A stretch of 64,000 bases of DNA. Source: Steroidobacter gossypii. GTDB taxonomy: Bacteria > Pseudomonadota > Gammaproteobacteria > Steroidobacterales > Steroidobacteraceae. The notes beneath the pieces are model-generated. The model was not told the DNA's origin, did not search any database, and saw only the letters and a program-made list of their open reading frames with translations. This document shows positions 1 through 64,000 of this stretch, one piece after another (position 1 is the first letter of the stretch; every line of letters begins with the position of its first letter). Where the stretch lies: contig NZ_JAEVLS010000008.1 of NCBI RefSeq assembly GCF_016801985.1, positions 186,001 through 250,000 of the forward strand, given 5' to 3'. A program made the translations under genes and the position numbers.

Positions 1-465
1 GGGCTTGCGCAGATAGAACTGGCCGCGACCGTCGTAACCGAGGCGGCGCGTCTTGAGCACGCCCGGCAAACCGATTTTTTCCACCGCCGCCTGCAGGTCC
101 TCGAGCGAGTCGACCGCGGCGAACGGCGGCGTCGGAATCTTCAGCTGCTGAAACAATGTTTTTTCATGCAGCCGATCCTGCGAGGCGCCGAGCGCCTTGA
201 CCGGCGGCAGGAAAGGTTTCTGGCTCGCGATCGACTCGACCGCGGCCACCGGCACATTCTCGACGTCGAAGGTGACGACATCCACCTGGTTCGCCAGTTC
301 CTGCAGCTTGGCGGGATCGTCGAATGCGCCAGGCACGATCCGGCCCACCTGGCCGCCGGGCGCCTCGCTGCTCTGATCCAGGAACACGAAACGCAAACCC
401 AGCGGATAACCCGCCAGGGCCAGCATGCGTCCCAGCTGGCCCGCACCGATGATGCCGATTTTCAT
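1..465 (-). CDS. purK: PurK, N5-carboxyaminoimidazole ribonucleotide synthase (3' part missing)
   Basis: This is the N-terminal 155 codons of PurK, the ATP-grasp enzyme that carboxylates aminoimidazole ribonucleotide to N5-CAIR in purine synthesis. The frame opens with [19 protein letters not shown], the family's typical N-terminal nucleotide-fold glycine motif, and later shows FDVENVP and [13 protein letters not shown], the start of the ATP-grasp domain. It runs off the window at base 1, so the C-terminal half is unseen. The ATG overlaps the purE stop as ATGA, indicating translational coupling, and the order darP-purE-purK suggests one operon. The frame is open throughout. Confidence 0.95.
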
Positions 466-968
466 GGACGAGGAATGGGAGCGACGGACGGGTCGGGATT
501 GGCGAGCACGGTGGCGGTCTGGTCGGCCCGGAACTTGTCGAGCGCGGCGCGCACCGGCTCGTATTTGTTGGCCAGAATCGAAGCGGCGAACAGTGCGGCG
601 TTGGTCGCGCCGGCCTGCCCGATGGCCAGGGTGCCGACCGGGATGCCCGCCGGCATCTGCACGATGGACAGCAGCGAGTCGATGCCGCTGAGCATTTTCG
701 ACTGCACCGGCACGCCGAGCACCGGCAGGCTGGTTTTGGCGGCCGTCATGCCTGGCAGGTGAGCTGCGCCACCGGCGCCGGCGATGATCACTTCGAGGCC
801 GCGCTCTCGCGCCTTTTCGGCGTATTCGAACAGCAGATCCGGTGTGCGATGGGCGGAAACCACGCGCGTCTCGAACGCGATGCCGAGCCGCTGCAGGGTG
901 TCCGCGGCGGGCTGCAAAGTCTCCCAATCGGACTTCGAGCCCATGATGATGCCAACTAACGGTTTCAT
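462..968 (-). CDS. purE: PurE, N5-carboxyaminoimidazole ribonucleotide mutase
   Basis: PurE (168 aa; the class I enzyme is about 165-170 aa) converts N5-CAIR, made by PurK, to CAIR. The sequence has the family signatures [13 protein letters not shown] near the N-terminus, [26 protein letters not shown] and [10 protein letters not shown]. The frame stays open upstream, but the start is set at [11 protein letters not shown] because that matches the usual N-terminus and lies 14 bases after the darP stop. It overlaps purK by four bases. The next gene of the pathway seen here, purC, lies in a separate unit near 7 kb. Confidence 0.96.
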
Positions 969-982
969 AAGGGGCGATTGTA

Positions 983-1507
983 TCAGGGGGCGCGTGACAG
1001 GGCGTCGCGCAACAGGCGAAACAGCTCGCGCCCGGCGGGTGTGACTTTTTCCTTCGAGGTCTGCTGCTCCTTGCGAGCCCGCTCGGTCAGCTTGCCCACG
1101 GCGGTGCTGTCGATCTGCGGGAATTCCGTTCTGAACGCGGCGACGCCCTCCGGACCTTCGCGCAGCAGCCGGTCGCGCCATTGCTCCACACGGTGAAAGC
1201 GGATGGCTTCGACGCGCTCGCGGTCGCGCCTGGCTTCCAATGCAGCCCGGATCGGCTCGGCGTCGATCTTGCGCATCAACTTGCCGATGTACTGCTTCTG
1301 CCGGTACAGGCCGCCGTGCGCTGTAATCTTGCGCGCCAGCAGCACGGCGTCGCGCAGCTGTTCGGGGAGCGGCAGAGCGTCCAATTCGCTGTCCGACAGC
1401 TCGATCAGCGCCTCGCCCAGCGCCTGCAGGTCGTCGCTGCGACGCTTGCGCTCGCTCTTGCTGGGGCGCTCGTCGAAGGAGCCGTGGTCGTCGGCGTCGT
1501 CGGTCAT
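983..1507 (-). CDS. darP: DarP/YjgA, ribosome-associated DUF615 protein
   Basis: A 174-aa protein of the YjgA (DUF615) family, which acts as a late 50S ribosomal subunit assembly factor in E. coli. Visible family features are the acidic N-terminus followed by [20 protein letters not shown], the segment [17 protein letters not shown], and the basic C-terminal helix region with FPQIDS and ELFRLLRD. The start is placed at MTDDADDHG rather than an upstream alternative because the extra residues do not resemble the family. It is probably the first gene of the darP-purE-purK operon and is divergent from pmbA, with 80 bases between the starts. Confidence 0.9.
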
Positions 1508-1587
1508 GTCAGGACAGGACTGGTACGGGGGCGCAAGGATGCGTGCATGGCCGCCGGCACGCAAGGGCGCTACTGTACAATCCAGCG

Positions 1588-2946
1588 ATGGCCCAAGTTC
1601 CCAATACCACCTCCAACCAGCTCAGCCACTCGCAACAGGACCTGCAGGACCTGGTTGCCCTTGCCATCGAGGAGGGGCGGCGTCTGGGCGCCACCGAATC
1701 CGAAGTCGGCATCAGCGTCGATACCGGGCTGTCGGTGACCGCGCGGCTGGGCGAAGTCGAGACGCTCGAATATCAGCGCGATCGTGGCATGGGCATCACC
1801 GTGTATCGCGGCAAGCGCAAAGGCACCGCGAGCACGGCCGATCTGCGGCCGCAGGCCATTCGTGAGACTGTCGCCAAGGCGTTCAGCATCGCAGGCTTCA
1901 CGGCCGAGGATGAGTGCGCCGGGCTGCCCGATCCGGAAGATCTGGCCAAGGAATTTCCCGATCTGGATTTGTCACATCCCTGGGACATTGAGCCGGACGC
2001 GGCGCGCGACCTGGCCGTGGCTTGCGAAGCGGCGGCGCTCCAGGCCGACAAGCGCATTGGCAACTCCGAAGGCGCCACGCTGTCGAGTCACCGCGGCTTG
2101 CGCGTGTTCGGCAACTCGCTCGGGTTTCTCGGCGGCTTTCCCAGCACCATTCATAGTTTGAGTTGCGTCGTCGTCGCTCAGGAAAACGGCGAGATGCAGC
2201 GTGACTATTGGTACAGCTCGGTGCGCGACTGGCGCGAGATGGAAGATGGCGAAGCCATCGGTAAACAAGCCGCAGCGCGCGCTTTGCGTCGTTTGAACGC
2301 CAAGAAGCTGCCGACCGTGACCGCCCCCGTGCTGTTCGTTCCTGAACTGGCGCGCGGTTTGATGGGGCATTTCCTCGGCGCGATCCGTGGCGGCAGTCAG
2401 TATCGTCGTGCTTCGTTCCTGCTCGACGCTGCCGGCCAGCAGATCTTTCCAACCTGGCTGCAGATTTCGGAGCGGCCGCATATTCCCAAGGCGCTCGCCA
2501 GCTCGCCGTTCGATAGTGAAGGTGTGGTCACACGCGATCGCGAGTTGATCAAGGACGGCGTGCTCACGGGTTATGTGCTCAGCACTTACTCGGCGCGCAA
2601 GCTCGGTTTGCACACCACTGGCAACGCCGGTGGCGTGCACAACCTCATCGTGTCGTCCGGTCCGGATGACTTCAACGCGCTGCTGAAGAAGATGCATCGC
2701 GGCCTGATGGTGACCGAATTGATGGGGCAAGGCATCAACGGCGTGACTGGCGATTACTCGCGCGGCGCGGCGGGATTCTGGGTCGAGAATGGCGAGATTC
2801 AATATCCGGTGAACGAGATCACCATCGCCGGCAACTTGAAGGACATGTATCGCGAGATCGTCGCCGTCGGCAGCGACGTCGACAAGCGCGGCGGTATCCG
2901 CACTGGCTCGGTGTTGCTGGAGAGGATGACGATCGCTGGCGAGTGA
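1588..2946 (+). CDS. pmbA: PmbA/TldE, metalloprotease-fold component
   Basis: PmbA/TldE (452 aa; E. coli 450 aa) pairs with TldD to form a protease acting on unfolded or modified peptides such as microcin B17 precursor. TldE lacks the metal-binding active site carried by TldD. Typical segments are EVGISVDTGLSVTARLGEVE, DRGMGITVYRGKRKG, NSEGATLSSHRG, VTRDRELIKDGVLTGYVLSTYSARKLG and the C-terminal GAAGFWVENGEIQYPV with NLKDMYREI. No tldD is in the window. A TACAAT box ends six bases before the ATG, so the message may start at or next to the initiation codon. Confidence 0.95.
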   Translation: MAQVPNTTSNQLSHSQQDLQDLVALAIEEGRRLGATESEVGISVDTGLSVTARLGEVETLEYQRDRGMGITVYRGKRKGTASTADLRPQAIRETVAKAFSIAGFTAEDECAGLPDPEDLAKEFPDLDLSHPWDIEPDAARDLAVACEAAALQADKRIGNSEGATLSSHRGLRVFGNSLGFLGGFPSTIHSLSCVVVAQENGEMQRDYWYSSVRDWREMEDGEAIGKQAAARALRRLNAKKLPTVTAPVLFVPELARGLMGHFLGAIRGGSQYRRASFLLDAAGQQIFPTWLQISERPHIPKALASSPFDSEGVVTRDRELIKDGVLTGYVLSTYSARKLGLHTTGNAGGVHNLIVSSGPDDFNALLKKMHRGLMVTELMGQGINGVTGDYSRGAAGFWVENGEIQYPVNEITIAGNLKDMYREIVAVGSDVDKRGGIRTGSVLLERMTIAGE

Positions 2947-2961
2947 TGCCACCGAGCGGCG

Positions 2962-4329
2962 TCACCCTCTCGACGCCGTATTGCTTTCGATCGCTCGCGG
3001 CGTGGGCACGACGTGGCTGTGTTGCGCCTCTTCGACGAGCTCGGCCATCGTCTTGCCCTTCAGGCTGTTCTGCAACGCATGTTCAGCCGTGCGAGCGGCT
3101 TCGACCGCAGGTGCGATATCTCTAACCTTGCCGAGGCGCGGTCCCGCCGTATCGTGGCGCACGGCATCCAGCACGTCGATCAGTTCGATCGCGTGAGGAT
3201 CGCGCGCCGGCACCCAGGTGTCGTCTTCCGCCAGTAACAGCAGCTTGCGTTTCTCCAGCGCGTCCATGATGGGAGTGAGCGCGGCGCCGGGCAGATCCAG
3301 ATGTTCGGCAAGTCGATTCACTGTCCAGCGATGTTGCGCCGAGCGGTAGTCGTTCACGATGAGATACATGATGGACAGCGCGACGCGCTCGCGCATGCTG
3401 GAATTCAAGCTGATCAGGCCGCGACCCGGACGCAGGTACTGCGGGTTCTGTACATAAAAGGCGAGCTGTGCGCCGAGTAACAGAATCAGCCAGGAGACAT
3501 ACAGCCAGATCAACGCCACGATCACGATGGCGAATCCGGCATAGATGACCGCGGTCGTGGTCGCACCGGAAACGAAGCGCGCCATCACCATGCCGCTGAA
3601 CGCCCAGGCCGCGCCGGCCGAGACGCCGCCGATCAGCGCGGCTCGCAATCGCACCGAGGTGTTCGGCACGAAGCCATACATGAATGTGAATACGCCCGAC
3701 ACCAGCAGGTAGGGAGTGATCTTGCCCAGCACCAGCAGCACGGTATCGAACGGGCGATACTCCGAAAGCGTCTGTACGAAGCTGGTGCTGGCGAGCGTCG
3801 CGATCAATCCCAGCGCCGCCACGATGACGGTGGGACCCACCACCATGACGCTCAAATATTCGCTGAAGCGACGGCCAAAGCTGCGCGGCTGTTCCACGCG
3901 CCACACGAAGTTGAAGCTTTCCTCGACCTTCTGCACCGTCGAGATCAAGGTGTACAGCAGGAACATCAAGCCGATGGAGCCCAGCACGCCGCCGCGGACG
4001 TTGTCGACGAAGCCCATCACCTGCGAGGTGACTTCATAGGCGCGGTCGCCGAGCGGCTCCAGGAAGCTGTACAGTACCGGCTCGAGCTCGCGGTGGTAGC
4101 CCAGGCCTTTGAGCACCGAGAAGGACAGGGCGATGATGGGCACGATCGACAGCAGCGTCGTGTACACCAGGCTCATGGCCCGCAGGGTGAGCTCGCCACG
4201 AGTGATATCGCGGATCAATGCGTACGGATAGCGCAGGATGCGTGTGAGCTTCCACAGCGGCCGGCCGATGATGGATTCCGGCGGCTCGAACAGCCAGCAT
4301 TCAAGGCGTGATAACAGCGGTGCGATCAT
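2962..4329 (-). CDS. YihY/virulence factor BrkB family inner membrane protein
   Basis: A 455-aa polytopic membrane protein of the YihY family, formerly called ribonuclease BN. Residues from about 50 to 305 carry six hydrophobic segments, with the conserved TTLLSIVPIIALSFSVLKG and SYVSWLILLLGAQLAF stretches. A soluble C-terminal region of about 150 residues follows, including a winged-helix-like part (HRWTVNRLAEHLDLPGAALT) and an Ala/Glu-rich tail, as in the longer members. The start is uncertain: an ATG at 4329 is chosen, and a TTG 36 bases upstream is possible. The molecular function is unknown. It converges on pmbA with 15 bases between the stops. Confidence 0.87.
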   Translation of the reverse strand: MIAPLLSRLECWLFEPPESIIGRPLWKLTRILRYPYALIRDITRGELTLRAMSLVYTTLLSIVPIIALSFSVLKGLGYHRELEPVLYSFLEPLGDRAYEVTSQVMGFVDNVRGGVLGSIGLMFLLYTLISTVQKVEESFNFVWRVEQPRSFGRRFSEYLSVMVVGPTVIVAALGLIATLASTSFVQTLSEYRPFDTVLLVLGKITPYLLVSGVFTFMYGFVPNTSVRLRAALIGGVSAGAAWAFSGMVMARFVSGATTTAVIYAGFAIVIVALIWLYVSWLILLLGAQLAFYVQNPQYLRPGRGLISLNSSMRERVALSIMYLIVNDYRSAQHRWTVNRLAEHLDLPGAALTPIMDALEKRKLLLLAEDDTWVPARDPHAIELIDVLDAVRHDTAGPRLGKVRDIAPAVEAARTAEHALQNSLKGKTMAELVEEAQHSHVVPTPRAIESNTASRG

Positions 4330-4392
4330 CTCGAGCAGCGTGACATGCGTCCGCTGTGGCGGCAAGTTTCAGCTGATTGCAATTGTTCAGTC

Positions 4393-5217
4393 ATGAATTA
4401 CACCTCGGGCAACTTCCCCTCCCGCATCGTCTGCCTCACCGAGGAGACCACCGAGACCCTGTATCTGCTGGAAGAAGACTGGCGCATCGTCGGCATTTCG
4501 GGCTTCACGGTGCGGCCGGCGCGCGCCCGGCGTGAAAAGCCCAAGGTCTCGGCGTTCACCAGCGCCAAAGTCGATCGGATTCGCGAGCTGGAGCCGGATC
4601 TGGTGCTGGGTTTTTCGGACCTGCAGGCCGACATCGCCTCGGATCTGGTGCGGCACGGCCTGAACGTGCACATCTTCAATCACCGTGACATCCCCGGCAT
4701 CTTCGGCATGATCAGTATGCTGGGCGGCATGATCGGCTGTGAGGCCAAGGCGGCGCAGTTGTGCGCCAGGCTGGCCGAGAACATCGAAACGATTCGGGCG
4801 TCAGCGGCGCAATTCGAAGCGCGGCCGCGAGTGTACTTCGAGGAATGGGACGAACCGATGATCTCGGGCATCCGCTGGGTTTCGGAGCTGATCGCGGTCG
4901 CCGGCGGGGACGATTGTTTCGATGACCACTCGCGTCAATCGCTGGCCAAGAATCGCATCGTCGCCGATCCCCTCGAGGTGGTGCGTCGTGCGCCCGATAT
5001 CATTCTGGGTTCGTGGTGCGGCAAGAAGTTTCGGCCCGCGTCAGTTGCGGCGCGCGCCGGTTGGAGCGAAGTGCCCGCGGTCGCGACTGGCCAACTGCAC
5101 GAGATCAAATCGTCCATCATCTTGCAGCCGGGGCCGGCGGCGCTCACCGACGGCGTGAGCGAAATTCACCAGATCTTCAAGGCGTGGCAGCAGACCCCAG
5201 CGGCGCGCCGACCGTGA
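4393..5217 (+). CDS. Cobalamin-binding-fold protein, BtuF-like, cytoplasmic
   Basis: A 274-aa protein of the periplasmic-binding-protein fold used by vitamin B12 and siderophore ABC transporters. It has RIVCLTEETTETLYLL near the N-terminus, ELEPDLVLGFSDLQADIA, and a C-terminal AVATGQLHEIKSSIILQPGPA. It has no signal peptide from either the chosen ATG or the upstream ATG at 4345, and no permease or ATPase gene is adjacent. It may therefore be a cytosolic ligand-binding protein rather than a transport component. The downstream ATG is chosen because the upstream extension is not family-like. The last 41 bases overlap the convergent histidine kinase gene. Confidence 0.82.
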   Translation: MNYTSGNFPSRIVCLTEETTETLYLLEEDWRIVGISGFTVRPARARREKPKVSAFTSAKVDRIRELEPDLVLGFSDLQADIASDLVRHGLNVHIFNHRDIPGIFGMISMLGGMIGCEAKAAQLCARLAENIETIRASAAQFEARPRVYFEEWDEPMISGIRWVSELIAVAGGDDCFDDHSRQSLAKNRIVADPLEVVRRAPDIILGSWCGKKFRPASVAARAGWSEVPAVATGQLHEIKSSIILQPGPAALTDGVSEIHQIFKAWQQTPAARRP

Positions 5218-6169
5218 AATAAAACGTGGCGCCGGCATCGACCTGCGCCTCGGCCCAGACACGCCCATTGTGACGCGCAAGGATTCGCTGCGCGGTGACC
5301 AGTCCGATGCCGCTGCCCTGAAACTCCGCCTCCGGATGCAGTCGCTGAAACGGCACGAACAGCTTGTTCGCATACGCCATGTCGAAGCCGACGCCGTTAT
5401 CACGCACGAAGTAGATGGGACCGCCGGTGACACCAGTTTGCACGCCGACGGACACGGCGGGCTTCGCGGCGCGGATGGTGTATTTCCAGGCGTTGCCGAG
5501 CAAACAATCCATCGCCATGCGCAACAGGCGCGCATCGCCTTCGACATGCAGGTTCGGTGCGACATCGAATTCGACTGCGTGGCCCGGGAATTTCTCTCGC
5601 AGAGCCGCGCCGGCATCCAGGCAGAGCTGCGTGAGATTCACAGGCCGAACCACCATGTCCGCCGTGGTGATGCGTGACAAGCTGAGCAGCGCCTCGATCA
5701 GCCCGGACATTCGCTGACTCGCGTCATGAATGCGCCGCAGGTAGTGCAGTTGTTTCTCGTCGAGTCGGTCGGTCGCTGTTTCCTGCAGGATCTGGCTGAA
5801 CCCGGACAGGCTGCGCAGCGGCGCGCGCAGATCGTGAGAGACCGCGTAAGCAAACGATTCGAGCTCGCGATTGGCGGCTTGCAGCTGGCGCGTGCGCTCG
5901 GCGACGCGCTTTTCCAATTCCGCGTTCATCTGCTGCACTTCCCGCTGAGAATCTAGCAGTGCGGATACGGCCGCATCGTCGCGGCGCTTATGTCGCCGTA
6001 GCAGGATGTAGAGCAGGATGGCCGAGCCGAGAATCGCCAGCCAGCCCTTGCTGGTCTGCAGGAGCTGCAAAGTGCGCGGCTCCAGGTCCAGCCATTCCAG
6101 CCAGCGGTCGGTGAGGAAGATCCAGAGCACCCCGGCCGCCAGATAGATCAATGCGATCGTTCTTGGCAT
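5177..6169 (-). CDS. Membrane-bound sensor histidine kinase
   Basis: A 330-aa histidine kinase. Two hydrophobic segments (about residues 4-20 and 42-58) anchor it in the inner membrane with little periplasmic sequence between them. A coiled coil (about 75-105) leads into a HisKA domain with the phospho-acceptor His at 112 in the motif VSHDLRAPLRS. The HATPase domain has the N box around GNAWKYT, then DNGVGFDM and GSGIGL. No response regulator gene is adjacent, so it is an orphan. The short extracytoplasmic part suggests that it senses the membrane or acts through a partner. The start after the ISR context is the first one giving an intact membrane segment. Confidence 0.88.
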   Translation of the reverse strand: MPRTIALIYLAAGVLWIFLTDRWLEWLDLEPRTLQLLQTSKGWLAILGSAILLYILLRRHKRRDDAAVSALLDSQREVQQMNAELEKRVAERTRQLQAANRELESFAYAVSHDLRAPLRSLSGFSQILQETATDRLDEKQLHYLRRIHDASQRMSGLIEALLSLSRITTADMVVRPVNLTQLCLDAGAALREKFPGHAVEFDVAPNLHVEGDARLLRMAMDCLLGNAWKYTIRAAKPAVSVGVQTGVTGGPIYFVRDNGVGFDMAYANKLFVPFQRLHPEAEFQGSGIGLVTAQRILARHNGRVWAEAQVDAGATFYFTVGAPLGSAATP

Positions 6170-6201
6170 GCGACTTATGCGTTGGCCGGGTTGCAGCGGG
6201 T

Positions 6202-7095
6202 TCAAGTGGTGAGACGGCGCTCCGCCTCGGCGTATTTTTCCGCAGTCTTCTGCACGACCTCGTCCGGCAGGTTCGGGCCGGGCGCGCGCTTGTCCCACGT
6301 CAACGTTTCGAGATAGTCGCGCACGAACTGCTTGTCGAAGCTCGGCGGGCTGCTGCCGGGACGGTAGGTGTCGGTCGGCCAGAAGCGCGAAGAATCGGGC
6401 GTCAATGCTTCGTCGATCAAGGTCAGATGCCCGGCGTCGTCGACGCCGAACTCGAACTTGGTGTCGGCGATGATGATGCCGCGCGTGCGCGCGTATTCCG
6501 CGGCGAATTGATACAGCGCGAGCGCAGTCGCACGCACTTGCTCCGCCAGGCCGCGACCGATCAGTGCGACGGTGCGCTCGAAGTCGATGTTCTCGTCGTG
6601 TTCGCCGAGCTCCGCCTTGGTGGCGGGCGTGTACAGCGGTTCGCTCAGGCGATCCGCCTGGCGCAGCCCGGGCGGCAGCTCGATGCCGCACACCTTGCCG
6701 GTCTGCTGGTAATCCTTCCAACCCGAGCCGATCAGATAGCCGCGCACCACCGCTTCGATGGGCAGCGCCTTGAGCCGCTGCACGATCATGCTGCGATCGG
6801 CGATGGCCGCACGCTCGGCGGGGTCTTTGACCACGCTCTGCAGCGGAATGTCGAGGATGTGATTGGGCACAATGTGCTTGGTGCGATCGAACCAGAACCG
6901 TGAAATGCGGGTCAGCACCGCGCCCTTGCCCGGGATCGGGTTGGGCAGCACCACGTCGAAGGCGCTCAGCCGGTCGGTGGTGACGATCAGCATCGAGCGC
7001 TCGTCGATAGCGTAGACGTCGCGAACCTTGCCCTGGTGGATGCGCGTCAGACCGCTGAGGCGCGACTCGAGCAGGGGCGGGGAGGGCTGAGTCAC
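6202..7095 (-). CDS. purC: PurC, phosphoribosylaminoimidazole-succinocarboxamide synthase
   Basis: PurC (297 aa) ligates aspartate to CAIR, the step after PurE in purine synthesis. This is the longer form found in many proteobacteria and yeast (E. coli 237 aa). Signatures are IHQGKVRDVYAIDE, TDRLSAFDVVLPNPIPGKG, EAVVRGYLIGSGWKDYQ, ELPPGLRQADRL, IIADTKFEFGVDDAGHLTLIDE and DTYRPGSSPPSFDKQFVRDYL. Translation must begin at a GTG because no in-frame ATG lies upstream of the conserved region. It is divergent from djlA across a 174-base AT-rich spacer. Confidence 0.96.
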   Translation of the reverse strand: MTQPSPPLLESRLSGLTRIHQGKVRDVYAIDERSMLIVTTDRLSAFDVVLPNPIPGKGAVLTRISRFWFDRTKHIVPNHILDIPLQSVVKDPAERAAIADRSMIVQRLKALPIEAVVRGYLIGSGWKDYQQTGKVCGIELPPGLRQADRLSEPLYTPATKAELGEHDENIDFERTVALIGRGLAEQVRATALALYQFAAEYARTRGIIIADTKFEFGVDDAGHLTLIDEALTPDSSRFWPTDTYRPGSSPPSFDKQFVRDYLETLTWDKRAPGPNLPDEVVQKTAEKYAEAERRLTT

Positions 7096-7269
7096 AATGG
7101 GCTTACTCGATGGTATGGATGTGCGGAAATTCTGTTAACGCGGCCCGACAAATGGTGACGGCGGGCGGGCCTGCTACCATTGTCGGACGGCTAAACTGCC
7201 AGTGCGAAAACATAAACTGATAGTTTAGGTGCGAATTGTCGCAGCGGGTGACGAGGGCTTCAAGCGTCG
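7096..7269. promoter_or_regulatory. purC/djlA divergent promoter region with an inverted repeat
   Basis: This spacer separates the start codons of purC and djlA. It holds an AT-rich core around 7185-7230, unlike the GC-rich surroundings, in which CTAAACT and AGTTTAG form an inverted repeat about 25 bases apart. A second, tighter dyad, TAAACTGATAGTTTA, lies in the right half. These could be promoter or operator elements. Which gene they serve cannot be told from sequence alone. Confidence 0.4.
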
Positions 7270-8109
7270 ATGTATTGGCAGGGTAAAGCACTGGGAGCGC
7301 TGATCGGCGGGGTGACCGCGGGTCCGTTCGGCGCATTGTTCGGCACCTTCATCGGACACCTGTTCGATGTGCAGGCCGAAAGCGGTCTGGTGGGGCGCCT
7401 CGGCGGTGGCAACGACGCCAACGATGCCGACGATGCGGACGCTGGCCCCACGACATCGATAGGCGTGCAGGAAGCGTTTTTCCGCGCCACGTTCCAAGTG
7501 ATGGGCCACATCGCCAAGGCCGACGGGCGCGTCTCCGAAAATGATATCCGCGCCGCGCGCGCCATCATGACCGAGTTTCAACTCGGCGAACGCGAAGTGC
7601 AGTTCGCTATCGATCTGTTCACTCAAGGCAAGGAGCGCGAGTTTCCTCTGGAAGGAACGCTGCGTCGGCTGCGCCGACTCTTGAGCGAGCGCCCCGAGTT
7701 GCTGCGCATGTTCGTACAGATCCAGCTGCAGACGGCGTTGTGGAGCGGCAGCTTCACGTCGGACGCGCGCCAGGTGATGGCGCGCGTGGCGAATTCCTTG
7801 GGGCTCTCGCCGTACGAGCTGGTGCAGATGGAGGCGCTTCTGCGGATGCAGCAGTCGTCTCGTCAACCGCCCGAGCAACAGTCTCGCAGAGTCGATAAAG
7901 TGGCTCAGGCTTATGAAGTGCTCGGCATCACGAGCAGCGCCTCCGACGCGGAAGTCACCAAGGCGTATCGTCGCCTGATGAATCAGAATCACCCCGACAA
8001 GCTGGTCGCGCGCGGCCTGCCCGAGTCGATGATGAAAGTCGCCGAGGAAAAAACCCGGCAAGTGCGCGCGGCCTATGAAGTGCTGCGTGAAGCGCGCGCG
8101 ATGCGATAG
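7270..8109 (+). CDS. djlA: DjlA-like membrane-anchored DnaJ co-chaperone
   Basis: A 279-aa DjlA-type protein. It has an N-terminal glycine-rich hydrophobic segment (about 8-34, with repeated GxxxG-like spacing), an Asp/Asn-rich linker, a TerB-like helical domain (about 65-185), and a C-terminal J domain (about 210-277). The J domain carries YEVLGITSSASDAEVTKAYR and the HPD tripeptide that stimulates DnaK ATPase. E. coli DjlA (271 aa) has the same order. It is followed 18 bases later by rpe, with which it may be co-transcribed. Confidence 0.93.
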   Translation: MYWQGKALGALIGGVTAGPFGALFGTFIGHLFDVQAESGLVGRLGGGNDANDADDADAGPTTSIGVQEAFFRATFQVMGHIAKADGRVSENDIRAARAIMTEFQLGEREVQFAIDLFTQGKEREFPLEGTLRRLRRLLSERPELLRMFVQIQLQTALWSGSFTSDARQVMARVANSLGLSPYELVQMEALLRMQQSSRQPPEQQSRRVDKVAQAYEVLGITSSASDAEVTKAYRRLMNQNHPDKLVARGLPESMMKVAEEKTRQVRAAYEVLREARAMR

Positions 8110-8127
8110 TTAGCGAGGTTTCCGCCC

Positions 8128-8811
8128 ATGCAACCCCAGAATCCACCGTGGATCGCTCCATCGATTCTTTCCGCCGACTTCGCGCGCCTGGGCGAAGAAG
8201 TGAAGGCCGTACTCGACGCCGGCGCCGACACCATCCATTTCGACGTGATGGACAACCATTACGTGCCCAATCTCACCATTGGGCCGTTGGTGTGCGAGGC
8301 GCTGCGCAAGCACGGCATCACCGCGCCCATCGACGTGCATTTGATGGTGAAGCCGGTGGATCGCATCGTTCCGGATTTCGCCGCGGCGGGCGCGAGCTGG
8401 ATCAGCTTCCATCCGGAAGCCACCGAGCATGTCGATCGCACCATCGGTTTGATTCGCGAACACGGCTGCCATCCGGGCATCGTGCTCAATCCGGCGACGC
8501 CGCTGAACGTGCTCGATTACGTGCTCGACAAGGTCGACATGGTGTTGCTCATGTCGGTGAACCCGGGATTCGGCGGCCAGAAGTTCATTCCCTCGGCGCT
8601 GTCCAAGTTGAAAAAGACTCGCGAAATGATCGCGGCCAGCGGACGTGATATTCGCCTGCAGATCGACGGCGGAGTGAAGGTCGACAACATCGGCGAGATC
8701 GCCGCGGCCGGCGCCGATACGTTTGTCGCGGGCTCGGCCATTTTCGGCTCGAAGGACTATCGCAAGACCATCGCCGACATGAAGGCGGCGATCGCCGCCG
8801 CAACGAAGTGA
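8128..8811 (+). CDS. rpe: Rpe, ribulose-phosphate 3-epimerase
   Basis: Rpe (227 aa) interconverts ribulose 5-phosphate and xylulose 5-phosphate in the pentose phosphate pathway. The TIM-barrel signatures are complete: [32 protein letters not shown] with the metal-binding acidic and His residues, [40 protein letters not shown], and the phosphate-binding end [10 protein letters not shown] with [13 protein letters not shown]. Its partner rpiA, which also uses ribulose 5-phosphate, lies in the window at about 13.5 kb. Confidence 0.97.
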
Positions 8812-8815
8812 CCAA

Positions 8816-8911
8816 TGACTACTGACTGATGACTGGTCAGAAACAGAAAGGGCCGCTGCGCGGCCCTCCGGATTCTTGCTCTGACCAGTCAGTAGTCACC
8901 AGTCAGTAGTC
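8816..8911. repeat. GTCA-rich inverted repeat flanking the rpe/crp terminator
   Basis: Two arms rich in TGACTACTGACT- and CTGACCAGTCA-type words, at 8816-8840 and 8881-8911, are largely reverse complements of each other and enclose the GC hairpin at 8850-8866. Similar words recur at 29031-29060 and 47794-47820, always between genes, so this looks like a dispersed intergenic repeat family. Here it could form a long cruciform or RNA stem around the terminator shared by two convergent genes. Confidence 0.6.
8850..8866. terminator. Hairpin terminator between convergent rpe and crp-like genes
   Basis: A perfect seven-base-pair stem, GGGCCGC with GCGGCCC, closes on a three-base loop. An A-rich stretch lies on the left (AAACAGAAA) and a pyrimidine-rich stretch on the right. 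It sits between the converging rpe and crp-like genes, and its symmetry lets it act in both directions. The T-tract is weak on the plus strand and clearer on the minus strand, where the A-rich stretch reads as T's. Confidence 0.65.
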
Positions 8912-8915
8912 ACCT

Positions 8916-9689
8916 CTATTCTTCGTCTTCGTCGTCGAAATCGTCGTCATCATCATCGTCGTCATCGCGACGATTGGCTGGCGACGTGGCGGCCGTAGCG
9001 GCGCCAGCACGACCCGCGGCCGCTGCCAGCGGGGGCTTGGTCTTCATCTTGGGACGAGCGCCGAACACCACGATGGTCTTGCCGGTGGCGCGCAGCAGGC
9101 CTTGATCTTCCAGCACCTTCAGCACGCGGCCCGCCATTTCTCGCGAGCAACCCACCAGGCGCGACAGCTCCTGACGGCTGACCTTGATCTGCATGCCTTC
9201 GGGATGGGTCATCGCATCCGGCTCGCTGCACAGATCCATGATGGCGTGCGCCACACGGCCCGTGACATCGACGAACGCGAGATCGCCGAGCTTGCGATTG
9301 GTGCGATCCAGACGCGTGGCCAGCTGAGTGGCCAGCTCGAACACCAGGCCCGGGCTTTCGGCCGCGAGCTGGCGGAAGCGGGGATAGGTCATTTCAGCGA
9401 GTTCGCACTGCTGGCGCGTGCGCACCCAGGCGCTGCGCGTGGGCTGTTCGTAGAACAGGCCCATTTCGCCGAAGAACTGACCTTTGTTGAGGTAGGCGAG
9501 CACCATCTCGTTGCCTTCCTCGTCTTCGATCATCACTTCCACCGAGCCGCTGACGATGTAATAGAGCACATCGGGCAGATCGCCGGCGTGGATGACGACG
9601 GTCTTGGACGGCACCGTGCGAATCCGGCAGTAACTCAAAAACCGGTTGATCGCCGGAATGTCGCTCAATGGCCTTGCGCCCTCTTCCAT
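8916..9689 (-). CDS. Crp/Clp-family transcription regulator with an acidic C-terminal tail
   Basis: A 257-aa Crp/Fnr-type regulator (E. coli Crp 210, Xanthomonas Clp about 230). Residues about 10-130 form the cyclic-nucleotide-binding domain with GQFFGEMGLFYE and the RSAWVRT segment that contacts cAMP in Crp. The C-terminal helix-turn-helix carries SRQELSRLVGCSREMAGR, keeping the Arg-Glu-Arg recognition residues of Crp. After the DNA-binding domain comes an Ala-rich linker and then a tail with nine consecutive Asp plus more Asp/Glu, which ordinary Crp lacks. The effector could be cAMP or, as for Clp, c-di-GMP. A GGGGCGGGG stretch lies just before the ATG. Confidence 0.92.
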   Translation of the reverse strand: MEEGARPLSDIPAINRFLSYCRIRTVPSKTVVIHAGDLPDVLYYIVSGSVEVMIEDEEGNEMVLAYLNKGQFFGEMGLFYEQPTRSAWVRTRQQCELAEMTYPRFRQLAAESPGLVFELATQLATRLDRTNRKLGDLAFVDVTGRVAHAIMDLCSEPDAMTHPEGMQIKVSRQELSRLVGCSREMAGRVLKVLEDQGLLRATGKTIVVFGARPKMKTKPPLAAAAGRAGAATAATSPANRRDDDDDDDDDFDDEDEE

Positions 9690-9876
9690 ACCCCGCCCCT
9701 ATGCGCCTTGTGCTTGTAACTAAATGACTCTAGGTGGATGACTTGACGACAATATGTCTTGCCGCGCCTTTTAATACAGTATGACCCAATACCGCAAGCT
9801 TTTCCTTGCACGGCAAATCTTTACGTCGACTATTTGACGGTGTACCCCACAGTCGTTCAGGACTCGGGGACACTAC

Positions 9877-10572
9877 TCACAGCCAATACGCAGTGCGCGT
9901 CATCACTTTGGCGGTCAGCTTCATCAATGCTCGCACCGGCTTCGGTAACTCACGGCCGCCTGCCTGAATGGCATTGCGACCATGACGCTCTTCGTCGGCG
10001 CTCATCTGCTGGATGATGGCTCGAGTGCGCACATCGTCGGCCGGCAGCCGCTGCAGGTGTCCGTCCAGATGCTCGACCACCTGGCGCTCGGTCTCGGCCA
10101 CGAAGCCAAGACTGATGCGATCGCCCGCCAGCCCGGCGAGGGCGCCGATGCTGAACGAGCCCGCATACCACAGCGGATTGAGCACGCTGGTGCGGCCGCC
10201 CAACTCTCGAATGCGTTCGGCACACCAGGCCAGATGGTCGGTCTCTTCGCGCGCCGCTTCCATCAGTGAAGCCCTGGTTGCAGCAGTCTGCGAAACGAAG
10301 GCCTGCCCCTGGTAGAGCGCTTGAGCGGCCACTTCGCCGGAGTGATTGACCCGCATCAGCCCGGCGGCATGCCTGCGGGCGGCCGGGTTGTCGGCGATCT
10401 GGGGTGTTTCGGGCAGGCTTTCGGCCGGATTCGGCCGGGCCGCGACATGGCTCGCGAACAGGGTGCGGAGGGTCTGATCGGCCGGGACCAGCAGGCGATC
10501 GAGCAGGGTATAGCGGCGGCCGCCGCCCTCATCGGCAGAGTGCGAAGTCGTGGTCGTCATGGCGGGATTCAT
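9877..10572 (-). CDS. coq7: Coq7, 5-demethoxyubiquinol hydroxylase
   Basis: A 231-aa di-iron hydroxylase of the Coq7/CAT5 family. It catalyses the last ring hydroxylation of ubiquinone synthesis, replacing the flavoprotein UbiF of enterics. Iron ligands are visible in the repeated ExxH pattern: [38 protein letters not shown] and ADEERHG. UbiH and a UbiI-like protein are also in this window. A TATAAT hexamer overlaps the annotated ATG, so real initiation may be at the second ATG (10560), with an almost leaderless message. Confidence 0.93.
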
Positions 10573-10668
10573 TATATATGTCCGGGCCGCGCCGGCCCGG
10601 CCTGGGGCAATCTGGCCCGGCCGGTGGGCGCTCCTTCCAGAATCCCCAGAATCCGCTAGTTACTGCGT

Positions 10669-10697
10669 TTGCAATGGCTCCAATCGTCCATTAGACT
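10669..10697 (+). promoter_or_regulatory. Candidate sigma-70 promoter of rplM-rpsI
   Basis: TTGCAA and TAGACT are separated by exactly 17 bases, giving a start site near 10704 and a leader of about 50 bases before rplM. The leader contains the gapped GC words CGCCCCCTGG and GGCAGGGCG, which could pair, and a GGAG ribosome-binding site seven bases before the ATG. In E. coli the rplM leader is the target of L13 feedback, but no comparable structure was worked out here. Confidence 0.55.
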
Positions 10698-10754
10698 TGC
10701 CGGCCTTTTCGCCCCCTGGGTGGCAGGGCGCAACAAGTTTTCCCGGAGATTTCA

Positions 10755-11183
10755 ATGAGTACCGTCTTCGCCAATGCGCAAACGGTCCGCCGCGACTGGT
10801 ACGTGATCGACGCGACGGGCAAGACCCTGGGCCGTCTGGCCTCGGCGGTCGCCACGCGTCTGCGCGGCAAGCACAAGGCGGCTTACACCCCGAACTGCGA
10901 CACCGGCGATCACATCGTGATCCTCAACGCCGGCAAGATCCGCGTGACGGGCCGCAAGCTGACGGACAAGTTCTACCATCACCACACCGGCTACATGGGT
11001 AACTTGAAGAGCACCAGCCTGGAAAAGCTGCTCGACAAGCACCCCGAGCGCGCCATCGAGTTCGCCGTGAAGGGCATGCTTCCGAAGAACCCGCTGGGTC
11101 GGAAGATGTTCAAGAAGCTGCATGTGTTCGCGGGCGACAAGCATCCGCACACCGCGCAGCAGCCGAAGGCGCTCGAGATTTAA
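10755..11183 (+). CDS. rplM: 50S ribosomal protein L13
   Basis: L13 (142 aa, same length as E. coli) binds 23S rRNA early in 50S assembly. The sequence matches along its whole length: [71 protein letters not shown] and the C-terminal [18 protein letters not shown] ribosome-binding site precedes the ATG. It is followed 23 bases later by rpsI, the conserved pair. Confidence 0.98.
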
Positions 11184-11206
11184 TCTCTTAAGGTACGCAT
11201 TCAGAC

Positions 11207-11599
11207 ATGGCCATTTCCACCAACTACGGCACCGGCCGCCGCAAGACCTCCACCGCCCGGGTGTTCCTGCGCAAGGGCACCGGCAACATCCGCGTGAACG
11301 ATCGCACGCTCGATGAGTTCTTCGGCCGCAAGACCGCGCGCATGATCGTGCGTCAGCCGCTGGAAGCCGTGAACCTGGACAACACCTTCGACGTCGAAGT
11401 GACGGTGAAGGGCGGCGGCACCACCGGCCAGGCCGGCGCCATCCGCCACGGTCTGACCCGTGCGTTGATCGAGTACGACGAGACCTTGCGCAAGCCGCTG
11501 CGCGATGCGGGTTATGTGACCCGCGACGCCCGCGAAGTCGAGCGTAAGAAGGTCGGCTTCCGGAAGGCGCGTCGCGGTACGCAGTTCTCGAAGCGATAA
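11207..11599 (+). CDS. rpsI: 30S ribosomal protein S9
   Basis: S9 (130 aa, same length as E. coli) has a C-terminal tail that reaches the decoding centre. It shows [15 protein letters not shown], the segment [19 protein letters not shown] and the basic tail [15 protein letters not shown], whose last Lys-Arg contacts P-site tRNA in known ribosomes. It is the second gene of the rplM-rpsI operon. tRNA-Gln begins 10 bases after its stop, so the tRNA may be processed from the same transcript. Confidence 0.98.
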
Positions 11600-11608
11600 T
11601 CCTGCTCC

Positions 11609-11682
11609 TGGGGGATCGTCTAGCGGTAGGACTACGGACTCTGACTCCGTCAACCTAGGTTCGAATCCTAGTCCCCCAACCA
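11609..11682 (+). tRNA. tRNA-Gln (anticodon CUG)
   Basis: The 74-base gene folds as a cloverleaf. The acceptor stem is TGGGGGA with TCCCCCA, the D stem GTC with GAC around AGCGGTAG, the anticodon stem ACGGA with TCCGT enclosing CTCTGAC (anticodon CTG at 11641-11643), and the T stem CTAGG with CCTAG around TTCGAAT. The discriminator A and an encoded CCA follow. The U1-A72 pair and the sequence are typical of bacterial tRNA-Gln. It decodes CAG. Confidence 0.97.
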
Positions 11683-11689
11683 AACTCGG

Positions 11690-11721
11690 ACAGGCCCACT
11701 TCGGTGGGCCTGTTTGTTTTT
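11690..11721 (+). terminator. Intrinsic terminator after tRNA-Gln
   Basis: A perfect ten-base-pair stem (ACAGGCCCAC with GTGGGCCTGT) closes on a TTCG tetraloop and is followed by TTGTTTTT. This is a textbook rho-independent terminator eight bases after the tRNA CCA end. It ends the rplM-rpsI-tRNA transcription unit. Confidence 0.93.
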
Positions 11722-11792
11722 GGGGCCTGCGTTTCGATTTGAAGAGCTTCGTCTTCGGTCTCGGTGGCGGGCAGCGCCTGGGAGGAGGTCAG

Positions 11793-11890
11793 TCCTCCCG
11801 GCACCGCTGCACTCGCCGCGCCCGCTATCGCGGCCGCATTGCTTGTACCTCCATGTAGCGCCAATGGGTCAACGTCCCTGTTGATCCCGG
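11793..11890 (+). repeat. Structured intergenic repeat, copy A
   Basis: About 98 bases that match the reverse complement of 12248-12345 at most positions. Shared words include TCCTCCCGGCACCGCTGCAC, CGCTATCGC, TGCTTGTAC, TCCATGTAGCGC and AATGGG followed by TCCCTGT. Just upstream, GGAGGA and TCCTCC (11781-11798) form a short dyad, but the long terminal inverted repeat of copy B is not preserved here. It lies in the gene-free stretch after tRNA-Gln, which has no convincing coding frame. Confidence 0.75.
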
Positions 11891-12058
11891 AGAACATACC
11901 TCCCCAGCCGCAGCCTGCAGCTTTGCTTTGGCAGCCCGGCTTTTCGAAGTGGTGTGCTGCGGCGTTCGATGTTCAACGCAGCCGCTGAATTAAAAGAATG
12001 AGCTCGTCTGCTTGCTCGGAATGGAAGAGAGCGCCGGCTGGATTAGCCGATGTGCTCT

Positions 12059-12195
12059 GAGCTTTCGGAGCACCGGGCCGGTATCAAGAGCTGTTTTTGC
12101 TCCGGACTTTCAGACACTGCGGTGGTATCGAGGCTGATGTTGAGCTTTCAGGCATTGCGGCGGTATCGACAACCGCTCTTGGTCTGAGCTTTCGA
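12059..12195 (+). repeat. Degenerate tandem repeat, about four units of 38-45 bases
   Basis: The word GAGCTTTC (once GGACTTTC) recurs at 12059, 12104, 12142 and 12186, in the first three followed by a GC-rich word and GGTATCRA, for example CAGACACTGCGGTGGTATCG and CAGGCATTGCGGCGGTATCG. The fourth copy is more diverged. It sits between the two inverted copies of the structured repeat and has no conserved reading frame. Confidence 0.6.
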
Positions 12196-12212
12196 ACTAC
12201 ACAGCGGCGTCG

Positions 12213-12365
12213 GCAGTGTCAGGGCTGGGTGCCTCCTCCCGGCAAATGGGACCGACAGGGATGTCGGCCCATTAGCGCTACATGGATGTACAAGCAGCGC
12301 GCGAGCGATAGCGAAGCGCGGCGGGTGCAGCGGTGCCGGGAGGAGGCACCCAGCCCTGGCACTGC
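12213..12365 (-). repeat. Structured intergenic repeat, copy B, with long terminal inverted repeats
   Basis: The ends, 12213-12244 and 12334-12365, are 32-base inverted repeats with a single mismatch. Inside are nested dyads: CCGACA with TGTCGG flanked by GGG and CCC (about 12248-12270), and GCGCTACATGGATGTAC near 12276-12291. The whole can fold into one long branched hairpin. It lies in the opposite orientation to copy A. No transposase is nearby, and it is not a family I can name. Confidence 0.8.
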
Positions 12366-12471
12366 GAGCCACTGAGGCCGAACAACCCGCCTCTTCGACT
12401 TCGCTGAAAGAAGCAGCGAGAATCACAACTCCACAAACACGCGCGCGCACGACGAAGAAGCGACACACAAC

Positions 12472-13530
12472 ATGATCGACTCCTTGTACCCATTGGTCCG
12501 ACCGATCCTGTTTTCGATGGACGGTGAACGTGCGCATGCAGTGACGTTCCAGATGCTGGAGATGGCGCACACCCTGGGAATGCTCGGTGGGCATGAGTCG
12601 AAGGCGCAGGACGCGGTGACGTTGATGGGTTTGCGATTCCCGAATCGCGTCGGCCTCGCGGCAGGGCTCGATAAAAATGCGAAACACATCGACGCACTCG
12701 GAGCATTGGGTTTTGGATTTATCGAAGCCGGCACCGTGACAGCGCAGCCACAAACCGGTAACGCGACGCCGCGTTTGTTTCGTCTCCCCGAAGTGCAAGC
12801 ATTGATCAATCGAATGGGCTTTCCAAACGAAGGTGCCGAGGCGATCGCGCAGCGTCTCGCGAGCAGAACGTTCGCCGGGCCGTGCGGCATCAACATCGGC
12901 AAGAACGCCGTGACTCCGCTCGAAGATGCCGCGCGAAATTACGTCGAATGTTTTCGCGTGGTCGCACCTCACGCCGACTACGTTACGGTGAACGTCTCGT
13001 CACCCAACACCGCCAACCTCCGTCAGCTGCAACAGGTCGATCAACTTCGCCCCATCCTCGACGCACTCCTCGAGGCGCGAGTGCAGTTGACCTCAAGTAC
13101 CGGTAGGGCGCTGCCGATACTGGTTAAGGTGTCGCCCGATCTGACGAGCGAAGATTTCGCCGCCATCGCGCGACTGGTTCGCGAGTTGCGCATCGATGGA
13201 ATGATCGCGACCAATACCACCATTACGCGCGACGCCGTGAAGGGCGTGAAGAACAGCGAACAGCAGGGTGGATTGAGCGGCGCGCCGATTCGTCCGTTGG
13301 CGCTCAAGTCGATACCCGTTCTGCGTGAGCATCTCGGAGCGCAGGTGCCGTTGATCGCGGCAGGTGGCATCGATTCGGGCGAGGCGGCGGTTGCTGCCTT
13401 GCAAGCAGGTGCAGATCTGATTCAGATCTACACCGGCCTGATTTATCGCGGCCCGCGGCTGGTGAAGGAGATCGTCGCCGCGGTGGCGGCGTTCACAAGG
13501 TCTGCACGCCCTGCGGCGAACCCAGGATAA
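12472..13530 (+). CDS. pyrD: PyrD, dihydroorotate dehydrogenase (quinone, class 2)
   Basis: Class 2 dihydroorotate dehydrogenase (352 aa; E. coli 336 aa) oxidises dihydroorotate to orotate at the inner membrane, passing electrons to quinone. The N-terminal helices ([24 protein letters not shown]) form the quinone-binding membrane patch. The barrel has [39 protein letters not shown] with the catalytic Ser at 176, KVSPDL and [12 protein letters not shown], then [11 protein letters not shown]. The tail overlaps the convergent rpiA by 38 bases. Upstream is the gene-free repeat region, and no clear promoter was identified. Confidence 0.96.
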
Positions 13531-14146
13531 GTAGATCCGCAGGCCGGCGCGCGAACAAGCCAACGGTGACCACGCCGGCGAGCTGATTGATGTCGCTCTC
13601 CATCTGCACCGGATCGACGATACTCAAGCCGTGCACGTCGAGGATCTGATTGCCGTTGTCGGTGACGAAGCCTTCGCGATAGACCGGTTGTCCCCCTAAA
13701 GCAACCAATTGTCGGGCGACATACGAGCGCGCCATCGGGATCACCTCCACCGGCAGCGGGAATTTGCCGAGCACGCTCACCAGCTTGGATTGGTCGGCGA
13801 TGCAGATGAAGCGCCGCGATGCGGCGGCGACGATCTTTTCGCGGGTCAATGCGCCGCCACCACCCTTGATCAGGCGTCGGTGACGATCCGACTCGTCGGC
13901 GCCGTCGACGTACAGGTCCAGCTCACCGGCGGTATTGAGGTCGAGAACGTCGATGCCATGACGCTGCAAGCGAGCGGTCGAGCGCTCGGAACTCGAGATC
14001 GCGCCTCGAATGCGCACCTTTTGCGCGGCCAATGCATCGATGAAGTGATCGACCGTGGAGCCGGTGCCGATGCCGAGGATGGAGTCCTCCTCGACGTGGG
14101 CGAGGGCGGCGAGGGCGGCTTGCTGCTTCAATTGATCGGCGTTCAT
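13493..14146 (-). CDS. rpiA: RpiA, ribose-5-phosphate isomerase A
   Basis: RpiA (217 aa; E. coli 219 aa) interconverts ribose 5-phosphate and ribulose 5-phosphate. The sequence contains [56 protein letters not shown], the [12 protein letters not shown] segment, and [16 protein letters not shown]. Its 3' end overlaps that of pyrD. A hairpin lies between its start and the small lysine-rich gene upstream, so rpiA probably has its own promoter. Confidence 0.97.
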
Positions 14147-14204
14147 GGTGTGTGGCTCGTGCGGCGATGCTGCGAAAACACCTGTTTTTCCAGGCTCCGG
14201 AAAC

Positions 14205-14232
14205 GACTGTGCCCGCTTTCGCGGGCACAGTC
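14205..14232 (-). terminator. Perfect 12-bp hairpin downstream of the lysine-rich peptide gene
   Basis: GACTGTGCCCGC pairs perfectly with GCGGGCACAGTC around a four-base loop. It lies 25 bases downstream of the stop of the 22-residue gene on the minus strand and before rpiA. The following T content is modest (GTTTCC), so its strength as an intrinsic terminator is uncertain. The length of the stem makes a stabilising or terminating role likely. Confidence 0.75.
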
Positions 14233-14257
14233 TTCATCATCATCTACTCAGAAGAAC

Positions 14258-14326
14258 TTACTTCTTCTTGGCAGCCTTCTTCTTGCCGCCTTTCTTCTTC
14301 GCAGACTTCTTTGCTTTCGTTGCCAT
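14258..14326 (-). CDS. 22-residue lysine/alanine-rich basic peptide
   Basis: A short frame encodes a 22-residue peptide in which 12 residues are Lys and five Ala, arranged as KKSAKKKGGKKKAAKKK, resembling the tail of histone H1 or of bacterial HU/H1-like proteins. It has the marks of a real gene: a GGAG ribosome-binding site ten bases before the ATG, a promoter at 14362-14388, a stop followed by a 12-bp hairpin, and no larger frame over it. It could bind nucleic acid or act at the ribosome. The function is not known from sequence. It is oriented like rpiA and the EVE gene. Confidence 0.7.
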   Translation of the reverse strand: MATKAKKSAKKKGGKKKAAKKK

Positions 14327-14361
14327 GATACTAGATCTCCATGTCGAGTTAGTCCGGGCGC

Positions 14362-14388
14362 AGTATATACATAAATTAAAAATGGCAA
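14362..14388 (-). promoter_or_regulatory. Candidate promoter of the lysine-rich peptide gene
   Basis: Reading the minus strand, TTGCCA and TATACT are 15 bases apart (16 if the -35 is taken as CTTGCC), within a locally A/T-rich stretch that stands out from the GC-rich chromosome. The predicted start leaves a leader of about 30 bases containing the GGAG site. Confidence 0.6.
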
Positions 14389-14468
14389 GCAAGAGGCGCG
14401 TGCAATTTTGTTGTGCGAGTTCTCAACGCACTCGCTCGCGATGCGCGATGGAGATCGCCTCGAAGCGC

Positions 14469-14930
14469 TCAGACGAGCGACTCGATGAAGCTCCATTCGC
14501 TCTTGGTCACCGGCGTGACCGACAATCGATTGCCGCGTTTGAGCACGATCATGTCCTTGAGCTTGCCGGCGGCGTGCTTACGCAGTTCGTCCAGCGAGAT
14601 CACCGTGTCGAACTTCCTGACGAGCTTCACATCCACCATGAACCAGCGCGGGTTGTCTGGATCGCTCATCGCATCGTAGTGATCGCTCTTGCTGTCGAAC
14701 TGGGTGGGGTCGGGATAGGCCTCGCGTTGTACGACGGCAACGCCGGCGATGCCTGGCACCGGGCAGCTGGAGTGATAGAAGAACACCAGATCGCCCTTTT
14801 TCATCTCGCGCATATAGTTGCGCGCCTGGAAATTACGCACGCCGTCCCAGCCGGAGGTGCTGTTCCTGGCGCGTGCCAGGTCATCGATGCCGAACGTCGA
14901 AGGTTCGGACTTCATCAACCAATAGTTCAT
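14469..14930 (-). CDS. EVE domain protein
   Basis: A 153-aa protein that is entirely an EVE domain, a PUA-like fold that binds modified bases in DNA or RNA. It has MNYWLMKSEPSTFGIDDL at the N-terminus, the aromatic-cage region GVRNFQARNYMREMKKGDLVFFYHS, the segment DSDNPRW-like (SDPDNPRWFMVDVKLVRKF) and the C-terminal RGNRLSVTPVTKSEW. The closest described relatives are the human THYN1 type. It is followed by nothing on its strand until the lysine-rich gene, and lies ten bases after fau, probably in one operon with it. Confidence 0.93.
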   Translation of the reverse strand: MNYWLMKSEPSTFGIDDLARARNSTSGWDGVRNFQARNYMREMKKGDLVFFYHSSCPVPGIAGVAVVQREAYPDPTQFDSKSDHYDAMSDPDNPRWFMVDVKLVRKFDTVISLDELRKHAAGKLKDMIVLKRGNRLSVTPVTKSEWSFIESLV

Positions 14931-14940
14931 GACGACTCCA

Positions 14941-15603
14941 TCAGTCGGTGCTGAGATCTCGAGCAGCGGGGCGTGCGAAATAGCGCAGGCCGCGTTCAGT
15001 CAGCAGCCCGTCCAGCGGCACGTCCCAGCGATCGGGTTGCAGGCGAGCGACGCGCTGACATTCGTAGCTCACGCCGATGAGCTTGGGTCGTCGCCAGCGA
15101 CGACCTTCGCGCAGGTGATGCAGAACGCGATCGTAGAAGCCGGCGCCGCTGCCGAGTCGCCAGCCGCGCTCATCGACCGCGACCAGCGGCAGCAACACCA
15201 GATCGAGTCGGCGTACCGGAATGATTTCGGCTTGGCGAGGATCAGGTTCGGCGATGCCGTACCGGTTTACGCGCATCACGCTATCGGCGTCGTAGCGTAC
15301 GAAGCGCATGCGGCTGCGACGAAAGTCGGTGATCACGGGTAGGTAGAGCAGGCAGCGGCGACGGCGTGCGAGTTGGATCACGGCATCGAGGTCCGCTTCA
15401 TACCCATAGGCGAAGTACACCGCCACGCGTCGCCCGGGGCGAAGCAACCAGCTGGCGCTCAATAGACGTGCGAATTGCCGATGAGCATCGGCGCGATCGA
15501 GGGAGGAGAGCTGGCGGCGTTGCTGCCGCACGTACCGTCGCAGCTGCTGGCGATCCAGCAGCTGCGCGGGGGAAGAGGAGGCGCTACCCGCCTGTGCCGT
15601 CAT
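14941..15603 (-). CDS. fau: 5-formyltetrahydrofolate cyclo-ligase
   Basis: A 220-aa YgfA/Fau family enzyme that converts 5-formyltetrahydrofolate to 5,10-methenyltetrahydrofolate using ATP. Family features are LRRYVRQQRRQLSSLDR near the N-terminus, VAVYFAYGYEADLDAV, RLDLVLLPLVAVDERGWRLGSGAGFYDRVL and the C-terminal IGVSYECQRV. The ATG start adds about 24 residues compared with E. coli, and these first codons lie inside the 3' end of the 6S RNA. A GTG near residue 25 is an alternative start. The gene order zapA-6S-fau is the classical one. Confidence 0.93.
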   Translation of the reverse strand: MTAQAGSASSSPAQLLDRQQLRRYVRQQRRQLSSLDRADAHRQFARLLSASWLLRPGRRVAVYFAYGYEADLDAVIQLARRRRCLLYLPVITDFRRSRMRFVRYDADSVMRVNRYGIAEPDPRQAEIIPVRRLDLVLLPLVAVDERGWRLGSGAGFYDRVLHHLREGRRWRRPKLIGVSYECQRVARLQPDRWDVPLDGLLTERGLRYFARPAARDLSTD

Positions 15604-15771
15604 GAGCCATTGCTCTCGACACGGAGCAATAGGTGGGACGCAGCCGTAACAGCTAAGGCTTTCCGTTCGAGACGGACTTGCACACCGCTGCTACGAAACC
15701 GAATCCCTGGGGTATTAACGTTAGGGTCGAGAGGTAACCCGACACACGTCGAACACCGCAGGCAGCGCCAT
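15578..15771 (-). ncRNA. ssrS: 6S RNA
   Basis: The roughly 194-base minus-strand RNA lies between zapA and fau, where 6S RNA is found in gammaproteobacteria. Its ends pair in a 12-bp terminal stem: GGCGCTGCCTGC at the 5' side with GCGGGTAGCGCC at the 3' side, two pairs being G-U. Inside are the expected GTGTTCG and AAGCCTTA words, a long imperfect duplex and a central bubble around CTCGACCC and CCAGGGATTCGG, and a 3' hairpin ATTGCTC with GAGCAAT. 6S RNA sequesters sigma-70 RNA polymerase in stationary phase by imitating an open promoter. The exact ends are estimated from pairing. Confidence 0.9.
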
Positions 15772-15904
15772 AACAAAACCAATTCTGAGTCTGCGTCCGT
15801 AACGCGCATCCGCAGTCCCAAGTTCACCCGATCTCAGGGTGATTTTCGAAGCTTCAATCCCCAGACACAAGGATGTGCCTGTTACGGCCGCGGCGAGCGC
15901 GGGG

Positions 15905-15942
15905 AAAACTCGCGCCCTTTCCCCTCTGCGCCCCAGCGCGAG
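15905..15942 (-). terminator. Probable terminator after zapA
   Basis: On the minus strand CTCGCGC pairs with GCGCGAG across a 20-base loop and is followed by TTTT. It lies 28 bases downstream of the zapA stop and upstream of the 6S gene, so it would separate the zapB-like/zapA messenger from 6S transcription. Confidence 0.6.
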
Positions 15943-15969
15943 TGGCAGGATGCCGGAGTCGCGTTTCAA

Positions 15970-16281
15970 CTAGAGCGGCAATTGCTGGCCTCGGCTCAAG
16001 GCCGATTCCACGCGCTCGCGCATCTGGCGTACGCGGTCGCTGACTTCGCTCTCGATGGCGTCGTTGCGATTGCGCTTGAGCAGCTCGTGCGCAAGGTTGA
16101 GCGCCGCCATCACCGCGATCCGGTCCAGGCCGACGATATTGCCGGCATCGCGGATCTCGCGCATCTTGCCGTTGAGAAATTCCGCCGAGTCGAGCAGCTC
16201 CGAGCGCTCTTCGGGCAGGCAGGCGACCTGGTACTCCTTTTCCAGGATGCGCACACTGACACGGACCATGCGGTCGCTCAT
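15970..16281 (-). CDS. zapA: ZapA, cell division Z-ring-associated protein
   Basis: ZapA (103 aa; E. coli 109 aa) cross-links FtsZ protofilaments at mid-cell. The N-terminal part has VRVSVRILEKEYQVACLPEERSELLD-like family sequence with the GKMREIRDAG and DRIAVMAALNLAHELL segments, and the C-terminus is a coiled-coil helix. The start is set at MSDRMVRV, four bases overlapping the upstream ZapB-like gene. The frame is open further upstream but does not resemble ZapA. Neighbours 6S RNA and fau agree with the conserved order. Confidence 0.94.
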   Translation of the reverse strand: MSDRMVRVSVRILEKEYQVACLPEERSELLDSAEFLNGKMREIRDAGNIVGLDRIAVMAALNLAHELLKRNRNDAIESEVSDRVRQMRERVESALSRGQQLPL

Positions 16282-16511
16282 GCGTTGTGCTCCATCGCCT
16301 TCAATCGGCCAATCATCGCTTCCACCCGTGCGCGCACCTGCTCGTTTTTTTGCAGCAGGGTGGCGCGTTCCGTCATCATCGAATCCTGTCGCTGGCGCAG
16401 GGCGCGGTTCTCTTCCTGAAGTTGCGCCACCAGCGCCACCAGCTCTTCCACGCGTCGTTCGAGCAGCTTCAGCTCGGCGTCGACGTTGGCTCGGGATGGT
16501 GTGGGATTCAT
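16278..16511 (-). CDS. ZapB-like coiled-coil protein (TIGR02449 type)
   Basis: A 77-aa, almost wholly coiled-coil protein with heptads from about residue 12 to 70 (LKLLERRVEELVALVAQLQ, ENRALRQRQDSMM, LLQKNEQVRARVEAMIGRLK). Proteins of this kind sit directly before zapA in many gammaproteobacteria lacking a separate ZapB and are thought to work in the Z-ring. The ATGA overlap with zapA supports coupled expression. Assignment as a division factor rests on context and the coiled coil rather than on a catalytic motif. Confidence 0.85.
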   Translation of the reverse strand: MNPTPSRANVDAELKLLERRVEELVALVAQLQEENRALRQRQDSMMTERATLLQKNEQVRARVEAMIGRLKAMEHNA

Positions 16512-16804
16512 GCGGCCGATTATGCGTCCGGCCCCCTAGCGGGTCAAACCACCGAGTCGTGGATGAGAGTACCGGCCTCGGTACATGGATGTTCCCGCCG
16601 CCGCAGGCGGCGGCGAGCGACAAAAGTCACGCCTTTTATCGTCTCGCACGAGGGTCGTGGCAGGGCTCGGCGGCGCCTTTCAGCGGAGCATGCTTCGCTC
16701 CGCCGAGCGGGTGTACATGGATGTACACCCTGGGCTTACGCGGAGCAGGGACTGCACAGCGTAATGGCCGATCCCGAGTTTTGAGCAGTGCTAAGATAGC
16801 GGCG
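16512..16804. repeat. Intergenic region with TACATGGATGTA palindromes
   Basis: This 293-base stretch between the ZapB-like gene and ygfB has no convincing gene. It holds TACATGGATGTT at about 16582, a hairpin of GCCGCCGC with GCGGCGGC near 16594-16613, a CGGAGC-GCTCCG hairpin at 16684-16702, and a perfect palindrome with ten-base arms GGGTGTACAT and ATGTACACCC at 16709-16730. The TACATGGATGTA core is shared with the structured repeats near 12 kb, but the flanks differ. Promoters for both neighbours must also lie here. Confidence 0.6.
16789..16797 (+). promoter_or_regulatory. Extended -10 promoter candidate for ygfB
   Basis: TGC followed by TAAGAT forms an extended -10 element that ends seven bases before the ygfB ATG. 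This would place the transcription start at or immediately next to the initiation codon. No good -35 was seen, which is usual for extended -10 promoters. Confidence 0.45.
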
Positions 16805-17422
16805 ATGCTGCAAGTCACATTCGCAGAAATTGTACGCGTCCTGGAAGGGCTCGGATCGTCGGTGCCGGCGGCGGAGGCCCACGGTTGTCTGGTCGGCGCG
16901 CTGTGCACTTCGCCGCATTATCCGCTGGAGCGCTGGCTGGAAGAAATCATTCCAGAGCAGGATCGTCGCAACGACGACGACAGCCAGCAGGCGCTGCGTC
17001 TGTTGTATGCCGACACGCTCAAGGCATTGCGTGGCGAAGACATGGATTTCGAGGTGCTGCTGCCCGACGACGACATCTCGCTGGCGGCGCGCGCCGGCGG
17101 TCTGTCGCAGTGGTGCCAGGGTTTCTTGTATGGCTTCGGCACCGGTCAACCGCCCAAGCAGCAGCAGCTGCCGGGCAACGTGAACGAAATCCTCAACGAT
17201 TTGACTCATATCGGTCGCGCCAGCGTCGAGCTCGAAGGCGAGGGCAGCGAGAGCGAAGAAGAAGCCTATGCCGAGGTGGTCGAATACGTGCGCGTGGGCG
17301 TGCAGCTGATTCACGACGAGCTGATTCCCGCCGCTGCCCAGCGCATCGACACGGGGGATGAAGGCTCCGGCCCGAGCGATCTCGACTCCGATCAGGATCC
17401 CGATCACAACACTCTGCATTGA
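16805..17422 (+). CDS. ygfB: YgfB family protein (UPF0149)
   Basis: A 205-aa member of the YgfB/YecA (UPF0149) family. Such proteins are usually encoded just before pepP, as here. Family residues are EAHGCLVGALC near the N-terminus, FEVLLPDDDISLAARAGGLSQWCQGFLYGFG, and SEEEAYAEVVEYVRVGVQLIHDEL. In Pseudomonas aeruginosa YgfB affects ampD-related regulation and beta-lactam resistance, but no such link is shown here. The frame is open far upstream, but homology begins at MLQVTFAEI. An acidic tail ends the protein. pepP follows after 25 bases. Confidence 0.92.
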   Translation: MLQVTFAEIVRVLEGLGSSVPAAEAHGCLVGALCTSPHYPLERWLEEIIPEQDRRNDDDSQQALRLLYADTLKALRGEDMDFEVLLPDDDISLAARAGGLSQWCQGFLYGFGTGQPPKQQQLPGNVNEILNDLTHIGRASVELEGEGSESEEEAYAEVVEYVRVGVQLIHDELIPAAAQRIDTGDEGSGPSDLDSDQDPDHNTLH

Positions 17423-17447
17423 TCCCAAGAAGCCATCAGCGTTACTC

Positions 17448-18752
17448 ATGCGCAAAGACGAATTCGCCCGCCGGCGCCGGCAGCTCATGAAAATGATGGG
17501 CCGCGGCGCCATCGCCATCCTGCCCGCCGTTCCCGAAAAGACGCGCAACAGCGACGTGAGTTATCACTACCGGCCGGATAGCGATTTTTTCTATCTCACC
17601 GGCTTCGCCGAGCCGGAATCGGTCGCGGTGCTGATCCCGGGCCGCAGCACCGCTGAATATGTGCTGTTCACGCGCGAGCGCGATCCGGCGCGCGAAACCT
17701 GGGATGGTCATCGTGCCGGCCCGGAAGGGGCGGTGCGCGACTATGGCGCCGACGATGCGTTTCCTATCAACGACATCGACGACATCCTTCCGGGATTGAT
17801 GGAACACTGCTCGCGCGTGTACTACACGATGGGCCTGCATCAGGAGTTCGATCAGCGCGTGATCGGCTGGGTCAACTCGCTCAAGACGCAGGCGCGCACC
17901 GGTGTGCATCCTCCGCAGGAATTCGTCGCGCTCGATCATCTCCTGCACGATATGCGGCTGTACAAATCGCGGCCGGAAGTCGAGTTGATGCGCGAGTCGG
18001 CTCGGATCGCGGTGTCGGCTCACCAGCGCGCCATGCGCTTCACCGAGCCGGGCCGCAAGGAATATCAGGTGATGGCAGAGCTGCTGCACGAGTTCCGCAT
18101 GAACAATGCGGATATCTCATACCATCCGATCGTCGGCAGCGGCGCCAACACCTGCATCCTGCACTATCACGAAAACTCCGAGGAGCTGCGCGACGGCGAC
18201 CTGCTGCTGATCGACGCCGGCTGCGAGTACGAACTGTACGCCTCGGACATCACCCGCACGTTCCCGGTCGGTGGTCGTTTCTCGCCTGAACAACGCGCCG
18301 TGTATGAAGTCGTGCTGGAGGCGCAGCACGCTGCCATCGAAAAGACCAAGCCCGGCAATCACTGGAACGAGCCACATGAGGCGGCAGTGAAGGCGATCAC
18401 CCAGGGCCTGGTGAAGCTCGGGCTGCTCAAGGGCAAGGTGAGCAACCTGATCAAGGATGGCGAATATCGGCGCTTCTACATGCACCGGACCGGGCACTGG
18501 CTGGGCATGGATGTGCACGATGTCGGCGACTACAAGATCGGCGATCAATGGCGCGTGCTCGAGCCGGGCATGGCCATGACGGTGGAGCCCGGTATCTATA
18601 TTCCCGCCCGCAGCAAGGGCGTGCCCAAGCGCTGGTGGAACATCGGAGTGCGCATCGAGGACGACGTGCTGGTGACCAAGGACGGCAACGAAGTGCTGAC
18701 CGCGGCGCTGGTGAAGGATGCCGACGACATCGAAAAGCTGATGAACGCATGA
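17448..18752 (+). CDS. pepP: PepP, Xaa-Pro aminopeptidase
   Basis: Aminopeptidase P (434 aa; E. coli 441 aa) removes an N-terminal residue preceding proline. An N-terminal creatinase-like domain (MRKDEFARRRRQLM, YRPDSDFFYLTGFAEPE) is followed by the pita-bread metallopeptidase domain. The dinuclear metal ligands are visible in IDAGCEYELYASDITRTFP, MHRTGHWLGMDVHD, the TVEPGIY segment and VRIEDD. It overlaps ubiH by four bases. The ygfB-pepP-ubiH-ubiI order is the standard gammaproteobacterial one. Confidence 0.96.
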   Translation: MRKDEFARRRRQLMKMMGRGAIAILPAVPEKTRNSDVSYHYRPDSDFFYLTGFAEPESVAVLIPGRSTAEYVLFTRERDPARETWDGHRAGPEGAVRDYGADDAFPINDIDDILPGLMEHCSRVYYTMGLHQEFDQRVIGWVNSLKTQARTGVHPPQEFVALDHLLHDMRLYKSRPEVELMRESARIAVSAHQRAMRFTEPGRKEYQVMAELLHEFRMNNADISYHPIVGSGANTCILHYHENSEELRDGDLLLIDAGCEYELYASDITRTFPVGGRFSPEQRAVYEVVLEAQHAAIEKTKPGNHWNEPHEAAVKAITQGLVKLGLLKGKVSNLIKDGEYRRFYMHRTGHWLGMDVHDVGDYKIGDQWRVLEPGMAMTVEPGIYIPARSKGVPKRWWNIGVRIEDDVLVTKDGNEVLTAALVKDADDIEKLMNA

Positions 18753-20029
18753 GCGACGCCAGTCCCACTGCAGCGGGTCCCACGTCGGAACCTCTGATCG
18801 TCGATGTCGCCGTTGCCGGCGGCGGACTGGTCGGTGCGAGCCTCGCGCTGGCGTTGGCGCAGCTGCAGTTGCGAATTGCGCTGATCGAAGCGGCTCCGTT
18901 CGGCGCGGCCGATCAACCCAGCTTCGACGACCGTAGCACGGCCTTGTCGAACGGCAGTCGACGCATATTCGAGGCGTTGGGTGTTTGGTCGCTGATCGAG
19001 CGCGAGGCGACGGCGATTCGTCGCATTCATGTCTCCGATCAAGGACGCTTCGGTTTTACTCGCATCCACGCCAAGGAGCAGGGCCTCGGCGCGCTCGGTC
19101 ACGTGGTCGTCAATCGCGTCATGGGCGCGGCATTGTGGCGACGGCTGAGCAGCGAGCCGAACATCACCGTGCTGGCGCCGGCCAAGGTGCAGTCGATGCA
19201 ATTGCAACAGCATCAGCAGCGCATCGAGTGCGTGCTCGGCGACGGCACGGTGCGAGTGGTAGAGGCGAAGCTTGCGGTTGCCGCGGACGGCGCTCGTTCC
19301 ACCTTGAGGCAATCGGCCGGCATCGGCGCGAGCACCTGGGACTACGAACAAGTCGCGCTGGTCAGCAACGTGCTGTCGCAACACTTCCACGATCACGTGG
19401 CGTACGAGCGGTTCACCCCGGCCGGGCCGTTGGCGTTGTTGCCGCTGACCGAAGGACGACTGGGACTGATCTGGACCTTCCGTCCCGACACCGCCAGAGA
19501 AATGACCGGTCTGAGCGATGGCCAATTCCTGGAGCGCCTGCAGAGTGCGTTTGGATTCCGTCTCGGCCGTTTCACGCGCATCGGCAGTCGACAGTTGTAT
19601 CCGCTGTCGCTGACGCGTTCGGATGAATACGTAGCCGAGCGCCTGGCGATCGTGGGCAACGCTGCGCAGACGTTGCATCCCATCGCGGGGCAGGGCTTCA
19701 ATCTCGGTCTGCGCGACGCGGTCAGCCTTGCAGAGGTCCTCGCCGATGGTCGCGCTGTAGGTGCAACCGAGTTCGATGCCGGCGACGGAGTGTGGCTGCA
19801 GCGCTATCGCGAGTGGCGGGCCGCCGACCGGAGCAACATCGTTCGGTTCACCGATGGTCTGGTGCGCGTGTTCTCACAGCCGTTCGGTCCCATCAAGTTG
19901 CTACGTGACGCGGGCATGCTGGCGTTCGATCTCATGCCGTCCGCAAAAGATGCGTTGTCGCAGTTATCGTTGGGGGCGGCGGGCCGAGTGCCCCGTCTGG
20001 CCCGGGGCGCACCCCTCTTACCCCCATGA
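18749..20029 (+). CDS. ubiH: UbiH, FAD-dependent ubiquinone biosynthesis hydroxylase
   Basis: A 426-aa flavoprotein mono-oxygenase of the UbiH/UbiI/Coq6 family that hydroxylates the ring of a ubiquinone precursor (C6 for UbiH) using O2 and NAD(P)H. It shows the FAD-binding GGGLVGASLALALAQ, the family DDRSTALSNGSRRIFEALG segment, VAADGARSTLRQSAGI and NAAQTLHPIAGQGFNLGLRDA. The ATG overlaps the pepP stop. Its C-terminus overlaps the next hydroxylase by ATGA. Confidence 0.94.
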   Translation: MSDASPTAAGPTSEPLIVDVAVAGGGLVGASLALALAQLQLRIALIEAAPFGAADQPSFDDRSTALSNGSRRIFEALGVWSLIEREATAIRRIHVSDQGRFGFTRIHAKEQGLGALGHVVVNRVMGAALWRRLSSEPNITVLAPAKVQSMQLQQHQQRIECVLGDGTVRVVEAKLAVAADGARSTLRQSAGIGASTWDYEQVALVSNVLSQHFHDHVAYERFTPAGPLALLPLTEGRLGLIWTFRPDTAREMTGLSDGQFLERLQSAFGFRLGRFTRIGSRQLYPLSLTRSDEYVAERLAIVGNAAQTLHPIAGQGFNLGLRDAVSLAEVLADGRAVGATEFDAGDGVWLQRYREWRAADRSNIVRFTDGLVRVFSQPFGPIKLLRDAGMLAFDLMPSAKDALSQLSLGAAGRVPRLARGAPLLPP

Positions 20030-21279
20030 AGAAGACAGGTTTTCATATCCTGGTCATCGGCGGCGGCTTGGTCGGCACGTGTGTCGCCGCGCTGGCCGCA
20101 ACCCATCCTCAGTTCGCCGATCTGCGCATCGCCGTGCTGGAAGCGCAGCCCCCCATGATGCCGCCGCCGGAGGCCGCTGAAGATATCGACCTGCGTGTAT
20201 CGGCCATCTCACGCGCCTCCGAGCGCATCTTGAGAGAGATCGGCGCCTGGCAGCTGCTGCCCGCTCAGCACGTCAGCGCCTACGACGACATGGTCGTGTG
20301 GGACGCGGAAGGCAAGCCTCGCGGCTCCGGCTCCATTCATTTTTCCGCGAGCGAATCGGGCGAGCCCAACCTGGGTTATATCGTCGAGAACCGCCGCGTG
20401 CTCTGGTCGATCTATGACAGCGCCGCTTTCCGCAATCGTGTGACGTTGCTGCGAGGCGAGCTGACCGGGCTCGAGTTCGACGAAGATCATGCCGCGGCCA
20501 TCTTGAGTGACGGCCGCCGCATCGAGGCGGCATTGATCATCGGCTCGGACGGCTCGAATTCACCGAGCCGCAAACTGGCCGGCATTGAAACGACCGGCTG
20601 GGATTACCAGCAGCGCGCCTTCGTCACTCACGTTCGCACCCAACATACTCATGCGCGGACCGCGTGGCAGAGATTTCTGCCGGATGGGCCGATCGCTTAT
20701 CTGCCGCTCGCGGACGGCCGCAGTTCCATCGTCTGGACCACCACGCCCGAGCACGCCGAACGTCTCGTCGCCGAGGCACCCGAGCAGGTCGCGAAGCAAT
20801 TGATGCTCGCGCTCGACTGCACCTTGGGCACGGTTGAACTCGCGGGTCTGCGCGGACAATTTCCATTGCGACTCACGCACGCGAAAGATTATTGCCGCGA
20901 GCGTTTCGTGCTGGTGGGCGATGCTGCTCACGCCATTCATCCATTGGCGGGGCAGGGTGTGAATCTCGGTTTTCTGGACAGTGCGGCGCTGGTCGAAGTG
21001 CTGGCCGACGAGCTGGATCGTGGCTTGAAGCCCACGCAACTCGGCGAGCGGCGCGTCCTGCGTCGCTATGAGCGCTGGCGCAAGAGCGAGAACGCCGTGG
21101 CCCTGGGGCTGGTGGATGGCTTGAACAAGCTGTTCGGCAGTCGGGCTGATAGTCTCGGCTGGGCGCGCCGCGCCGGATTGAACATCGTCGACGGCAGTGC
21201 GCTGGCCAAGCGTTTCCTGATGGGGCGCGCCTTGGGGACGGGCGGCGACGCCCCGGCTCTGGTGCGCACGCACCGCTGA
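20026..21279 (+). CDS. ubiI: UbiI/VisC-like ubiquinone biosynthesis hydroxylase
   Basis: A second hydroxylase of the same family (417 aa), downstream of ubiH as in many gammaproteobacteria. It has GGGLVGTCVAALAA, the family LRVSAISRASERILREIGAW, IGSDGSNSPSRKLAGI and VGDAAHAIHPLAGQGVNLGFLD. By position and sequence it is the UbiI (C5 hydroxylase) type. Regiospecificity cannot be read from sequence, and broader-specificity paralogues exist. With Coq7 elsewhere in the window, all three O2-dependent ring hydroxylations are accounted for. Confidence 0.88.
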   Translation: MKKTGFHILVIGGGLVGTCVAALAATHPQFADLRIAVLEAQPPMMPPPEAAEDIDLRVSAISRASERILREIGAWQLLPAQHVSAYDDMVVWDAEGKPRGSGSIHFSASESGEPNLGYIVENRRVLWSIYDSAAFRNRVTLLRGELTGLEFDEDHAAAILSDGRRIEAALIIGSDGSNSPSRKLAGIETTGWDYQQRAFVTHVRTQHTHARTAWQRFLPDGPIAYLPLADGRSSIVWTTTPEHAERLVAEAPEQVAKQLMLALDCTLGTVELAGLRGQFPLRLTHAKDYCRERFVLVGDAAHAIHPLAGQGVNLGFLDSAALVEVLADELDRGLKPTQLGERRVLRRYERWRKSENAVALGLVDGLNKLFGSRADSLGWARRAGLNIVDGSALAKRFLMGRALGTGGDAPALVRTHR

Positions 21280-21321
21280 GCGGTCGGACGCACATCAACT
21301 TCAAGCAGGGTGGGTCGGAGG

Positions 21322-22995
21322 ATGCAAAGCACAGTCTTCATCCAGTCCCCGCCGATGCTGGGCAACCAGTATGGCGACGACACCTTTTTGCGCAGCTATC
21401 TGCAACGGCGGTTGCCGGCCGAGGTACTGGCCGAGATCGAGCCGTCGCTCAGCGAGCTGGGCGCGTTGGCGGGCGGCGAGTTGTATCGATTGCAACTGCA
21501 GGACCGGCTCAACGAGCCCACCCTGACGCAGTGGGATGCGTGGGGTAATCGCATCGATCGCATCGAAGTGTCGCCGCTCTGGCAGCGGGCGGCGCAGATC
21601 GCGGCGACCCACGGGTTGATCGCCATCCCTTATGAGCGACGACACGGTCGCTACTCTCGAATCCATCAGTTCGCAGCGGTCTATCTGTTCCATCCTTCCT
21701 CGGATGTTTATACCTGTCCATTGGCGATGACGGACGGCGCCGCGCGCACGCTGAGTGTCTCGGGCAATCGAGCATTGATCGACCGCGCCGTCACTCGTTT
21801 GACCAGCCGCGACCCCGCGCAGGCGTGGACCAGCGGGCAATGGATGACCGAGTCCACCGGCGGCTCCGATGTGGGCGCGTCGCTTACCAGGGCAGTGCGC
21901 GATGACGGCGGGCGATGGCGGCTGTTCGGCAAGAAATGGTTTACCTCCGCCATTACGTCACAAATGGCGCTTACGCTGGCGCGGCCCGAAGGCAATGGCC
22001 CGGGCGGCAGCGGGCTCGCGATGTTCTATGTAGAGACTCACAACGACGACGGCAGCTTGAACGGCATTCGTGTCGAGCGCCTCAAGGACAAGCTGGGAAC
22101 TCGCAAGGTGCCGACCGCCGAGCTGATGCTCGAGGGTGCATACGCCGAGCTGGTGGGCGATACCCGGCATGGCACTAAAAACATCGAGCCGATGCTGACC
22201 GTCACGCGCGCCTGGAACAGCGTAACTTCGGTGAGCTTCATGCGTCGGGCGCTGATGCTTGCTCGTTCCTACGCCGCTCAACGTCGCGCCTTTGGCGCGC
22301 GGCTGGAAGAACTGCCGCTACACATCGATACGCTGGCCGGCCTGGAAGCGGAAACCCGTGGCGCGTTTCTGCTCGCGTTCGAGCTGGTGGAGTTGATGGG
22401 GCGCCAGGAAGCCGGCGAGCTGAGCGACTCGCAACGAGCCCTGCTGCGACTCATCACCCCCATCGCCAAGCTGCTGACCGCCAAGCAGGCGGTCGCAGTT
22501 GTGAGCGAGTGCATAGAAGCGTTCGGCGGCGCCGGTTATGTAGAAGATACCGGTCTGCCGATGTTGTTACGTGACACCCAAGTGTTGCCGATCTGGGAAG
22601 GAACCACCAACGTGCTCGCCCTGGATGCCCTGTTACGCGGCGAGCTCGCTGTCGGATTGCCGGCATTGCGGGCTCGGATCGAGCAAGGTATTTCCACTGC
22701 AGTCGATGATGGGAATGGGGAGGCGCGTCTGGTCGCGGCCGGCCGGCTGGCCCTGGCAGCCGTCGAACACGTCGGGCAGTGGCTGAGTCACAATGACGAT
22801 CCGCGACGTTTGCAGGCCCACGCCCGCAGACTCGCGATGACTCTGGGACGCGCGTTGCAGCTGGCGTTGCTGATCGAGCATGCCGGCGCCAGCAACAATG
22901 CTGCCGACACGGCCGCAGTGGGCCGGTTCGCCGCCGCACCCCTGGACCTGCTTGTCGATATCAACAGCGAAGATTCGGCCCGCCTGATCGAATGA
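21322..22995 (+). CDS. AidB-like acyl-CoA dehydrogenase family protein
   Basis: A 557-aa acyl-CoA dehydrogenase-fold flavoprotein closest to AidB (E. coli 541 aa), which is induced by alkylating agents. Typical parts are WMTESTGGSDVGAS, GKKWFTSAITSQMALTLARPEG, the R/K-rich ERLKDKLGTRKVPTAE and, near the C-terminus, EAFGGAGYVEDTGLPMLLRDTQVLPIWEGTTNVL. The AidB-type C-terminal extension beyond about residue 440 is present, though its DNA-binding surface was not checked. The start at ATG 21322 follows a GGGTGGG stretch, and a GTG at 21310 is an alternative. It overlaps the 7TM gene by ATGA. Confidence 0.85.
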   Translation: MQSTVFIQSPPMLGNQYGDDTFLRSYLQRRLPAEVLAEIEPSLSELGALAGGELYRLQLQDRLNEPTLTQWDAWGNRIDRIEVSPLWQRAAQIAATHGLIAIPYERRHGRYSRIHQFAAVYLFHPSSDVYTCPLAMTDGAARTLSVSGNRALIDRAVTRLTSRDPAQAWTSGQWMTESTGGSDVGASLTRAVRDDGGRWRLFGKKWFTSAITSQMALTLARPEGNGPGGSGLAMFYVETHNDDGSLNGIRVERLKDKLGTRKVPTAELMLEGAYAELVGDTRHGTKNIEPMLTVTRAWNSVTSVSFMRRALMLARSYAAQRRAFGARLEELPLHIDTLAGLEAETRGAFLLAFELVELMGRQEAGELSDSQRALLRLITPIAKLLTAKQAVAVVSECIEAFGGAGYVEDTGLPMLLRDTQVLPIWEGTTNVLALDALLRGELAVGLPALRARIEQGISTAVDDGNGEARLVAAGRLALAAVEHVGQWLSHNDDPRRLQAHARRLAMTLGRALQLALLIEHAGASNNAADTAAVGRFAAAPLDLLVDINSEDSARLIE

Positions 22996-24524
22996 ACAAT
23001 CGTCACATCTATGTGCTGTCAGCGGTGCTGGCGCTGATGGGCTTGGCGCTGTTCGCGTACAAGTCGCAAGTGCTGGGCTTTCCGTTGCGGCCGCTGGAAC
23101 AGACGCGCGTGTGGACCATCGAGGCCGCGGTGCGCTTCGACCCCGGGCCGGCGGCCGTCAAGGCGACGCTACGCATTCCGAGTCTGACGCCGGGCTATTC
23201 CATCCTGGATGAGAATTTCATTTCGCGCGGCTTTGGTCATGCGATCCGCAATGTGGAGGCCGGGCGCGAGTCGCAATGGACGCTGCGGGAGGCGAGAGGA
23301 CCGCAAACGCTGTACTACCGCGCGCAGGTCTATCGCGATGTGACGCGGCTGGCCGAGGACACGACTCCGCCGTTTCCCGAGCAGCCGGTACTCGATGAGC
23401 CGTCGCGCATCGCCATGGAGGGACTGATTGCCGAAGTGCGGCGTCAGTCGGCGGACGTGGCGAGTTTCACGACCGAGCTGCTTCGTCACATCAATCACGC
23501 CGAGCGCGACCCTTACGTCAGCCTGTTCATGAGCCGGGGCAGTGCGCCTTCGAATCAAGCCGAGCTCGCCACGATCTTTCTCGCTGGCGCGCAGATTCCT
23601 GCGCGCATCGCGCATGGCATCCAGCTGCGCAACGTCGCGGGGCCGGTGCAATCCCAGCAGCTGCTGGAAGTGCACGACGGCGTGCAGTGGCTGTACTTCA
23701 ATCCCAAGACCCTGGAGCAGGGCTTGCCACCGGATTTCCTGATCTGGTGGCGCGGCGACGATCCGATCGCCAGCCTCGAGGGCGGCGGCAATCTGGATGT
23801 GACCCTGGCGGTTCAGCAGAACCTGCTGGACTCCATGGTGGTGGCGGAGCGGCGCGCCGAGTTGACCGGCTCGCACGCCATGGACTTCTCCCTGTTCGCG
23901 CTGCCGATTGCCACCCAGGCGGTCTACGCGGTGCTGATGATGATCCCGATCGGCGCCTTGGTGATCATGCTGCTGCGTAACTTCATCGGCGTCAAAACGT
24001 TCGGCACCTTCATGCCGGTGCTGGTGGCGCTGGCGTTCCGCGAGACGCAGCTGCTGTGGGGCATCGTGTTGTTCGCGGTGATCGTGTCGTTGGGCTTGTT
24101 GATCCGGTTCTATCTGGAAAAGCTGCGCTTGTTGCTGGTGCCGCGTTTGACCACGGTGCTCACGGTGGTGGTCATCCTGATGGCCGGCATCAGTGTGCTC
24201 AGCCAGAAGCTGGAGATCCAGCCGGGTTTGTCGATCGCGCTGTTCCCGATGGTGATCCTGTCCATGACCATCGAACGCATGTCCATCGTGTGGGAGGAGC
24301 GCGGCGCTTCCGAAGCGCTGCAGGAAGGCATCGGGAGCCTGATCGTCGCGGCGGTCGCCTACGTGATCATGGGCCTGGTCTGGCTGGAACATCTGATCTT
24401 CGTATTCCCCGAGTTGTTGCTGCTGGTCATCGCCCTGTCGCTGCTGGCCGGTCGTTACACCGGCTATCGCCTGCTCGAGCTGCGGCGCTTCAAGGCGCTG
24501 TTGCCATCGCGGAGCGCGTCGTAA
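22992..24524 (+). CDS. Inactive transglutaminase fused to seven transmembrane helices
   Basis: A 510-aa membrane protein. An N-terminal signal-anchor helix (about 6-24) is followed by an extracytoplasmic region of about 240 residues with a transglutaminase-like fold (TTELLRHINHAERD, AELATIFLAGAQIPARIAHGI) in which no catalytic Cys is seen. Seven hydrophobic helices then fill about residues 305-500. This architecture (transglut_i_TM plus 7TM_transglut) is conserved next to an ATP-grasp ligase, exactly as here, and was predicted from comparative genomics to take part in peptide modification. The biochemical role is not known to me. Confidence 0.88.
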   Translation: MNNRHIYVLSAVLALMGLALFAYKSQVLGFPLRPLEQTRVWTIEAAVRFDPGPAAVKATLRIPSLTPGYSILDENFISRGFGHAIRNVEAGRESQWTLREARGPQTLYYRAQVYRDVTRLAEDTTPPFPEQPVLDEPSRIAMEGLIAEVRRQSADVASFTTELLRHINHAERDPYVSLFMSRGSAPSNQAELATIFLAGAQIPARIAHGIQLRNVAGPVQSQQLLEVHDGVQWLYFNPKTLEQGLPPDFLIWWRGDDPIASLEGGGNLDVTLAVQQNLLDSMVVAERRAELTGSHAMDFSLFALPIATQAVYAVLMMIPIGALVIMLLRNFIGVKTFGTFMPVLVALAFRETQLLWGIVLFAVIVSLGLLIRFYLEKLRLLLVPRLTTVLTVVVILMAGISVLSQKLEIQPGLSIALFPMVILSMTIERMSIVWEERGASEALQEGIGSLIVAAVAYVIMGLVWLEHLIFVFPELLLLVIALSLLAGRYTGYRLLELRRFKALLPSRSAS

Positions 24525-25510
24525 TGTTCGGCCGCTATCGCGGGCTGGCCCAGGAGGGGGTGCTTGGACTCAACAAGCGCAACGGCGACTACATCCTCAG
24601 GTTCAATCCGCGGCGGTTGTATCCGCTGGTGGACGACAAGCTGAAAACCAAGCGGCTGGCGCTCGCCGCAGGCATTGCGGTTCCGCAGTTGTACGGGGTC
24701 ATCGAGACGCAGCACGACATCCGACGGCTGCCGGAGATCGTGCGCGATCACCCGGAGTTTGCTTTGAAGCCCGCGCATGGCAGCGCCGGCGACGGCATCG
24801 TGGTGATATCCGGTCGCAGCTCGTCGCGCTATCGGACCATCAGCGGCACGCTGCTGGACGATGATTTTCTGAATCATCATCTGTCCAATGCGATCAACGG
24901 TCAGTTCAGTCTGGGCGGCGTGCAGGACGTGGTCATCGTCGAGTACATGGTGCGCTTCTCGCCGCTGTTCGAGCGCATCAGCTATCTGGGCGTTCCGGAC
25001 ATTCGCGTAATCGTGTATCGCGGCTATCCCATCATGTCCATGGTTCGCCTGCCGACACGCGCCTCGCACGGCAAGGCGAATCTGCATCAGGGCGCGGTAG
25101 GGGCGGGCATCGACCTGGCCTCGGGGGTCACGCTGGATGGCGTGGTCGGGACGCAGGTGGTCACGCATCATCCAGATACGACGCACGCCATTTCCGGGCT
25201 GAAAATTCCGGACTGGGACGTGATTCTGGATATTTCCGCGCGCTGTTATGAGTTGACCGGCATGGGCTACATCGGCGTCGACATCGTGCTCGACCGCGAT
25301 CTCGGTCCGCTGGTGCTGGAGTTGAACGCCCGGCCGGGCCTCGCGATTCAGATCGCCAATCGTCAGGGATTGTTACGGCGCCTGAAGATCTGCGACGACA
25401 AAGCCGATTTCTCCGCCGCCCCCGCCGAACGCATCGCCTTTTCTCAGCGCGAGTTCCGTCACCCCGTTGGGCCGGTCCTCGCGACTGAGGCCATTCCCGT
25501 GGTCGCTTGA
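24524..25510 (+). CDS. Alpha-L-glutamate ligase-like ATP-grasp protein
   Basis: A 328-aa ATP-grasp enzyme of the RimK-related group that pairs with the inactive-transglutaminase/7TM protein. It begins MFGRYRGLAQEGVLGLNKRN, has KTKRLALAAGIAVPQLYG, the ATP-grasp core FALKPAHGSAGDGIVVI and the metal-binding VLELNARPGLAIQIANR near the C-terminus. The start overlaps the preceding stop by one base (TAATG). The substrate is unknown. Relatives join amino acids or peptides through amide bonds. Confidence 0.88.
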   Translation: MFGRYRGLAQEGVLGLNKRNGDYILRFNPRRLYPLVDDKLKTKRLALAAGIAVPQLYGVIETQHDIRRLPEIVRDHPEFALKPAHGSAGDGIVVISGRSSSRYRTISGTLLDDDFLNHHLSNAINGQFSLGGVQDVVIVEYMVRFSPLFERISYLGVPDIRVIVYRGYPIMSMVRLPTRASHGKANLHQGAVGAGIDLASGVTLDGVVGTQVVTHHPDTTHAISGLKIPDWDVILDISARCYELTGMGYIGVDIVLDRDLGPLVLELNARPGLAIQIANRQGLLRRLKICDDKADFSAAPAERIAFSQREFRHPVGPVLATEAIPVVA

Positions 25511-25525
25511 TGTCGCTCTGCTAAA

Positions 25526-25951
25526 TCACGGCGCGTTGCGAGCGTCCGTGACGGGCGCAGGGATTTGTTTCTTTGGCGGCGGCGGAATGTCCACCGAGGC
25601 GAAGAAGCCGGCGGAGGTGCGGATGGTCACTTTCGCGGGACGGCAAGCGAATCCTTGCAGATCGACCTTCAGTTCCTTGGTGAAGTTCTGGCGGGCTAGA
25701 TCGTTGGCGGCGCTATCGACCAGCAGGCCGAGGATCTGCGAGCGGGCGTCGTCGAGGCGCTGGCATTCGGCCCATTGCACCGAAAAGTCGTGATTCTCGT
25801 GAGTGCCGCGGTAGGCGATGGTCATGACCAGCTGATCTTCCGCGGGGTCATACGACAGCGCGGTCACGGTAACGGCGGAGGCGGGCAGCGAGGCAAGCAG
25901 CCCGAGCAGGAGGCAGGCAACCCAGGTACGAGGAGACGTAGCTCGGCGCAT
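25526..25951 (-). CDS. Small secreted protein of unknown function
   Basis: A 141-aa protein with a classic signal peptide (basic MRRATSPRT, hydrophobic core VACLLLGLLASLP, cleavage after ASA). The mature part has a beta-rich stretch (VTVTALSYDPAEDQLVMTIAYRG), two Cys (in WAECQRL and GFACRPA) that could form a disulphide, and a Pro-rich end with PPPPKKQ. A GGAGA ribosome-binding site precedes the ATG. I do not recognise the family. It converges on the ATP-grasp gene with 15 bases between stops. Confidence 0.75.
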   Translation of the reverse strand: MRRATSPRTWVACLLLGLLASLPASAVTVTALSYDPAEDQLVMTIAYRGTHENHDFSVQWAECQRLDDARSQILGLLVDSAANDLARQNFTKELKVDLQGFACRPAKVTIRTSAGFFASVDIPPPPKKQIPAPVTDARNAP

Positions 25952-25997
25952 GACAGATCTCCTTAAGCTACAGGCCTGATCTCGACTCGAGTTCGAA

Positions 25998-26339
25998 TCA
26001 GGTTCGAGGCAGCGCGTCCACTTTGGCGGCGCAGATGAAATCGTTCTGCGACAAGCCGCCGATCGCATGAGTATTGTACGTCATCCGGCAGTAGCCATAG
26101 CCGACCTCCAGATCCGGGTGATGATCTTCGGTGTTGGCAATGTGAGCCACCGCGTTCACGAAACTCATGGCCTGATAGAAGTTGCGAAATTTCCACTCGC
26201 CACGAATGCTGCGACCGTCCTCGGCCAGTTGCCAATGCTCGTTCAGCTGCTTCATCAGCGATTGCGCTTCGTTCGGCGACAGCGGCGCGACGCCGCCTTC
26301 GCAAGGCTTGCAGCGCTGTTCAGAAAGTGGAGCATTCAT
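25998..26339 (-). CDS. phhB: Pterin-4a-carbinolamine dehydratase
   Basis: A 113-aa protein that dehydrates 4a-hydroxytetrahydropterin during pterin recycling by phenylalanine hydroxylase. It carries the active-site motif [14 protein letters not shown] with the conserved His-His-Pro and the C-terminal His in [14 protein letters not shown]. An N-terminal CKPCEGG motif adds two cysteines, as in many bacterial homologues. Its ATG overlaps the ispG stop. No phenylalanine hydroxylase gene is in the window, so its pterin role here is inferred. Confidence 0.93.
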
Positions 26340-27562
26340 GCGGAAGCCCTCCGCGCATAGGTTCGGGCGATGTATTCCTCGACCAGCGACTGAAACTCTT
26401 CGGCGATGTGCTCGCCCTTCAAGGTCGGGCCTTTCTCGCCATCGACATAAACCGGCGCCACCGGCCGTTCGCCGGTGCCCGGCAGACTGATGCCGATGTT
26501 GGCGTGCTTGCTCTCGCCAGGCCCGTTGACCACGCAGCCCATGACCGCGACCGTCATGTCCTCGACGCCGACATATTGCTTGCGCCATTCCGGCATCTGA
26601 TGCCGGATGTGAGATTGAATCTTCTGCGCCAGCTCCTGGAAATAGGTCGACGTGGTGCGGCCACAGCCGGGGCAGGCGACCACCATGGGCATGAACGAGC
26701 GCAGTCCCATGGTCTGCAGGATTTCCTGCGCGACGATCACTTCCTGAGTGCGATCGCCGCCGGGCTCGGGCGTGAGCGACACGCGAATGGTGTCGCCGAT
26801 GCCTTCCTGGAGCAGCACGGCCATGCCGGCGGTGGACGCGACAATGCCTTTGGAGCCCATGCCAGCCTCGGTCAAACCGAGGTGCAGTGCATAGTCGCAG
26901 CGCTTTGCCAGATTTCGATACACCGAGATCAGGTCCTGCACACCGCTGATCTTGCATGAAATCACGATCCGATCGGATTTGAGTCCCAGCTCCTCGGCGC
27001 GCGTGGCCGATTCCAATGCCGACACGACCAAGGCCTCGCGCGTCACGTCACGCGCATCCATCGGTTCGGCCGACCTGGAGTTTTCATCCATCAGGCGCGT
27101 CAGCAGGTCCTGATCCAGGCTGCCCCAGTTCACACCGATGCGCACCGGCTTGTCGTTGCGCAGGGCCACTTCGATCATTTCGGCGAACTGCGGATCGCGT
27201 TTGCTGCCGCGGCCGACGTTGCCCGGGTTGATTCGATATTTCGCCAGCGCCTCGGCGCAGGCCGGGTGCGCTTTGAGCAGCTTGTGACCGTTGAAATGAA
27301 AGTCGCCGACGATGGGCACATGAACGCCCATCCGCGCGAGCCGGTCGCGAATGTGAGGAACGGCGGCGGCCGCTTCATCGGTGTTGACGGTCACGCGCAC
27401 CAGTTCGGAGCCGGCGCGCGCCAGGGCTTTGACCTGGGTGACGGTGGATTCGATATCGGCGGTGTCGGTGTTGGTCATCGATTGCACGACGACCGGGGCG
27501 TTGCCGCCGACAGTGACGGAGCCGATACGGACGGGGATGGAATGACGTCGGATGGGGCGCAT
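26336..27562 (-). CDS. ispG: IspG, 4-hydroxy-3-methylbut-2-en-1-yl diphosphate synthase
   Basis: IspG (408 aa; bacterial one-domain form) reduces MEcPP to HMBPP in the MEP isoprenoid pathway. The N-terminal barrel has [15 protein letters not shown] and RINPGNVG. The [4Fe-4S] ligands are the two Cys of the CPGCGRT motif and the Cys of [12 protein letters not shown], plus the Glu that completes the site in known structures. The start is [14 protein letters not shown], and a TACAAT box lies ten bases upstream. It is transcribed with phhB. Confidence 0.96.
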
Positions 27563-27652
27563 AGAGGCGGGTATTGTAACCCCACGAGCCCCGCTCCATG
27601 AGCAATGGCCATCGCGTTCGGCTACCATACGCCCACCCATCGCAAGGCACGG
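27563..27652. promoter_or_regulatory. ispG / glycine-riboswitch divergent promoter region
   Basis: Ninety bases between the ispG start and the riboswitch. On the minus strand a TACAAT hexamer ends ten bases before the ispG ATG, implying a leader of about three bases. On the plus strand TACCAT (about 27624-27629) is the best -10 for the gcv transcript, which would start near the first aptamer. Neither has a convincing -35. Confidence 0.4.
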
Positions 27653-27875
27653 CCGGAGAGAGCGGGACCTACCCCGCCGCCGAAGGCGCAACCGCCCGGA
27701 AACGCTCAGGCAAATGAACGGCGTGCCCCTGTGAGACTGGCGGACATAAGGCCGCGGCTTACTCGGCGGGCTCTGGAGAGTAGCTGTCAGGCACAGGTCG
27801 GCAGTTCACCGAAGGGGAGAGGCGGCCGACGCAGCGGGTCGGCGCCGGATCTCTCAGGTATCAGGACAGAGGGGC
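27653..27875 (+). promoter_or_regulatory. Tandem glycine riboswitch of the gcv operon
   Basis: Two glycine aptamers lie in series. The first (about 27653-27736) has CGGAGAG, CCGCCGAAGGCGCAACCGCC and CTCAGGCAAA with a closing CCCCTGTGAGAC. The second (about 27771-27872) has CTGGAGAG, TCACCGAAGGGG and ATCTCTCAGGTATCAGGACAGAGG. The two are joined by a short linker. Such tandem glycine riboswitches turn on glycine-cleavage genes when glycine is plentiful, which fits the operon that follows. The expression platform between 27875 and the gcvT GGAG site probably controls ribosome access or termination. No clear terminator hairpin was resolved. Confidence 0.95.
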
Positions 27876-27940
27876 GTCGAGCGCGCAGGCGTTCGGCGCA
27901 ATGCTTTCACCTGATCCAACAACGGTCACCCGGAGCATCG

Positions 27941-29023
27941 ATGGGCCTCAAGACTCCCCTGTACGACACCCATGTCGCCGCTGGCGCACGCCTGGTCGAT
28001 TTCGGCGGCTGGGACATGCCGGTCAATTACGGCTCGCAGATCGAAGAACATCACGCCGTGCGGCGGGACGCCGGCATGTTCGACGTGTCCCACATGCTGA
28101 TCGCGGATGTTACGGGCGCGCGCGTGCGCGAGTACCTGCGCTATCTGCTGGCCAACGATGTCGCCAAGCTCAAGGAATCGGGCAAGGCGTTGTACAGCTG
28201 CATGCTCAACGAGCGCGGCGGCGTGGTCGACGATCTGATCGTTTATTTCATCAACGAGTCCTGGTTCCGCGTAGTCGTGAACGCCGGCACGCGCGACAAG
28301 GACATTGCGTGGCTGAAGCGCTTTTCCGATCAGTTCCAGGTGGAGATCCGGCCGCGCACCGATCTGGCGATGATTGCCGTGCAGGGGCCGAACGCGCGCG
28401 CCAAGGCAGCGACGCTGGTCGGTCAATACGCCGACCAAGCTTTGCAGCTGAAGACGTTCGTGGGGCGCGAGTTCGGCAAGTACTTCATCTCGCGCACCGG
28501 TTACACGGGCGAGGACGGCTGGGAAATCATGATGCCGGTGGCCGACGCTCCGAAGTTCTGGAGCGATCTCAAGGCCGCGGGTGTCGCGCAGTGTGGCCTC
28601 GGCGCGCGCGACACGTTGCGACTCGAAGCCGGCATGAATCTTTATGGCAACGACATGGATGAAAACCTGTCGCCGCTCGAATCGGGCCTGACCTGGACGG
28701 TGGCGTTCGATCCGCCGGAACGCGATTTCGTCGGCCGTGCCCCGTTGGAAGCGCAACGCGCCGGAGGCGTGCCGCGCAAGCTGGTCGGCTTGATTCTCGA
28801 CGATCGCGGCGTGCTGCGCGGTCATCAGCGCGTCGTCACTCCTGCCGGGGACGGTGAAATCACCAGCGGCACCTTCTCGCCGACGATGGAAAAGTCCATC
28901 GCATTCGCGCGCGTGCCTGCAGCGACTGGCGATCGCGTCGAGGTCGATATCCGCGGCAAATTGCTCGCGGCGCGCGTCGTGAAGTACCCGTTCGTCCGCA
29001 ACGGCAAGCCCCTCGTTTCCTGA
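27941..29023 (+). CDS. gcvT: GcvT, aminomethyltransferase (T protein)
   Basis: GcvT (360 aa; E. coli 364 aa) transfers the methylene group from H protein-bound aminomethyl to tetrahydrofolate. It begins [31 protein letters not shown]-like family sequence, with [59 protein letters not shown] and the C-terminal [21 protein letters not shown]. The ATG follows a GGAG site by six bases. Longer upstream frames run through the riboswitch and are not real. Confidence 0.97.
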
Positions 29024-29030
29024 TTCTTCC

Positions 29031-29060
29031 TAGTCATCAGTCACCAGACATCAGTCACTT
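29031..29060. repeat. GTCA-type intergenic repeat between gcvT and gcvH
   Basis: The spacer carries TAGTCATCAGTCACCAGACATCAGTCACTT-type sequence, written as successive AGTCA/CAGTCAC words. The same words occur around 8816-8911 and 47794-47820. Here it is read within the gcv operon, so it would be in the message between two co-transcribed genes. Confidence 0.5.
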
Positions 29061-29073
29061 CAAGGATTTCGTC

Positions 29074-29466
29074 ATGGCCAACATTCCCGCCGACCTGAAA
29101 TATCTGGATTCTCACGAGTGGGCGCGCGTCGAGAGCGACGGCACGGTCACCATCGGCATTTCCGATCATGCGCAGGGCGCGCTCGGCGACCTGGTGTTCG
29201 TCGAAGTGCCGGAAGTGGGCAAGTCGCTCAGCAAGGGCGGCGCGGCCGCGGTCGTGGAATCAGTGAAGGCCGCGTCCGATGTTTATAGCCCGGTGTCCGG
29301 CGAAGTGGTTGCCGCCAACGACGCGCTGAGCGGCTCCCCCGAACTGGTCAACAGCGATCCGTACGGCGCCGGCTGGCTGTTCAAGATCAAGCCGAGCAAC
29401 ACCGACGAGCTGCAGCAGCTGCTCGACGCCAAGGCTTACGAGAAAGTCGTCGCCGACGCCCACTGA
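29074..29466 (+). CDS. gcvH: GcvH, lipoyl carrier protein of glycine cleavage
   Basis: GcvH (130 aa) shuttles the aminomethyl group between the P and T proteins on a lipoyl arm. The lipoyl-lysine is Lys65 in [14 protein letters not shown]. Other signatures are [26 protein letters not shown] and the C-terminal [13 protein letters not shown]. Spacing to gcvPA is eight bases. Confidence 0.97.
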
Positions 29467-29474
29467 GTGCCGCC

Positions 29475-30842
29475 ATGCCGTTCATTCCTCACACCGAATC
29501 AGAGATCAGCGAAATGCTGGCCGCCATCGGCGCGCCGAGCATCGACGCGCTCTTCGACGAAATCCCGGCGGCGCTGCGCACAAAAGCGCTGGCCGGCATT
29601 CCCGATGCACTGAGCGAAATGGAAGTCGGGCGTCTCATGCAGGAGCGTGCTCAGCAGGACGGTCGTCCGCTGAACTTCCTGGGTGCGGGCGCTTACGAAC
29701 ATCACATTCCCGCAGCCGTCTGGGCCATCGTGACGCGCGGCGAGTTCTACAGCGCATACACGCCGTATCAGGCGGAAGCGAGCCAGGGCACGCTGCAGCT
29801 GCTGTACGAATATCAAACGATGATGAGCAGCCTGACGGGCATGGAAGTCTCGAACGCTTCGCTCTACGACGGCGCTTCAGCGCTGGCGGAAGCTTGCTTG
29901 ATGGCGGTGCGCGCGCATCGCAAATCGAAGTCGGCTCGCATCGTGGTACCGACGACGGTGAACCCGACTTATCTGTCCGTGGCGCGCGCTGTCGTTGAAG
30001 GTCAAAACCTCAGCTTCACGGTGCTCCCGTATGAAGCGGGCAAGGGCACGCTGCAGTTTTCGCAGCTCGAAGCATTGAAGGGCGAGGACATCACTGCAGT
30101 CGTGGTCCAGCAGCCGAATTTCTTCGGCCAGATGGAAGACGTCGACGCCATCACCGACTGGGCGCATGCCAACAACGCGCTGGTGATCGCAGTGGTGAAT
30201 CCGCTGTCGCTGGCGTTGTTCAAGCCGCCGGGCGAGTGGGGCGCCAAGGGTGTCGACATCGTGGTCGGCGACGGCCAGCCGCTGGGCGTGCCGTTGTCCT
30301 CGGGCGGCCCGTACTTCGGCTTCATGACCACGCGCATGGAACATGTGCGCCAGATGCCGGGCCGGATCATCGGCCGCACGGTCGATCTCGACGGCAAGCA
30401 GGGCTTCACGCTGACGCTGCAGGCTCGCGAGCAGCACATCCGTCGCAGCAAGGCGACGTCCAACATCTGCACCAACCAGGGTCTGCTGGTGACGGCGGCG
30501 ACCATTCATATGTCGCTGTTGGGCGCCGCCGGTCTGGAAGCGGTCGCCGCGACCTCGCAAGGGCAAGCCAACAAGCTGGTCGACAAGCTCACGCGCATTC
30601 CCGGCGTGAAAGTCGTGTTCGACGGTTACCGTTTTCATGAAGCTGTGTTACAGCTGCCGACCCGGGTGGGCGACGTGCTCGACGCCTTGGCCAAACGCAA
30701 CATCGTCGGTGGACTGGATTTGTCGAAACTCTATCCCGAGCTGGACAACGCGCTGCTCGTGTGCGCCACGGAGATGCGCACCGATGCGGATCTGGACGCG
30801 TATGCCCTGGCTTTGGCCGATGTTCTGGAGCGCAAGCCGTGA
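29475..30842 (+). CDS. gcvPA: GcvPA, glycine decarboxylase subunit 1
   Basis: Subunit 1 of the two-part P protein (455 aa). It forms the non-PLP half of the glycine decarboxylase that in enterics is one polypeptide. Recognisable segments are [73 protein letters not shown] and [24 protein letters not shown], with [18 protein letters not shown]. It overlaps gcvPB by GTGA, which suggests that equal amounts of both subunits are made. Confidence 0.97.
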
Positions 30843-32308
30843 GCAATATCCGTGAACCCTTGATCTTCAAGCACTCGCGCAGCGGGCGTAGCGCCGTCGG
30901 CCAGTATCCGCAAGGCGCCAGTGCGGAAGTGCCGGAGAAGTTTCGTCGTCGCAAGCGGGCGGCGCTGCCGGAAGTGTCCGAATTGCAGGCCGTGCGTCAT
31001 TTCACGCGGCTGTCGCAGCTGAATTTCTCGATCGACACGCACTTCTATCCGCTCGGCTCGTGCACGATGAAATACAACCCGCGCGCGTGTAATGCGTTCG
31101 CGATGTTGCCCGAGTTTCTCGGCCGTCATCCGCTCGCGCCGAGCTCGGTGAGCCAGGGCTTCCTCACCTGCCTGTATGAACTGCAGGAGATGTTGAAAGA
31201 AGTCACCGGCATGAAAGGCGTGTCCCTCACGCCGATGGCCGGCGCGCAGGGCGAGTTCGCGGGCGTCGCGATGATTCGTGCGTATCACCGCGCACGAAAC
31301 GATCTGCAGCGAACCGAAATCATCGTGCCCGATGCCGCGCACGGTACCAACCCGGCCACCGCGACGATGTGTGGCTGCACGGTGGTGGAGATTCCTTCGC
31401 TGCCGAACGGCGACATCGATATCGAAGCGCTCAAGGGCGCGCTCGGGCCGAAAACCGCTGGCATCATGCTCACCAATCCGTCCACGCTCGGTGTGTTCGA
31501 GCGGCGCATTCAGGAAGTCGCGAAACTGGTGCACGAGGCGGGCGGCCTGCTGTATTACGACGGCGCCAATCTCAACGCGATTCTGGGCAAGGTGCGCCCG
31601 GGCGACATGGGCTTCGACGTGATCCACATGAATCTGCACAAGACCTTCTCGACGCCGCACGGTGGCGGAGGGCCGGGCTCGGGTGCGGTGGGTGTGGGGC
31701 AGCGACTGCTGCCGTTCCTGCCCATTCCCACGGTGGGTAAGGACGGAGACCAATATCGCTGGCTCGACGAGAACGATCTGCCGCAGACCATTGGCCGCCT
31801 GTCGGCGTTCATGGGCAACGCCGGGGTGCTGTTGCGTGCATATGTTTATATGCGCATGCTCGGCCGCCAGGGCATGCATCGGGTCGCGGAGTTCTCGGCG
31901 CTCAACGCCAACTATCTGCTGGCCCGCTTGAAGAAGGCCGGCTTCGAGGCGGCCTATCCGGAACGGCGCGCCAGCCACGAGTTCATCATCACCATGAAGC
32001 GTCAGGCCAAGGAGCTGGGCGTGAACGCGATGGACTTCGCCAAGCGGCTGCTCGATTACGGCTTCCATGCACCGACCACGTACTTCCCGCTGCTGGTGCC
32101 GGAGTGCCTGCTGATCGAGCCCACCGAGACCGAAGCCAAGGAGGAGCTGGATGCCTTCGTCGAGGCGCTGATTGCGATTCAGGCCGAGGCCGAGCAGGAC
32201 GCGGCCAAGGTCAAGGGCGCGCCTTATACATTGCCGGTGCGGCGCCTGGACGACGTGCGGGCCGCCAAGCAGCTCGATTTGACCTACGGGATGAGAAGCT
32301 CTGAATGA
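30839..32308 (+). CDS. gcvPB: GcvPB, glycine decarboxylase subunit 2 (PLP-binding)
   Basis: Subunit 2 of the split P protein (489 aa), carrying the pyridoxal-phosphate lysine in [18 protein letters not shown]. Other signatures are [49 protein letters not shown] and [13 protein letters not shown]. The start is the GTG overlapping the gcvPA stop. An ATG-free frame continues upstream but without similarity. Subunits 1 and 2 together decarboxylate glycine and load the remaining aminomethyl group on GcvH. Confidence 0.97.
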
Positions 32309-32679
32309 ATGCCATCACGGGCCGCCCCAAGCTGGCCGGCATGCGCCGGCTGCTGCTGGCTTTTGTCAACTCATGGAAGGGTTTCCAGGGCGCGTTCCGT
32401 AGCGAAGCGGCGTTCAGGCAGGAGGTGGCGCTGGCGGTGGTGTTGCTGCCGCTCGGCGCCTACCTCGGCAAGTCGCCGGTGGAAAAGGCTTTATTGATCA
32501 GCTCGGTGCTGCTGGTGCTGATCGTGGAGCTGCTGAACACGGGCATAGAAACCGTGGTGGACCGCATCGGCCTGGAGCGACACGAGCTGTCCGGGCTGGC
32601 CAAGGACGTCGGCTCGACCGCGGTGCTGCTATCCTTCGGCGTCCTGGTCGTGATCTGGGGGTTCCTGCTGCTGGGCTGA
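32305..32679 (+). CDS. dgkA: DgkA, diacylglycerol kinase
   Basis: Prokaryotic diacylglycerol kinase (124 aa; E. coli 122 aa), a small integral membrane enzyme that recycles diacylglycerol to phosphatidate. It has an amphipathic N-terminal helix ([18 protein letters not shown]), three transmembrane helices and the family motif [35 protein letters not shown]-type active-site region. The start overlaps the gcvPB stop by four bases, so it is read with the glycine-cleavage operon. A metabolic reason for this is not apparent. Confidence 0.95.
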
Positions 32680-32725
32680 ACCTGCAGACCACGGCTCCTT
32701 ACAGCTTGGTCAATGCGGTTCACTC

Positions 32726-35578
32726 ATGCATAGAACTTTTGCCGTTGCCGGACTGCTGCTGCTCGCCTGCCTGCCTTCGCACTCCCAAGAGCCTCAGGGC
32801 TCGCCTCCTGCAGCGGTACCCCACACGGCGGTGCCGGTCGCCGATGCGGAAGATTCGCGCTGGACGCGCACCCTCGAACGGGTCGCGAGCGGCGTGGTCA
32901 CCATTCAGGTCGATCTGGCGCGCGCCTTCGATACCGAATGGAACATGTCGAGCCAGGCCACCGGCTTCGTCGTCGACGCACAGCGCGGCCTGATTCTCAC
33001 CAATCGTCACGTGGTGACGCCGGGCCCGGTGACCGCCACCGCGGTGTTTCTGAATCGGGAGGAAGTCACGTTGTACCCGGTGTATCGCGACCCGGTGCAC
33101 GACTTCGGCTTCTATCGTTATGACCCCTCGAAGCTGCGTTTCATCAAACCCACCGAATTGAAGTTGCATCCGCAGGGCGCCCAGGTCGGACGTGAGATTC
33201 GCGTCATCGGCAACGACGCCGGCGAGCAGTTGTCCATCCTGGCGGGCACCCTGGCGCGTCTGGATCGCGAGGCGCCGAATTACGGCCTCGGCAAGTACAA
33301 CGACTTCAACACCTTCTATTACCAGGCCGCTTCCAGCACTTCGGGCGGCTCGTCCGGCTCGCCGGTCATCGATATCGATGGCCGCGTGCTCGCGCTCAAC
33401 GCCGGCGGCAGCTCGGCTGCTGCGTCGAGTTTCTATTTGCCGCTGGATCGAGTGACGCGCGCGCTCGATGCGATTCAGAAGGGCGAGCAGGTCAGTCGCG
33501 GCACGCTGCAGACCGTGTTCGTGTACACGCCGTTCGACGAGGTGCGTCGTCTCGGACTGCGCAACGAATCGGAGATCGAGGTTCGCAAGAAGTTTCCAAA
33601 CAGCACCGGCATGCTGGTGGTGTCGGAAGTGCAGCGTGGCTCGGCGGCCGAGAACGTGCTCGAGCCTGGCGACGTGCTGGTGCGGATCAACGGTCAGCTG
33701 ACCGCCGATTTTTCGCTGCTCGCAAGCACGCTGGACGACGGCGTGGGCAAGACGGTGAAACTTACGGTGGAGCGCGGCGGGCAGGTGCTGCAGCACGAGC
33801 TGCCCATCCAGAACATGTATGAAGTGATGCCGGACGAATTCCTGGAAGTGGGCGACGCCATCGTTCACAACCTGTCGTGGCAGCAGGCGCGACACATCAA
33901 CGTGCCGATCAAGGGCGTATATGTCGCCAACCCCGGTTACATTCTAGGCGCGGCCGGCATGCCGCGCGGCGCAGTGATCAGCGAAGCAGGCGGCGAGCCC
34001 ATCAACGGTCTGGGCGATCTGGAGCAGGCGCTTGGCAAGCTCGCGCACGGCGAGCGCATCACGCTACGTTATTTCACCATCGACGATCCGAAGACCGCGC
34101 AGTGGCGCAGCGTTCGCATGGATCGTCGCTGGTTCCCGGCGCGCATCTGCAAACGGGACGACAAGCTCGGCACCTGGCCGTGCACGCCGTGGGGTGGCAA
34201 TGGCGAGGCGAAGGCGCCCGAGCCAGCCACCACGACGTTTGCGAAGACTTCCGATCCCTTGATCAACAAGCTGGCGCCCTCGCTGGTGCTGGTGAACTTC
34301 GACATGCCGTATTCGGTGTCGGGCATCACCGAGCGCAGTTACTACGGCACCGGCATGATCGTTGACGCCGAGCGCGGCTTGGTGATCGTTGATCGCAACA
34401 CAGTGCCGGGGCCGTTGGGCGACGTGCGTCTGACCTTCGCGGGCTCGATCGAAGTGCCGGGACGCGTCGAATATATCCATCCCTTGCACAATCTTGCAGC
34501 GGTCTCCTATGACCCGAAGCTGATCGGCGCGACGCCTGCCAGGGCGGCCACGTTGAAGGTGGTGGACGTGCAGCCGGGCCAGGAAGTGTGGGCGGTCGGC
34601 ATGCGCCCCGACGGCAAGGTGCAATCGCGTTCGGCGACGGTCGCTTCGGTGGACCCTGTGGGATATCCGCTGTCGCGCACGCTGCAGTTCCGCGAGTCGA
34701 ATCTCGAAACCATTTCTCTGGTCAACGGGCCGGGTGACTACGACGGCGTGCTGGTGGACAAGAGCGGCGCGGTGATCGCCACGTGGGCCAGCTTCGCTTA
34801 TGAGGCCGGCCGCGACGTCGCACAGGAGAATCGCGGTATTCCGGCCGAATTGGTGCAGGAAATGTTGCCTTTGTTACGCGAGGGCCGGACGCTGCATTCG
34901 CTCGAGGTGGAGTTGCAGCCGGTGCCGCTGGCGGTCGCGCGCAAGCAGGATTTGCCGGATCAATGGATCCGCCGTTTGGAACAACACAGCCCCGAGCGTC
35001 GTCAGGTGCTCAGCGTGGTGCGCACCGTGGGCGGCTCGCCGGCGGACGGTCTGCTGCGCTCGGGCGATCTGATTCTGGACATCGACGGCGCCATCGTGAA
35101 TCGCTTCCGCGAAGTCGAGCGAAGCGTGCAGAAGCCGTCGGTGCGAGTCACCGTCTGGCGCGACAAGGCCGAGCAGGCGATCGAGGTGCCCACGGTGGCG
35201 CTCGGTGGCCGCGATCTGGATCGGATCGTGGTGTGGGCGGGCGCAGTGCTGCAGAAGCCGCACCGCGCGCTGGCGGCTCAGCGTGGCATCGAGCCGGACG
35301 GCGTGTTCGTTGCGTATTTCTCTTATGGCTCTCCGGCCACGCGTTATCAGCTGTGGGCGGGCCGGCGCATCGTCGAAGTCGACGGCAAGCCGGTGGCGGA
35401 CCTGGACGCCTTTATCCAGGCGGTCAGCGGCCGGGAAGATCGCAGCTCGCTCAGATTGCGGACTGTGACCTGGAACGGCTCGGTGGAAGTCATGACACTG
35501 AAGCTCGACAAACGTTTCTGGCCGACTTACGAGCTGCGCCGGACGGCGCAAGGCTGGACCCGGACGGCGTTGGAATAA
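32726..35578 (+). CDS. Nma111/HtrA-like serine protease with degenerate second protease domain and PDZ domains
   Basis: A 950-aa exported protein. Its hydrophobic N-terminus ends LLLACLPSHS, a signal peptide or possibly a lipobox. The first trypsin-like domain (about 45-235) keeps the HtrA triad: His95 in LTNRHVV, Asp126 in PVHDFGFY and Ser210 in GGSSGSPV. A PDZ region follows (about 285-365). A second protease-like domain (about 505-710) has lost all three residues (VDRNTV, LHNLAAV, GPGDYDGV). C-terminal PDZ domains complete it. The active/inactive protease pairing with PDZ domains is that of fungal Nma111p rather than of DegP. It presumably degrades or handles envelope proteins. Confidence 0.85.
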   Translation: MHRTFAVAGLLLLACLPSHSQEPQGSPPAAVPHTAVPVADAEDSRWTRTLERVASGVVTIQVDLARAFDTEWNMSSQATGFVVDAQRGLILTNRHVVTPGPVTATAVFLNREEVTLYPVYRDPVHDFGFYRYDPSKLRFIKPTELKLHPQGAQVGREIRVIGNDAGEQLSILAGTLARLDREAPNYGLGKYNDFNTFYYQAASSTSGGSSGSPVIDIDGRVLALNAGGSSAAASSFYLPLDRVTRALDAIQKGEQVSRGTLQTVFVYTPFDEVRRLGLRNESEIEVRKKFPNSTGMLVVSEVQRGSAAENVLEPGDVLVRINGQLTADFSLLASTLDDGVGKTVKLTVERGGQVLQHELPIQNMYEVMPDEFLEVGDAIVHNLSWQQARHINVPIKGVYVANPGYILGAAGMPRGAVISEAGGEPINGLGDLEQALGKLAHGERITLRYFTIDDPKTAQWRSVRMDRRWFPARICKRDDKLGTWPCTPWGGNGEAKAPEPATTTFAKTSDPLINKLAPSLVLVNFDMPYSVSGITERSYYGTGMIVDAERGLVIVDRNTVPGPLGDVRLTFAGSIEVPGRVEYIHPLHNLAAVSYDPKLIGATPARAATLKVVDVQPGQEVWAVGMRPDGKVQSRSATVASVDPVGYPLSRTLQFRESNLETISLVNGPGDYDGVLVDKSGAVIATWASFAYEAGRDVAQENRGIPAELVQEMLPLLREGRTLHSLEVELQPVPLAVARKQDLPDQWIRRLEQHSPERRQVLSVVRTVGGSPADGLLRSGDLILDIDGAIVNRFREVERSVQKPSVRVTVWRDKAEQAIEVPTVALGGRDLDRIVVWAGAVLQKPHRALAAQRGIEPDGVFVAYFSYGSPATRYQLWAGRRIVEVDGKPVADLDAFIQAVSGREDRSSLRLRTVTWNGSVEVMTLKLDKRFWPTYELRRTAQGWTRTALE

Positions 35579-35634
35579 TCGAGCCGCAATGCCGGGATCG
35601 GAATGGCCCCCGCAGCATCGGCAGGGGCCCCACT

Positions 35635-35643
35635 TGCTATCAT
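35635..35643 (+). promoter_or_regulatory. Extended -10 promoter candidate for tsaC
   Basis: TGC followed by TATCAT ends seven bases before the tsaC ATG, placing the transcription start at about the initiation codon. The arrangement is the same as before ygfB. Confidence 0.45.
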
Positions 35644-35650
35644 TGCTCCC

Positions 35651-36694
35651 ATGGCTATAGGACGAGTTCTACAACAGGAAATCCAGGAGGCCGTCGAAGC
35701 GCTGCGCGCTGGCGAGCTGGTGGCGTTTCCCACCGAGACGGTGTACGGCCTGGGCGCGAACGCCAACAATCCGGATGCGGTGCGTAAAATTTTCCGCATC
35801 AAGGGCCGGCCGTCGACACATCCGGTGATCGTCCACATCGATCATCCGCGTTATCTGCAGCGCTGGGTGCGCGAGATGACGCCCGAGGCGAAGAAACTCG
35901 CCGATGCTTTCTGGCCGGGGCCGCTGACTCTGGTGGCCAAGCGCGCGCCGGCGGTCAACGATGTGATCACCGGTGGGCAAGACACAGTAGCGATTCGCGT
36001 GCCGAATCATCCTGTCGCTCAACAATTGCTCAACGCGTTCGGCGGCGGCATCGCCGCACCCTCGGCGAACAGATACGGTCACGTGAGCCCGACGCGCGCC
36101 GAACATGTGCGCGAGGAGTTTGGTGACGAAGTGAAATGGGTGCTCGACGGTGGCGACTGCAAAGTCGGTCTGGAGTCCACCATCATCAGCTGTCTGGCCG
36201 ATGGGCCGCGCGTGTTGCGGCCGGGAAGCATCAGTTTCTCGCAGCTCAAGGCGGTGGTGCCGACCATCCAGATGGGCCCGAATCCCAGCGCACCGCGCGT
36301 GCCTGGCTCGACTTCCCGGCATTATTCGCCGACGACGCCGGTGAATGTGGTGCCGAGCCGGCGTTTGGAAACGGTGATGAACGAGTTCACCGCCAATCAC
36401 GAGAAAGTCGCCGTGTTGGCGCAGCGGCCGCCGGGCACCGCGAATCCGTTCATGACCTGGATCAATGCCGGCATTCGCCCCGACGTCTACGCGCGCAATC
36501 TATATGCGAATCTGCGCACGCTCGATAAAGCGAGCGCCAAGATCATCCTGGTCGAAGAAGTTCCCGAAGGCGAAAAGTGGGACGCCGTTCGCGATCGCCT
36601 GCGTCGCTCCGCGAGCGCCGAGAACATCGTCACGTACGATCAGGACATCGCCGCCTGGGTCGCCGATTTCGGCGAAGAAGGCGGGCCGACCTAG
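35651..36694 (+). CDS. Sua5/TsaC-type L-threonylcarbamoyladenylate synthase
   Basis: A 347-aa long-form enzyme (Sua5 type) that makes threonylcarbamoyl-AMP from threonine, bicarbonate and ATP for the t6A37 modification of tRNA. The N-terminal YrdC domain has VAFPTETVYGLGANA, IKGRPSTHPVIVHI, FWPGPLTLVAKR, VAIRVPNHPVAQQLL and APSANRYGHVSPT, and the GLESTIISC segment follows. A linker containing PGSTSRHYSPTTPV leads to the C-terminal Sua5 domain (about 235-347). It overlaps the convergent AAA+ gene by the palindrome CTAG. Confidence 0.93.
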   Translation: MAIGRVLQQEIQEAVEALRAGELVAFPTETVYGLGANANNPDAVRKIFRIKGRPSTHPVIVHIDHPRYLQRWVREMTPEAKKLADAFWPGPLTLVAKRAPAVNDVITGGQDTVAIRVPNHPVAQQLLNAFGGGIAAPSANRYGHVSPTRAEHVREEFGDEVKWVLDGGDCKVGLESTIISCLADGPRVLRPGSISFSQLKAVVPTIQMGPNPSAPRVPGSTSRHYSPTTPVNVVPSRRLETVMNEFTANHEKVAVLAQRPPGTANPFMTWINAGIRPDVYARNLYANLRTLDKASAKIILVEEVPEGEKWDAVRDRLRRSASAENIVTYDQDIAAWVADFGEEGGPT

Positions 36695-38187
36695 TCCGCA
36701 GGAACCGTGCGCTCGGCTGCCCACGAGCGCAGCTCGCTGATCTTTTCTTCCATGGTGACCGACAGCGGTCGCGTGGCCCTGATTTCTTGAAGTATGTGCG
36801 GGGCGGTCGCCGGCGAACCCGAGGCATGAGCGGCGTACACCGCCGAAACCACGGCCTGCTCGATCTCCGCGCCGGAGAAACCCTCGCAGGCAACGGCGAG
36901 TTGTCGGACGTGGTTATCCGAGAGCTCCAGATGGCGCTTCTTGGCGTGAATGCGGAGGATGTCTTCGCGGACGGTCGCGCCCGGGAGATCGACAAAGAAG
37001 ATCTCGTCGAGTCGGCCCTTGCGCACCAACTCCGGCGGCAGCGAGGAAATGTCGTTCGAGGTCGCGACCACGAACACGCGCGCTTTTCTTTCGGCGAGCC
37101 AGGTCAGGAAGGTGCCGAGCAGGCGGCGTGACGTGCCGTTGTCGCCGTTGCCCACCGACACGCCTTTCTCGATTTCGTCGATCCATAGCACGCACGGCGA
37201 CATCGTCTCCGCGGTGGCCAGCGACTCGCGCAGGTTGCGCTCCGACTCGCCGATGTACTTGTTGTGGATGGTTGCGAAGTCCAGGCGCAGCAGGGGCACG
37301 CCGTAGATGCCGGCGGCTGCTTTGGCGGCGACGCTCTTGCCGCAGCCCTGAACGCCGAGCAGCAGCACACCCTTGGGCGCTTCCAGGTGAGGCGCGCTGC
37401 CGTCGAACGCGGCCTTGCGCACTCGAAGCCAATCCTTCAGACGCGTCATGCCGCCGAGATCGGCGAACTGCGCAGTGTCGTACTCGAACGCCAGCACGCC
37501 GCCGCGATTCAACAGTTCATATTTCGCCTGCATCACCGCCGGCAGATCCGATGGCAACAGGGCGCCGTCGTCGAAAATCACTTTGCGCGCCAGTCGCTCG
37601 GTGTCGCTGGTAGACAGCCCGCCGAGATTTTCTACGAGCAACTCCAGCGACTTGCGATCTGTTTTTACACGTTTGCCGTAAGCGCGCGCCCAGTCGGCGG
37701 CGACGCGCTCGACGATCTCGTGGCGCTCGGCGCGATCTGGAAACGTCAGGCTCAGTCGCGCGCAGAAATGCTCGAGCTCGCGCGGCAGCTGAATCTCATG
37801 ACTGATGAGCACCACGTGGCGAGGCAGGCGGTCGTAGTCCTGACAGATGTCTTTCAGCAGGCGCACGTTCACCGGATCGGTGAGGAACGGATGGAAGTCG
37901 AGCAGGACGTACACGCCGGCAGTCGGCGTTGCGCGCAGCGATTTGAGCACCGCCGACGGCTCGGCATTGTGTTGCTGAGCGCCGCCCAGATCTATGTCGA
38001 GCCGACGCAAACCTTCCGTGACAGTCCACTGAAACACCGGCGTGTGCACCGGGGAGGCGAGCTGGGGCGCCAGCGAAGAGAGCAGTGCCAGCGCGCGCGG
38101 CTCGTCGCGCGTTTCGATGACGATCAGTGGAACGCGACTTTTCAGCAGCGCTTCCAGCTCCCGGCGCGTGTCCGTCGTCGCAGCCAT
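36691..38187 (-). CDS. Ycf46-like AAA+ ATPase
   Basis: A 498-aa protein with an N-terminal domain of about 235 residues ([28 protein letters not shown]-type helices) and a single AAA+ domain. The latter has Walker A GVQGCGKS at 278-285, Walker [11 protein letters not shown] near 333-342, the sensor-1 [11 protein letters not shown] and the arginine finger region [10 protein letters not shown]. This matches the Ycf46 family known from chloroplasts and cyanobacteria, of uncertain function in bacteria. The start is [10 protein letters not shown]. An upstream ATG-free extension is not needed. It is divergent from the decarboxylase gene across 291 bases. Confidence 0.86.
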
Positions 38188-38478
38188 TGTGGTGAATCTA
38201 ACTCCTTGTGCCGCACGTAAGAGAGCAGGCGAGGCGCGCTGGTGGACGTGCTGCAATTCGCCGTCCAGAATTTTTTTCGCCCACGCGGATAAAAACTGTG
38301 ACGCGCTTCTTGCATCGCCGGGCATTTTTGCTAAATTTCGCGCCGGCCTGTGTAAGAGAGCACCACGCGTAAGCTGCAGTGCCGCTCGACCAGAACTTGT
38401 GAGAGCTTCAGACGTTCAAGACATCTGTCGCTCTTGTTGGTTGGTTAAGTGTTCGCAGCTTTGAGAGGTGCCCAACAG
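38188..38478. promoter_or_regulatory. Divergent region between the AAA+ and decarboxylase genes
   Basis: This 291-base region has no gene. For the rightward gene, TTGCAT at 38310-38315 and TAAATT at 38332-38337 (16-base spacing) form a fair sigma-70 promoter, giving a leader of about 130 bases. The word GTAAGAGAGCA occurs twice (about 38217 and 38352). The leader is long enough to hold a control element, but no known riboswitch was recognised. Confidence 0.45.
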
Positions 38479-39723
38479 GTGTTGCCCCGCGCAGCCAAGC
38501 AGTCACTCGCCGTTTCTCCGGCCCACTCCTTCGATTCCACCACCCTGACCGAAGCTGAGATCCGTGCGCTCGTCGCGCGTTTCGGCTCGCCGCTGCTGGT
38601 GGTCGACTGCGAGCAGGTGCGTCGCCAGTACCGCGCGCTCAAAGCCGCTTTGCCTGGCGTCGATCTCCACTACGCGCTCAAGCCGCTGCCGCACGCCGCG
38701 GTCGTGGCTTGCTTACGCGACGAGGGAGCTTATTTCGACCTCGCGACGACCGGTGAGGTGGAGCTGGTGAAGCAGCAGGGTATCGCCCCGAGCCGCTGCA
38801 TTCACACGCACCCGATCAAGCGCGACAGCGACATTCGCGACGCGCTTCGTTACGGCGTCACCACGTTCGTCGCCGACAACCCGGACGAGCTGAAGAAGTT
38901 CGTGCGCTATCGCAAGCGCGCCGAGATCCTGATTCGCGTGTCGTTCCGCAGCCCCAACGCTGTGGTCGATCTGTCGAAGAAGTTCGGCTGCGCCGCTGGC
39001 GACGTGCTCGGCATGATCGAACAGGCTCGCCGTCTCGGCGTGCGCGTACGCGGTTTGTCTTTCCACGTCGGCTCCCAGGCGACCGACCCGGCGAAGTACG
39101 TCGAAGCCGTACACGCATGCACCAACATCATGGCGGAAGCCGTGCTGGCGGGGCTGCCGTCGCTCGACGTGCTCGACATCGGTGGCGGTTTCCCGGTGGC
39201 TTACAACGACAGCGTGACGCCGATCGACGAGTTCTGTCGTCCGATTCGCGCTGCGCTCGCCAAGCTGCCGCCGCACGTGCGAGTCATCGCCGAGCCGGGC
39301 CGCTACATCGCCGCGCCTGCCGCGATCGCGGTGTCGTCGGTGATGGGCAAGGCCAAGCGCGATGGTCGCTGGTGGTATTACCTCGACGACGGTCTGTACG
39401 GCTCGTACAGCGGTCAGATGTTCGACCACGCCAAGTATCCGGTATCGGTGCTGCGTGAAGGTGGCGAGTTGCACGAGAGCGTGCTCGCAGGACCGACCTG
39501 CGACTCCATCGACGTGATCGACGAAAGCATCATGTTGCCGGAGCTGGAAGTGGGTGACCTGGTGGTGGGCCGCATGATGGGCGCTTACACCTGGGCGTCC
39601 GCCACCGACTTCAATTTCTTCACGCGCGCCAAGGTCGTGGTGATGAACGAGACGGCCGACGCGCGACGCGTGGTTCGCCTGCAGCGCAAGGCTGCCGGCG
39701 GCGGTCGAGGCCGGGCCGCCTGA
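38479..39723 (+). CDS. Type III PLP-dependent ornithine/lysine decarboxylase
   Basis: A 414-aa fold-III (alanine-racemase-type) decarboxylase of the eukaryotic-ODC group, expected to make putrescine or cadaverine. It has the PLP-lysine context HYALKPLPH, FDLATTGEVEL, HTHPIKR, LSFHVGSQ, LDIGGGFPVAYND, IAEPGRYIAAPA and the catalytic Cys in AGPTCDSIDVIDE. The GTG at 38479 is chosen because AGAGG lies about ten bases upstream, although an in-frame GTG at 38449 is possible. Substrate choice between ornithine and lysine cannot be read with certainty. Confidence 0.92.
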   Translation: MLPRAAKQSLAVSPAHSFDSTTLTEAEIRALVARFGSPLLVVDCEQVRRQYRALKAALPGVDLHYALKPLPHAAVVACLRDEGAYFDLATTGEVELVKQQGIAPSRCIHTHPIKRDSDIRDALRYGVTTFVADNPDELKKFVRYRKRAEILIRVSFRSPNAVVDLSKKFGCAAGDVLGMIEQARRLGVRVRGLSFHVGSQATDPAKYVEAVHACTNIMAEAVLAGLPSLDVLDIGGGFPVAYNDSVTPIDEFCRPIRAALAKLPPHVRVIAEPGRYIAAPAAIAVSSVMGKAKRDGRWWYYLDDGLYGSYSGQMFDHAKYPVSVLREGGELHESVLAGPTCDSIDVIDESIMLPELEVGDLVVGRMMGAYTWASATDFNFFTRAKVVVMNETADARRVVRLQRKAAGGGRGRAA

Positions 39724-39753
39724 ACAGGGCGGCCTGCGTTGGGAGATCTCTCC

Positions 39754-40470
39754 TTGCAGGTTAAGGTCCTCGATCACGTTGCCGGAGCGCAAGCTGCGCA
39801 GGGCATCGCCGTCGTCATCGATGTGTTCCGCGCCTTTTCGGTCGCCGCCTACGCATTCTCTCGCGGGGCGGCGACCGTCATTGCCGTCGCCGAAGTCGAT
39901 GACGCGCGCGAACTGAAGCGCCAGCATCCGGATTGGCTGCTGATCGGCGAGCGCCACGCCAGGCCACTTCCCGGTTTCGATTGCGGCAATTCACCCAGCG
40001 ATCTGGAAAAGCTCGAGGTCGCCGGCCGCACGATCATCCACACCACTCACGCCGGCACTCAGGGACTCACCGCGGTGCCGGAGTCGGTGCCGACCATCAC
40101 CGGGGCGCTGGTCAACGCCGGCGCCATCGTTCGTTATCTGCAGTCGCTCCAGCCTGAAGTCGTGACATTGGTGCGCATGGGTCACGAAGCTCGCGAGAAC
40201 TGCGCCGAGGACGATCTGTGCGCCGAGCTGTTGCGCTCGCGATTGCTCGGCGAGCCGATGCCGGTCGGCGGAGTCCGCGAGCTGCTGAGAAAAGCGCCCA
40301 GCGCGCAGAAGTTCTTCGACCCGGCTTGCGATTGGGCGCCCGAGCGCGACTTCGATCTGTGCACGCGAACCGACGAGTTCGATTTCGTCCTTGCGCGCGA
40401 TGCGAGCGGCGCGCCGGCTCGCTTGCGCAAGATCGATGTGCCCAAGGCCCCACTCCAGGACCCAATCTAG
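39754..40470 (+). CDS. ComB-like 2-phosphosulfolactate phosphatase family protein
   Basis: A 238-aa protein of the ComB family, which hydrolyses 2-phosphosulfolactate in coenzyme M synthesis in archaea and in some bacteria. It begins with VKVLDHVAGAQAAQG and has VVIDVFRAFSVAAYAF, the LPGFDCGNSP motif, HTTHAGTQGL and VRMGHEARENCAEDD. A gammaproteobacterium has no obvious use for coenzyme M, so the true substrate is uncertain. A TTG start at 39754 is preferred because GGGAG lies eight bases upstream, although an upstream TTG at 39739 also exists. The stop lies in a tandem repeat, and the last residues are encoded by its first unit. Confidence 0.82.
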   Translation: MQVKVLDHVAGAQAAQGIAVVIDVFRAFSVAAYAFSRGAATVIAVAEVDDARELKRQHPDWLLIGERHARPLPGFDCGNSPSDLEKLEVAGRTIIHTTHAGTQGLTAVPESVPTITGALVNAGAIVRYLQSLQPEVVTLVRMGHEARENCAEDDLCAELLRSRLLGEPMPVGGVRELLRKAPSAQKFFDPACDWAPERDFDLCTRTDEFDFVLARDASGAPARLRKIDVPKAPLQDPI

Positions 40471-40526
40471 GACCCAATCTAGGACCCAATCTAGGACCCA
40501 GATCTAGGACCCAGATCTAGGACCAG
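40457..40526 (+). repeat. Tandem repeat of 12-13 bases
   Basis: Three units of AGGACCCAATCT followed by two of AGGACCCAGATCT and a partial AGGACCAG, running from 40457 to 40526. It starts inside the last codons of the ComB-like gene and includes its stop codon (TAG within each unit). Loss or gain of units would leave the encoded protein unchanged after the first unit. Confidence 0.95.
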
Positions 40527-40564
40527 TCCAGCTCGATTCGCCCTGACGCAACGATTCAAGCATC

Positions 40565-40909
40565 GTGACCAACCCTGTCGTTCGGACCATCCTGCTGCTG
40601 ACCCTGTCGAACGTGTTCATGACGTTCGCCTGGTATGCGCACCTCAAAGAGCTCAATCAAAAGCCCTGGATCGTCGCGGCGCTGCTCAGCTGGGGCATCG
40701 CGCTGTTCGAGTATCTGTTGCAAGTGCCGGCCAACCGCATCGGCTACACCGTCATGAGCCTGCCGCAGTTGAAGATCCTGCAGGAAGTGATCACGCTGAC
40801 GGTGTTCGTGCCCTTTGTCATGCTCTACATGCGCCAGCCGCTCAAGCTCGACTATCTGTGGGCGGCGCTGTGCATGTTGGGCGCCGTATATTTTGTGTTT
40901 CGCAAATGA
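40565..40909 (+). CDS. DUF486/DMT family four-helix membrane protein
   Basis: A 114-aa protein with four predicted transmembrane helices (about 8-26, 33-52, 63-85, 93-110) and the family sequences LTLSNVFMTFAWYAHLKELN, ALFEYLLQVPANRIGY and QLKILQEVITLTVF. DUF486 proteins resemble half-size drug/metabolite transporters. Function is not established. The start is a GTG, and it overlaps the next gene by ATGA. Confidence 0.85.
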   Translation: MTNPVVRTILLLTLSNVFMTFAWYAHLKELNQKPWIVAALLSWGIALFEYLLQVPANRIGYTVMSLPQLKILQEVITLTVFVPFVMLYMRQPLKLDYLWAALCMLGAVYFVFRK

Positions 40910-41355
40910 GCACCGCCATTCATCGCCTCGTCGAGAGCTGCCGTCGCGGAGACGACCCTTCAGTGGTGGCGCGCTTGCGCTCGGGATGGGCGGTGATGGG
41001 CCAGCGCCAGGTGCTGCCTGGCTATTGTCTGCTGCTGCCGGACCCGGTGGTGCCGCATTTGAATGCGCTCGAGCGTGAGCAGCGCGACTTGTTTCTGTCC
41101 GAGCTCGGCTTGCTCGGCGAAGCGGTGCTGGCCGCGACCGGTGCGGTGCGAATCAATTACGCCATTTTCGGCAACGTGGAGCCCGCATTGCACGCTCACG
41201 TGCATCCACGTTATGCCGATGAGCCCGAAGCCATGCGCGCCAACAATCCCTGGGGCTACGACTGGCAGCAGGCGCCGGCATTCGACGCGCAGCTGCATGG
41301 CGCGCGGCGTGACTTAATTCGCCAGCACCTGGGCCGGCTCGGCGCCGCGCTATAA
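40906..41355 (+). CDS. HIT-like nucleotide-binding-fold protein
   Basis: A 149-aa protein with the histidine motif HAHVHPRY near residue 95-102, reminiscent of HIT-superfamily hydrolases and transferases. It also has VLPGYCLLLPDPVV, RDLFLSELGLLGEAVLAATGA and INYAIFGN, the usual layout of HIT proteins. The three-His run has a HxHxH form, so AMP-lysine hydrolase or AppppA-type activity is possible but not shown. ATGA overlap with the DUF486 gene implies co-expression. Confidence 0.75.
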   Translation: MSTAIHRLVESCRRGDDPSVVARLRSGWAVMGQRQVLPGYCLLLPDPVVPHLNALEREQRDLFLSELGLLGEAVLAATGAVRINYAIFGNVEPALHAHVHPRYADEPEAMRANNPWGYDWQQAPAFDAQLHGARRDLIRQHLGRLGAAL

Positions 41356-41629
41356 TTCTCACTGGCAAATTCTCTCCGGCGCTTTTTTTCAAGGGGTTTC
41401 GTGCGGTGAGCGCGTGTGGACTGGCGCACACTGTCGCCGGTTGCTGACGGTTGGCGGTTTACAGGGTGAGGTTGCGAGGTAAACTCCCGGTCCTGGGGAG
41501 GATTTGCAGCTATGCACCACAATCATGCCGCACTGTCCTCGCGCCAGTTTCAGCGACACCCCCCATGCATCGGCATGCCACGAAGGGATGCGCTGCTCGG
41601 AAGCATTCAGGAAGAGTGAGTAGCTCGAT
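41356..41629. other. Gene-free interval before the TfoX-N gene
   Basis: Nothing in these 274 bases looks like a gene. A perfect TATAAT at 41351-41356 overlaps the stop of the preceding gene and could start a transcript with a long leader toward 41630. The stretch CCGGCGCTTTTTTTC at about 41381-41395 ends in a seven-T run and could help terminate transcription, but no strong stem precedes it. A second GC-rich segment and a CATGCATCGGCATGC dyad near 41568 are also present. Confidence 0.35.
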
Positions 41630-42034
41630 ATGCGGGTCAAGTCGAGCCTGGCCAGTTACGTTGCAGAACAGCTCGCGCCGCTCGGGCGAATTTCCAGTCG
41701 TGCGATTTTCGGCGGCGTCGGTGTGTTCATCGACGAGCGTCTGCTCGCCATCGTGATGGGCGACAAGCTTTATCTGCACACCGACAAGAGCAATCTGGAC
41801 GATTATGTCGCGCGCGGCATGCCGCAGTTCAAGCCGTATCCGAACGCGTTCGACCTCACCACCGATCATCACGAAGTGCCCTCGGACGTCGTGCAGGACG
41901 CCGAGCAGCTGAAGATCTGGGGTGAGCGCGCGCTCACCGCCGCTATCGAATCGGCGCGCGCCAAACAGATGGCGGGCATCGAACGTTCGCGCCACATGAA
42001 ACAGGCCAAGCGGCGCGAGAAAGAGAAGAAATAA
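41630..42034 (+). CDS. TfoX/Sxy N-terminal domain protein
   Basis: A 134-aa protein consisting of the TfoX/Sxy N-terminal domain (SYVAEQLAPLGRISSRAIFGGVGVF, then GDKLYLHTDKSNLDDY) with a Lys/Arg-rich tail. Full TfoX, the competence activator, also has a C-terminal domain, absent here, so a competence function should not be assumed. It converges on the YyaL-like gene with six bases between stops. Confidence 0.85.
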   Translation: MRVKSSLASYVAEQLAPLGRISSRAIFGGVGVFIDERLLAIVMGDKLYLHTDKSNLDDYVARGMPQFKPYPNAFDLTTDHHEVPSDVVQDAEQLKIWGERALTAAIESARAKQMAGIERSRHMKQAKRREKEKK

Positions 42035-42040
42035 CCGGCG

Positions 42041-44125
42041 CTAGCTCCGAGTGAGCGCGACAAGTGCGGCCAGCGAGCGCACCGGTGCCGAGCACGTCAC
42101 TCCGCGACATACATAAGCCGCGGTTTCATCCAGAGGCTTCTTGTCGGCGATCGCAGCCGGCAGCGCCGATGCGTCGGCGGGGATCGCGAATACCAGCCTT
42201 CGCGGCGCGTAGACGTTGGCGAGCGCATCGCGCCAGCTTTCAGCTTCTTGGGTTTCGCCGCGCACGAACACGATCTCCGGCGGCTCGAGATGTTCTTCCA
42301 AGGCCACGAGCAGCGCTGTGTGTGCATGAGGGTAGTGCTGCAAGGCAGGCCAAGCGGCTCGTAACGTCTTCGCCGCGGCATCCAGATATCTGGTCTCACC
42401 CAGCAGCAGCCCGAGCCGTGTGAGCACCTGCGCAGCGATGGCGTTGCCGGCGGGCAAAGCTTCGTCGCTGAACGAGCGGGATCGATGCATCAGCTGTTCG
42501 TGATCGTCGGCGGTGAAAAAGAAACCGCCCGACTCGCGATCCTCGAAGTGCGTGAGCAGCGCTTCGGCCAGCTCGGTCGCGAATTGCAGATCGTCGCTGC
42601 GCCAGCGGGTTTGCAGCAATTCCAGGACGCCGTCGAGCAGAAATGCGTAGTCGTCGAGATACGCGGCGAAGCGTGCGCGGCCGTCCTTGAACGCGGCCAG
42701 CAACCGACCGTCGCGCCAGCATTGCTGCCGAATGAAATCCACGGCTCGACTCGCCGCATCGGCCAGATCGGCGCGCCGAAGCGCACGAGCTGCGACCGCC
42801 AGCCCGCCGATCGCCAGACCGTTCCAGGACGTGAGCACCTTTTCGTCACGACCCGGCCACACGCGACGATTGCGAGCTTCGAGCAGAATCTGGCGCGCGC
42901 GAGCGATGCGCCGGTCCACTTCGGCCGGCTCGATGTGCAATTCCTGAGCGATCTCTTCCTCGGGACGAAACACATGCAGATGCCAGGCGATGTCTTCGAA
43001 GTTCGCGGGCCGATCCAGGCCGAAGCGACGGGAGAACACGGCGTAATCATCGGCATCGAGCAGTGTCGCCACTTCGTCCGGTTGCCACACGTAGAACCAG
43101 CCTTCGTGGCCTTCGGAGTCGGCATCGAGCGCCGACCAGAAACCGCCTTCGGGCGACTGCATGTCGCGAATCATCCAATCTGCCGTTGCGCCAGCGACGC
43201 GGCCGAACAAGGGCTCACCGGTGGCCAGCGCCGCATGCGCATAGATCCGCAGCAGCTGCCCGTTGTCGTACAGCATTTTCTCGAAGTGCGGGATCATCCA
43301 ATACGCATCGACGCTGTACCGAGCGAAGCCGCCGCCCAGCTGATCGTAGATGCCGCCATCCGCCATGCGCTTGAGCGTGAGCGTGGCCATGAAGAGCGAA
43401 TGCAGATCGGGCTCGTCCGCGCCTGCGGTCGCGCGCCATTGGCGCAACAGGAACTCGATATTGCTGGGATGAGGGAATTTCGGTGCGCCTCCGAAACCGC
43501 CGAATTGCTGATCGAACGCAGCGGCCAGTTGCTCGCGCGCGGCGCGAATCGGCGCCGTCGTCAGCGCCGTGTCGCCGGCGGCGGGCGGGGAGTGCAATTG
43601 ATCGAAGGCCTGCTGCAAAGCTGCGCTTTGCTGGGCGATGTCGTCGCCGCGTTCGCGATAGAACTGCGCCACCCGCTGCAACAGATCGGTGAACGCGGGC
43701 AGCCCGTGGCGCGCTTCCTTGGGGAAGTAAGTGCCGCCGAAGAAAGGCCGCTGGTCGCGCGGGGAGAGAAACATCGTCAGGGGCCAGCCGCCGCCGCGCT
43801 GGGTCAGCATCTGTTGCGCAATCTGGTAGATGCGGTCCAGGTCGGGGCGCTCCTCGCGGTCCACCTTGATGTTCACGAACAGCTCGTTCATCACCGCCGC
43901 GCTGGCCGGATCCTCGAAGGACTCATGCGCCATGACGTGGCACCAGTGACAGGCCGAGTAGCCGATGGATAGCAAAATCGGCTTGTTTTCGCGGCGCGCG
44001 CGCTCCAGAGCCTCCTCGCCCCAGGGATACCAATCCACCGGGTTGGCGGCGTGCTGCAGCAGGTACGGGCTGGTTTCGTCCGCCAGTCGATTGCGGGGAC
44101 GGTTGCGATGTGATGATTCGTGCAT
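42041..44125 (-). CDS. YyaL-like thioredoxin-domain protein (DUF255)
   Basis: A 694-aa protein: a thioredoxin-fold N-terminal domain with the motif SACHWCHVM (Cys59 and Cys62 in CHWC) and the family opening [22 protein letters not shown], followed by an alpha/alpha six-barrel (about 190-600) like N-acylglucosamine epimerases ([56 protein letters not shown]-type segments). The human relative is spermatogenesis-associated protein 20. Enzymatic activity is unproven. The start MHESSHRNR lies 18 bases from the divergent rlmI start. Confidence 0.88.
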
Positions 44126-44130
44126 AGAAT
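44103..44130 (+). promoter_or_regulatory. Candidate sigma-70 promoter of rlmI
   Basis: TTGCGA (44103-44108) and TAGAAT (44125-44130) are 16 bases apart, giving a start near 44137, about seven bases before the rlmI ATG. The element lies within the 5' end of the divergent YyaL-like gene. Confidence 0.5.
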
Positions 44131-44143
44131 GCGCCCACTCTAA

Positions 44144-45373
44144 ATGAACACCGCCCCCGACACACCGACTCCCCACGTTACGCCCGCCGAGCTGCCGGAG
44201 TTGCGCTTGAAGCGCGGCGAGGACCGTCGTCTGGCCGCTGGCCATATGTGGGTGTTTTCCAACGAAGTGGACACCGCGCGCACGCCGCTGACGGCTTTCA
44301 AGCCCGGCGCATTGTGCCGTGTCGTGTCCGACCGCGACCGCTTCCTGGGCTATGCCTATGTGAATCCGCACTCGCTGATCAGCGCGCGCATTCTCGGTCG
44401 CAACGCCAACTTCGCGCCCGACAAGTCGCTGCTCGTGCATCGCTTGCAGGTGGCGCAATCGCTGCGTCGCTCGCTGTATCAGCAGCCGTTCTATCGGCTG
44501 GTGTACGGCGAGTCCGATGGCTTGCCGGGCCTGGTGCTGGACCGATTCGGCGACGTGGTGGTCGGGCAGATCGCCACCGCCGGCATGGAAGCCCTGCGTC
44601 CGCAGATCGAGGCGGCCGTGAAAAAGGTCATCGATCCCGCGGCGCTGGTGTGGAAGAACGATGGCGGGGTGCGCGATCTGGAAGGCCTGCCGCATTACGT
44701 CGAGACGGCCATCGGCACCGCGCCGGAGTCGGTAGTGGTCGAAGAGGGCGCTGTCGGCTTCCAAGTGCCGCTCGGTGGCGGCCAGAAAACCGGCTGGTTC
44801 TTCGATCAGGCCGCCAATCGACTGGCGTTACGCAAATATGTCGGCGGTGCGCGCGTGCTCGACGTTTTCAGCTATGTCGGCGCCTGGGGCTTGGGTGCGC
44901 TGAAGGCGGGCGCCACCGAAGTCACGTGCGTCGATTCCTCCGCGACGGCCCTGGAGCTGTTACAGGCAAGCGCGGCCAGCAACGGTTTGAAGCCCGCGGT
45001 GATCAAAGGCGACGCGTTCGATGTCATGGAGCAGCTGCACGGCGAAGGGCGGCGCTTCGACGTCGTGGTGATCGATCCGCCGGCGTTCATCAAGCGCAAA
45101 AAGGATGTGCCCAAGGGCGAGGCGGCCTACAAGCGGCTCAATCAGCTCGCCATGCAGTTGCTGGACAGAGACGGCATCCTGGTGTCGTGTTCCTGCTCGT
45201 ATCATCTGGAACCGGAGCACCTGCTCACCGCGATTCAGCGCGGCGCGCGGCATCTGGGCCGGTTTGCCCAAGTGGTGGAAGTCGGGGGCCAGGCGCCGGA
45301 TCATCCGATTCATCCTGCGATCCCGGAAACGCGCTACCTGAAGGCCTATTTCTGCCGGGTCGTGACCGAATAA
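44144..45373 (+). CDS. rlmI: RlmI-like 23S rRNA cytosine methyltransferase
   Basis: A 409-aa class I SAM methyltransferase of the RlmI/YccW family (E. coli RlmI, 396 aa, makes m5C1962 in 23S rRNA). The N-terminal PUA domain ([47 protein letters not shown]) precedes the Rossmann domain with [44 protein letters not shown] and the catalytic Cys in LVSCSCSYH. Substrate site identity is inferred from the family. Confidence 0.93.
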
Positions 45374-45407
45374 CGGCCCGATCGACGGGCGGGTGAAACG
45401 ATGGCAT

Positions 45408-45416
45408 TGGTATACT
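45408..45416 (+). promoter_or_regulatory. Extended -10 promoter candidate for lgt
   Basis: TGG followed by TATACT, ten bases before the lgt ATG, gives a predicted leader of about three or four bases. Confidence 0.5.
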
Positions 45417-45426
45417 CGCGCCGACA

Positions 45427-46314
45427 ATGATTCCCTACCCCGCGATCGATCCGATCATTTTCTCGGTGGGCCCGCTGGCCGTGCGCTGGTATGGGCTCAT
45501 GTATGTCATCGGCTTCGCCGCGGCATGGTGGCTGGCGCGGCGTCGGGCGGCGCGCCCGGATTCGAGCTGGCAGGCCACCGAAGTCGACGACCTGATTTTC
45601 TTTTCCGCCATCGGCGTGATCCTGGGCGGCCGCCTGGGCTGGATCCTGTTCTACGGCGGCGAACAGGTGCTCGCCGATCCGGTGGCCAGCATCCGCATCT
45701 GGGAAGGCGGCATGTCGTTCCACGGCGGTCTGATCGGGGTCCTGCTCGCGGTGCTGATTTTTGCGCGCCAGCGCGCACGTCGTTTCCCTGACGTGCTGGA
45801 CTTTCTCGCTCCCTTGCCGGGCCTGGGCATTCTCGCCGGCCGCATCGGCAACTTCATCAATGGCGAGTTGTGGGGCAAGCCGACCGAGGCGCCCTGGGCT
45901 TTCATCGTCGACCCTGCGCCGCTTTATCCGGTGCAGCGGCTCGAGGCCGAGCGCCTGTGCGAGCGCTTCGGCGTCGATCCGTGCGTGTTACATGTGCATG
46001 CCTCGCAGCTCTACGAGGGATTGCTGGAAGGCTTACTGCTGTTCATCGTGCTGTGGCTGTTCACTCGCAAGCCACGGCCGCGCCTGGCGCCATCGGGTTT
46101 GTTCCTGATCCTATACGGCGTGTGCCGATTCATCGTGGAGTTCGTGCGGGTGCCGGACGAGAATCGCGGCTATCTGCTGTTCGACTGGGTGACCATGGGC
46201 CAGTTGCTGTCGCTGCCAATGATCGTGGTGGGGGCCATTCTGCTGGCCTGGGCTTATCGTCAGCAGCAGGCCAGCGGCAACTACGGCGCCAAGCAGCTCG
46301 CGACCGCGTCATGA
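45427..46314 (+). CDS. lgt: Lgt, prolipoprotein diacylglyceryl transferase
   Basis: Lgt (295 aa; E. coli 291 aa) attaches diacylglycerol to the lipobox Cys of prolipoproteins in the inner membrane. Seven transmembrane segments are evident. The motifs YGLMYVIGF, the invariant MSFHGGLIG (with the His-Gly-Gly loop), [16 protein letters not shown], and, near the C-terminus, [15 protein letters not shown] match the family. It overlaps thyA by ATGA, the usual gammaproteobacterial pair. Confidence 0.96.
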
Positions 46315-47105
46315 TTCAGTATCTGCAGCTGTTGCGGCAGATCCGTGAGCACGGGCTGCGCAAGACCGATCGCACCGGCACGGGCACGCTGTCCGTGTTC
46401 GGTCATCAGGCGCGCTTCGATCTGTCACAAGGCTTTCCGCTGGTGACCACCAAGAAGCTGCACCTGAAGTCCATCATTTACGAGTTGCTCTGGTTCCTGA
46501 AGGGCGACACCAATATCAAATATCTCAACGACCACGGCGTCTCGATCTGGGACGAGTGGGCCGATGAGCACGGCGAGCTGGGCCCCATCTACGGCAAGCA
46601 GTGGCGCTCCTGGCCGGGGCCGGACGGCAAGACCATCGATCAGATCAGCCGCACCCTGGATCTGATTCGCCGCAATCCCGATTCACGCCGCATCATCGTC
46701 AACGCCTGGAACGTGGGCGAGCTGGAGCAGATGTCGCTCACGCCGTGTCATGCGCTGTTTCAGTTCTGGGTGGGCGAGGGCAAGCTGTCCTGCCAGCTGT
46801 ATCAACGCAGCGCCGACGTGTTCCTGGGCGTGCCGTTCAACATCGCCTCGTATGCGCTGCTGACGCACATGTTCGCTCAGCAATGCGATCTGGAGCCGGG
46901 CGAGTTCATCTGGACCGGCGGCGACTGCCACCTGTATCTGAATCATCTCGAGCAGGCCGACGAGCAGCTGAAGCGCCAGCCGTTCCCGCTGCCCAAACTC
47001 GCGATCAAGCGCAAGCCGCCCTCGATCTTCGAGTACGAGTACGAAGATTTTCAGATCCTCGACTACCAGGCGCATCCTTCCATCAAGGCTCCTATCGCGG
47101 TTTGA
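46311..47105 (+). CDS. thyA: ThyA, thymidylate synthase
   Basis: ThyA (264 aa, same length as E. coli) methylates dUMP using methylene-tetrahydrofolate. The catalytic Cys is residue 146 in [13 protein letters not shown]. Also visible are [65 protein letters not shown] and [10 protein letters not shown]. The start overlaps the lgt stop. The folate product is recycled by FolA, encoded two genes downstream. Confidence 0.98.
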
Positions 47106-47135
47106 CGGCCGTCTCAAGCTCACCTTTCATCCAAC

Positions 47136-47789
47136 ATGCCCAAGCAGAACCGTCGCACTCAGTCGCGCAACAAGACGCGCGCGCCCACTAAGTCCACTCG
47201 TACCTCCCAGCAGCGGGGCTCGCAAAAGAAGTCGGTGCGCAAAGCCGGCCGGCCAGTTCGCAGGAAGCGCGCCGTGTCCCTGGCGACTTCGCCGCTGGTC
47301 GAAGCGCGCGATTCGGCGATTCACGGTCGCGGCGTGTACGCGATCGCGCCGATCAAGAAAGGCACGCGGATCATCGAATATCTCGGCGAGCGCATTTCGC
47401 ATGCCGAAGCGGACGAGCGCTATGAGCAGAAGGGCGACGACGACGGTCACACGTTCCTGTTCATCGCCAGCAACCGCACCGTGATCGACGCCGGCGTGAA
47501 CGGCAACGACGCGCGCTTCATCAATCACAGCTGCAATCCCAATTGCGAGACGGTGATCGAGAACAGTCGCGTGTTCATCGACGCCATCCGCAACATCAAG
47601 CCGGGCGAGGAGCTGGGCTACGACTATCAGCTCACCTGGGAGAGCACCGACGATCCGGCCGAGCTGGCCTTGTATGCGTGCCGCTGCGGCGCCCGGAAAT
47701 GTCGCGGCACCATGCTCGACAAGGAGCCGACCGACAAGCGCGAGGTCGAGAAGAAAAAGGCAAAAGCCAAGAAGAAGGCCCGCAAGTAA
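47136..47789 (+). CDS. SET-domain protein lysine methyltransferase with histone-tail-like N-terminus
   Basis: A 217-aa protein. Residues 1-46 are extremely basic and low-complexity (RRTQSRNKTRAPTK, KKSVRKAGRPVRRKR), resembling a histone tail. Residues about 50-190 are a complete SET domain: HGRGVYAIAPIKKGTRIIEYLG, then the SAM/active-site knot RFINHSCNPNC (128-138), GYDYQ at 161-165 and a post-SET Cys cluster (C182, C184, C189). The C-terminal tail is Lys-rich. Such domains transfer methyl from SAM to protein lysines. The substrate here is unknown. No strong ribosome-binding site was seen. Confidence 0.9.
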   Translation: MPKQNRRTQSRNKTRAPTKSTRTSQQRGSQKKSVRKAGRPVRRKRAVSLATSPLVEARDSAIHGRGVYAIAPIKKGTRIIEYLGERISHAEADERYEQKGDDDGHTFLFIASNRTVIDAGVNGNDARFINHSCNPNCETVIENSRVFIDAIRNIKPGEELGYDYQLTWESTDDPAELALYACRCGARKCRGTMLDKEPTDKREVEKKKAKAKKKARK

Positions 47790-47793
47790 CCCC

Positions 47794-47820
47794 CTGACCA
47801 GTCACCAGTCAGTCGTCACT
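47794..47820. repeat. GTCA-type repeat between the SET gene and folA
   Basis: The words CTGACCAGTCACCAGTCAGTCGTCACT fill the 34-base gap between the SET gene and folA. They match words of the repeats near 8.8 kb and 29.0 kb. Confidence 0.5.
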
Positions 47821-47823
47821 TCC

Positions 47824-48312
47824 ATGTTATCCATCATCGTCGCGGTGGCCGACAACGGCGTCATCGGCAGCGGCAATCAGCTGCCGTGGCGGCTGCCCGA
47901 CGATCTGAAACGTTTCAAAGCGCTGAGCCTGGGCAAGCCCATCGTGATGGGACGCAAGACCTTCGACTCCATCGGCCGGCCACTGCCCGGACGTTTGAAC
48001 ATCGTGATTTCGCGCCAGCCGGGCCTGCGGATTCCCGGTTGTCAGGTCGTGACCTCGATCGACGACGCACTGGTCGCGGCGCAGCCCGCGCCCGAGATCG
48101 TTATCGTGGGTGGCGCCGACATCTATCGACAGATCCTGCCGCGAGTGCAGACCATCCACCTCACCCGCGTGCACGCGACCGTCCAAGGCGACGTGTCGTT
48201 CCCCGAGTTGCCGTCCGAAGAGTGGCGCGAAGTCGCAAAGGAGTATCATCCCGCCGACGAGCGTCATGCCCACGCCTTCACCTTCAGCACGCTGGAGAGG
48301 ATTCGCCCATGA
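47824..48312 (+). CDS. folA: FolA, dihydrofolate reductase
   Basis: FolA (162 aa; E. coli 159 aa) reduces dihydrofolate with NADPH. It has IIVAVADNGVIGSGNQLPWRLPDDLKRFK with the catalytic Asp in the second half, IVMGRKTFDSIGRPLPGRLNIVISR, and IVIVGGADIYRQILPRV. The start is MLSIIVAVADN. Longer upstream frames cross the SET gene's end. It overlaps the next gene by four bases. Confidence 0.97.
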   Translation: MLSIIVAVADNGVIGSGNQLPWRLPDDLKRFKALSLGKPIVMGRKTFDSIGRPLPGRLNIVISRQPGLRIPGCQVVTSIDDALVAAQPAPEIVIVGGADIYRQILPRVQTIHLTRVHATVQGDVSFPELPSEEWREVAKEYHPADERHAHAFTFSTLERIRP

Positions 48313-48677
48313 AGACGCGTTACAACTGTGCGACTTGCCCGGGATATTGCTGCAGCCACTCACGCATCGCCATCAGCGAGTTCGATATCGCGCGGCTGGC
48401 CAAACATTTCGGCCTGTCGCACGAGGAGGCGAAGCGGAAGTTCACCTACAACTACAAGACCAAGGACGTCGACGAGCAGATCCTGCGTCACCAGAAGGAT
48501 CATATCTACAAGACCATCTGCCGCTTCTTCGACCGCGACGAGCGGCGTTGCACGGTGTACGAAGCGCGGCCGAATGTTTGTCGCAAGTATCCGTATGGCA
48601 ATCGCTGCGGATATGCCGAGTTCCTGAAGTTCGAACGCGAGCACCAGGGCGACGACGAGTTCATCCCCTCGGCATGA
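48309..48677 (+). CDS. YkgJ family cysteine-cluster protein
   Basis: A 122-aa protein of the YkgJ/UPF0153 zinc- or iron-chelating family, with [21 protein letters not shown] at the start (Cys cluster) and [27 protein letters not shown] further on. Eight or more cysteines point to metal binding. A molecular role has not been established. ATGA coupling with folA. Confidence 0.9.
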
Positions 48678-48678
48678 G

Positions 48679-49380
48679 ATGCGGCTGAACAAGTACATCA
48701 GCGAGACCGGACTGTGCTCGCGGCGTGAGGCCGATGCACGAATCGAAGCGGGGCGGGTCACGATCAACGGAGTGGTCGCAACCCTCGGCACGCAGGTCAA
48801 GGAAGGCGACGTGGTTTGCGTCGACGGTCAGCCGGTCGGCGGTGAGCAGAAACACGTCTACATCGCGCTCAACAAGCCGGTCGGGGTGATCTGCACCACC
48901 GACCGCGAGATCCCCGGCAACATCACCGATTTTGTCGGCTACCCCGAGCGCATCTTTCCGATCGGCCGGCTGGACAAGGAGTCCGAAGGCCTGATCCTGC
49001 TGACCAACAACGGCGATATCGTCAACGAGATCCTGCGGGTCGAAAACGCGCACGAGAAGGAATATGTCGTGACGGTCGATCGGCCGGTCACGGAGATCTT
49101 CTTAAACGGCATGGCGAGCGGGGTGCGCATCCTCGGCACCGTGACCCGGCCCTGCAAAGTAAAACGGATCGGGCCGGCCACGTTTCGCATCATCCTGACC
49201 CAGGGATTGAACCGCCAGATCCGCCGCATGTGCTCGTTCTTCGGCTACAAAGTGTTGCGCCTGCAACGCGTGCGCATCATCAATTTGACATTGGACGGTC
49301 TGAAAGTGGGGCAGTGGCGCGAACTGCAGGACCGCGAAGTGCGCGCTTTGCTGCCCCACAAGCCTGGATTCAACTTCTAG
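48679..49380 (+). CDS. rluF: RluF-type 23S rRNA pseudouridine synthase
   Basis: A 233-aa RsuA-family pseudouridine synthase. An N-terminal S4 domain ([22 protein letters not shown]) is followed by the catalytic domain with [15 protein letters not shown], the catalytic Asp99 in [19 protein letters not shown], and [28 protein letters not shown], which is typical of RluF (U2604 of 23S rRNA; E. coli 290 aa). E. coli RluF is longer, so RluF or a short relative such as RluB-like cannot be settled, but the QIRRMC motif favours RluF. It begins two bases after the previous stop. Confidence 0.85.
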
Positions 49381-49449
49381 CGGGCCGCTCGTCGGGCAGC
49401 TTGCCGGGGTCGCTGGACGCTGGCGGCAGCGCCACAGTAGGCTTTCGCC

Positions 49450-50343
49450 GTGGACTCCGACTACGAAGTACAAACCCGGGTGACGGGGCTGGACGAGCTG
49501 CGAGTCAGGCGCCCTGGCCAGGCGTGCCTGGTCGTCATCCATGCGCCGGTGCAAGCCGACTTGGGGCGACGTTATGTCCTCGACAGATCCACCACCACGG
49601 TGGGGCGCGGTCGGGACAATGACATTGTATTACCGAGCGACTGTGTGTCCCGCCGTCACGCCCGCCTCGAACAGCGCGCCGGCCAGCTGTTCGTGGTGGA
49701 TCTTGCGTCCACCAACGGCACCTTCGTCAACGACGACGAGCATTCGGTGCGCGAGCGCCAGCTGCAGCGGGGCGACCGCCTGAAAATCGGCGATACCATT
49801 TTCAAATATCTGTCGGGCTCGGACATCGAGCTGCAATATCACGAGATCATTCATCGCATGACCGTCACCGACGGTCTGACCGATCTGGCCAATCGCAAGC
49901 TGCTCGATTCGGTGCTGGAAGAGGAGATCCCGCGAGCGCGCCGCCACGGCCGGGATCTGTCGCTGCTGATGCTCGACATCGATCATTTCAAGAGCATCAA
50001 CGACACGCACGGCCATCTCACCGGCGACTCGGTGCTGCGCGGCCTGGCCAGCATCCTGCAGCGTCGGCTGCGGCCCGGCGATCGGATCGGCCGCTATGGC
50101 GGCGAAGAATTCTGCGTCATCCTGCCTGAAACCTCTCTGCACAATGCCGCGAAGATAGGCGAGGACCTGCGGTCTCTGGTCGAGGCGCATGCGTTCGTCG
50201 CCGAGGACAAACACATTCAGGTCACCATTTCGGTGGGCGCCGGCGCGTTGCACGACGGCATGACCCTGGCCGATCTGTATCGAACCGCGGACGAGATGCT
50301 CTACAAGGCGAAGCGGACCGGAAGAAACAAAGTCTGCGCTTGA
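49450..50343 (+). CDS. FHA-GGDEF diguanylate cyclase
   Basis: A 297-aa protein with an N-terminal FHA domain (about 40-118; TVGRGRDNDIVL, SRRHARL, DLASTNGTFVN), which binds phosphothreonine peptides, and a C-terminal GGDEF domain (about 135-297). The active-site GGEEF is at 217-221, and RPGD at 208-211 is the inhibitory I-site five residues upstream, so it should make c-di-GMP and be product-inhibited. The start is GTG. No kinase gene is adjacent, so the phosphopeptide partner is unknown. It converges on glmS with 19 bases between stops. Confidence 0.93.
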   Translation: MDSDYEVQTRVTGLDELRVRRPGQACLVVIHAPVQADLGRRYVLDRSTTTVGRGRDNDIVLPSDCVSRRHARLEQRAGQLFVVDLASTNGTFVNDDEHSVRERQLQRGDRLKIGDTIFKYLSGSDIELQYHEIIHRMTVTDGLTDLANRKLLDSVLEEEIPRARRHGRDLSLLMLDIDHFKSINDTHGHLTGDSVLRGLASILQRRLRPGDRIGRYGGEEFCVILPETSLHNAAKIGEDLRSLVEAHAFVAEDKHIQVTISVGAGALHDGMTLADLYRTADEMLYKAKRTGRNKVCA

Positions 50344-50362
50344 GCTCCGGTCCGCGCGGCCG

Positions 50363-52183
50363 TCATTCCACGGTCACCGACTTTGCCAGATTGCGCGGCT
50401 GGTCGATGTTTCTGTCCTTGGCCAACGCCACGTGATACGCGAGCAGTTGCAAGGGAATATTCATCAGCAGCGGGTCCAGCTCGGGCTCGGATTTGGGGAC
50501 CTCGATCATGCCATTGACGGGAACCGGCAGCGGTTCGCCGCGATGGGTGATGGCGTAGATCGGGCCGCTGCGGGCGCGGATTTCTTCCAGGGTCGAGACA
50601 TTCTTCGGGAACAGATCGTCGCGAGGCATGATGACCACAGTCGGTGTCGTCGGGCTGATGAGCGCCAGCGGGCCGTGTTTGAGCTCGGAGGCCGGATAGG
50701 CCTCGGCGTGCAGATAGCTGATCTCTTTGAGCTTCAATGCCCCTTCCATGGCGATCGGATAGCCCGAGGCGCGACCGACGAAATAAGCGTTGTCGTGCGG
50801 GGCCAGTTCGCAGGCGATTCTGGCGATGTGCGGCTCCATCGCGAGGATTTCTTCCACCTGCGCCGGCAGGGCTTCGAGCGCTTTGAGCAGTCGTGCGCCA
50901 TGCGCCGTCGACATGTCTCGAATGCGGCCGAGATGGATGGCCAGCAGGGCAAACGCCACTGCAGTGGACGTGAACGTCTTGGTGGAAACGACGGCGATCT
51001 CAGGGCCGGCGTGCAAATAAATTCCGCGACCGCACTCGCGCGCGATCATGCTGCCCACGGCGTTGACGATGCCGAGCACGCGACCGCCTTTACGCTTCAC
51101 TTCTCGCACGGCGGCGAGCGTGTCGAATGTTTCGCCCGATTGGCTGACCGCGATGTACAGCGTGTCCTGCTCGATCACCGGATTGCGATAACGGAATTCC
51201 GATGCGGGCTCCGCATTTGCCGGCACGCGAGCCATTTGTTCGATCAGGTGCGCGCCGACACATCCGGCAATGTAGGCCGAGCCGCAGCCAAGGATCTTCA
51301 CGCGGCGGATTTCCAGTAGCTCGCGCGCTGCCATTTCCAGGCCGCCGATATGCGTTGTCTGGAAGCGCGTCTCGAGTCGGCCGCTCAAGGTGCGGCGGAT
51401 GGACTCGGGCTGTTCGGCGATCTCCTTGCGCATGAAATGCGAATAGCCTTCCTTGTCGAAGGATTGGTCGGTCCATGGAATCGTCGAGGGCGTCTTGGCG
51501 GTGGCGCCGCCGTCGAGCGTGGAGGTTTCGAAACCGTCGGCGCGAATGACCGCGATCTCACCGTCATCCAGATGCACGACGCTCTGGGTGTGACGCACGA
51601 GCGCCGATGGATCGGACGCAACAAACATTTCACGTTCGCCGATGCCGAGCACGACCGGGCTGCCGTTGCGTGCGACTACGATGATTTCAGGCCGCTCGGC
51701 GTCGAGCACGGCGAGACCATACGTTCCTGTGACGTGCCGCAGGGCTCCGCGAACCCGGTCTTCCAGGGTGTCGGCGGACACGGTCGCGATCAAATGAGCC
51801 AGCACTTCGGAATCGGTTTCGGAGCGGAATGTCACGCCACTGGCTTCCAGCTTGGCGCGCAGCTGAGCCGCGTTCTCGACGATGCCGTTGTGAACGACAG
51901 CAAAACGTTCGCTGCCGTCCGTATGAGGATGCGCGTTACGGTCGCTGGGTTCGCCGTGTGTCGCCCAGCGGGTGTGCGCGATGCCGGTGCTTCCTTTCAA
52001 GCGTTCGGGCAGGGAACGTTCCAGGTCGCGGACCTTGCCCTTGCTTTTGTAGATGCTGAGCTTGTCGTTGCGTGCGCAGGCGATCCCGGCTGAATCGTAG
52101 CCGCGATATTCGAGTCGCCGCAGACCTTCCACGAGAATCGGCGCCGCTTCACGCTTGCCGATGTAACCGACGATGCCGCACAT
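50363..52183 (-). CDS. glmS: GlmS, glutamine-fructose-6-phosphate aminotransferase (isomerising)
   Basis: GlmS (606 aa; E. coli 609 aa) makes glucosamine 6-phosphate for cell-wall and LPS synthesis. The glutaminase domain begins MCGIVGYIGKREAAPILVEG with the nucleophilic Cys at position 2, followed by LEYRGYDSAGIA, THTRWATHGEPS-type (AHTRWATHG), and the isomerase domain with GCGSAYIAGCVGAHLIE, VSQSGETFDTL, STKTFTSTAVAF, and the C-terminal LAKSVTVE. The start at MCGIV is certain because Cys must be the first residue after Met. The upstream small gene ends 22 bases away. Confidence 0.97.
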   Translation of the reverse strand: MCGIVGYIGKREAAPILVEGLRRLEYRGYDSAGIACARNDKLSIYKSKGKVRDLERSLPERLKGSTGIAHTRWATHGEPSDRNAHPHTDGSERFAVVHNGIVENAAQLRAKLEASGVTFRSETDSEVLAHLIATVSADTLEDRVRGALRHVTGTYGLAVLDAERPEIIVVARNGSPVVLGIGEREMFVASDPSALVRHTQSVVHLDDGEIAVIRADGFETSTLDGGATAKTPSTIPWTDQSFDKEGYSHFMRKEIAEQPESIRRTLSGRLETRFQTTHIGGLEMAARELLEIRRVKILGCGSAYIAGCVGAHLIEQMARVPANAEPASEFRYRNPVIEQDTLYIAVSQSGETFDTLAAVREVKRKGGRVLGIVNAVGSMIARECGRGIYLHAGPEIAVVSTKTFTSTAVAFALLAIHLGRIRDMSTAHGARLLKALEALPAQVEEILAMEPHIARIACELAPHDNAYFVGRASGYPIAMEGALKLKEISYLHAEAYPASELKHGPLALISPTTPTVVIMPRDDLFPKNVSTLEEIRARSGPIYAITHRGEPLPVPVNGMIEVPKSEPELDPLLMNIPLQLLAYHVALAKDRNIDQPRNLAKSVTVE

Positions 52184-52205
52184 GATGAATTTTCCCAACC
52201 AGCCT

Positions 52206-52520
52206 TCAGCCGTAAATGATTCTGCGGATCTGGCGCTCGCTGTACTCGGGCGCCCGAAAGCGTCGGCCCGCCAGTTCTTCGCTGATCTGCAGATAGATGG
52301 CCCGGTTCGAAAGGCCCTGCGCTTGCAGGGCGAGATGGCGGCGGCGCACGAACTCTTCCGGCGCTTCGCTCATGAACGCCAGGACCTCGTTCACCAGCCG
52401 GGCCGCCTCCTGAGGTGAAAGACGGCTGGAGCGGGCCAGATACTCGACCAGCTCTCCCATTTCTTCCTGCGCTCCCTTCGATACCGATGCGGAGTGGGAG
52501 TCTGCCGACTGGTGGGTCAT
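52206..52520 (-). CDS. Conserved small protein upstream of glmS
   Basis: A 104-aa protein of unknown function. The first half is Ser- and Glu-rich, the middle (EYLARSSRLSPQEAARLVNEVLAF) looks helical, and the C-terminal half (GLSNRAIYLQISEELAGRRF, EYSERQIRRIIYG) resembles a small helix-turn-helix. It sits 22 bases before glmS on the same strand, suggesting a co-transcribed, possibly regulatory, gene. An inverted repeat lies immediately upstream of its start. I do not recognise the family. Confidence 0.65.
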   Translation of the reverse strand: MTHQSADSHSASVSKGAQEEMGELVEYLARSSRLSPQEAARLVNEVLAFMSEAPEEFVRRRHLALQAQGLSNRAIYLQISEELAGRRFRAPEYSERQIRRIIYG

Positions 52521-52529
52521 TTACCAATC

Positions 52530-52554
52530 ATCCTGCCCGATTTCGGGCAAGGAT
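52530..52554 (-). promoter_or_regulatory. Inverted repeat upstream of the small gene before glmS
   Basis: ATCCTGCCCGA and TCGGGCA(A)GGAT form an eleven-base-arm dyad (one bulged base, two-base centre) ten bases upstream of the ATG of the 104-residue gene. It could be an operator read as DNA, or a hairpin in the leader RNA controlling the small gene and glmS. It is not followed by a T-run, so it is not a standard terminator. Confidence 0.6.
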
Positions 52555-52648
52555 AGCGCGATTTCGACCGCTGCAGCCATGCCAGGGCTGACGAGTTCAT
52601 CCGCCTGCGCCGGGAGCTTCAGGCGGCATCCCGTCAGGGATTCCAGCC

Positions 52649-53338
52649 TCACTTCCCGAAGATCACGAGGTGCTGCAAAGGCAGGCTGCGCACCGTTTTC
52701 TGGTGCCGGAAACCGGCAGCCGTCAGCTCACGGATGATCTGCCGCTCCGTCATCTTGTGAACCGGCTTGATCATGACCTTCGGATCCTCCGCCCGGTACT
52801 CGATCAGCGCGACCCGCCCGCCCGGTTTGAGCGCCGCGCGCACCTTGGTCATCGTTTCGAGGGGGAATTCCAGCTCGTGATACACATCGACCATGAACAG
52901 CAGGTCGACACTGTTGGGCTCGAGATTCGGATCGCTGGGCGTACCGAGCACGGTCGTCACATTGTCGACGCCGCCACGCCGTGCCCGTTCGGAAATGATC
53001 CGAAGCATGCGCGGCTCCACATCGATGGCGAGCACACGTCCTTTCTGACCCACCAAGGGCGCGATCCGAAAGCTGTAATAACCGGAGCCCGCGCCCAGAT
53101 CGGCAATGGTCTGACCCGCTTTGATCTCCAGCGCATCGATGACCAGCTGCGGACGTTCCTCCGCCTCGCGCTCGGGCCGTTCCAGCCACGTTGCGCCAGC
53201 GGGCCCCATGACATGCGCGATTTCACGGCCCAAATAAAATTTCCCGATGCCGTCCGGATCGTGTTCAACGCGGGTTTCGTAAGGCGCAGCTTGGGCAAAG
53301 ACGCTGCTGCCAGAACAAAGCAGCAGTGCAACGAGCAA
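52649..53338 (-). CDS. Exported SAM-dependent methyltransferase
   Basis: A protein of about 229 aa with a signal peptide (VALLLCSGSSVFAQA) and a class I methyltransferase fold: TIADLGAGSGYYSFRIAPLVGQKGRVLAID, then GTPSDPNLEPNSVDLLFMVDVYHEL and LKPGGRVALIEY. The GAGSGYY motif is the SAM-binding loop. No in-frame ATG precedes the signal. A TTG at 53338 is used here, and a CTG overlapping the preceding stop at 53347-53350 is an alternative. Because SAM is made in the cytoplasm, an exported methyltransferase is puzzling, but the same architecture is common in databases of such proteins. Confidence 0.8.
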   Translation of the reverse strand: MLVALLLCSGSSVFAQAAPYETRVEHDPDGIGKFYLGREIAHVMGPAGATWLERPEREAEERPQLVIDALEIKAGQTIADLGAGSGYYSFRIAPLVGQKGRVLAIDVEPRMLRIISERARRGGVDNVTTVLGTPSDPNLEPNSVDLLFMVDVYHELEFPLETMTKVRAALKPGGRVALIEYRAEDPKVMIKPVHKMTERQIIRELTAAGFRHQKTVRSLPLQHLVIFGK

Positions 53339-53346
53339 CGCCTGTG

Positions 53347-53736
53347 TCAGCCGTCGTTGCGACTCAGATACAAATAGATGTAGCTGGTGACGAACAGCAC
53401 ACAGACGCTGCAGGCGAAGATGATGCCCCAGCCGGCCGCAATGATGGCGAACACGTTGAGCGAGCCGGTCGAGCCAGCCGCCTGGGCCGACATCGATCCG
53501 AAGACCGAAGTAATCGCGAATGCGGTGACGCAACTGAACGTCCATTTCATCAGATAGCCGGGCAGGTAGATTCGCATACTGCGGTTGTGCCGGTAAGCGG
53601 CCGCCCGCGTCAGTCGATCGCCGCGGCTGGCATCCTTGAACAGCCAGAACGGCCACAGGTAGCGGAACAGCACCAACGACAACGGCATGTCGAGGTAGTG
53701 CGAGGTGAAAGCTGCACCAGAAGAGCGCGGCGTCAT
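53347..53736 (-). CDS. Small membrane protein of unknown function
   Basis: A 129-aa protein with a basic-aromatic N-terminal part (LSLVLFRYLWPFWLFKDASR) and two clearly hydrophobic helices (about 64-82 and 94-122, the latter ending SYIYLYLSRNDG). It is adjacent to the exported methyltransferase, with which it may be read. I do not recognise it. The chosen ATG gives the longest plausible form. Confidence 0.65.
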   Translation of the reverse strand: MTPRSSGAAFTSHYLDMPLSLVLFRYLWPFWLFKDASRGDRLTRAAAYRHNRSMRIYLPGYLMKWTFSCVTAFAITSVFGSMSAQAAGSTGSLNVFAIIAAGWGIIFACSVCVLFVTSYIYLYLSRNDG

Positions 53737-53861
53737 CGTCGGTTACCCGGTCATGTTTTCAGGGCGTCGCCTGTGTGGCGCTCGCCTCAGAATAGATGTC
53801 TCCAGCCGGGCGATGGTTCCGTTCGTGGTCGGAAGACTCACCGAAAGTGGCCAGTCGATCG

Positions 53862-54974
53862 CTAGTGCGGCCGGACGCTCGCCGGCGTCCAGCGTACGCT
53901 CAACAGACCCATGCGATTGAAACGATAGCGTTGCTCCAGCCAGCCGAGGCCGAACAAGGTCAGTGCGTCGCTGTAGCCGCTCTGATTGTTCTGCAGGGAG
54001 CCTTCTGCCGCGCGCTGACGATGCATTTGCAGGGCGGCGGATTTGCGCGCGTTTGCCAGCATCGGCAGCAGCGCAGCCGAGAATCCAGGAGGACCATCGC
54101 CACGCATGCTCAAGGTCTCAGTGTCGATGATTTCGACCGGGACGCTGCGCTCGGATGCGTGCTCCACCATCGGCTGCAGCGCGCTCGTCAGCTTGTCACG
54201 CGCAGGGTCTGACGCCGGCAGCATGCCTGCCCACAAGTAAACGCGAATGGCGTCGTGGCTGCCAGCGCCCTGGCTAAGTCGATCGGCGGTGAAGCCGTTG
54301 CGAGTGAATTCGATCCAGTCGGCGGCGAATCCCTTGGGCGCCGAGGCGAGAATGATCTGCTCGGAGCTGGTTGCGATGTCGTTCCACAACGGTTCCTTGG
54401 TTTGGCGCGCCAGGCCTCGCAACAGCGACAGACTCAGATAACCTGGATTCAGGCGCCAGCCATCCTCGCTGACGAAACCCTGCGGACCAGGCAGCAGGAC
54501 GGTGCCGAGGTTTGGAATGCCTGCGGTTTCCTTGCCGAGAATGTTCCTTGCGATTTCAGCGCCAAGGTTGGCGTAGCGTATTTCATTCCAGAGTCGGGCG
54601 GCTTCGCCGAGCGAGAAGGCGAGCCACAGGTCGGCGTCGGAAGCTGGGTTGCTGTCCAACACACGCCACGCGCCGTCGTCCGCGCGGCCCCATTTCCGGG
54701 CCGGCAACAGCTTGTCGAGTTTGTTCTCGGCCAGATTGTCGTGGGTCCAGCGCAGGATCAGGTCGAAGGCCTTGCGATCGTTGGCGACCAGCGCGAAGAA
54801 CAGGGCGTACGACTGGCCTTCCGATGTGGTGATCTGCGCATCCGTGCTGGCATCGATGACGCGGCCGTCGTCGCTCAAGTACAGCAGTTTGAACCGCTGC
54901 CAGGCAGGCCACGTTTCGCATTTCACGCCAGCGCCCAGCGCGCTATCGGTCATCATCATCGAAGTGCTTGGCAT
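53862..54974 (-). CDS. GH8 endoglucanase (BcsZ-type cellulase) without a visible signal peptide
   Basis: A 370-aa glycoside hydrolase family 8 enzyme very like BcsZ (E. coli 368 aa), the periplasmic endo-1,4-beta-glucanase of cellulose synthesis. Shared features include CETWPAWQRFKLLYLSDDGRVID, TTSEGQSYALFFAL with the general acid Glu52, LDSNPASDADLWLAFSLGEAARLW and SHDAIRVYLWAGM with Asp241. The preceding 107 bases to the phzF stop encode no signal peptide in any of the three frames, and no bcsA, bcsB or bcsC lies nearby. Cellulose-related function is therefore likely but export is unexplained. Confidence 0.85.
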   Translation of the reverse strand: MPSTSMMMTDSALGAGVKCETWPAWQRFKLLYLSDDGRVIDASTDAQITTSEGQSYALFFALVANDRKAFDLILRWTHDNLAENKLDKLLPARKWGRADDGAWRVLDSNPASDADLWLAFSLGEAARLWNEIRYANLGAEIARNILGKETAGIPNLGTVLLPGPQGFVSEDGWRLNPGYLSLSLLRGLARQTKEPLWNDIATSSEQIILASAPKGFAADWIEFTRNGFTADRLSQGAGSHDAIRVYLWAGMLPASDPARDKLTSALQPMVEHASERSVPVEIIDTETLSMRGDGPPGFSAALLPMLANARKSAALQMHRQRAAEGSLQNNQSGYSDALTLFGLGWLEQRYRFNRMGLLSVRWTPASVRPH

Positions 54975-55081
54975 CAACGCTCCCAGGCCCTCCCGATCTC
55001 TCGGGACGACCTTAGGTGCTGCGCAAGCGCTTGCCAATCCGTGGGAAATCGTAGAGGCGGGGGCGCGAGTTCGCGTTGTCC

Positions 55082-55927
55082 TTACAACTTCAGTGTGCCC
55101 CGAGCGATCTCGACCACGTCGCCGCTGACAAAAATCCGGCGTTGAGCATCCACGTCGAGAAACAGACTCGAGGGCCGCGAGACGTATTCGCCTTGTGAGA
55201 TCTGCAACTGACAAGGCAGGGGCTGACCGGTGGCGATCCACCAGCCGCCGAAATTGGCCGTGGCCGAACCGGTGGCCGGGTCTTCGAGAATCGCCGCGCC
55301 ATCCGGGAAGAAGAAGCGGGCCAGCGTGCGGCCGTTGGCCGGCGGCGCGAAGATATACGCCATGCTATGACCTTCTTCACTCCGCACGTTCGCGAACGCC
55401 TCGGGTTGCGGTCTGGCGCGACGAACGGCGTCTTCGCTTTTGAGTGGAATGACGAGCTGTTCTTTCCCGGCCTTGACCCAGAGCGGGCGCTCGCCGATGT
55501 CATCGGCTTGGAGGCCCAGCATGTGCGCCAGAGTCTCACGCGACGCTTCACATTCGCGCCAGGTCGGTTCGTTCGCTTGCAGCGTCCAGCGATCGCCCTT
55601 CGCCCTCACCGGAATGACGCCAGCTTTCATTTGCAGCTTCAACTCGTCACCACCCAGTCCCATTGCTCGACACACGAACGCTGTTCCCAGCGTCGGATGC
55701 CCCGCAAAGGGCATCTCGTAACTCGGCGTAAAGATCCGCACATGCGCATTCGCGCCGCTTGCCGGCAGGATGAAAGTCGTCTCCGACAAATTGAACTGCC
55801 GCGCCAGCGCCTGCATGGTCTGCGTGTCGAGCTCGCTTGCCTCCTCGAACACGCACAGCGGGTTTCCAGTGAGTGTGCCGCCGTTGAAGGTGAAGACGTT
55901 GACGATACGAAAGCTTAGCGCGGACAT
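55082..55927 (-). CDS. PhzF family isomerase
   Basis: A 281-aa protein of the PhzF/YddE fold, two similar halves. The catalytic acid is Glu49 in RQFNLSETTFILPA. Other signatures are IVNVFTFNGGTLTGNPLCVF, TPSYEMPFAGHPTLGTAFV and the C-terminal EDPATGSATANFGGWW. PhzF itself isomerises dihydro-3-hydroxyanthranilate in phenazine synthesis. Most family members have unknown substrates. It lies 104 bases downstream of the kynurenine operon on the same strand, whose product path also passes through 3-hydroxyanthranilate. Confidence 0.9.
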   Translation of the reverse strand: MSALSFRIVNVFTFNGGTLTGNPLCVFEEASELDTQTMQALARQFNLSETTFILPASGANAHVRIFTPSYEMPFAGHPTLGTAFVCRAMGLGGDELKLQMKAGVIPVRAKGDRWTLQANEPTWRECEASRETLAHMLGLQADDIGERPLWVKAGKEQLVIPLKSEDAVRRARPQPEAFANVRSEEGHSMAYIFAPPANGRTLARFFFPDGAAILEDPATGSATANFGGWWIATGQPLPCQLQISQGEYVSRPSSLFLDVDAQRRIFVSGDVVEIARGTLKL

Positions 55928-56031
55928 GATTCGATCTCTGACGTGGTGCTGCCGTTGTAAAGGCGCCGGCCGCGGAGGTAAATGCACAGTCCGGCATCTG
56001 ATCGCCGGCACAGATTGCACCCCGCGCTGAT

Positions 56032-57402
56032 TCAGGCCGGCAGGGGAGTTAGGCGGGCCTCGATGAGGCGGGCGGCTAATTCGTAGTCCACCGCGGCGAG
56101 CGTGTCCGCGCTCGCGGTCAACGCAACCAGAATCTCGTGCTGAATGCGACCGCGTTCATAAGCGAGCGCATAGGGAATATCGTCCCGGAACATCACCATT
56201 GAATAGCGGGGCACGAAGCGATCGGGGTGGCGGCGTTCGAGTTCGAGGGATAGCGCTTTGTGCAGATGGAATTTGGGATCCCGAACGGTATCCCGCATTT
56301 CTAGGTAGTTCTCGATGGCCATGTCCGCGATCGCATTGGTGTTCGGGCGTCGGGACGTTTCGAACTGGCGGAAGCTGAGTGACCAATCGGCGCTGTCGGC
56401 CAATAAAGCATCGAGCTCGCGACAATCTTCGAAGCAACAGTTCATGCCCTGACCGTGGAACGGCGTGATGGCATGCGCCGCGTCGCCGACCAGCAGCAGT
56501 TGCTCATCGAGCGACCAGCGCTCGGAGCGAACCGTGCCCATGATCCCGGTGGGATGTGACAGGAACTCCGTGGCGAGGTCCGGCATCAGCTTCTGAACAT
56601 CCGGGAAATGCTTGGCGAAGAAGACATCGATGCTGCCCGGTGTGGTGAGCGTCTCGAAGCTCTCCGGCCCGTTGAGCGCCAGGAACAATGTCACGGTGAA
56701 GCTGCCATCGATGTTGGGTAGCGCGATGAGCATGAATCCGCCGCGAGGCCAGATATGCAACGCGTGCTTGTCGATGCGCGGACGGCCGTCGGGAAACGGC
56801 GGCAACGTCAGTTCTTTGTAACCATGCTTCAGCAGGTCTTCGGTACAAACAACCCCGAGCTGCTCGACCATGGATCGACGCAATACCGACCCGGCGCCAT
56901 CGGTCGCGAAAACCCGCCGCATGGCGACCTCGTGCGTCTCGCCCGACCGATTCTCATCCTTGAAGGTCACGCGCTCACGCGAGAAGTCCGCTCCAACCGC
57001 AGGATGACGAAACAACAACTCCACGCCAGCCTGTTCCGCCGCATCGAGCAGAATGCAATTCAGCCCAGGCCGCGACACGGAATAGATGACTTCGTCCGGC
57101 CGCTGGCCGTAAGGAACAAACGTCAGCGCGCCATTCAGATCGTGCAACATGCGGCCGGGCAGAGGCACCAGCTCCGTCTGCACGCGCTCCATGACGCCCG
57201 CCAGTTCCAGCGCACGAATACCCCGCGCCGCGAGCGCCAGATTGATGGAGCGGCCTGCGTCGATCTGGACTCGTCGCATGTCGTCCTGCCGCTCGTACAA
57301 GCGCACGCGATGGCCGCGACGGGCCATGAGAATGGCGAGCAACGTGCCCGAAAGCCCTGCGCCGACGATGGTGATGGGCTGGTCGTGTGTGTCACTACTC
57401 AT
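56032..57402 (-). CDS. kmo: Kynurenine 3-monooxygenase
   Basis: Kmo (456 aa; Pseudomonas fluorescens enzyme 461 aa) hydroxylates L-kynurenine to 3-hydroxykynurenine with O2 and NADPH. It has the FAD motif ITIVGAGLSGTLLAILMARRG, the RSINLALAARGIRAL segment, GADGAG-type FATDGAGSVLRRSM, and VGDAAHAITPFHGQGMNCCFED. Residues after 400 (DIPYALAYERGRIQHEIL) correspond to the C-terminal part of bacterial KMO, which lacks the membrane anchor of eukaryotic KMO. The start overlaps kynU by ATGA. It is the last gene of the operon. Confidence 0.95.
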   Translation of the reverse strand: MSSDTHDQPITIVGAGLSGTLLAILMARRGHRVRLYERQDDMRRVQIDAGRSINLALAARGIRALELAGVMERVQTELVPLPGRMLHDLNGALTFVPYGQRPDEVIYSVSRPGLNCILLDAAEQAGVELLFRHPAVGADFSRERVTFKDENRSGETHEVAMRRVFATDGAGSVLRRSMVEQLGVVCTEDLLKHGYKELTLPPFPDGRPRIDKHALHIWPRGGFMLIALPNIDGSFTVTLFLALNGPESFETLTTPGSIDVFFAKHFPDVQKLMPDLATEFLSHPTGIMGTVRSERWSLDEQLLLVGDAAHAITPFHGQGMNCCFEDCRELDALLADSADWSLSFRQFETSRRPNTNAIADMAIENYLEMRDTVRDPKFHLHKALSLELERRHPDRFVPRYSMVMFRDDIPYALAYERGRIQHEILVALTASADTLAAVDYELAARLIEARLTPLPA

Positions 57403-58673
57403 TGCAGCGCTCGCTCCAGCGCGGCGACAAATTCCCAAACGTCGACGAATGAATTGTAGAGCGGCACAGGCGCGACTCGAATGATGTCCGGCTCGCGCCA
57501 GTCGCAGAAAACACCGGCCGCAGCAAGTGAATCGAACACCGCGCGTGCTTCGGCCGCCGAGCGATGTAACCGAATAGAAAGCTGGCACCCACGCGCCTCT
57601 GGATCGGTCGGCGTAATGACATTCAGCGCATGCGACAATCGAGCTTGCAACTGGCTTTCAAGATAAGCCGTGAGCCGCAGCGATTTCTCTCGCAACCGAT
57701 CCATGCCCGCGGTATCGAATAACGGCAGCGACGCCAGCAGCGGCGCGGCAGCGAGAATCGGCGGATTCGACAGCTGCCAGCCTTCGGCTCCGGCAATAGG
57801 TTGAAACTGCGACGGCATCTGAAATCGACTGCTCTTGTCGTGCCCCCACCAGCCCGCGAAGCGGGGCAGGTCCACCGCATGCGCATGACGCTCGTGCACG
57901 AAACATCCGCCGATCGCACCCGGTCCAGCGTTCAGATATTTGTAACTGCACCACACGGCGAAATCCACGTCCCAGTCATGTAGCCGCAGCGGAACGTTGC
58001 CCATGGCATGCGCCAGATCGAATCCGACAACGCATCCCTGCCGGCGCGCGCAGCGTGTGATCGCTTCGAGGTCGAAGCGTTGGCCCGTGAGGTATTGCAC
58101 TCCGGGCAACATCACGGTTGCGATGCGCTGGCCTTCGCGTTCGATGAGCGCGCAAATGTCCTCGGTGCGAAGCACGTCCTCACCCGAGCGAGGAGCGATC
58201 TCAATCAGCGCAGTGTCAGGATCGAAGCCGTGATAACGGATCTGAGAAGCCACCGCGTACTGATCCGACGAGAACGCCCGCTGCTCGATCAAGATCGCTT
58301 CACGGCCGGCACGAGGGCGATAGAAACTGGCGAACATGAGATGCAAGTTCACGGTCAGCGAGTTCATCGCGACCACTTCCAGTGGCTGCGCGCCTGCGAG
58401 CTTCGCAAGCGAGCTCGTCAATTGTTCGTGGTAAGGCAGCCACGGGCGCGACGACGCGAAGTGGCCTTCCACAGCGAGATCCTCCCAATGCTCGAGTTCC
58501 TCGTTGAGTACGCGAGCGACGCCTCGAGGCTGCAAGCCAAGCGAGTGGCCGCACAGATAGATACTGTCGCCGCCGCCCGAGCGCTTCGGAATGAAAAACT
58601 CGGCTCGCAGCGGCGCCAGTGAATCGGCAGCATCCTGCGCTACCGCGAAGGAGCGCTCGACGGAAACGTTCAT
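57399..58673 (-). CDS. kynU: KynU, kynureninase
   Basis: KynU (424 aa; usual about 416) is a PLP hydrolase that cleaves 3-hydroxykynurenine to 3-hydroxyanthranilate and alanine. The PLP lysine is Lys245 in WCSYKYLNAGPGAIGG. Other signatures are YLCGHSLGLQPR, NSLTVNLHLMFASFYRP, SDQYAVASQIRYHG, GVQYLTGQRFDLEAI and GFDLAHAMGNVPL. It overlaps the genes on both sides by four bases, so translation of the three is coupled. Confidence 0.96.
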   Translation of the reverse strand: MNVSVERSFAVAQDAADSLAPLRAEFFIPKRSGGGDSIYLCGHSLGLQPRGVARVLNEELEHWEDLAVEGHFASSRPWLPYHEQLTSSLAKLAGAQPLEVVAMNSLTVNLHLMFASFYRPRAGREAILIEQRAFSSDQYAVASQIRYHGFDPDTALIEIAPRSGEDVLRTEDICALIEREGQRIATVMLPGVQYLTGQRFDLEAITRCARRQGCVVGFDLAHAMGNVPLRLHDWDVDFAVWCSYKYLNAGPGAIGGCFVHERHAHAVDLPRFAGWWGHDKSSRFQMPSQFQPIAGAEGWQLSNPPILAAAPLLASLPLFDTAGMDRLREKSLRLTAYLESQLQARLSHALNVITPTDPEARGCQLSIRLHRSAAEARAVFDSLAAAGVFCDWREPDIIRVAPVPLYNSFVDVWEFVAALERALQ

Positions 58674-59488
58674 GCGGGTGACAGTGGCAACAGAATAGGT
58701 CGGCTGGGAGCGGCGTCGATCATGAAGGGCGCGACTTGCAGGTTGAGCAGATACGCGCCGTCCGGAACGGAGTTGTCGATGTAGGCCATCTCGGTAATGG
58801 TTGCGTGCTTGCGAGCGACCGTCTCGGCTGACGTGCTTGCAGGCGGCATGCCCCAGAAAATCCGATGCGCAGCGAGCTTACCGCCGTCCTGAGCGCGATC
58901 GACGGACGGCATATCGACCACCAATGTATCGATGCCTTGCTCGACGACGTAGCTCATCGCGTCGGTGCTGAAATATGCCGGTGGCGCGCCCTCATCGTAA
59001 TTTCGCGTGAGCTTGGACGAATCGTTCGGCAGCGTTCTTACGACCAGCGCCTGATACTCGGCCAGTGTCGCCGTGCCGATTGCGGCACGCAAAGCCGCCA
59101 GCGAGATGACATGATCGCCTGGAATCTCCGCCGAGCGCTCCGGCGTGACGGAAATCAACAATGCGGCGCTCAAGTGCCATAACGCCAGATCGCGCACACT
59201 CAAACGTTCCCGAGTGATGTGGCCAACGCACTCGGTATGGGTGCCATTGCAATGAGGCGCCAACGTGTGAATCGAACAGTTGCAGCTGCCGCCGTGACGA
59301 ACGTCGCCAACGAACGTGCCTGCAGTTATGGCAGTGGCCGTGGCGGGAGGTGCGCCGAAGAATGTGGGCTGCGCTCCATCGAAGCGCAGCGGAATGGAGA
59401 TATCGTAGCCCTGAGCCGCGACGTGCCAACGCCGACCGGCGATTTCGACGGCGAGCGCACTGGCGGCGGCGGGGAGAGAGTCGCGCAT
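58670..59488 (-). CDS. Cyclase-family protein, probable N-formylkynurenine formamidase (KynB-like)
   Basis: A 272-aa metal-dependent hydrolase of the cyclase superfamily to which KynB belongs (KynB about 210 aa). The candidate metal site is HCNGTHTE (His79, His84 and Glu86), where the family normally has an Asp at the last position, followed by a His at 90. Its operon place between haao and kynU implies formamidase activity, the step before KMO, but the extra length and the Glu substitution mean that this is inferred from context. Starts at MRDSLPAA, 13 bases after haao, and overlaps kynU. Confidence 0.75.
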   Translation of the reverse strand: MRDSLPAAASALAVEIAGRRWHVAAQGYDISIPLRFDGAQPTFFGAPPATATAITAGTFVGDVRHGGSCNCSIHTLAPHCNGTHTECVGHITRERLSVRDLALWHLSAALLISVTPERSAEIPGDHVISLAALRAAIGTATLAEYQALVVRTLPNDSSKLTRNYDEGAPPAYFSTDAMSYVVEQGIDTLVVDMPSVDRAQDGGKLAAHRIFWGMPPASTSAETVARKHATITEMAYIDNSVPDGAYLLNLQVAPFMIDAAPSRPILLPLSPA

Positions 59489-59501
59489 CGAACCACGCGG
59501 G

Positions 59502-60014
59502 TCAGCGTTTATGAGCGACGGCGCCGCAAGCCTGACAGGTGCGCATCTCCAACGAGTTGTAGAAGCGTTCGAACACTGGCGGCAGCTGCTTTTCGATGTC
59601 GCTGACATGCAAATATTCGGCGTGCAGCGGATACGAGCAATGCTCGCAGAACCACAGGAAGCCGTCCTGCTCGTCGGGCCGCCGCTTGCGCTCGATCACC
59701 AGGCCCACCGTGTTGGCGTAGCGCTGCGGCGAGTGCGGCACGCGCGGCGGCAATAGCAGGATCTCGCCTTCCCGAATCGGGATGTCCACGCGGGCGCCGT
59801 CCTGCATGGTGCGCAGGGTCATGTCGCCTTCCAGCTGATAGAAGAATTCCTCGCCCGGATCCTCGTGATAGTCGCTGCGCGAGTTCGGGCCGCCGACCAC
59901 CATGATGATGAACTCGGAATCGCGAAACACCAGGCGATTGTTGACCGGTGGCTTGAGGTATTCGCGATGCCGGTCGATCCAGTCGCGAAAATTGAAGGCT
60001 TTGAGCGGGCTCAT
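59502..60014 (-). CDS. nbaC: 3-hydroxyanthranilate 3,4-dioxygenase
   Basis: A 170-aa single-cupin dioxygenase (about 174 aa in the Cupriavidus metallidurans enzyme) that opens 3-hydroxyanthranilate to aminocarboxymuconate semialdehyde, which cyclises to quinolinate. Iron ligands His50, Glu56 and His94 lie in YHEDPGEEFFYQLEGD and PPRVPHSPQRY. A second metal site is formed by two CxxC pairs (C123/C126, C160/C163) at the C-terminus, typical of bacterial and fungal enzymes. A GGAG site precedes MSPLKAFNF. It is the first gene of the kyn operon. Confidence 0.95.
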   Translation of the reverse strand: MSPLKAFNFRDWIDRHREYLKPPVNNRLVFRDSEFIIMVVGGPNSRSDYHEDPGEEFFYQLEGDMTLRTMQDGARVDIPIREGEILLLPPRVPHSPQRYANTVGLVIERKRRPDEQDGFLWFCEHCSYPLHAEYLHVSDIEKQLPPVFERFYNSLEMRTCQACGAVAHKR

Positions 60015-60038
60015 GCAGGTTCTCCGCGGGCCGCGCCA

Positions 60039-60044
60039 GTATAC
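60039..60044 (-). promoter_or_regulatory. Candidate -10 element of the kynurenine operon
   Basis: On the minus strand TATACT lies about 25 bases before the haao start, leaving a leader of about 18 bases with the GGAG site. No clear -35 or operator was seen. The spacer to the divergent secreted-protein gene is 116 bases. Confidence 0.45.
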
Positions 60045-60130
60045 AGCCTGTCGCCGGACGGCACAGACGTATGGCTTGCGTCCACGGCCGCTACGGACCA
60101 TCCTTACCGCTGTTGCGGAGGACACCGCTC

Positions 60131-60808
60131 ATGACGCGTCAAAGCGCAGGTTCAGCGTCGCTATTGTGGCTGACGCTGCTGTTCAGCGTGCCCGCGGCCG
60201 GAGTGGCCGAGCCGGGTGCGCCCCAGCCGGCAGCCAGCACGGCGGAGCCGGTGCAGGCGATCTGGAAGCACCAGGAAATCACCTTCCATTTCCAAAGCTT
60301 CAGGATCTTCTACACGTGCACCGGGCTGGAGAGCAAGGTCGAGAACATCATGCGTGCGCTGGGAGTGCATGCAGAGGTGAGGGTGCGCTCGGCCGACTGC
60401 CCCTCATCCATCGCGCGCATGCCTCGCGTGGTGATGCGTGTGGTGTCGCCCGTCGAAGCTACCCCCGAAGCGCTGGCCGAGCGCGACAAGAACAAGAGCG
60501 TGCGCGAGCTGGTCGAGCGGGTGCGAGGTAAGAGCGATCATCGGTTCGACAGTCTGGAACAATTTCCGGCGGAATGGCGCCAACTCTCGTTGTCGCGCGG
60601 CCGCTTGAACCTGCAGGAAGGCGATTGCGAGCTGGTCGAGCAGATCAGGAAAAAAGTGCTGCCCAAGCTGGCGGTGCGCGTAGTCAAGGACGACGTGCTG
60701 TGCAACCCACATCAGGCGACGCTGGGTCAGCCGCGGCTCGAAGTAGAGGCGCTGATGGAAATGCCCAAACCGGATGACAAGCCTGGTGCGAGCCCACCGG
60801 GCGCGTGA
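60131..60808 (+). CDS. Secreted protein of unknown function
   Basis: A 225-aa exported protein with a signal peptide (MTRQSAGSASLLWLTLLFSVPAAGVAE) and a mature region of about 195 residues with three or four Cys (TCTGLES, SADCPSS, EGDCELV, LCNPHQ) that could form disulphides. It ends in a Pro-rich low-complexity tail. A GGAGG site precedes the ATG. It is divergent from the kyn operon and converges on apaH. I do not recognise the family. Confidence 0.75.
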   Translation: MTRQSAGSASLLWLTLLFSVPAAGVAEPGAPQPAASTAEPVQAIWKHQEITFHFQSFRIFYTCTGLESKVENIMRALGVHAEVRVRSADCPSSIARMPRVVMRVVSPVEATPEALAERDKNKSVRELVERVRGKSDHRFDSLEQFPAEWRQLSLSRGRLNLQEGDCELVEQIRKKVLPKLAVRVVKDDVLCNPHQATLGQPRLEVEALMEMPKPDDKPGASPPGA

Positions 60809-60821
60809 AGGATTGGCGGGC

Positions 60822-61664
60822 TTACTCGCTGCCGACGCTGAGTCCGGAAGAAGAGCAGGGCATGAACACCGGTTCGGCGGGTTGATCGAGCCGCACGGCG
60901 CAAAGTTTCTCGCCCCATACGCAGCCGGTATCGATGGCGAGCACGCCGTCGCTGTCGTGGTATCCGAGCGCCGACCAGTGGCCGCAGACGATGCGAGCCG
61001 AGCGTGAGCGCCGCTCCGGCACTCGGAACCAGGGCATCAGGCCCGCTGGGGCCTCGCCGATCTCACCTTTGAATTTCAGATCCAGCTGGCCGTCGGCGCG
61101 ACAGTAACGCAGCCGTGTGAGACAGTTGGTGATGAAGCGCAGCCGATCGACGCCTCGCAAATCTTCCGACCAGCGATCGGGCTTGTCGCCATACATGTGC
61201 GCGAACAGTTGTCGGCAGGCCGTATCGTCGCGCAATGTTTCTTCGAGCTCGCGCGCGCAGGCCTGGGCCGTGGCGAGATCCCACTGCGGCGGCAATCCGG
61301 CATGGACCATCGTGTAGCCAAGTGCGGCGTCGTGATGAAGCATGGGTCGGTGCCGCAACCAGTGCATCAGCTCCTCGCGATCCGGTGCGGCCAGCACTTC
61401 CTGCAGCGTGTCCTTGGATTTGATGCGCTCGTTGGGCGACAGCGTCAGCGCCAGCAAATGCAAATCGTGATTGCCCAGCACGGTGATGGCGGCAGAGCCC
61501 ATCGCCTTCACACGCCGCAGGACGTCGAGTGAGCGCGGCCCGCGATTGACCAGATCGCCGACCAGCCACAGCGTGTCGCGTGACGGCGAGAAATTGAGCC
61601 GGGTCAGCAGCTGCCCGAATTCCTGGTCGCAGCCCTGAATGTCACCTATTGCGTAGACGGCCAT
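60822..61664 (-). CDS. apaH: ApaH, diadenosine tetraphosphatase
   Basis: ApaH (280 aa, same as E. coli) splits Ap4A to two ADP and can also decap NpnN-capped RNA. The phosphoesterase signatures are intact: MAVYAIGDIQGCDQEF, LVGDLVNRGPRSLDVLR, TVLGNHDLHLLAL, MVHAGLPPQWDLATA and IVCGHWSALG, then IDTGCVWGEKL. It is the last gene of the pdxA-rsmA-apaG-apaH cluster, 19 bases after apaG. Confidence 0.97.
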   Translation of the reverse strand: MAVYAIGDIQGCDQEFGQLLTRLNFSPSRDTLWLVGDLVNRGPRSLDVLRRVKAMGSAAITVLGNHDLHLLALTLSPNERIKSKDTLQEVLAAPDREELMHWLRHRPMLHHDAALGYTMVHAGLPPQWDLATAQACARELEETLRDDTACRQLFAHMYGDKPDRWSEDLRGVDRLRFITNCLTRLRYCRADGQLDLKFKGEIGEAPAGLMPWFRVPERRSRSARIVCGHWSALGYHDSDGVLAIDTGCVWGEKLCAVRLDQPAEPVFMPCSSSGLSVGSE

Positions 61665-61683
61665 GGTGGAAGGCCGCGATCGA

Positions 61684-62142
61684 TCAGTGCAGCAGCCCTG
61701 GCATTGCCAAGGTGAACGGTGCGATCGGCGCATCGAAGTGCGCGCCGTCATCGGCCAACATCTGATAACTGCCCTGCATGGCGCCCACCGGCGTTTCCAG
61801 CACCGCACCGCTGGAATAACGGAAGCCCTGGCCGGGCAGCAGATAGGGCTGCTCGCCCACCACGCCTTCGCCGCGAACTTCTTTCACTTTGCCGTTGGCG
61901 TCGGTGATCACCCAGTGACGCGTCAGCAGCCTCGCCGGCACCTGGCCTTCGTTACGAATGGTGATGGTGTAGGAAAAGGCATAGTGCCCTTCGTCCGGCT
62001 TGGACTGTTCGCCGACATAGTTGGCGCTCACGTCGACACGGATCTTGTGAACCGGACCGGACGCAGGCTCCGCCGCCTCGCCAATTGGATGGCTGGAGGA
62101 GGGGGAGGAAGCGCGACCTTTGGGGGGCGTGGTGTCTGTCAT
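61684..62142 (-). CDS. apaG: ApaG, Co2+/Mg2+ efflux protein family
   Basis: A 152-aa ApaG-domain protein (E. coli 125 aa). The domain (about 30-152) has IRVDVSANYVGEQSKPDEGHYAFSYTITIRNEGQVPARLLTRHW, GEGVVGEQPYLLPGQGFRYSSGAVLETPVGAMQGSYQM and the C-terminal PIAPFTLAMPG. The extra N-terminal 28 residues are Ser/Pro-rich. It is encoded directly before apaH, as in E. coli. Function is disputed (linked to cobalt resistance). Confidence 0.94.
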   Translation of the reverse strand: MTDTTPPKGRASSPSSSHPIGEAAEPASGPVHKIRVDVSANYVGEQSKPDEGHYAFSYTITIRNEGQVPARLLTRHWVITDANGKVKEVRGEGVVGEQPYLLPGQGFRYSSGAVLETPVGAMQGSYQMLADDGAHFDAPIAPFTLAMPGLLH

Positions 62143-62350
62143 ATCCGGATGACTGGCTGGGGCCCGCACAATTCTAGCAGTGTCATGCCGGGCATGGACG
62201 GCCCAATGCAGCGAGCACAAGGAGAGGTGCAGGAACTGCCACGCGGATGTTGCCGGAAAAATGGCGCCGCCGGGTGCGTGGACCAACCGGATATGCAGTC
62301 ATTGGCCCACGCAGGAAATCTTATGTCGACTGCACGTGCGGTCATTCGTG
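62143..62350. other. Gap between uspA and apaG
   Basis: About 208 bases between the uspA stop and the apaG start. I see no gene, no strong hairpin and no clear promoter. It must hold the apaG-apaH promoter if that pair is not read through from uspA. Confidence 0.3.
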
Positions 62351-62782
62351 CTAATGCAGCCGCACCGCCAGCACGTCGCAAGGTGCGGCATGCAGGATCG
62401 TGTCTTCGGTGAAGTTGAGCAGAATGGCAAGGCCGTGCCGCTCGCGACTGCCGAGCACGATCAGGTCGGCATGCAGACGCTGCGCGGCTCGGATGATTTC
62501 GGTCTTGATGCCGCCGGTTTCCACCAGCTGCCGGCTATTCGACAGCGACAGCTTTTGCGCCAGCTCCGCCAGACGCGTCTTGGCCCGCTCCACCAGTTCG
62601 CCTTCGATCTGCACCGTTGGCAGCAGCGCCTCGCCCATCGGTTCGACCGGGACGTATTCCACGACGTGCAGCAGCGTGATCTGGGACTGGTAGCAGGCCG
62701 CGATGGCCTTGGCTCGCTCGCCGACGAGCTGGCTGTCCTCGGACAGATCGACCACCAGCAGAATGTTCTTGTAGTCGCGCAT
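62351..62782 (-). CDS. uspA: Universal stress protein, UspA family
   Basis: A 143-aa UspA-fold protein, expected to form a dimer. It opens MRDYKNILLVVDLSEDSQLV and has the motif LIVLGSRERHGLAILLNFTEDTILHAAPCDVLAV. The nucleotide loop typical of ATP-binding members (Gly-x2-Gly-x9-Gly-Ser/Thr) is not present, so it is probably of the non-ATP-binding UspA type. It is inserted between rsmA and apaG, an unusual place for it. Confidence 0.93.
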   Translation of the reverse strand: MRDYKNILLVVDLSEDSQLVGERAKAIAACYQSQITLLHVVEYVPVEPMGEALLPTVQIEGELVERAKTRLAELAQKLSLSNSRQLVETGGIKTEIIRAAQRLHADLIVLGSRERHGLAILLNFTEDTILHAAPCDVLAVRLH

Positions 62783-62856
62783 TGCCGTCCCCTCTGATCC
62801 GCTGCGAAGGATGCAGGCCGATTCTGCACCAAAGCCGCGGACTCAGAACAGAGCGA

Positions 62857-63672
62857 TCACTCCGCGGGGCCATCCGGCGCGGCGTGCGATTTGGCCGCGA
62901 GCCGCTGGCTGAGCGCGATGAATTCAGCAGGCGACAGCACTTCGGCGCGTAGTCCCGGATCGATCCCGGCCGCGACGATGTCCTCGGTGTCGAGCAGCGG
63001 CTTCAGCGCGTTTCGCAGTGTTTTGCGGCGCTGCTGAAAGGCGGCCGCCACTACGGTGGCGAACTGACGGGGCTCGCCGATCTGCAACGGGGTCTCGTGC
63101 GGTGTCAGTCTGACGACAGTGGAGACGACTTTGGGGGGCGGCCGGAAGGCGCCCGGCCCGATGTCGAACAACGGTTCCACGCGCACCCAGGGCGCCAGCA
63201 TCACCGTCAGCCGGCCGTAATGCTCCGAGCCGGGCGCCGCCGCCATGCGATCCACCACCTCTTTTTGCAGCATGAAGTGCATGTCGAGGATGAGCGCACG
63301 CTGTTCGATCAGATGAAACAGCAGCGGCGTGGAGATGTTGTAGGGCAGGTTGCCGACCAGGCGCAGCCGTTCAGACTTCGGCCCGGCTTCATATATATGT
63401 GCGAACGAGAACTCCAGCACGTCGGCCGAATGGATCTGCAGGCGGGGGTCGTCGCTCGTGATGTCCCGCAGGTGACGGATCGCGTCCCGATCGATTTCCA
63501 CGGCGTGCAATTCATTCAGCCGGGCCAGCAGCGGTATGGTGAGCGCGCCCAGGCCGGGCCCGATCTCGACCATGCGATCCTGCGGCTGTGGCGCGATGGC
63601 GGCGACGATGCGGCCGATCACCCCCGGGTCATGCAGGAAGTGCTGGCCGAATCGCTTGCGAGGTTGGTGCAT
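62857..63672 (-). CDS. rsmA: RsmA/KsgA, 16S rRNA dimethyladenosine transferase
   Basis: RsmA (271 aa; E. coli 273) dimethylates two adjacent adenines of the 16S rRNA 3' hairpin. It has [62 protein letters not shown] and [14 protein letters not shown], then [18 protein letters not shown]. Its start lies 44 bases inside the 3' end of pdxA, consistent with tight coupling. Confidence 0.97.
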
Positions 63673-64000
63673 GGGTCATTCGTAACGCCATCTGCATTGC
63701 GGTGGCGAGGCTGCTGGCATCGGCCTGGCCGGAACCAGCCAGTGATAAAGCGGTGCCGTGGTCGACGGAAGTGCGCACGATGGGCAGGCCGAGCGTGATG
63801 TTCACGCAGTCGCCGAAGCCGGCGAACTTGATCACAGGCAAGCCCTGGTCATGAAACATCGCGAGCACGGCGTCGGCCTGTTGCAGCATGTGGGGGGTGA
63901 AAGCAGTGTCCGCCGGCGCGGGGCCGATCAGCTGCAAGCCTTGCTGGCGCAGTCGCTCCAGGGTCGGAGCGATCACTTCGATTTCTTCGCGGCCCAGATG
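63629..64000 (-). CDS. pdxA: PdxA, 4-hydroxythreonine-4-phosphate dehydrogenase (5' part missing)
   Basis: The C-terminal 123 codons of PdxA, an NAD-dependent enzyme of vitamin B6 synthesis. It includes [17 protein letters not shown], the segment [32 protein letters not shown] with catalytic-site metal ligands, and [23 protein letters not shown]. The start lies outside the window. In this cluster pdxA precedes rsmA and overlaps it. Confidence 0.96.

Follow-up and report, generated by a model that had tools for sequence, protein, structure and literature searches.

The gap between rpsI/tRNA-Gln and pyrD in Steroidobacter gossypii holds two inverted copies of a dispersed, structured repeat family, whose copies share a covarying fold and a pair of GGA hairpin loops. 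We judge the chances to be evenly balanced that this feature is a head-to-head copy pair of a dispersed, non-autonomous palindromic repeat whose GGA-strand RNA would present CsrA sites. Read from sequence and predicted structure, the element probably acts as RNA on the GGA strand, being transcribed and bound by CsrA, and it may be mobile, a spreading decoy for this global regulator. The conserved core would be two A-N-GGA-N hairpins at near-fixed spacing, held inside a long, fast-changing but still paired stem. A copy could be transcribed on the GGA strand either by read-through of a neighboring gene or from an initiation site within the spacer. Its RNA would then fold with both loops exposed, one CsrA/RsmA dimer could bridge the two hairpins, and each transcribed copy would either act as a decoy for CsrA or lend CsrA responsiveness to the neighboring transcript.

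Architecture of the locus

The window, meaning the whole 64,000-nucleotide stretch analyzed, lies on contig C30 of the S. gossypii genome (G000; 7.1 Mb, 32 contigs); the names of the flanking proteins were read from translations. The right module is a full-length type 1 copy of 153 nt on the plus strand (12213–12365). Its outer stem, P1, is formed by a 5′ arm (12213–12244) and a 3′ arm (12334–12365), the 32-base inverted repeats with one mismatch that an earlier note on this DNA had described; within 11600–12471, no inverted repeat with one mismatch or fewer exceeds these 32 nt, compared with a maximum of 17 nt in 60 dinucleotide shuffles. The outer 26 nt of the P1 5′ arm differ among copies, and the inner CCGGCA is invariant in 29/29 alignment seeds, which were chosen by that anchor. 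Enclosed by P1 are the P2 hairpin (12245–12273), with covarying pairs and CAGGGATG at 12256–12263, the P3 hairpin (12279–12290), with a 3-bp stem and CATGGATG at 12281–12288, and a GC-rich P4 region (12297–12320), which varies in length among copies and whose pairing lacks covariation support. Both P2 and P3 present ANGGAN loops. A 3′ tail of the GAGCCACYGASGCC type follows (12366–12385) and is alike after many copies, as judged by eye from the flanks.

The left module is a degenerate inverted copy on the minus strand. The covariance model R1 placed it at 11772–11913 (E = 6.6e-16), slightly wider than the 11793–11890 that the earlier note had matched to 12248–12345; all of the arms are present, at 11823–11888/12248–12313 (66 nt, 82%) and 11793–11821/12316–12344 (29 nt, 97%). 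It carries CANGGANG at 11873–11880 and 11848–11855 on the minus strand. The right module, itself a seed of the model, was matched by R1 over 12213–12365 (plus strand, E = 3.9e-34). Across the intermodule spacer (11914–12212), the 5′ ends of both modules face one another. The four degenerate units reported between the copies were found 5′ of the right module on the plus strand (12059–12212), at 12059–12103 (45 nt), 12104–12141 (38 nt), 12142–12185 (44 nt), and 12186–12212 (27 nt, abutting the right module); TRF at score 40 did not report them.

No sigma-70-like promoter was detected in a scan of the rpsI-pyrD gap. The sole terminator-like site in the gap follows tRNA-Gln (11687–11716, plus strand), adjoining the left module but outside the element, and none was found at either module. 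Rfam searches at gathering level returned no known RNA at the window modules. An assignment to a known Rfam RNA was also rejected at permissive thresholds, where the matches were all sub-gathering, mostly to microRNA hairpin models (strongest, mir-8186 on L107, 44.7 bits versus 80), plus Ysr224.

Copies in Steroidobacter genomes

The earlier note had proposed a genome-wide copy count, leaving a single local duplication as the other reading. A DNA search of the S. gossypii genome gave 20 matches, counting the module's arms matching each other, and 5 of 60 genomes searched, including this one, had a match, all within the genus. The R1 model, built from 29 seeds, gave 36 matches in S. gossypii, and those listed fall at no fewer than 24 separate places. 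Four closely related Steroidobacter genomes gave 56 (G009), 34 (G003), and 26 matches (G001 and G011 each), and nine other genus genomes had 0 to 4 each, such that 11/14 have at least one; these totals derive from the best 150 candidates scored per genome and include opposite-strand matches at the same place. Modules are 153–166 nt in length. The many further copies, together with the strong covariation described below, rule out a single local duplication.

Wrong strands of true copies score 35–64 bits with R1; therefore, the matches in the nine other genomes (at most 72.5 bits; for example, 52–72 bits in the distant members G002 and G013) could be explained by nothing more than a long stem. 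What ties them to the family is the loops at L106 and L107 (G002) and L108 (G013), loci that have P1 and two ANGGAN hairpins and no P4. The class-wide pattern introduced below occurs in exact form in two of the G013 matches. A pattern scan, from which near-identical records were possibly excluded, placed the core pattern in Steroidobacter sp. MAG-237, Steroidobacter agaridevorans, and Peristeroidobacter agariperforans. A Pseudomonas pattern match (L043) was dropped because the surrounding sequence reads as coding.

Modules at the 16 S. gossypii loci examined lie between called genes, with one exception that overlaps a low-scoring ORF call (L057). Gene pairs around the 17 own-genome loci (window included, three with partial modules only) were 7 convergent, 10 tandem, and 0 divergent, counted by eye from the gene calls. 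This distribution is what a transcription terminator or mRNA 3′-end stabilizer with irrelevant loops might produce; we consider such a role very improbable, since the GGA of the loops is constant among copies whose stems differ in sequence, the gap scan gave no terminator-like site at the modules, and 10 of 36 intergenic copies in the gammaproteobacterial genome G306 sit in divergent gaps.

Fold and covariation of the element

RNA folding of 12205–12385 gave −127.2 kcal/mol on the plus strand (z = −10.4) and −117.0 kcal/mol on the minus strand (z = −10.1), so folding alone cannot tell the strand. Of the 36 copies in which the P1 anchors are present on both sides, 29 served as seeds of the alignment A1; left out were four copies with fewer than 22/26 paired arm positions and three of a divergent subtype. 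Three more BLAST copies, including the left copy of the window, had no P1 anchor. RNAalifold on A1 predicted 51 pairs, 34 of which are changed on both sides, the compensatory pattern that the earlier note had suggested looking for. Alignment cells were paired at 98.0% versus 75.9% in shuffles, and the covariation score was 0.607 versus 0.177; 0/500 shuffles reached these values, and slides of 1–3 columns paired 38%–48%.

By helix, both-side changes occurred in 25/32 pairs of P1, 8/8 of P2 (helices 2 and 3), and 1/3 of P3, and in 0/8 pairs of the inner GC-rich helices. The procedure favors the P1 value, since this alignment also supplied the structure and its seeds had been selected for arms with at least 22/26 positions paired. 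Over the outer 26 pairs of P1, Watson-Crick pairing was 0.93 within copies and 0.51 across copies. This fast-changing yet paired stem is an unusual case of palindrome evolution, even without CsrA. The remaining cells of these 26 pairs were 31 G.U, 7 A.C, and 15 other mismatches. In the absence of RNA-level selection, G.U and A.C are expected alike; the excess of G.U therefore suggests that the GGA strand acts as RNA, with the caution that cells from related copies are not independent.

Template switching at replication, which corrects quasi-palindromes, could also be the main process that keeps P1 paired, in which case the covariation would record a mutation mechanism and not RNA selection. 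Long, near-perfect arms that differ among copies of the same species fit this idea (8/11 copies in G296 and 8/9 in G141, described below), but it does not account for the G.U excess on one strand or for covariation in all eight pairs of the short P2 hairpin, and we regard it as unlikely. The idea that the P1 arms were pre-existing host palindromes is weakened by arm ends that are alike within species, as judged by eye, and by the similar tail outside P1 in Steroidobacter.

Twin GGA loops and CsrA

Both loops in the 29 seeds follow the pattern A-N-GGA-N, with A in 28/29, GGA in 29/29, and both N positions variable. The closing pair is C-G in 29/29 seeds for P3 and 24/29 for P2, and the two GGAs are 23–27 nt apart in the type 1 seeds. 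For a wider survey, 116 model matches over 58 loci were reduced to 71 sites, the other 45 being the opposite strand of the same place. Two A-N-GGA motifs 20–32 nt apart were present in 66/71 sites on the GGA strand and 0/71 on the wrong strand, and 200 letter shuffles gave no more than 6. The sites without the twin motif were L071 left, L014, L012, L036, and a doubtful L037 site. A stricter twin motif, CANGGAN(G/C), was present in 53/71 sites; the 13 that passed the loose but failed the strict motif are mostly type 2, with P2 closed by G-C.

We take the twin A-N-GGA-N loops to be the RsmE/CsrA pattern. The RsmE consensus of Schubert et al. in 2007 is reportedly A/U-CANGGANG-U/A with a short closing stem. 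Paired A-N-GGA-N loops on short stems, the feature expected of a CsrA/RsmA-binding RNA, are thus present in the 29 seeds and in most of the wider survey. CsrA is encoded in 13/14 genus genomes, with four matches over the cutoff in S. gossypii. Across the 14 genomes there was no relation between CsrA gene number and element number: the copy-rich G009 and G003 have one CsrA each, and G002 has seven CsrA matches and four element matches. CsrA gene number therefore fails as a correlate of copy number. A literature search, mostly of papers outside subscription, gave no link of YPAL or such repeats to CsrA among the matches listed.

Head-to-head pairing and probable gain of a module

After removal of a match that looks spurious (L037:1301–1469, 35.9 bits), neighboring sites less than 1 kb apart formed 17 pairs, and 17/17 were arranged minus-left/plus-right with their 5′ ends facing, separated by gaps of 96 to 477 bp. 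Four of these pairs are in the S. gossypii genome (window, L054, L055, and L057). The 17 are not all independent because L095–L098 were chosen for known pairs, and L097 and L098 look like near duplicates. The pair at L055 (5189–5573) adjoins the RNase P RNA gene. In relatives, the rpsI-pyrD gap holds a pair in G011 and a right copy in G001; the gap of G003 (L070) gave no R1 match and is too diverged to use as an empty site.

A module at L060 in S. gossypii lies between two convergent genes that are adjacent in G009, G011, G001, and G003. All four relatives lack 562–584 query bases, including the module, and have 13, 22, 69, and 38 bp, respectively, at the junction instead. Gain in the S. gossypii lineage is the simpler reading; the alternative is loss in an ancestor of the four. 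An array of approximately 31-bp units directly 5′ of the module (between 4605 and 4977) is absent with it from the four relatives, and the start of its unit resembles the start of P1 by eye. At L053, the corresponding gaps are longer in G001 and G011. No target-site duplication, which the earlier note had thought worth seeking, was resolvable at L060, the one locus compared, as the junction letters are too diverged between S. gossypii and the four relatives.

REP/BIME with RAYT resembles the element in that its palindromes are scattered through intergenic regions and frequently occur as inverted pairs. The Steroidobacter modules are approximately 150 nt, whereas REPs are given as 20–40 bp in PMC3733652. 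The RAYT domain (Y1_Tnp, PF01797) had 0 matches in the S. gossypii genome, and 5/14 control genomes were positive; we therefore rejected the RAYT/REP reading. The earlier note's proposal of a mobile or folded element thus stands in its dispersal, covariation, and insertion-like difference at one locus, but its suggestion of a transposase or RAYT-like gene found no counterpart in this genome.

A purely DNA-level account would make the repeat a MITE- or REP-like mobile palindrome, its hairpins recognized as DNA by some transposase or replication enzyme and its GGA motifs resembling CsrA sites by coincidence. The dispersed copies and the stretch absent from 4/4 relatives at L060 favor it, as does the lack of orientation preference in G306; YPAL, moreover, is described as mobile in a report citing De Gregorio 2006 (PMC2229807), with filled and empty sites, target duplications of 3–26 bp, and dyad-symmetric targets. 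DNA-only selection does not predict 31 G.U against 7 A.C in the stem, nor an exact A-N-GGA-N pattern with free N, and the missing PF01797 match also counts against it. Plasmid and phage collections gave no match to the window module (a short, variable query of low sensitivity) and one partial plasmid match to the class-wide core, 31/71 bases inside an annotated oxidoreductase gene, again with an insensitive query. We rate this account as possible but rather doubtful.

A probable gammaproteobacterial form of the repeat

The closest known repeat to the CsrA-presenting element that we propose is YPAL/RU-2, a Yersinia palindrome whose sequence in Table 1b of PMC2759123 contains an AAGGAT-loop hairpin followed by gagcctacatggatgtatttacggcgtc. 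Like the Steroidobacter element, it is a dispersed intergenic palindrome (approximately 168 bp versus modules of 153–166 nt) with a twin ANGGAN core, the GGAs being 24 nt apart in that sequence. YPAL is also counted among stem-loop families of conserved structure in PMC2267715. The Steroidobacter type 1 element differs from YPAL in its P3 flank (GCTACANGGANGTACAAGC), its added P4 region, its copy-specific P1 arms, its tail outside P1, and its head-to-head pairing. The core letters of YPAL (GCCTACATGGATGTATTTACGGC type; pattern GCCTACANGGANGTATTYACGGC) had 0 exact matches in the S. gossypii genome; because the shape is common to both and the letters are not, the Steroidobacter element is a look-alike or relative of YPAL and not a member.

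The pattern GCCTACANGGANGTATTYACGGC was present in 25/369 gammaproteobacterial genomes (24/271 genera), with the backward control at 0 throughout, and in 12/398 genomes of a phylum-wide draw, all 12 labeled as the same class. The highest count was in G306, with 177 + 167 matches (344 exact copies). In most fetched copies, GCCTACANGGANGTATTYACGGC forms the P3 of an element with an upstream P2 and a long P1; exceptions with broken or missing stems include L109, L117, and several G306 copies. Among 80 class-wide copies, CANGGANG was upstream in 46 (44 at 23 nt), an upstream GGA stood in another context in 30, and there was none in 4. In G296, 8/11 copies had 21–26 Watson-Crick pairs of 26 in P1 against a cross-copy mean of 9.6, and in G141, P1 was near perfect in 8/9 copies against 14.7; these within-copy values are the best over several offsets, which favors them. 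In G599, five class-wide cores form a regular array, 227–229 bp apart (C1:94446–95378).

Over 75 class-wide copies, the GGA strand has 173 G.U pairs and the opposite strand 116, a modest excess. Of the 41 copies in 400 kb of G306, 5 fall within called ORFs of 150 aa or more and 36 are intergenic, in gaps that are tandem (17), divergent (10), or convergent (9), with no orientation preference of elements relative to genes. Several observations speak against the CsrA explanation, namely the mismatch in gene number, the failure to detect a sigma-70-like promoter in the gap, this lack of orientation preference, and the modest G.U excess; the G306 copies within ORFs, the lack of covariation in the inner helices, and the class-wide copies whose upstream GGA is in another context (30/80) or missing (4/80) do so too.

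Our best reading is that the Steroidobacter form is a lineage-specific elaboration of a type of repeat found in gammaproteobacteria, YPAL among them, with common descent of the Steroidobacter and class-wide forms inferred. More tentatively, and with the balance somewhat against it, the class-wide repeats could be selfish or domesticated elements with a predicted CsrA dimer site per intact copy, together making a distributed sponge of tens to hundreds of copies, arranged in Steroidobacter as paired units. If the twin loops bind CsrA, the repeats described from Yersinia as mobile palindromes would be components of the Csr network that spread, in many gammaproteobacteria and at up to hundreds of sites per genome, and titration of a global regulator by dispersed repeats would be open to direct test.

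Comparison with known RNAs

The RNAs CsrB, RsmY, and RsmZ come from few dedicated loci with many sites each, whereas the element is spread over many copies, each with two candidate sites enclosed by a long stem. They resemble it in that GGA in hairpin loops is offered to CsrA, according to PMC4383904 and PMC4333381. The nearest RNA idea is TwoAYGGAY (RF01731), which likewise has two hairpins with AYGGAY loops and is proposed as a CsrA-binding sRNA in PMC4333381; the motif is also listed in PMC2864571. The RF01731 model had no match in the 14 genus genomes, with control genomes silent as well, and none among the matches listed for the scanned type 1/2 and short-form loci.

Ysr224 (RF02770), which PMC9029176 lists as responsive to temperature and as one of the 20 most prevalent sRNAs, gave weak matches (19–32 bits versus a gathering score of 70) on the class-wide form, opposite to the GGA strand. 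These were found in 7/10 short-form loci scanned (L106, L107, L110, L112, L120, L152, and L155); none was reported at L108, L116, or L118 or at any of the nine Steroidobacter loci of types 1 and 2 included in the scans.

Other features of the window

Another repeat at 16663–16766 is 91% identical over 105 nt to L065/L020, one place in the same genome. It contains an 8-bp hairpin with CATGGATG at 16716, and its counterpart in L065 abuts a truncated module. Further CANGGANG sites with short complementary flanks are located at 16584 and 15868, near the 6S RNA gene. Elsewhere, two glycine riboswitch aptamers lie in tandem at 27643–27879, and a tandem array at 40445–40524 has a 12-bp unit, AGGACCCAATCT, in 6.5 copies with 94% matches.
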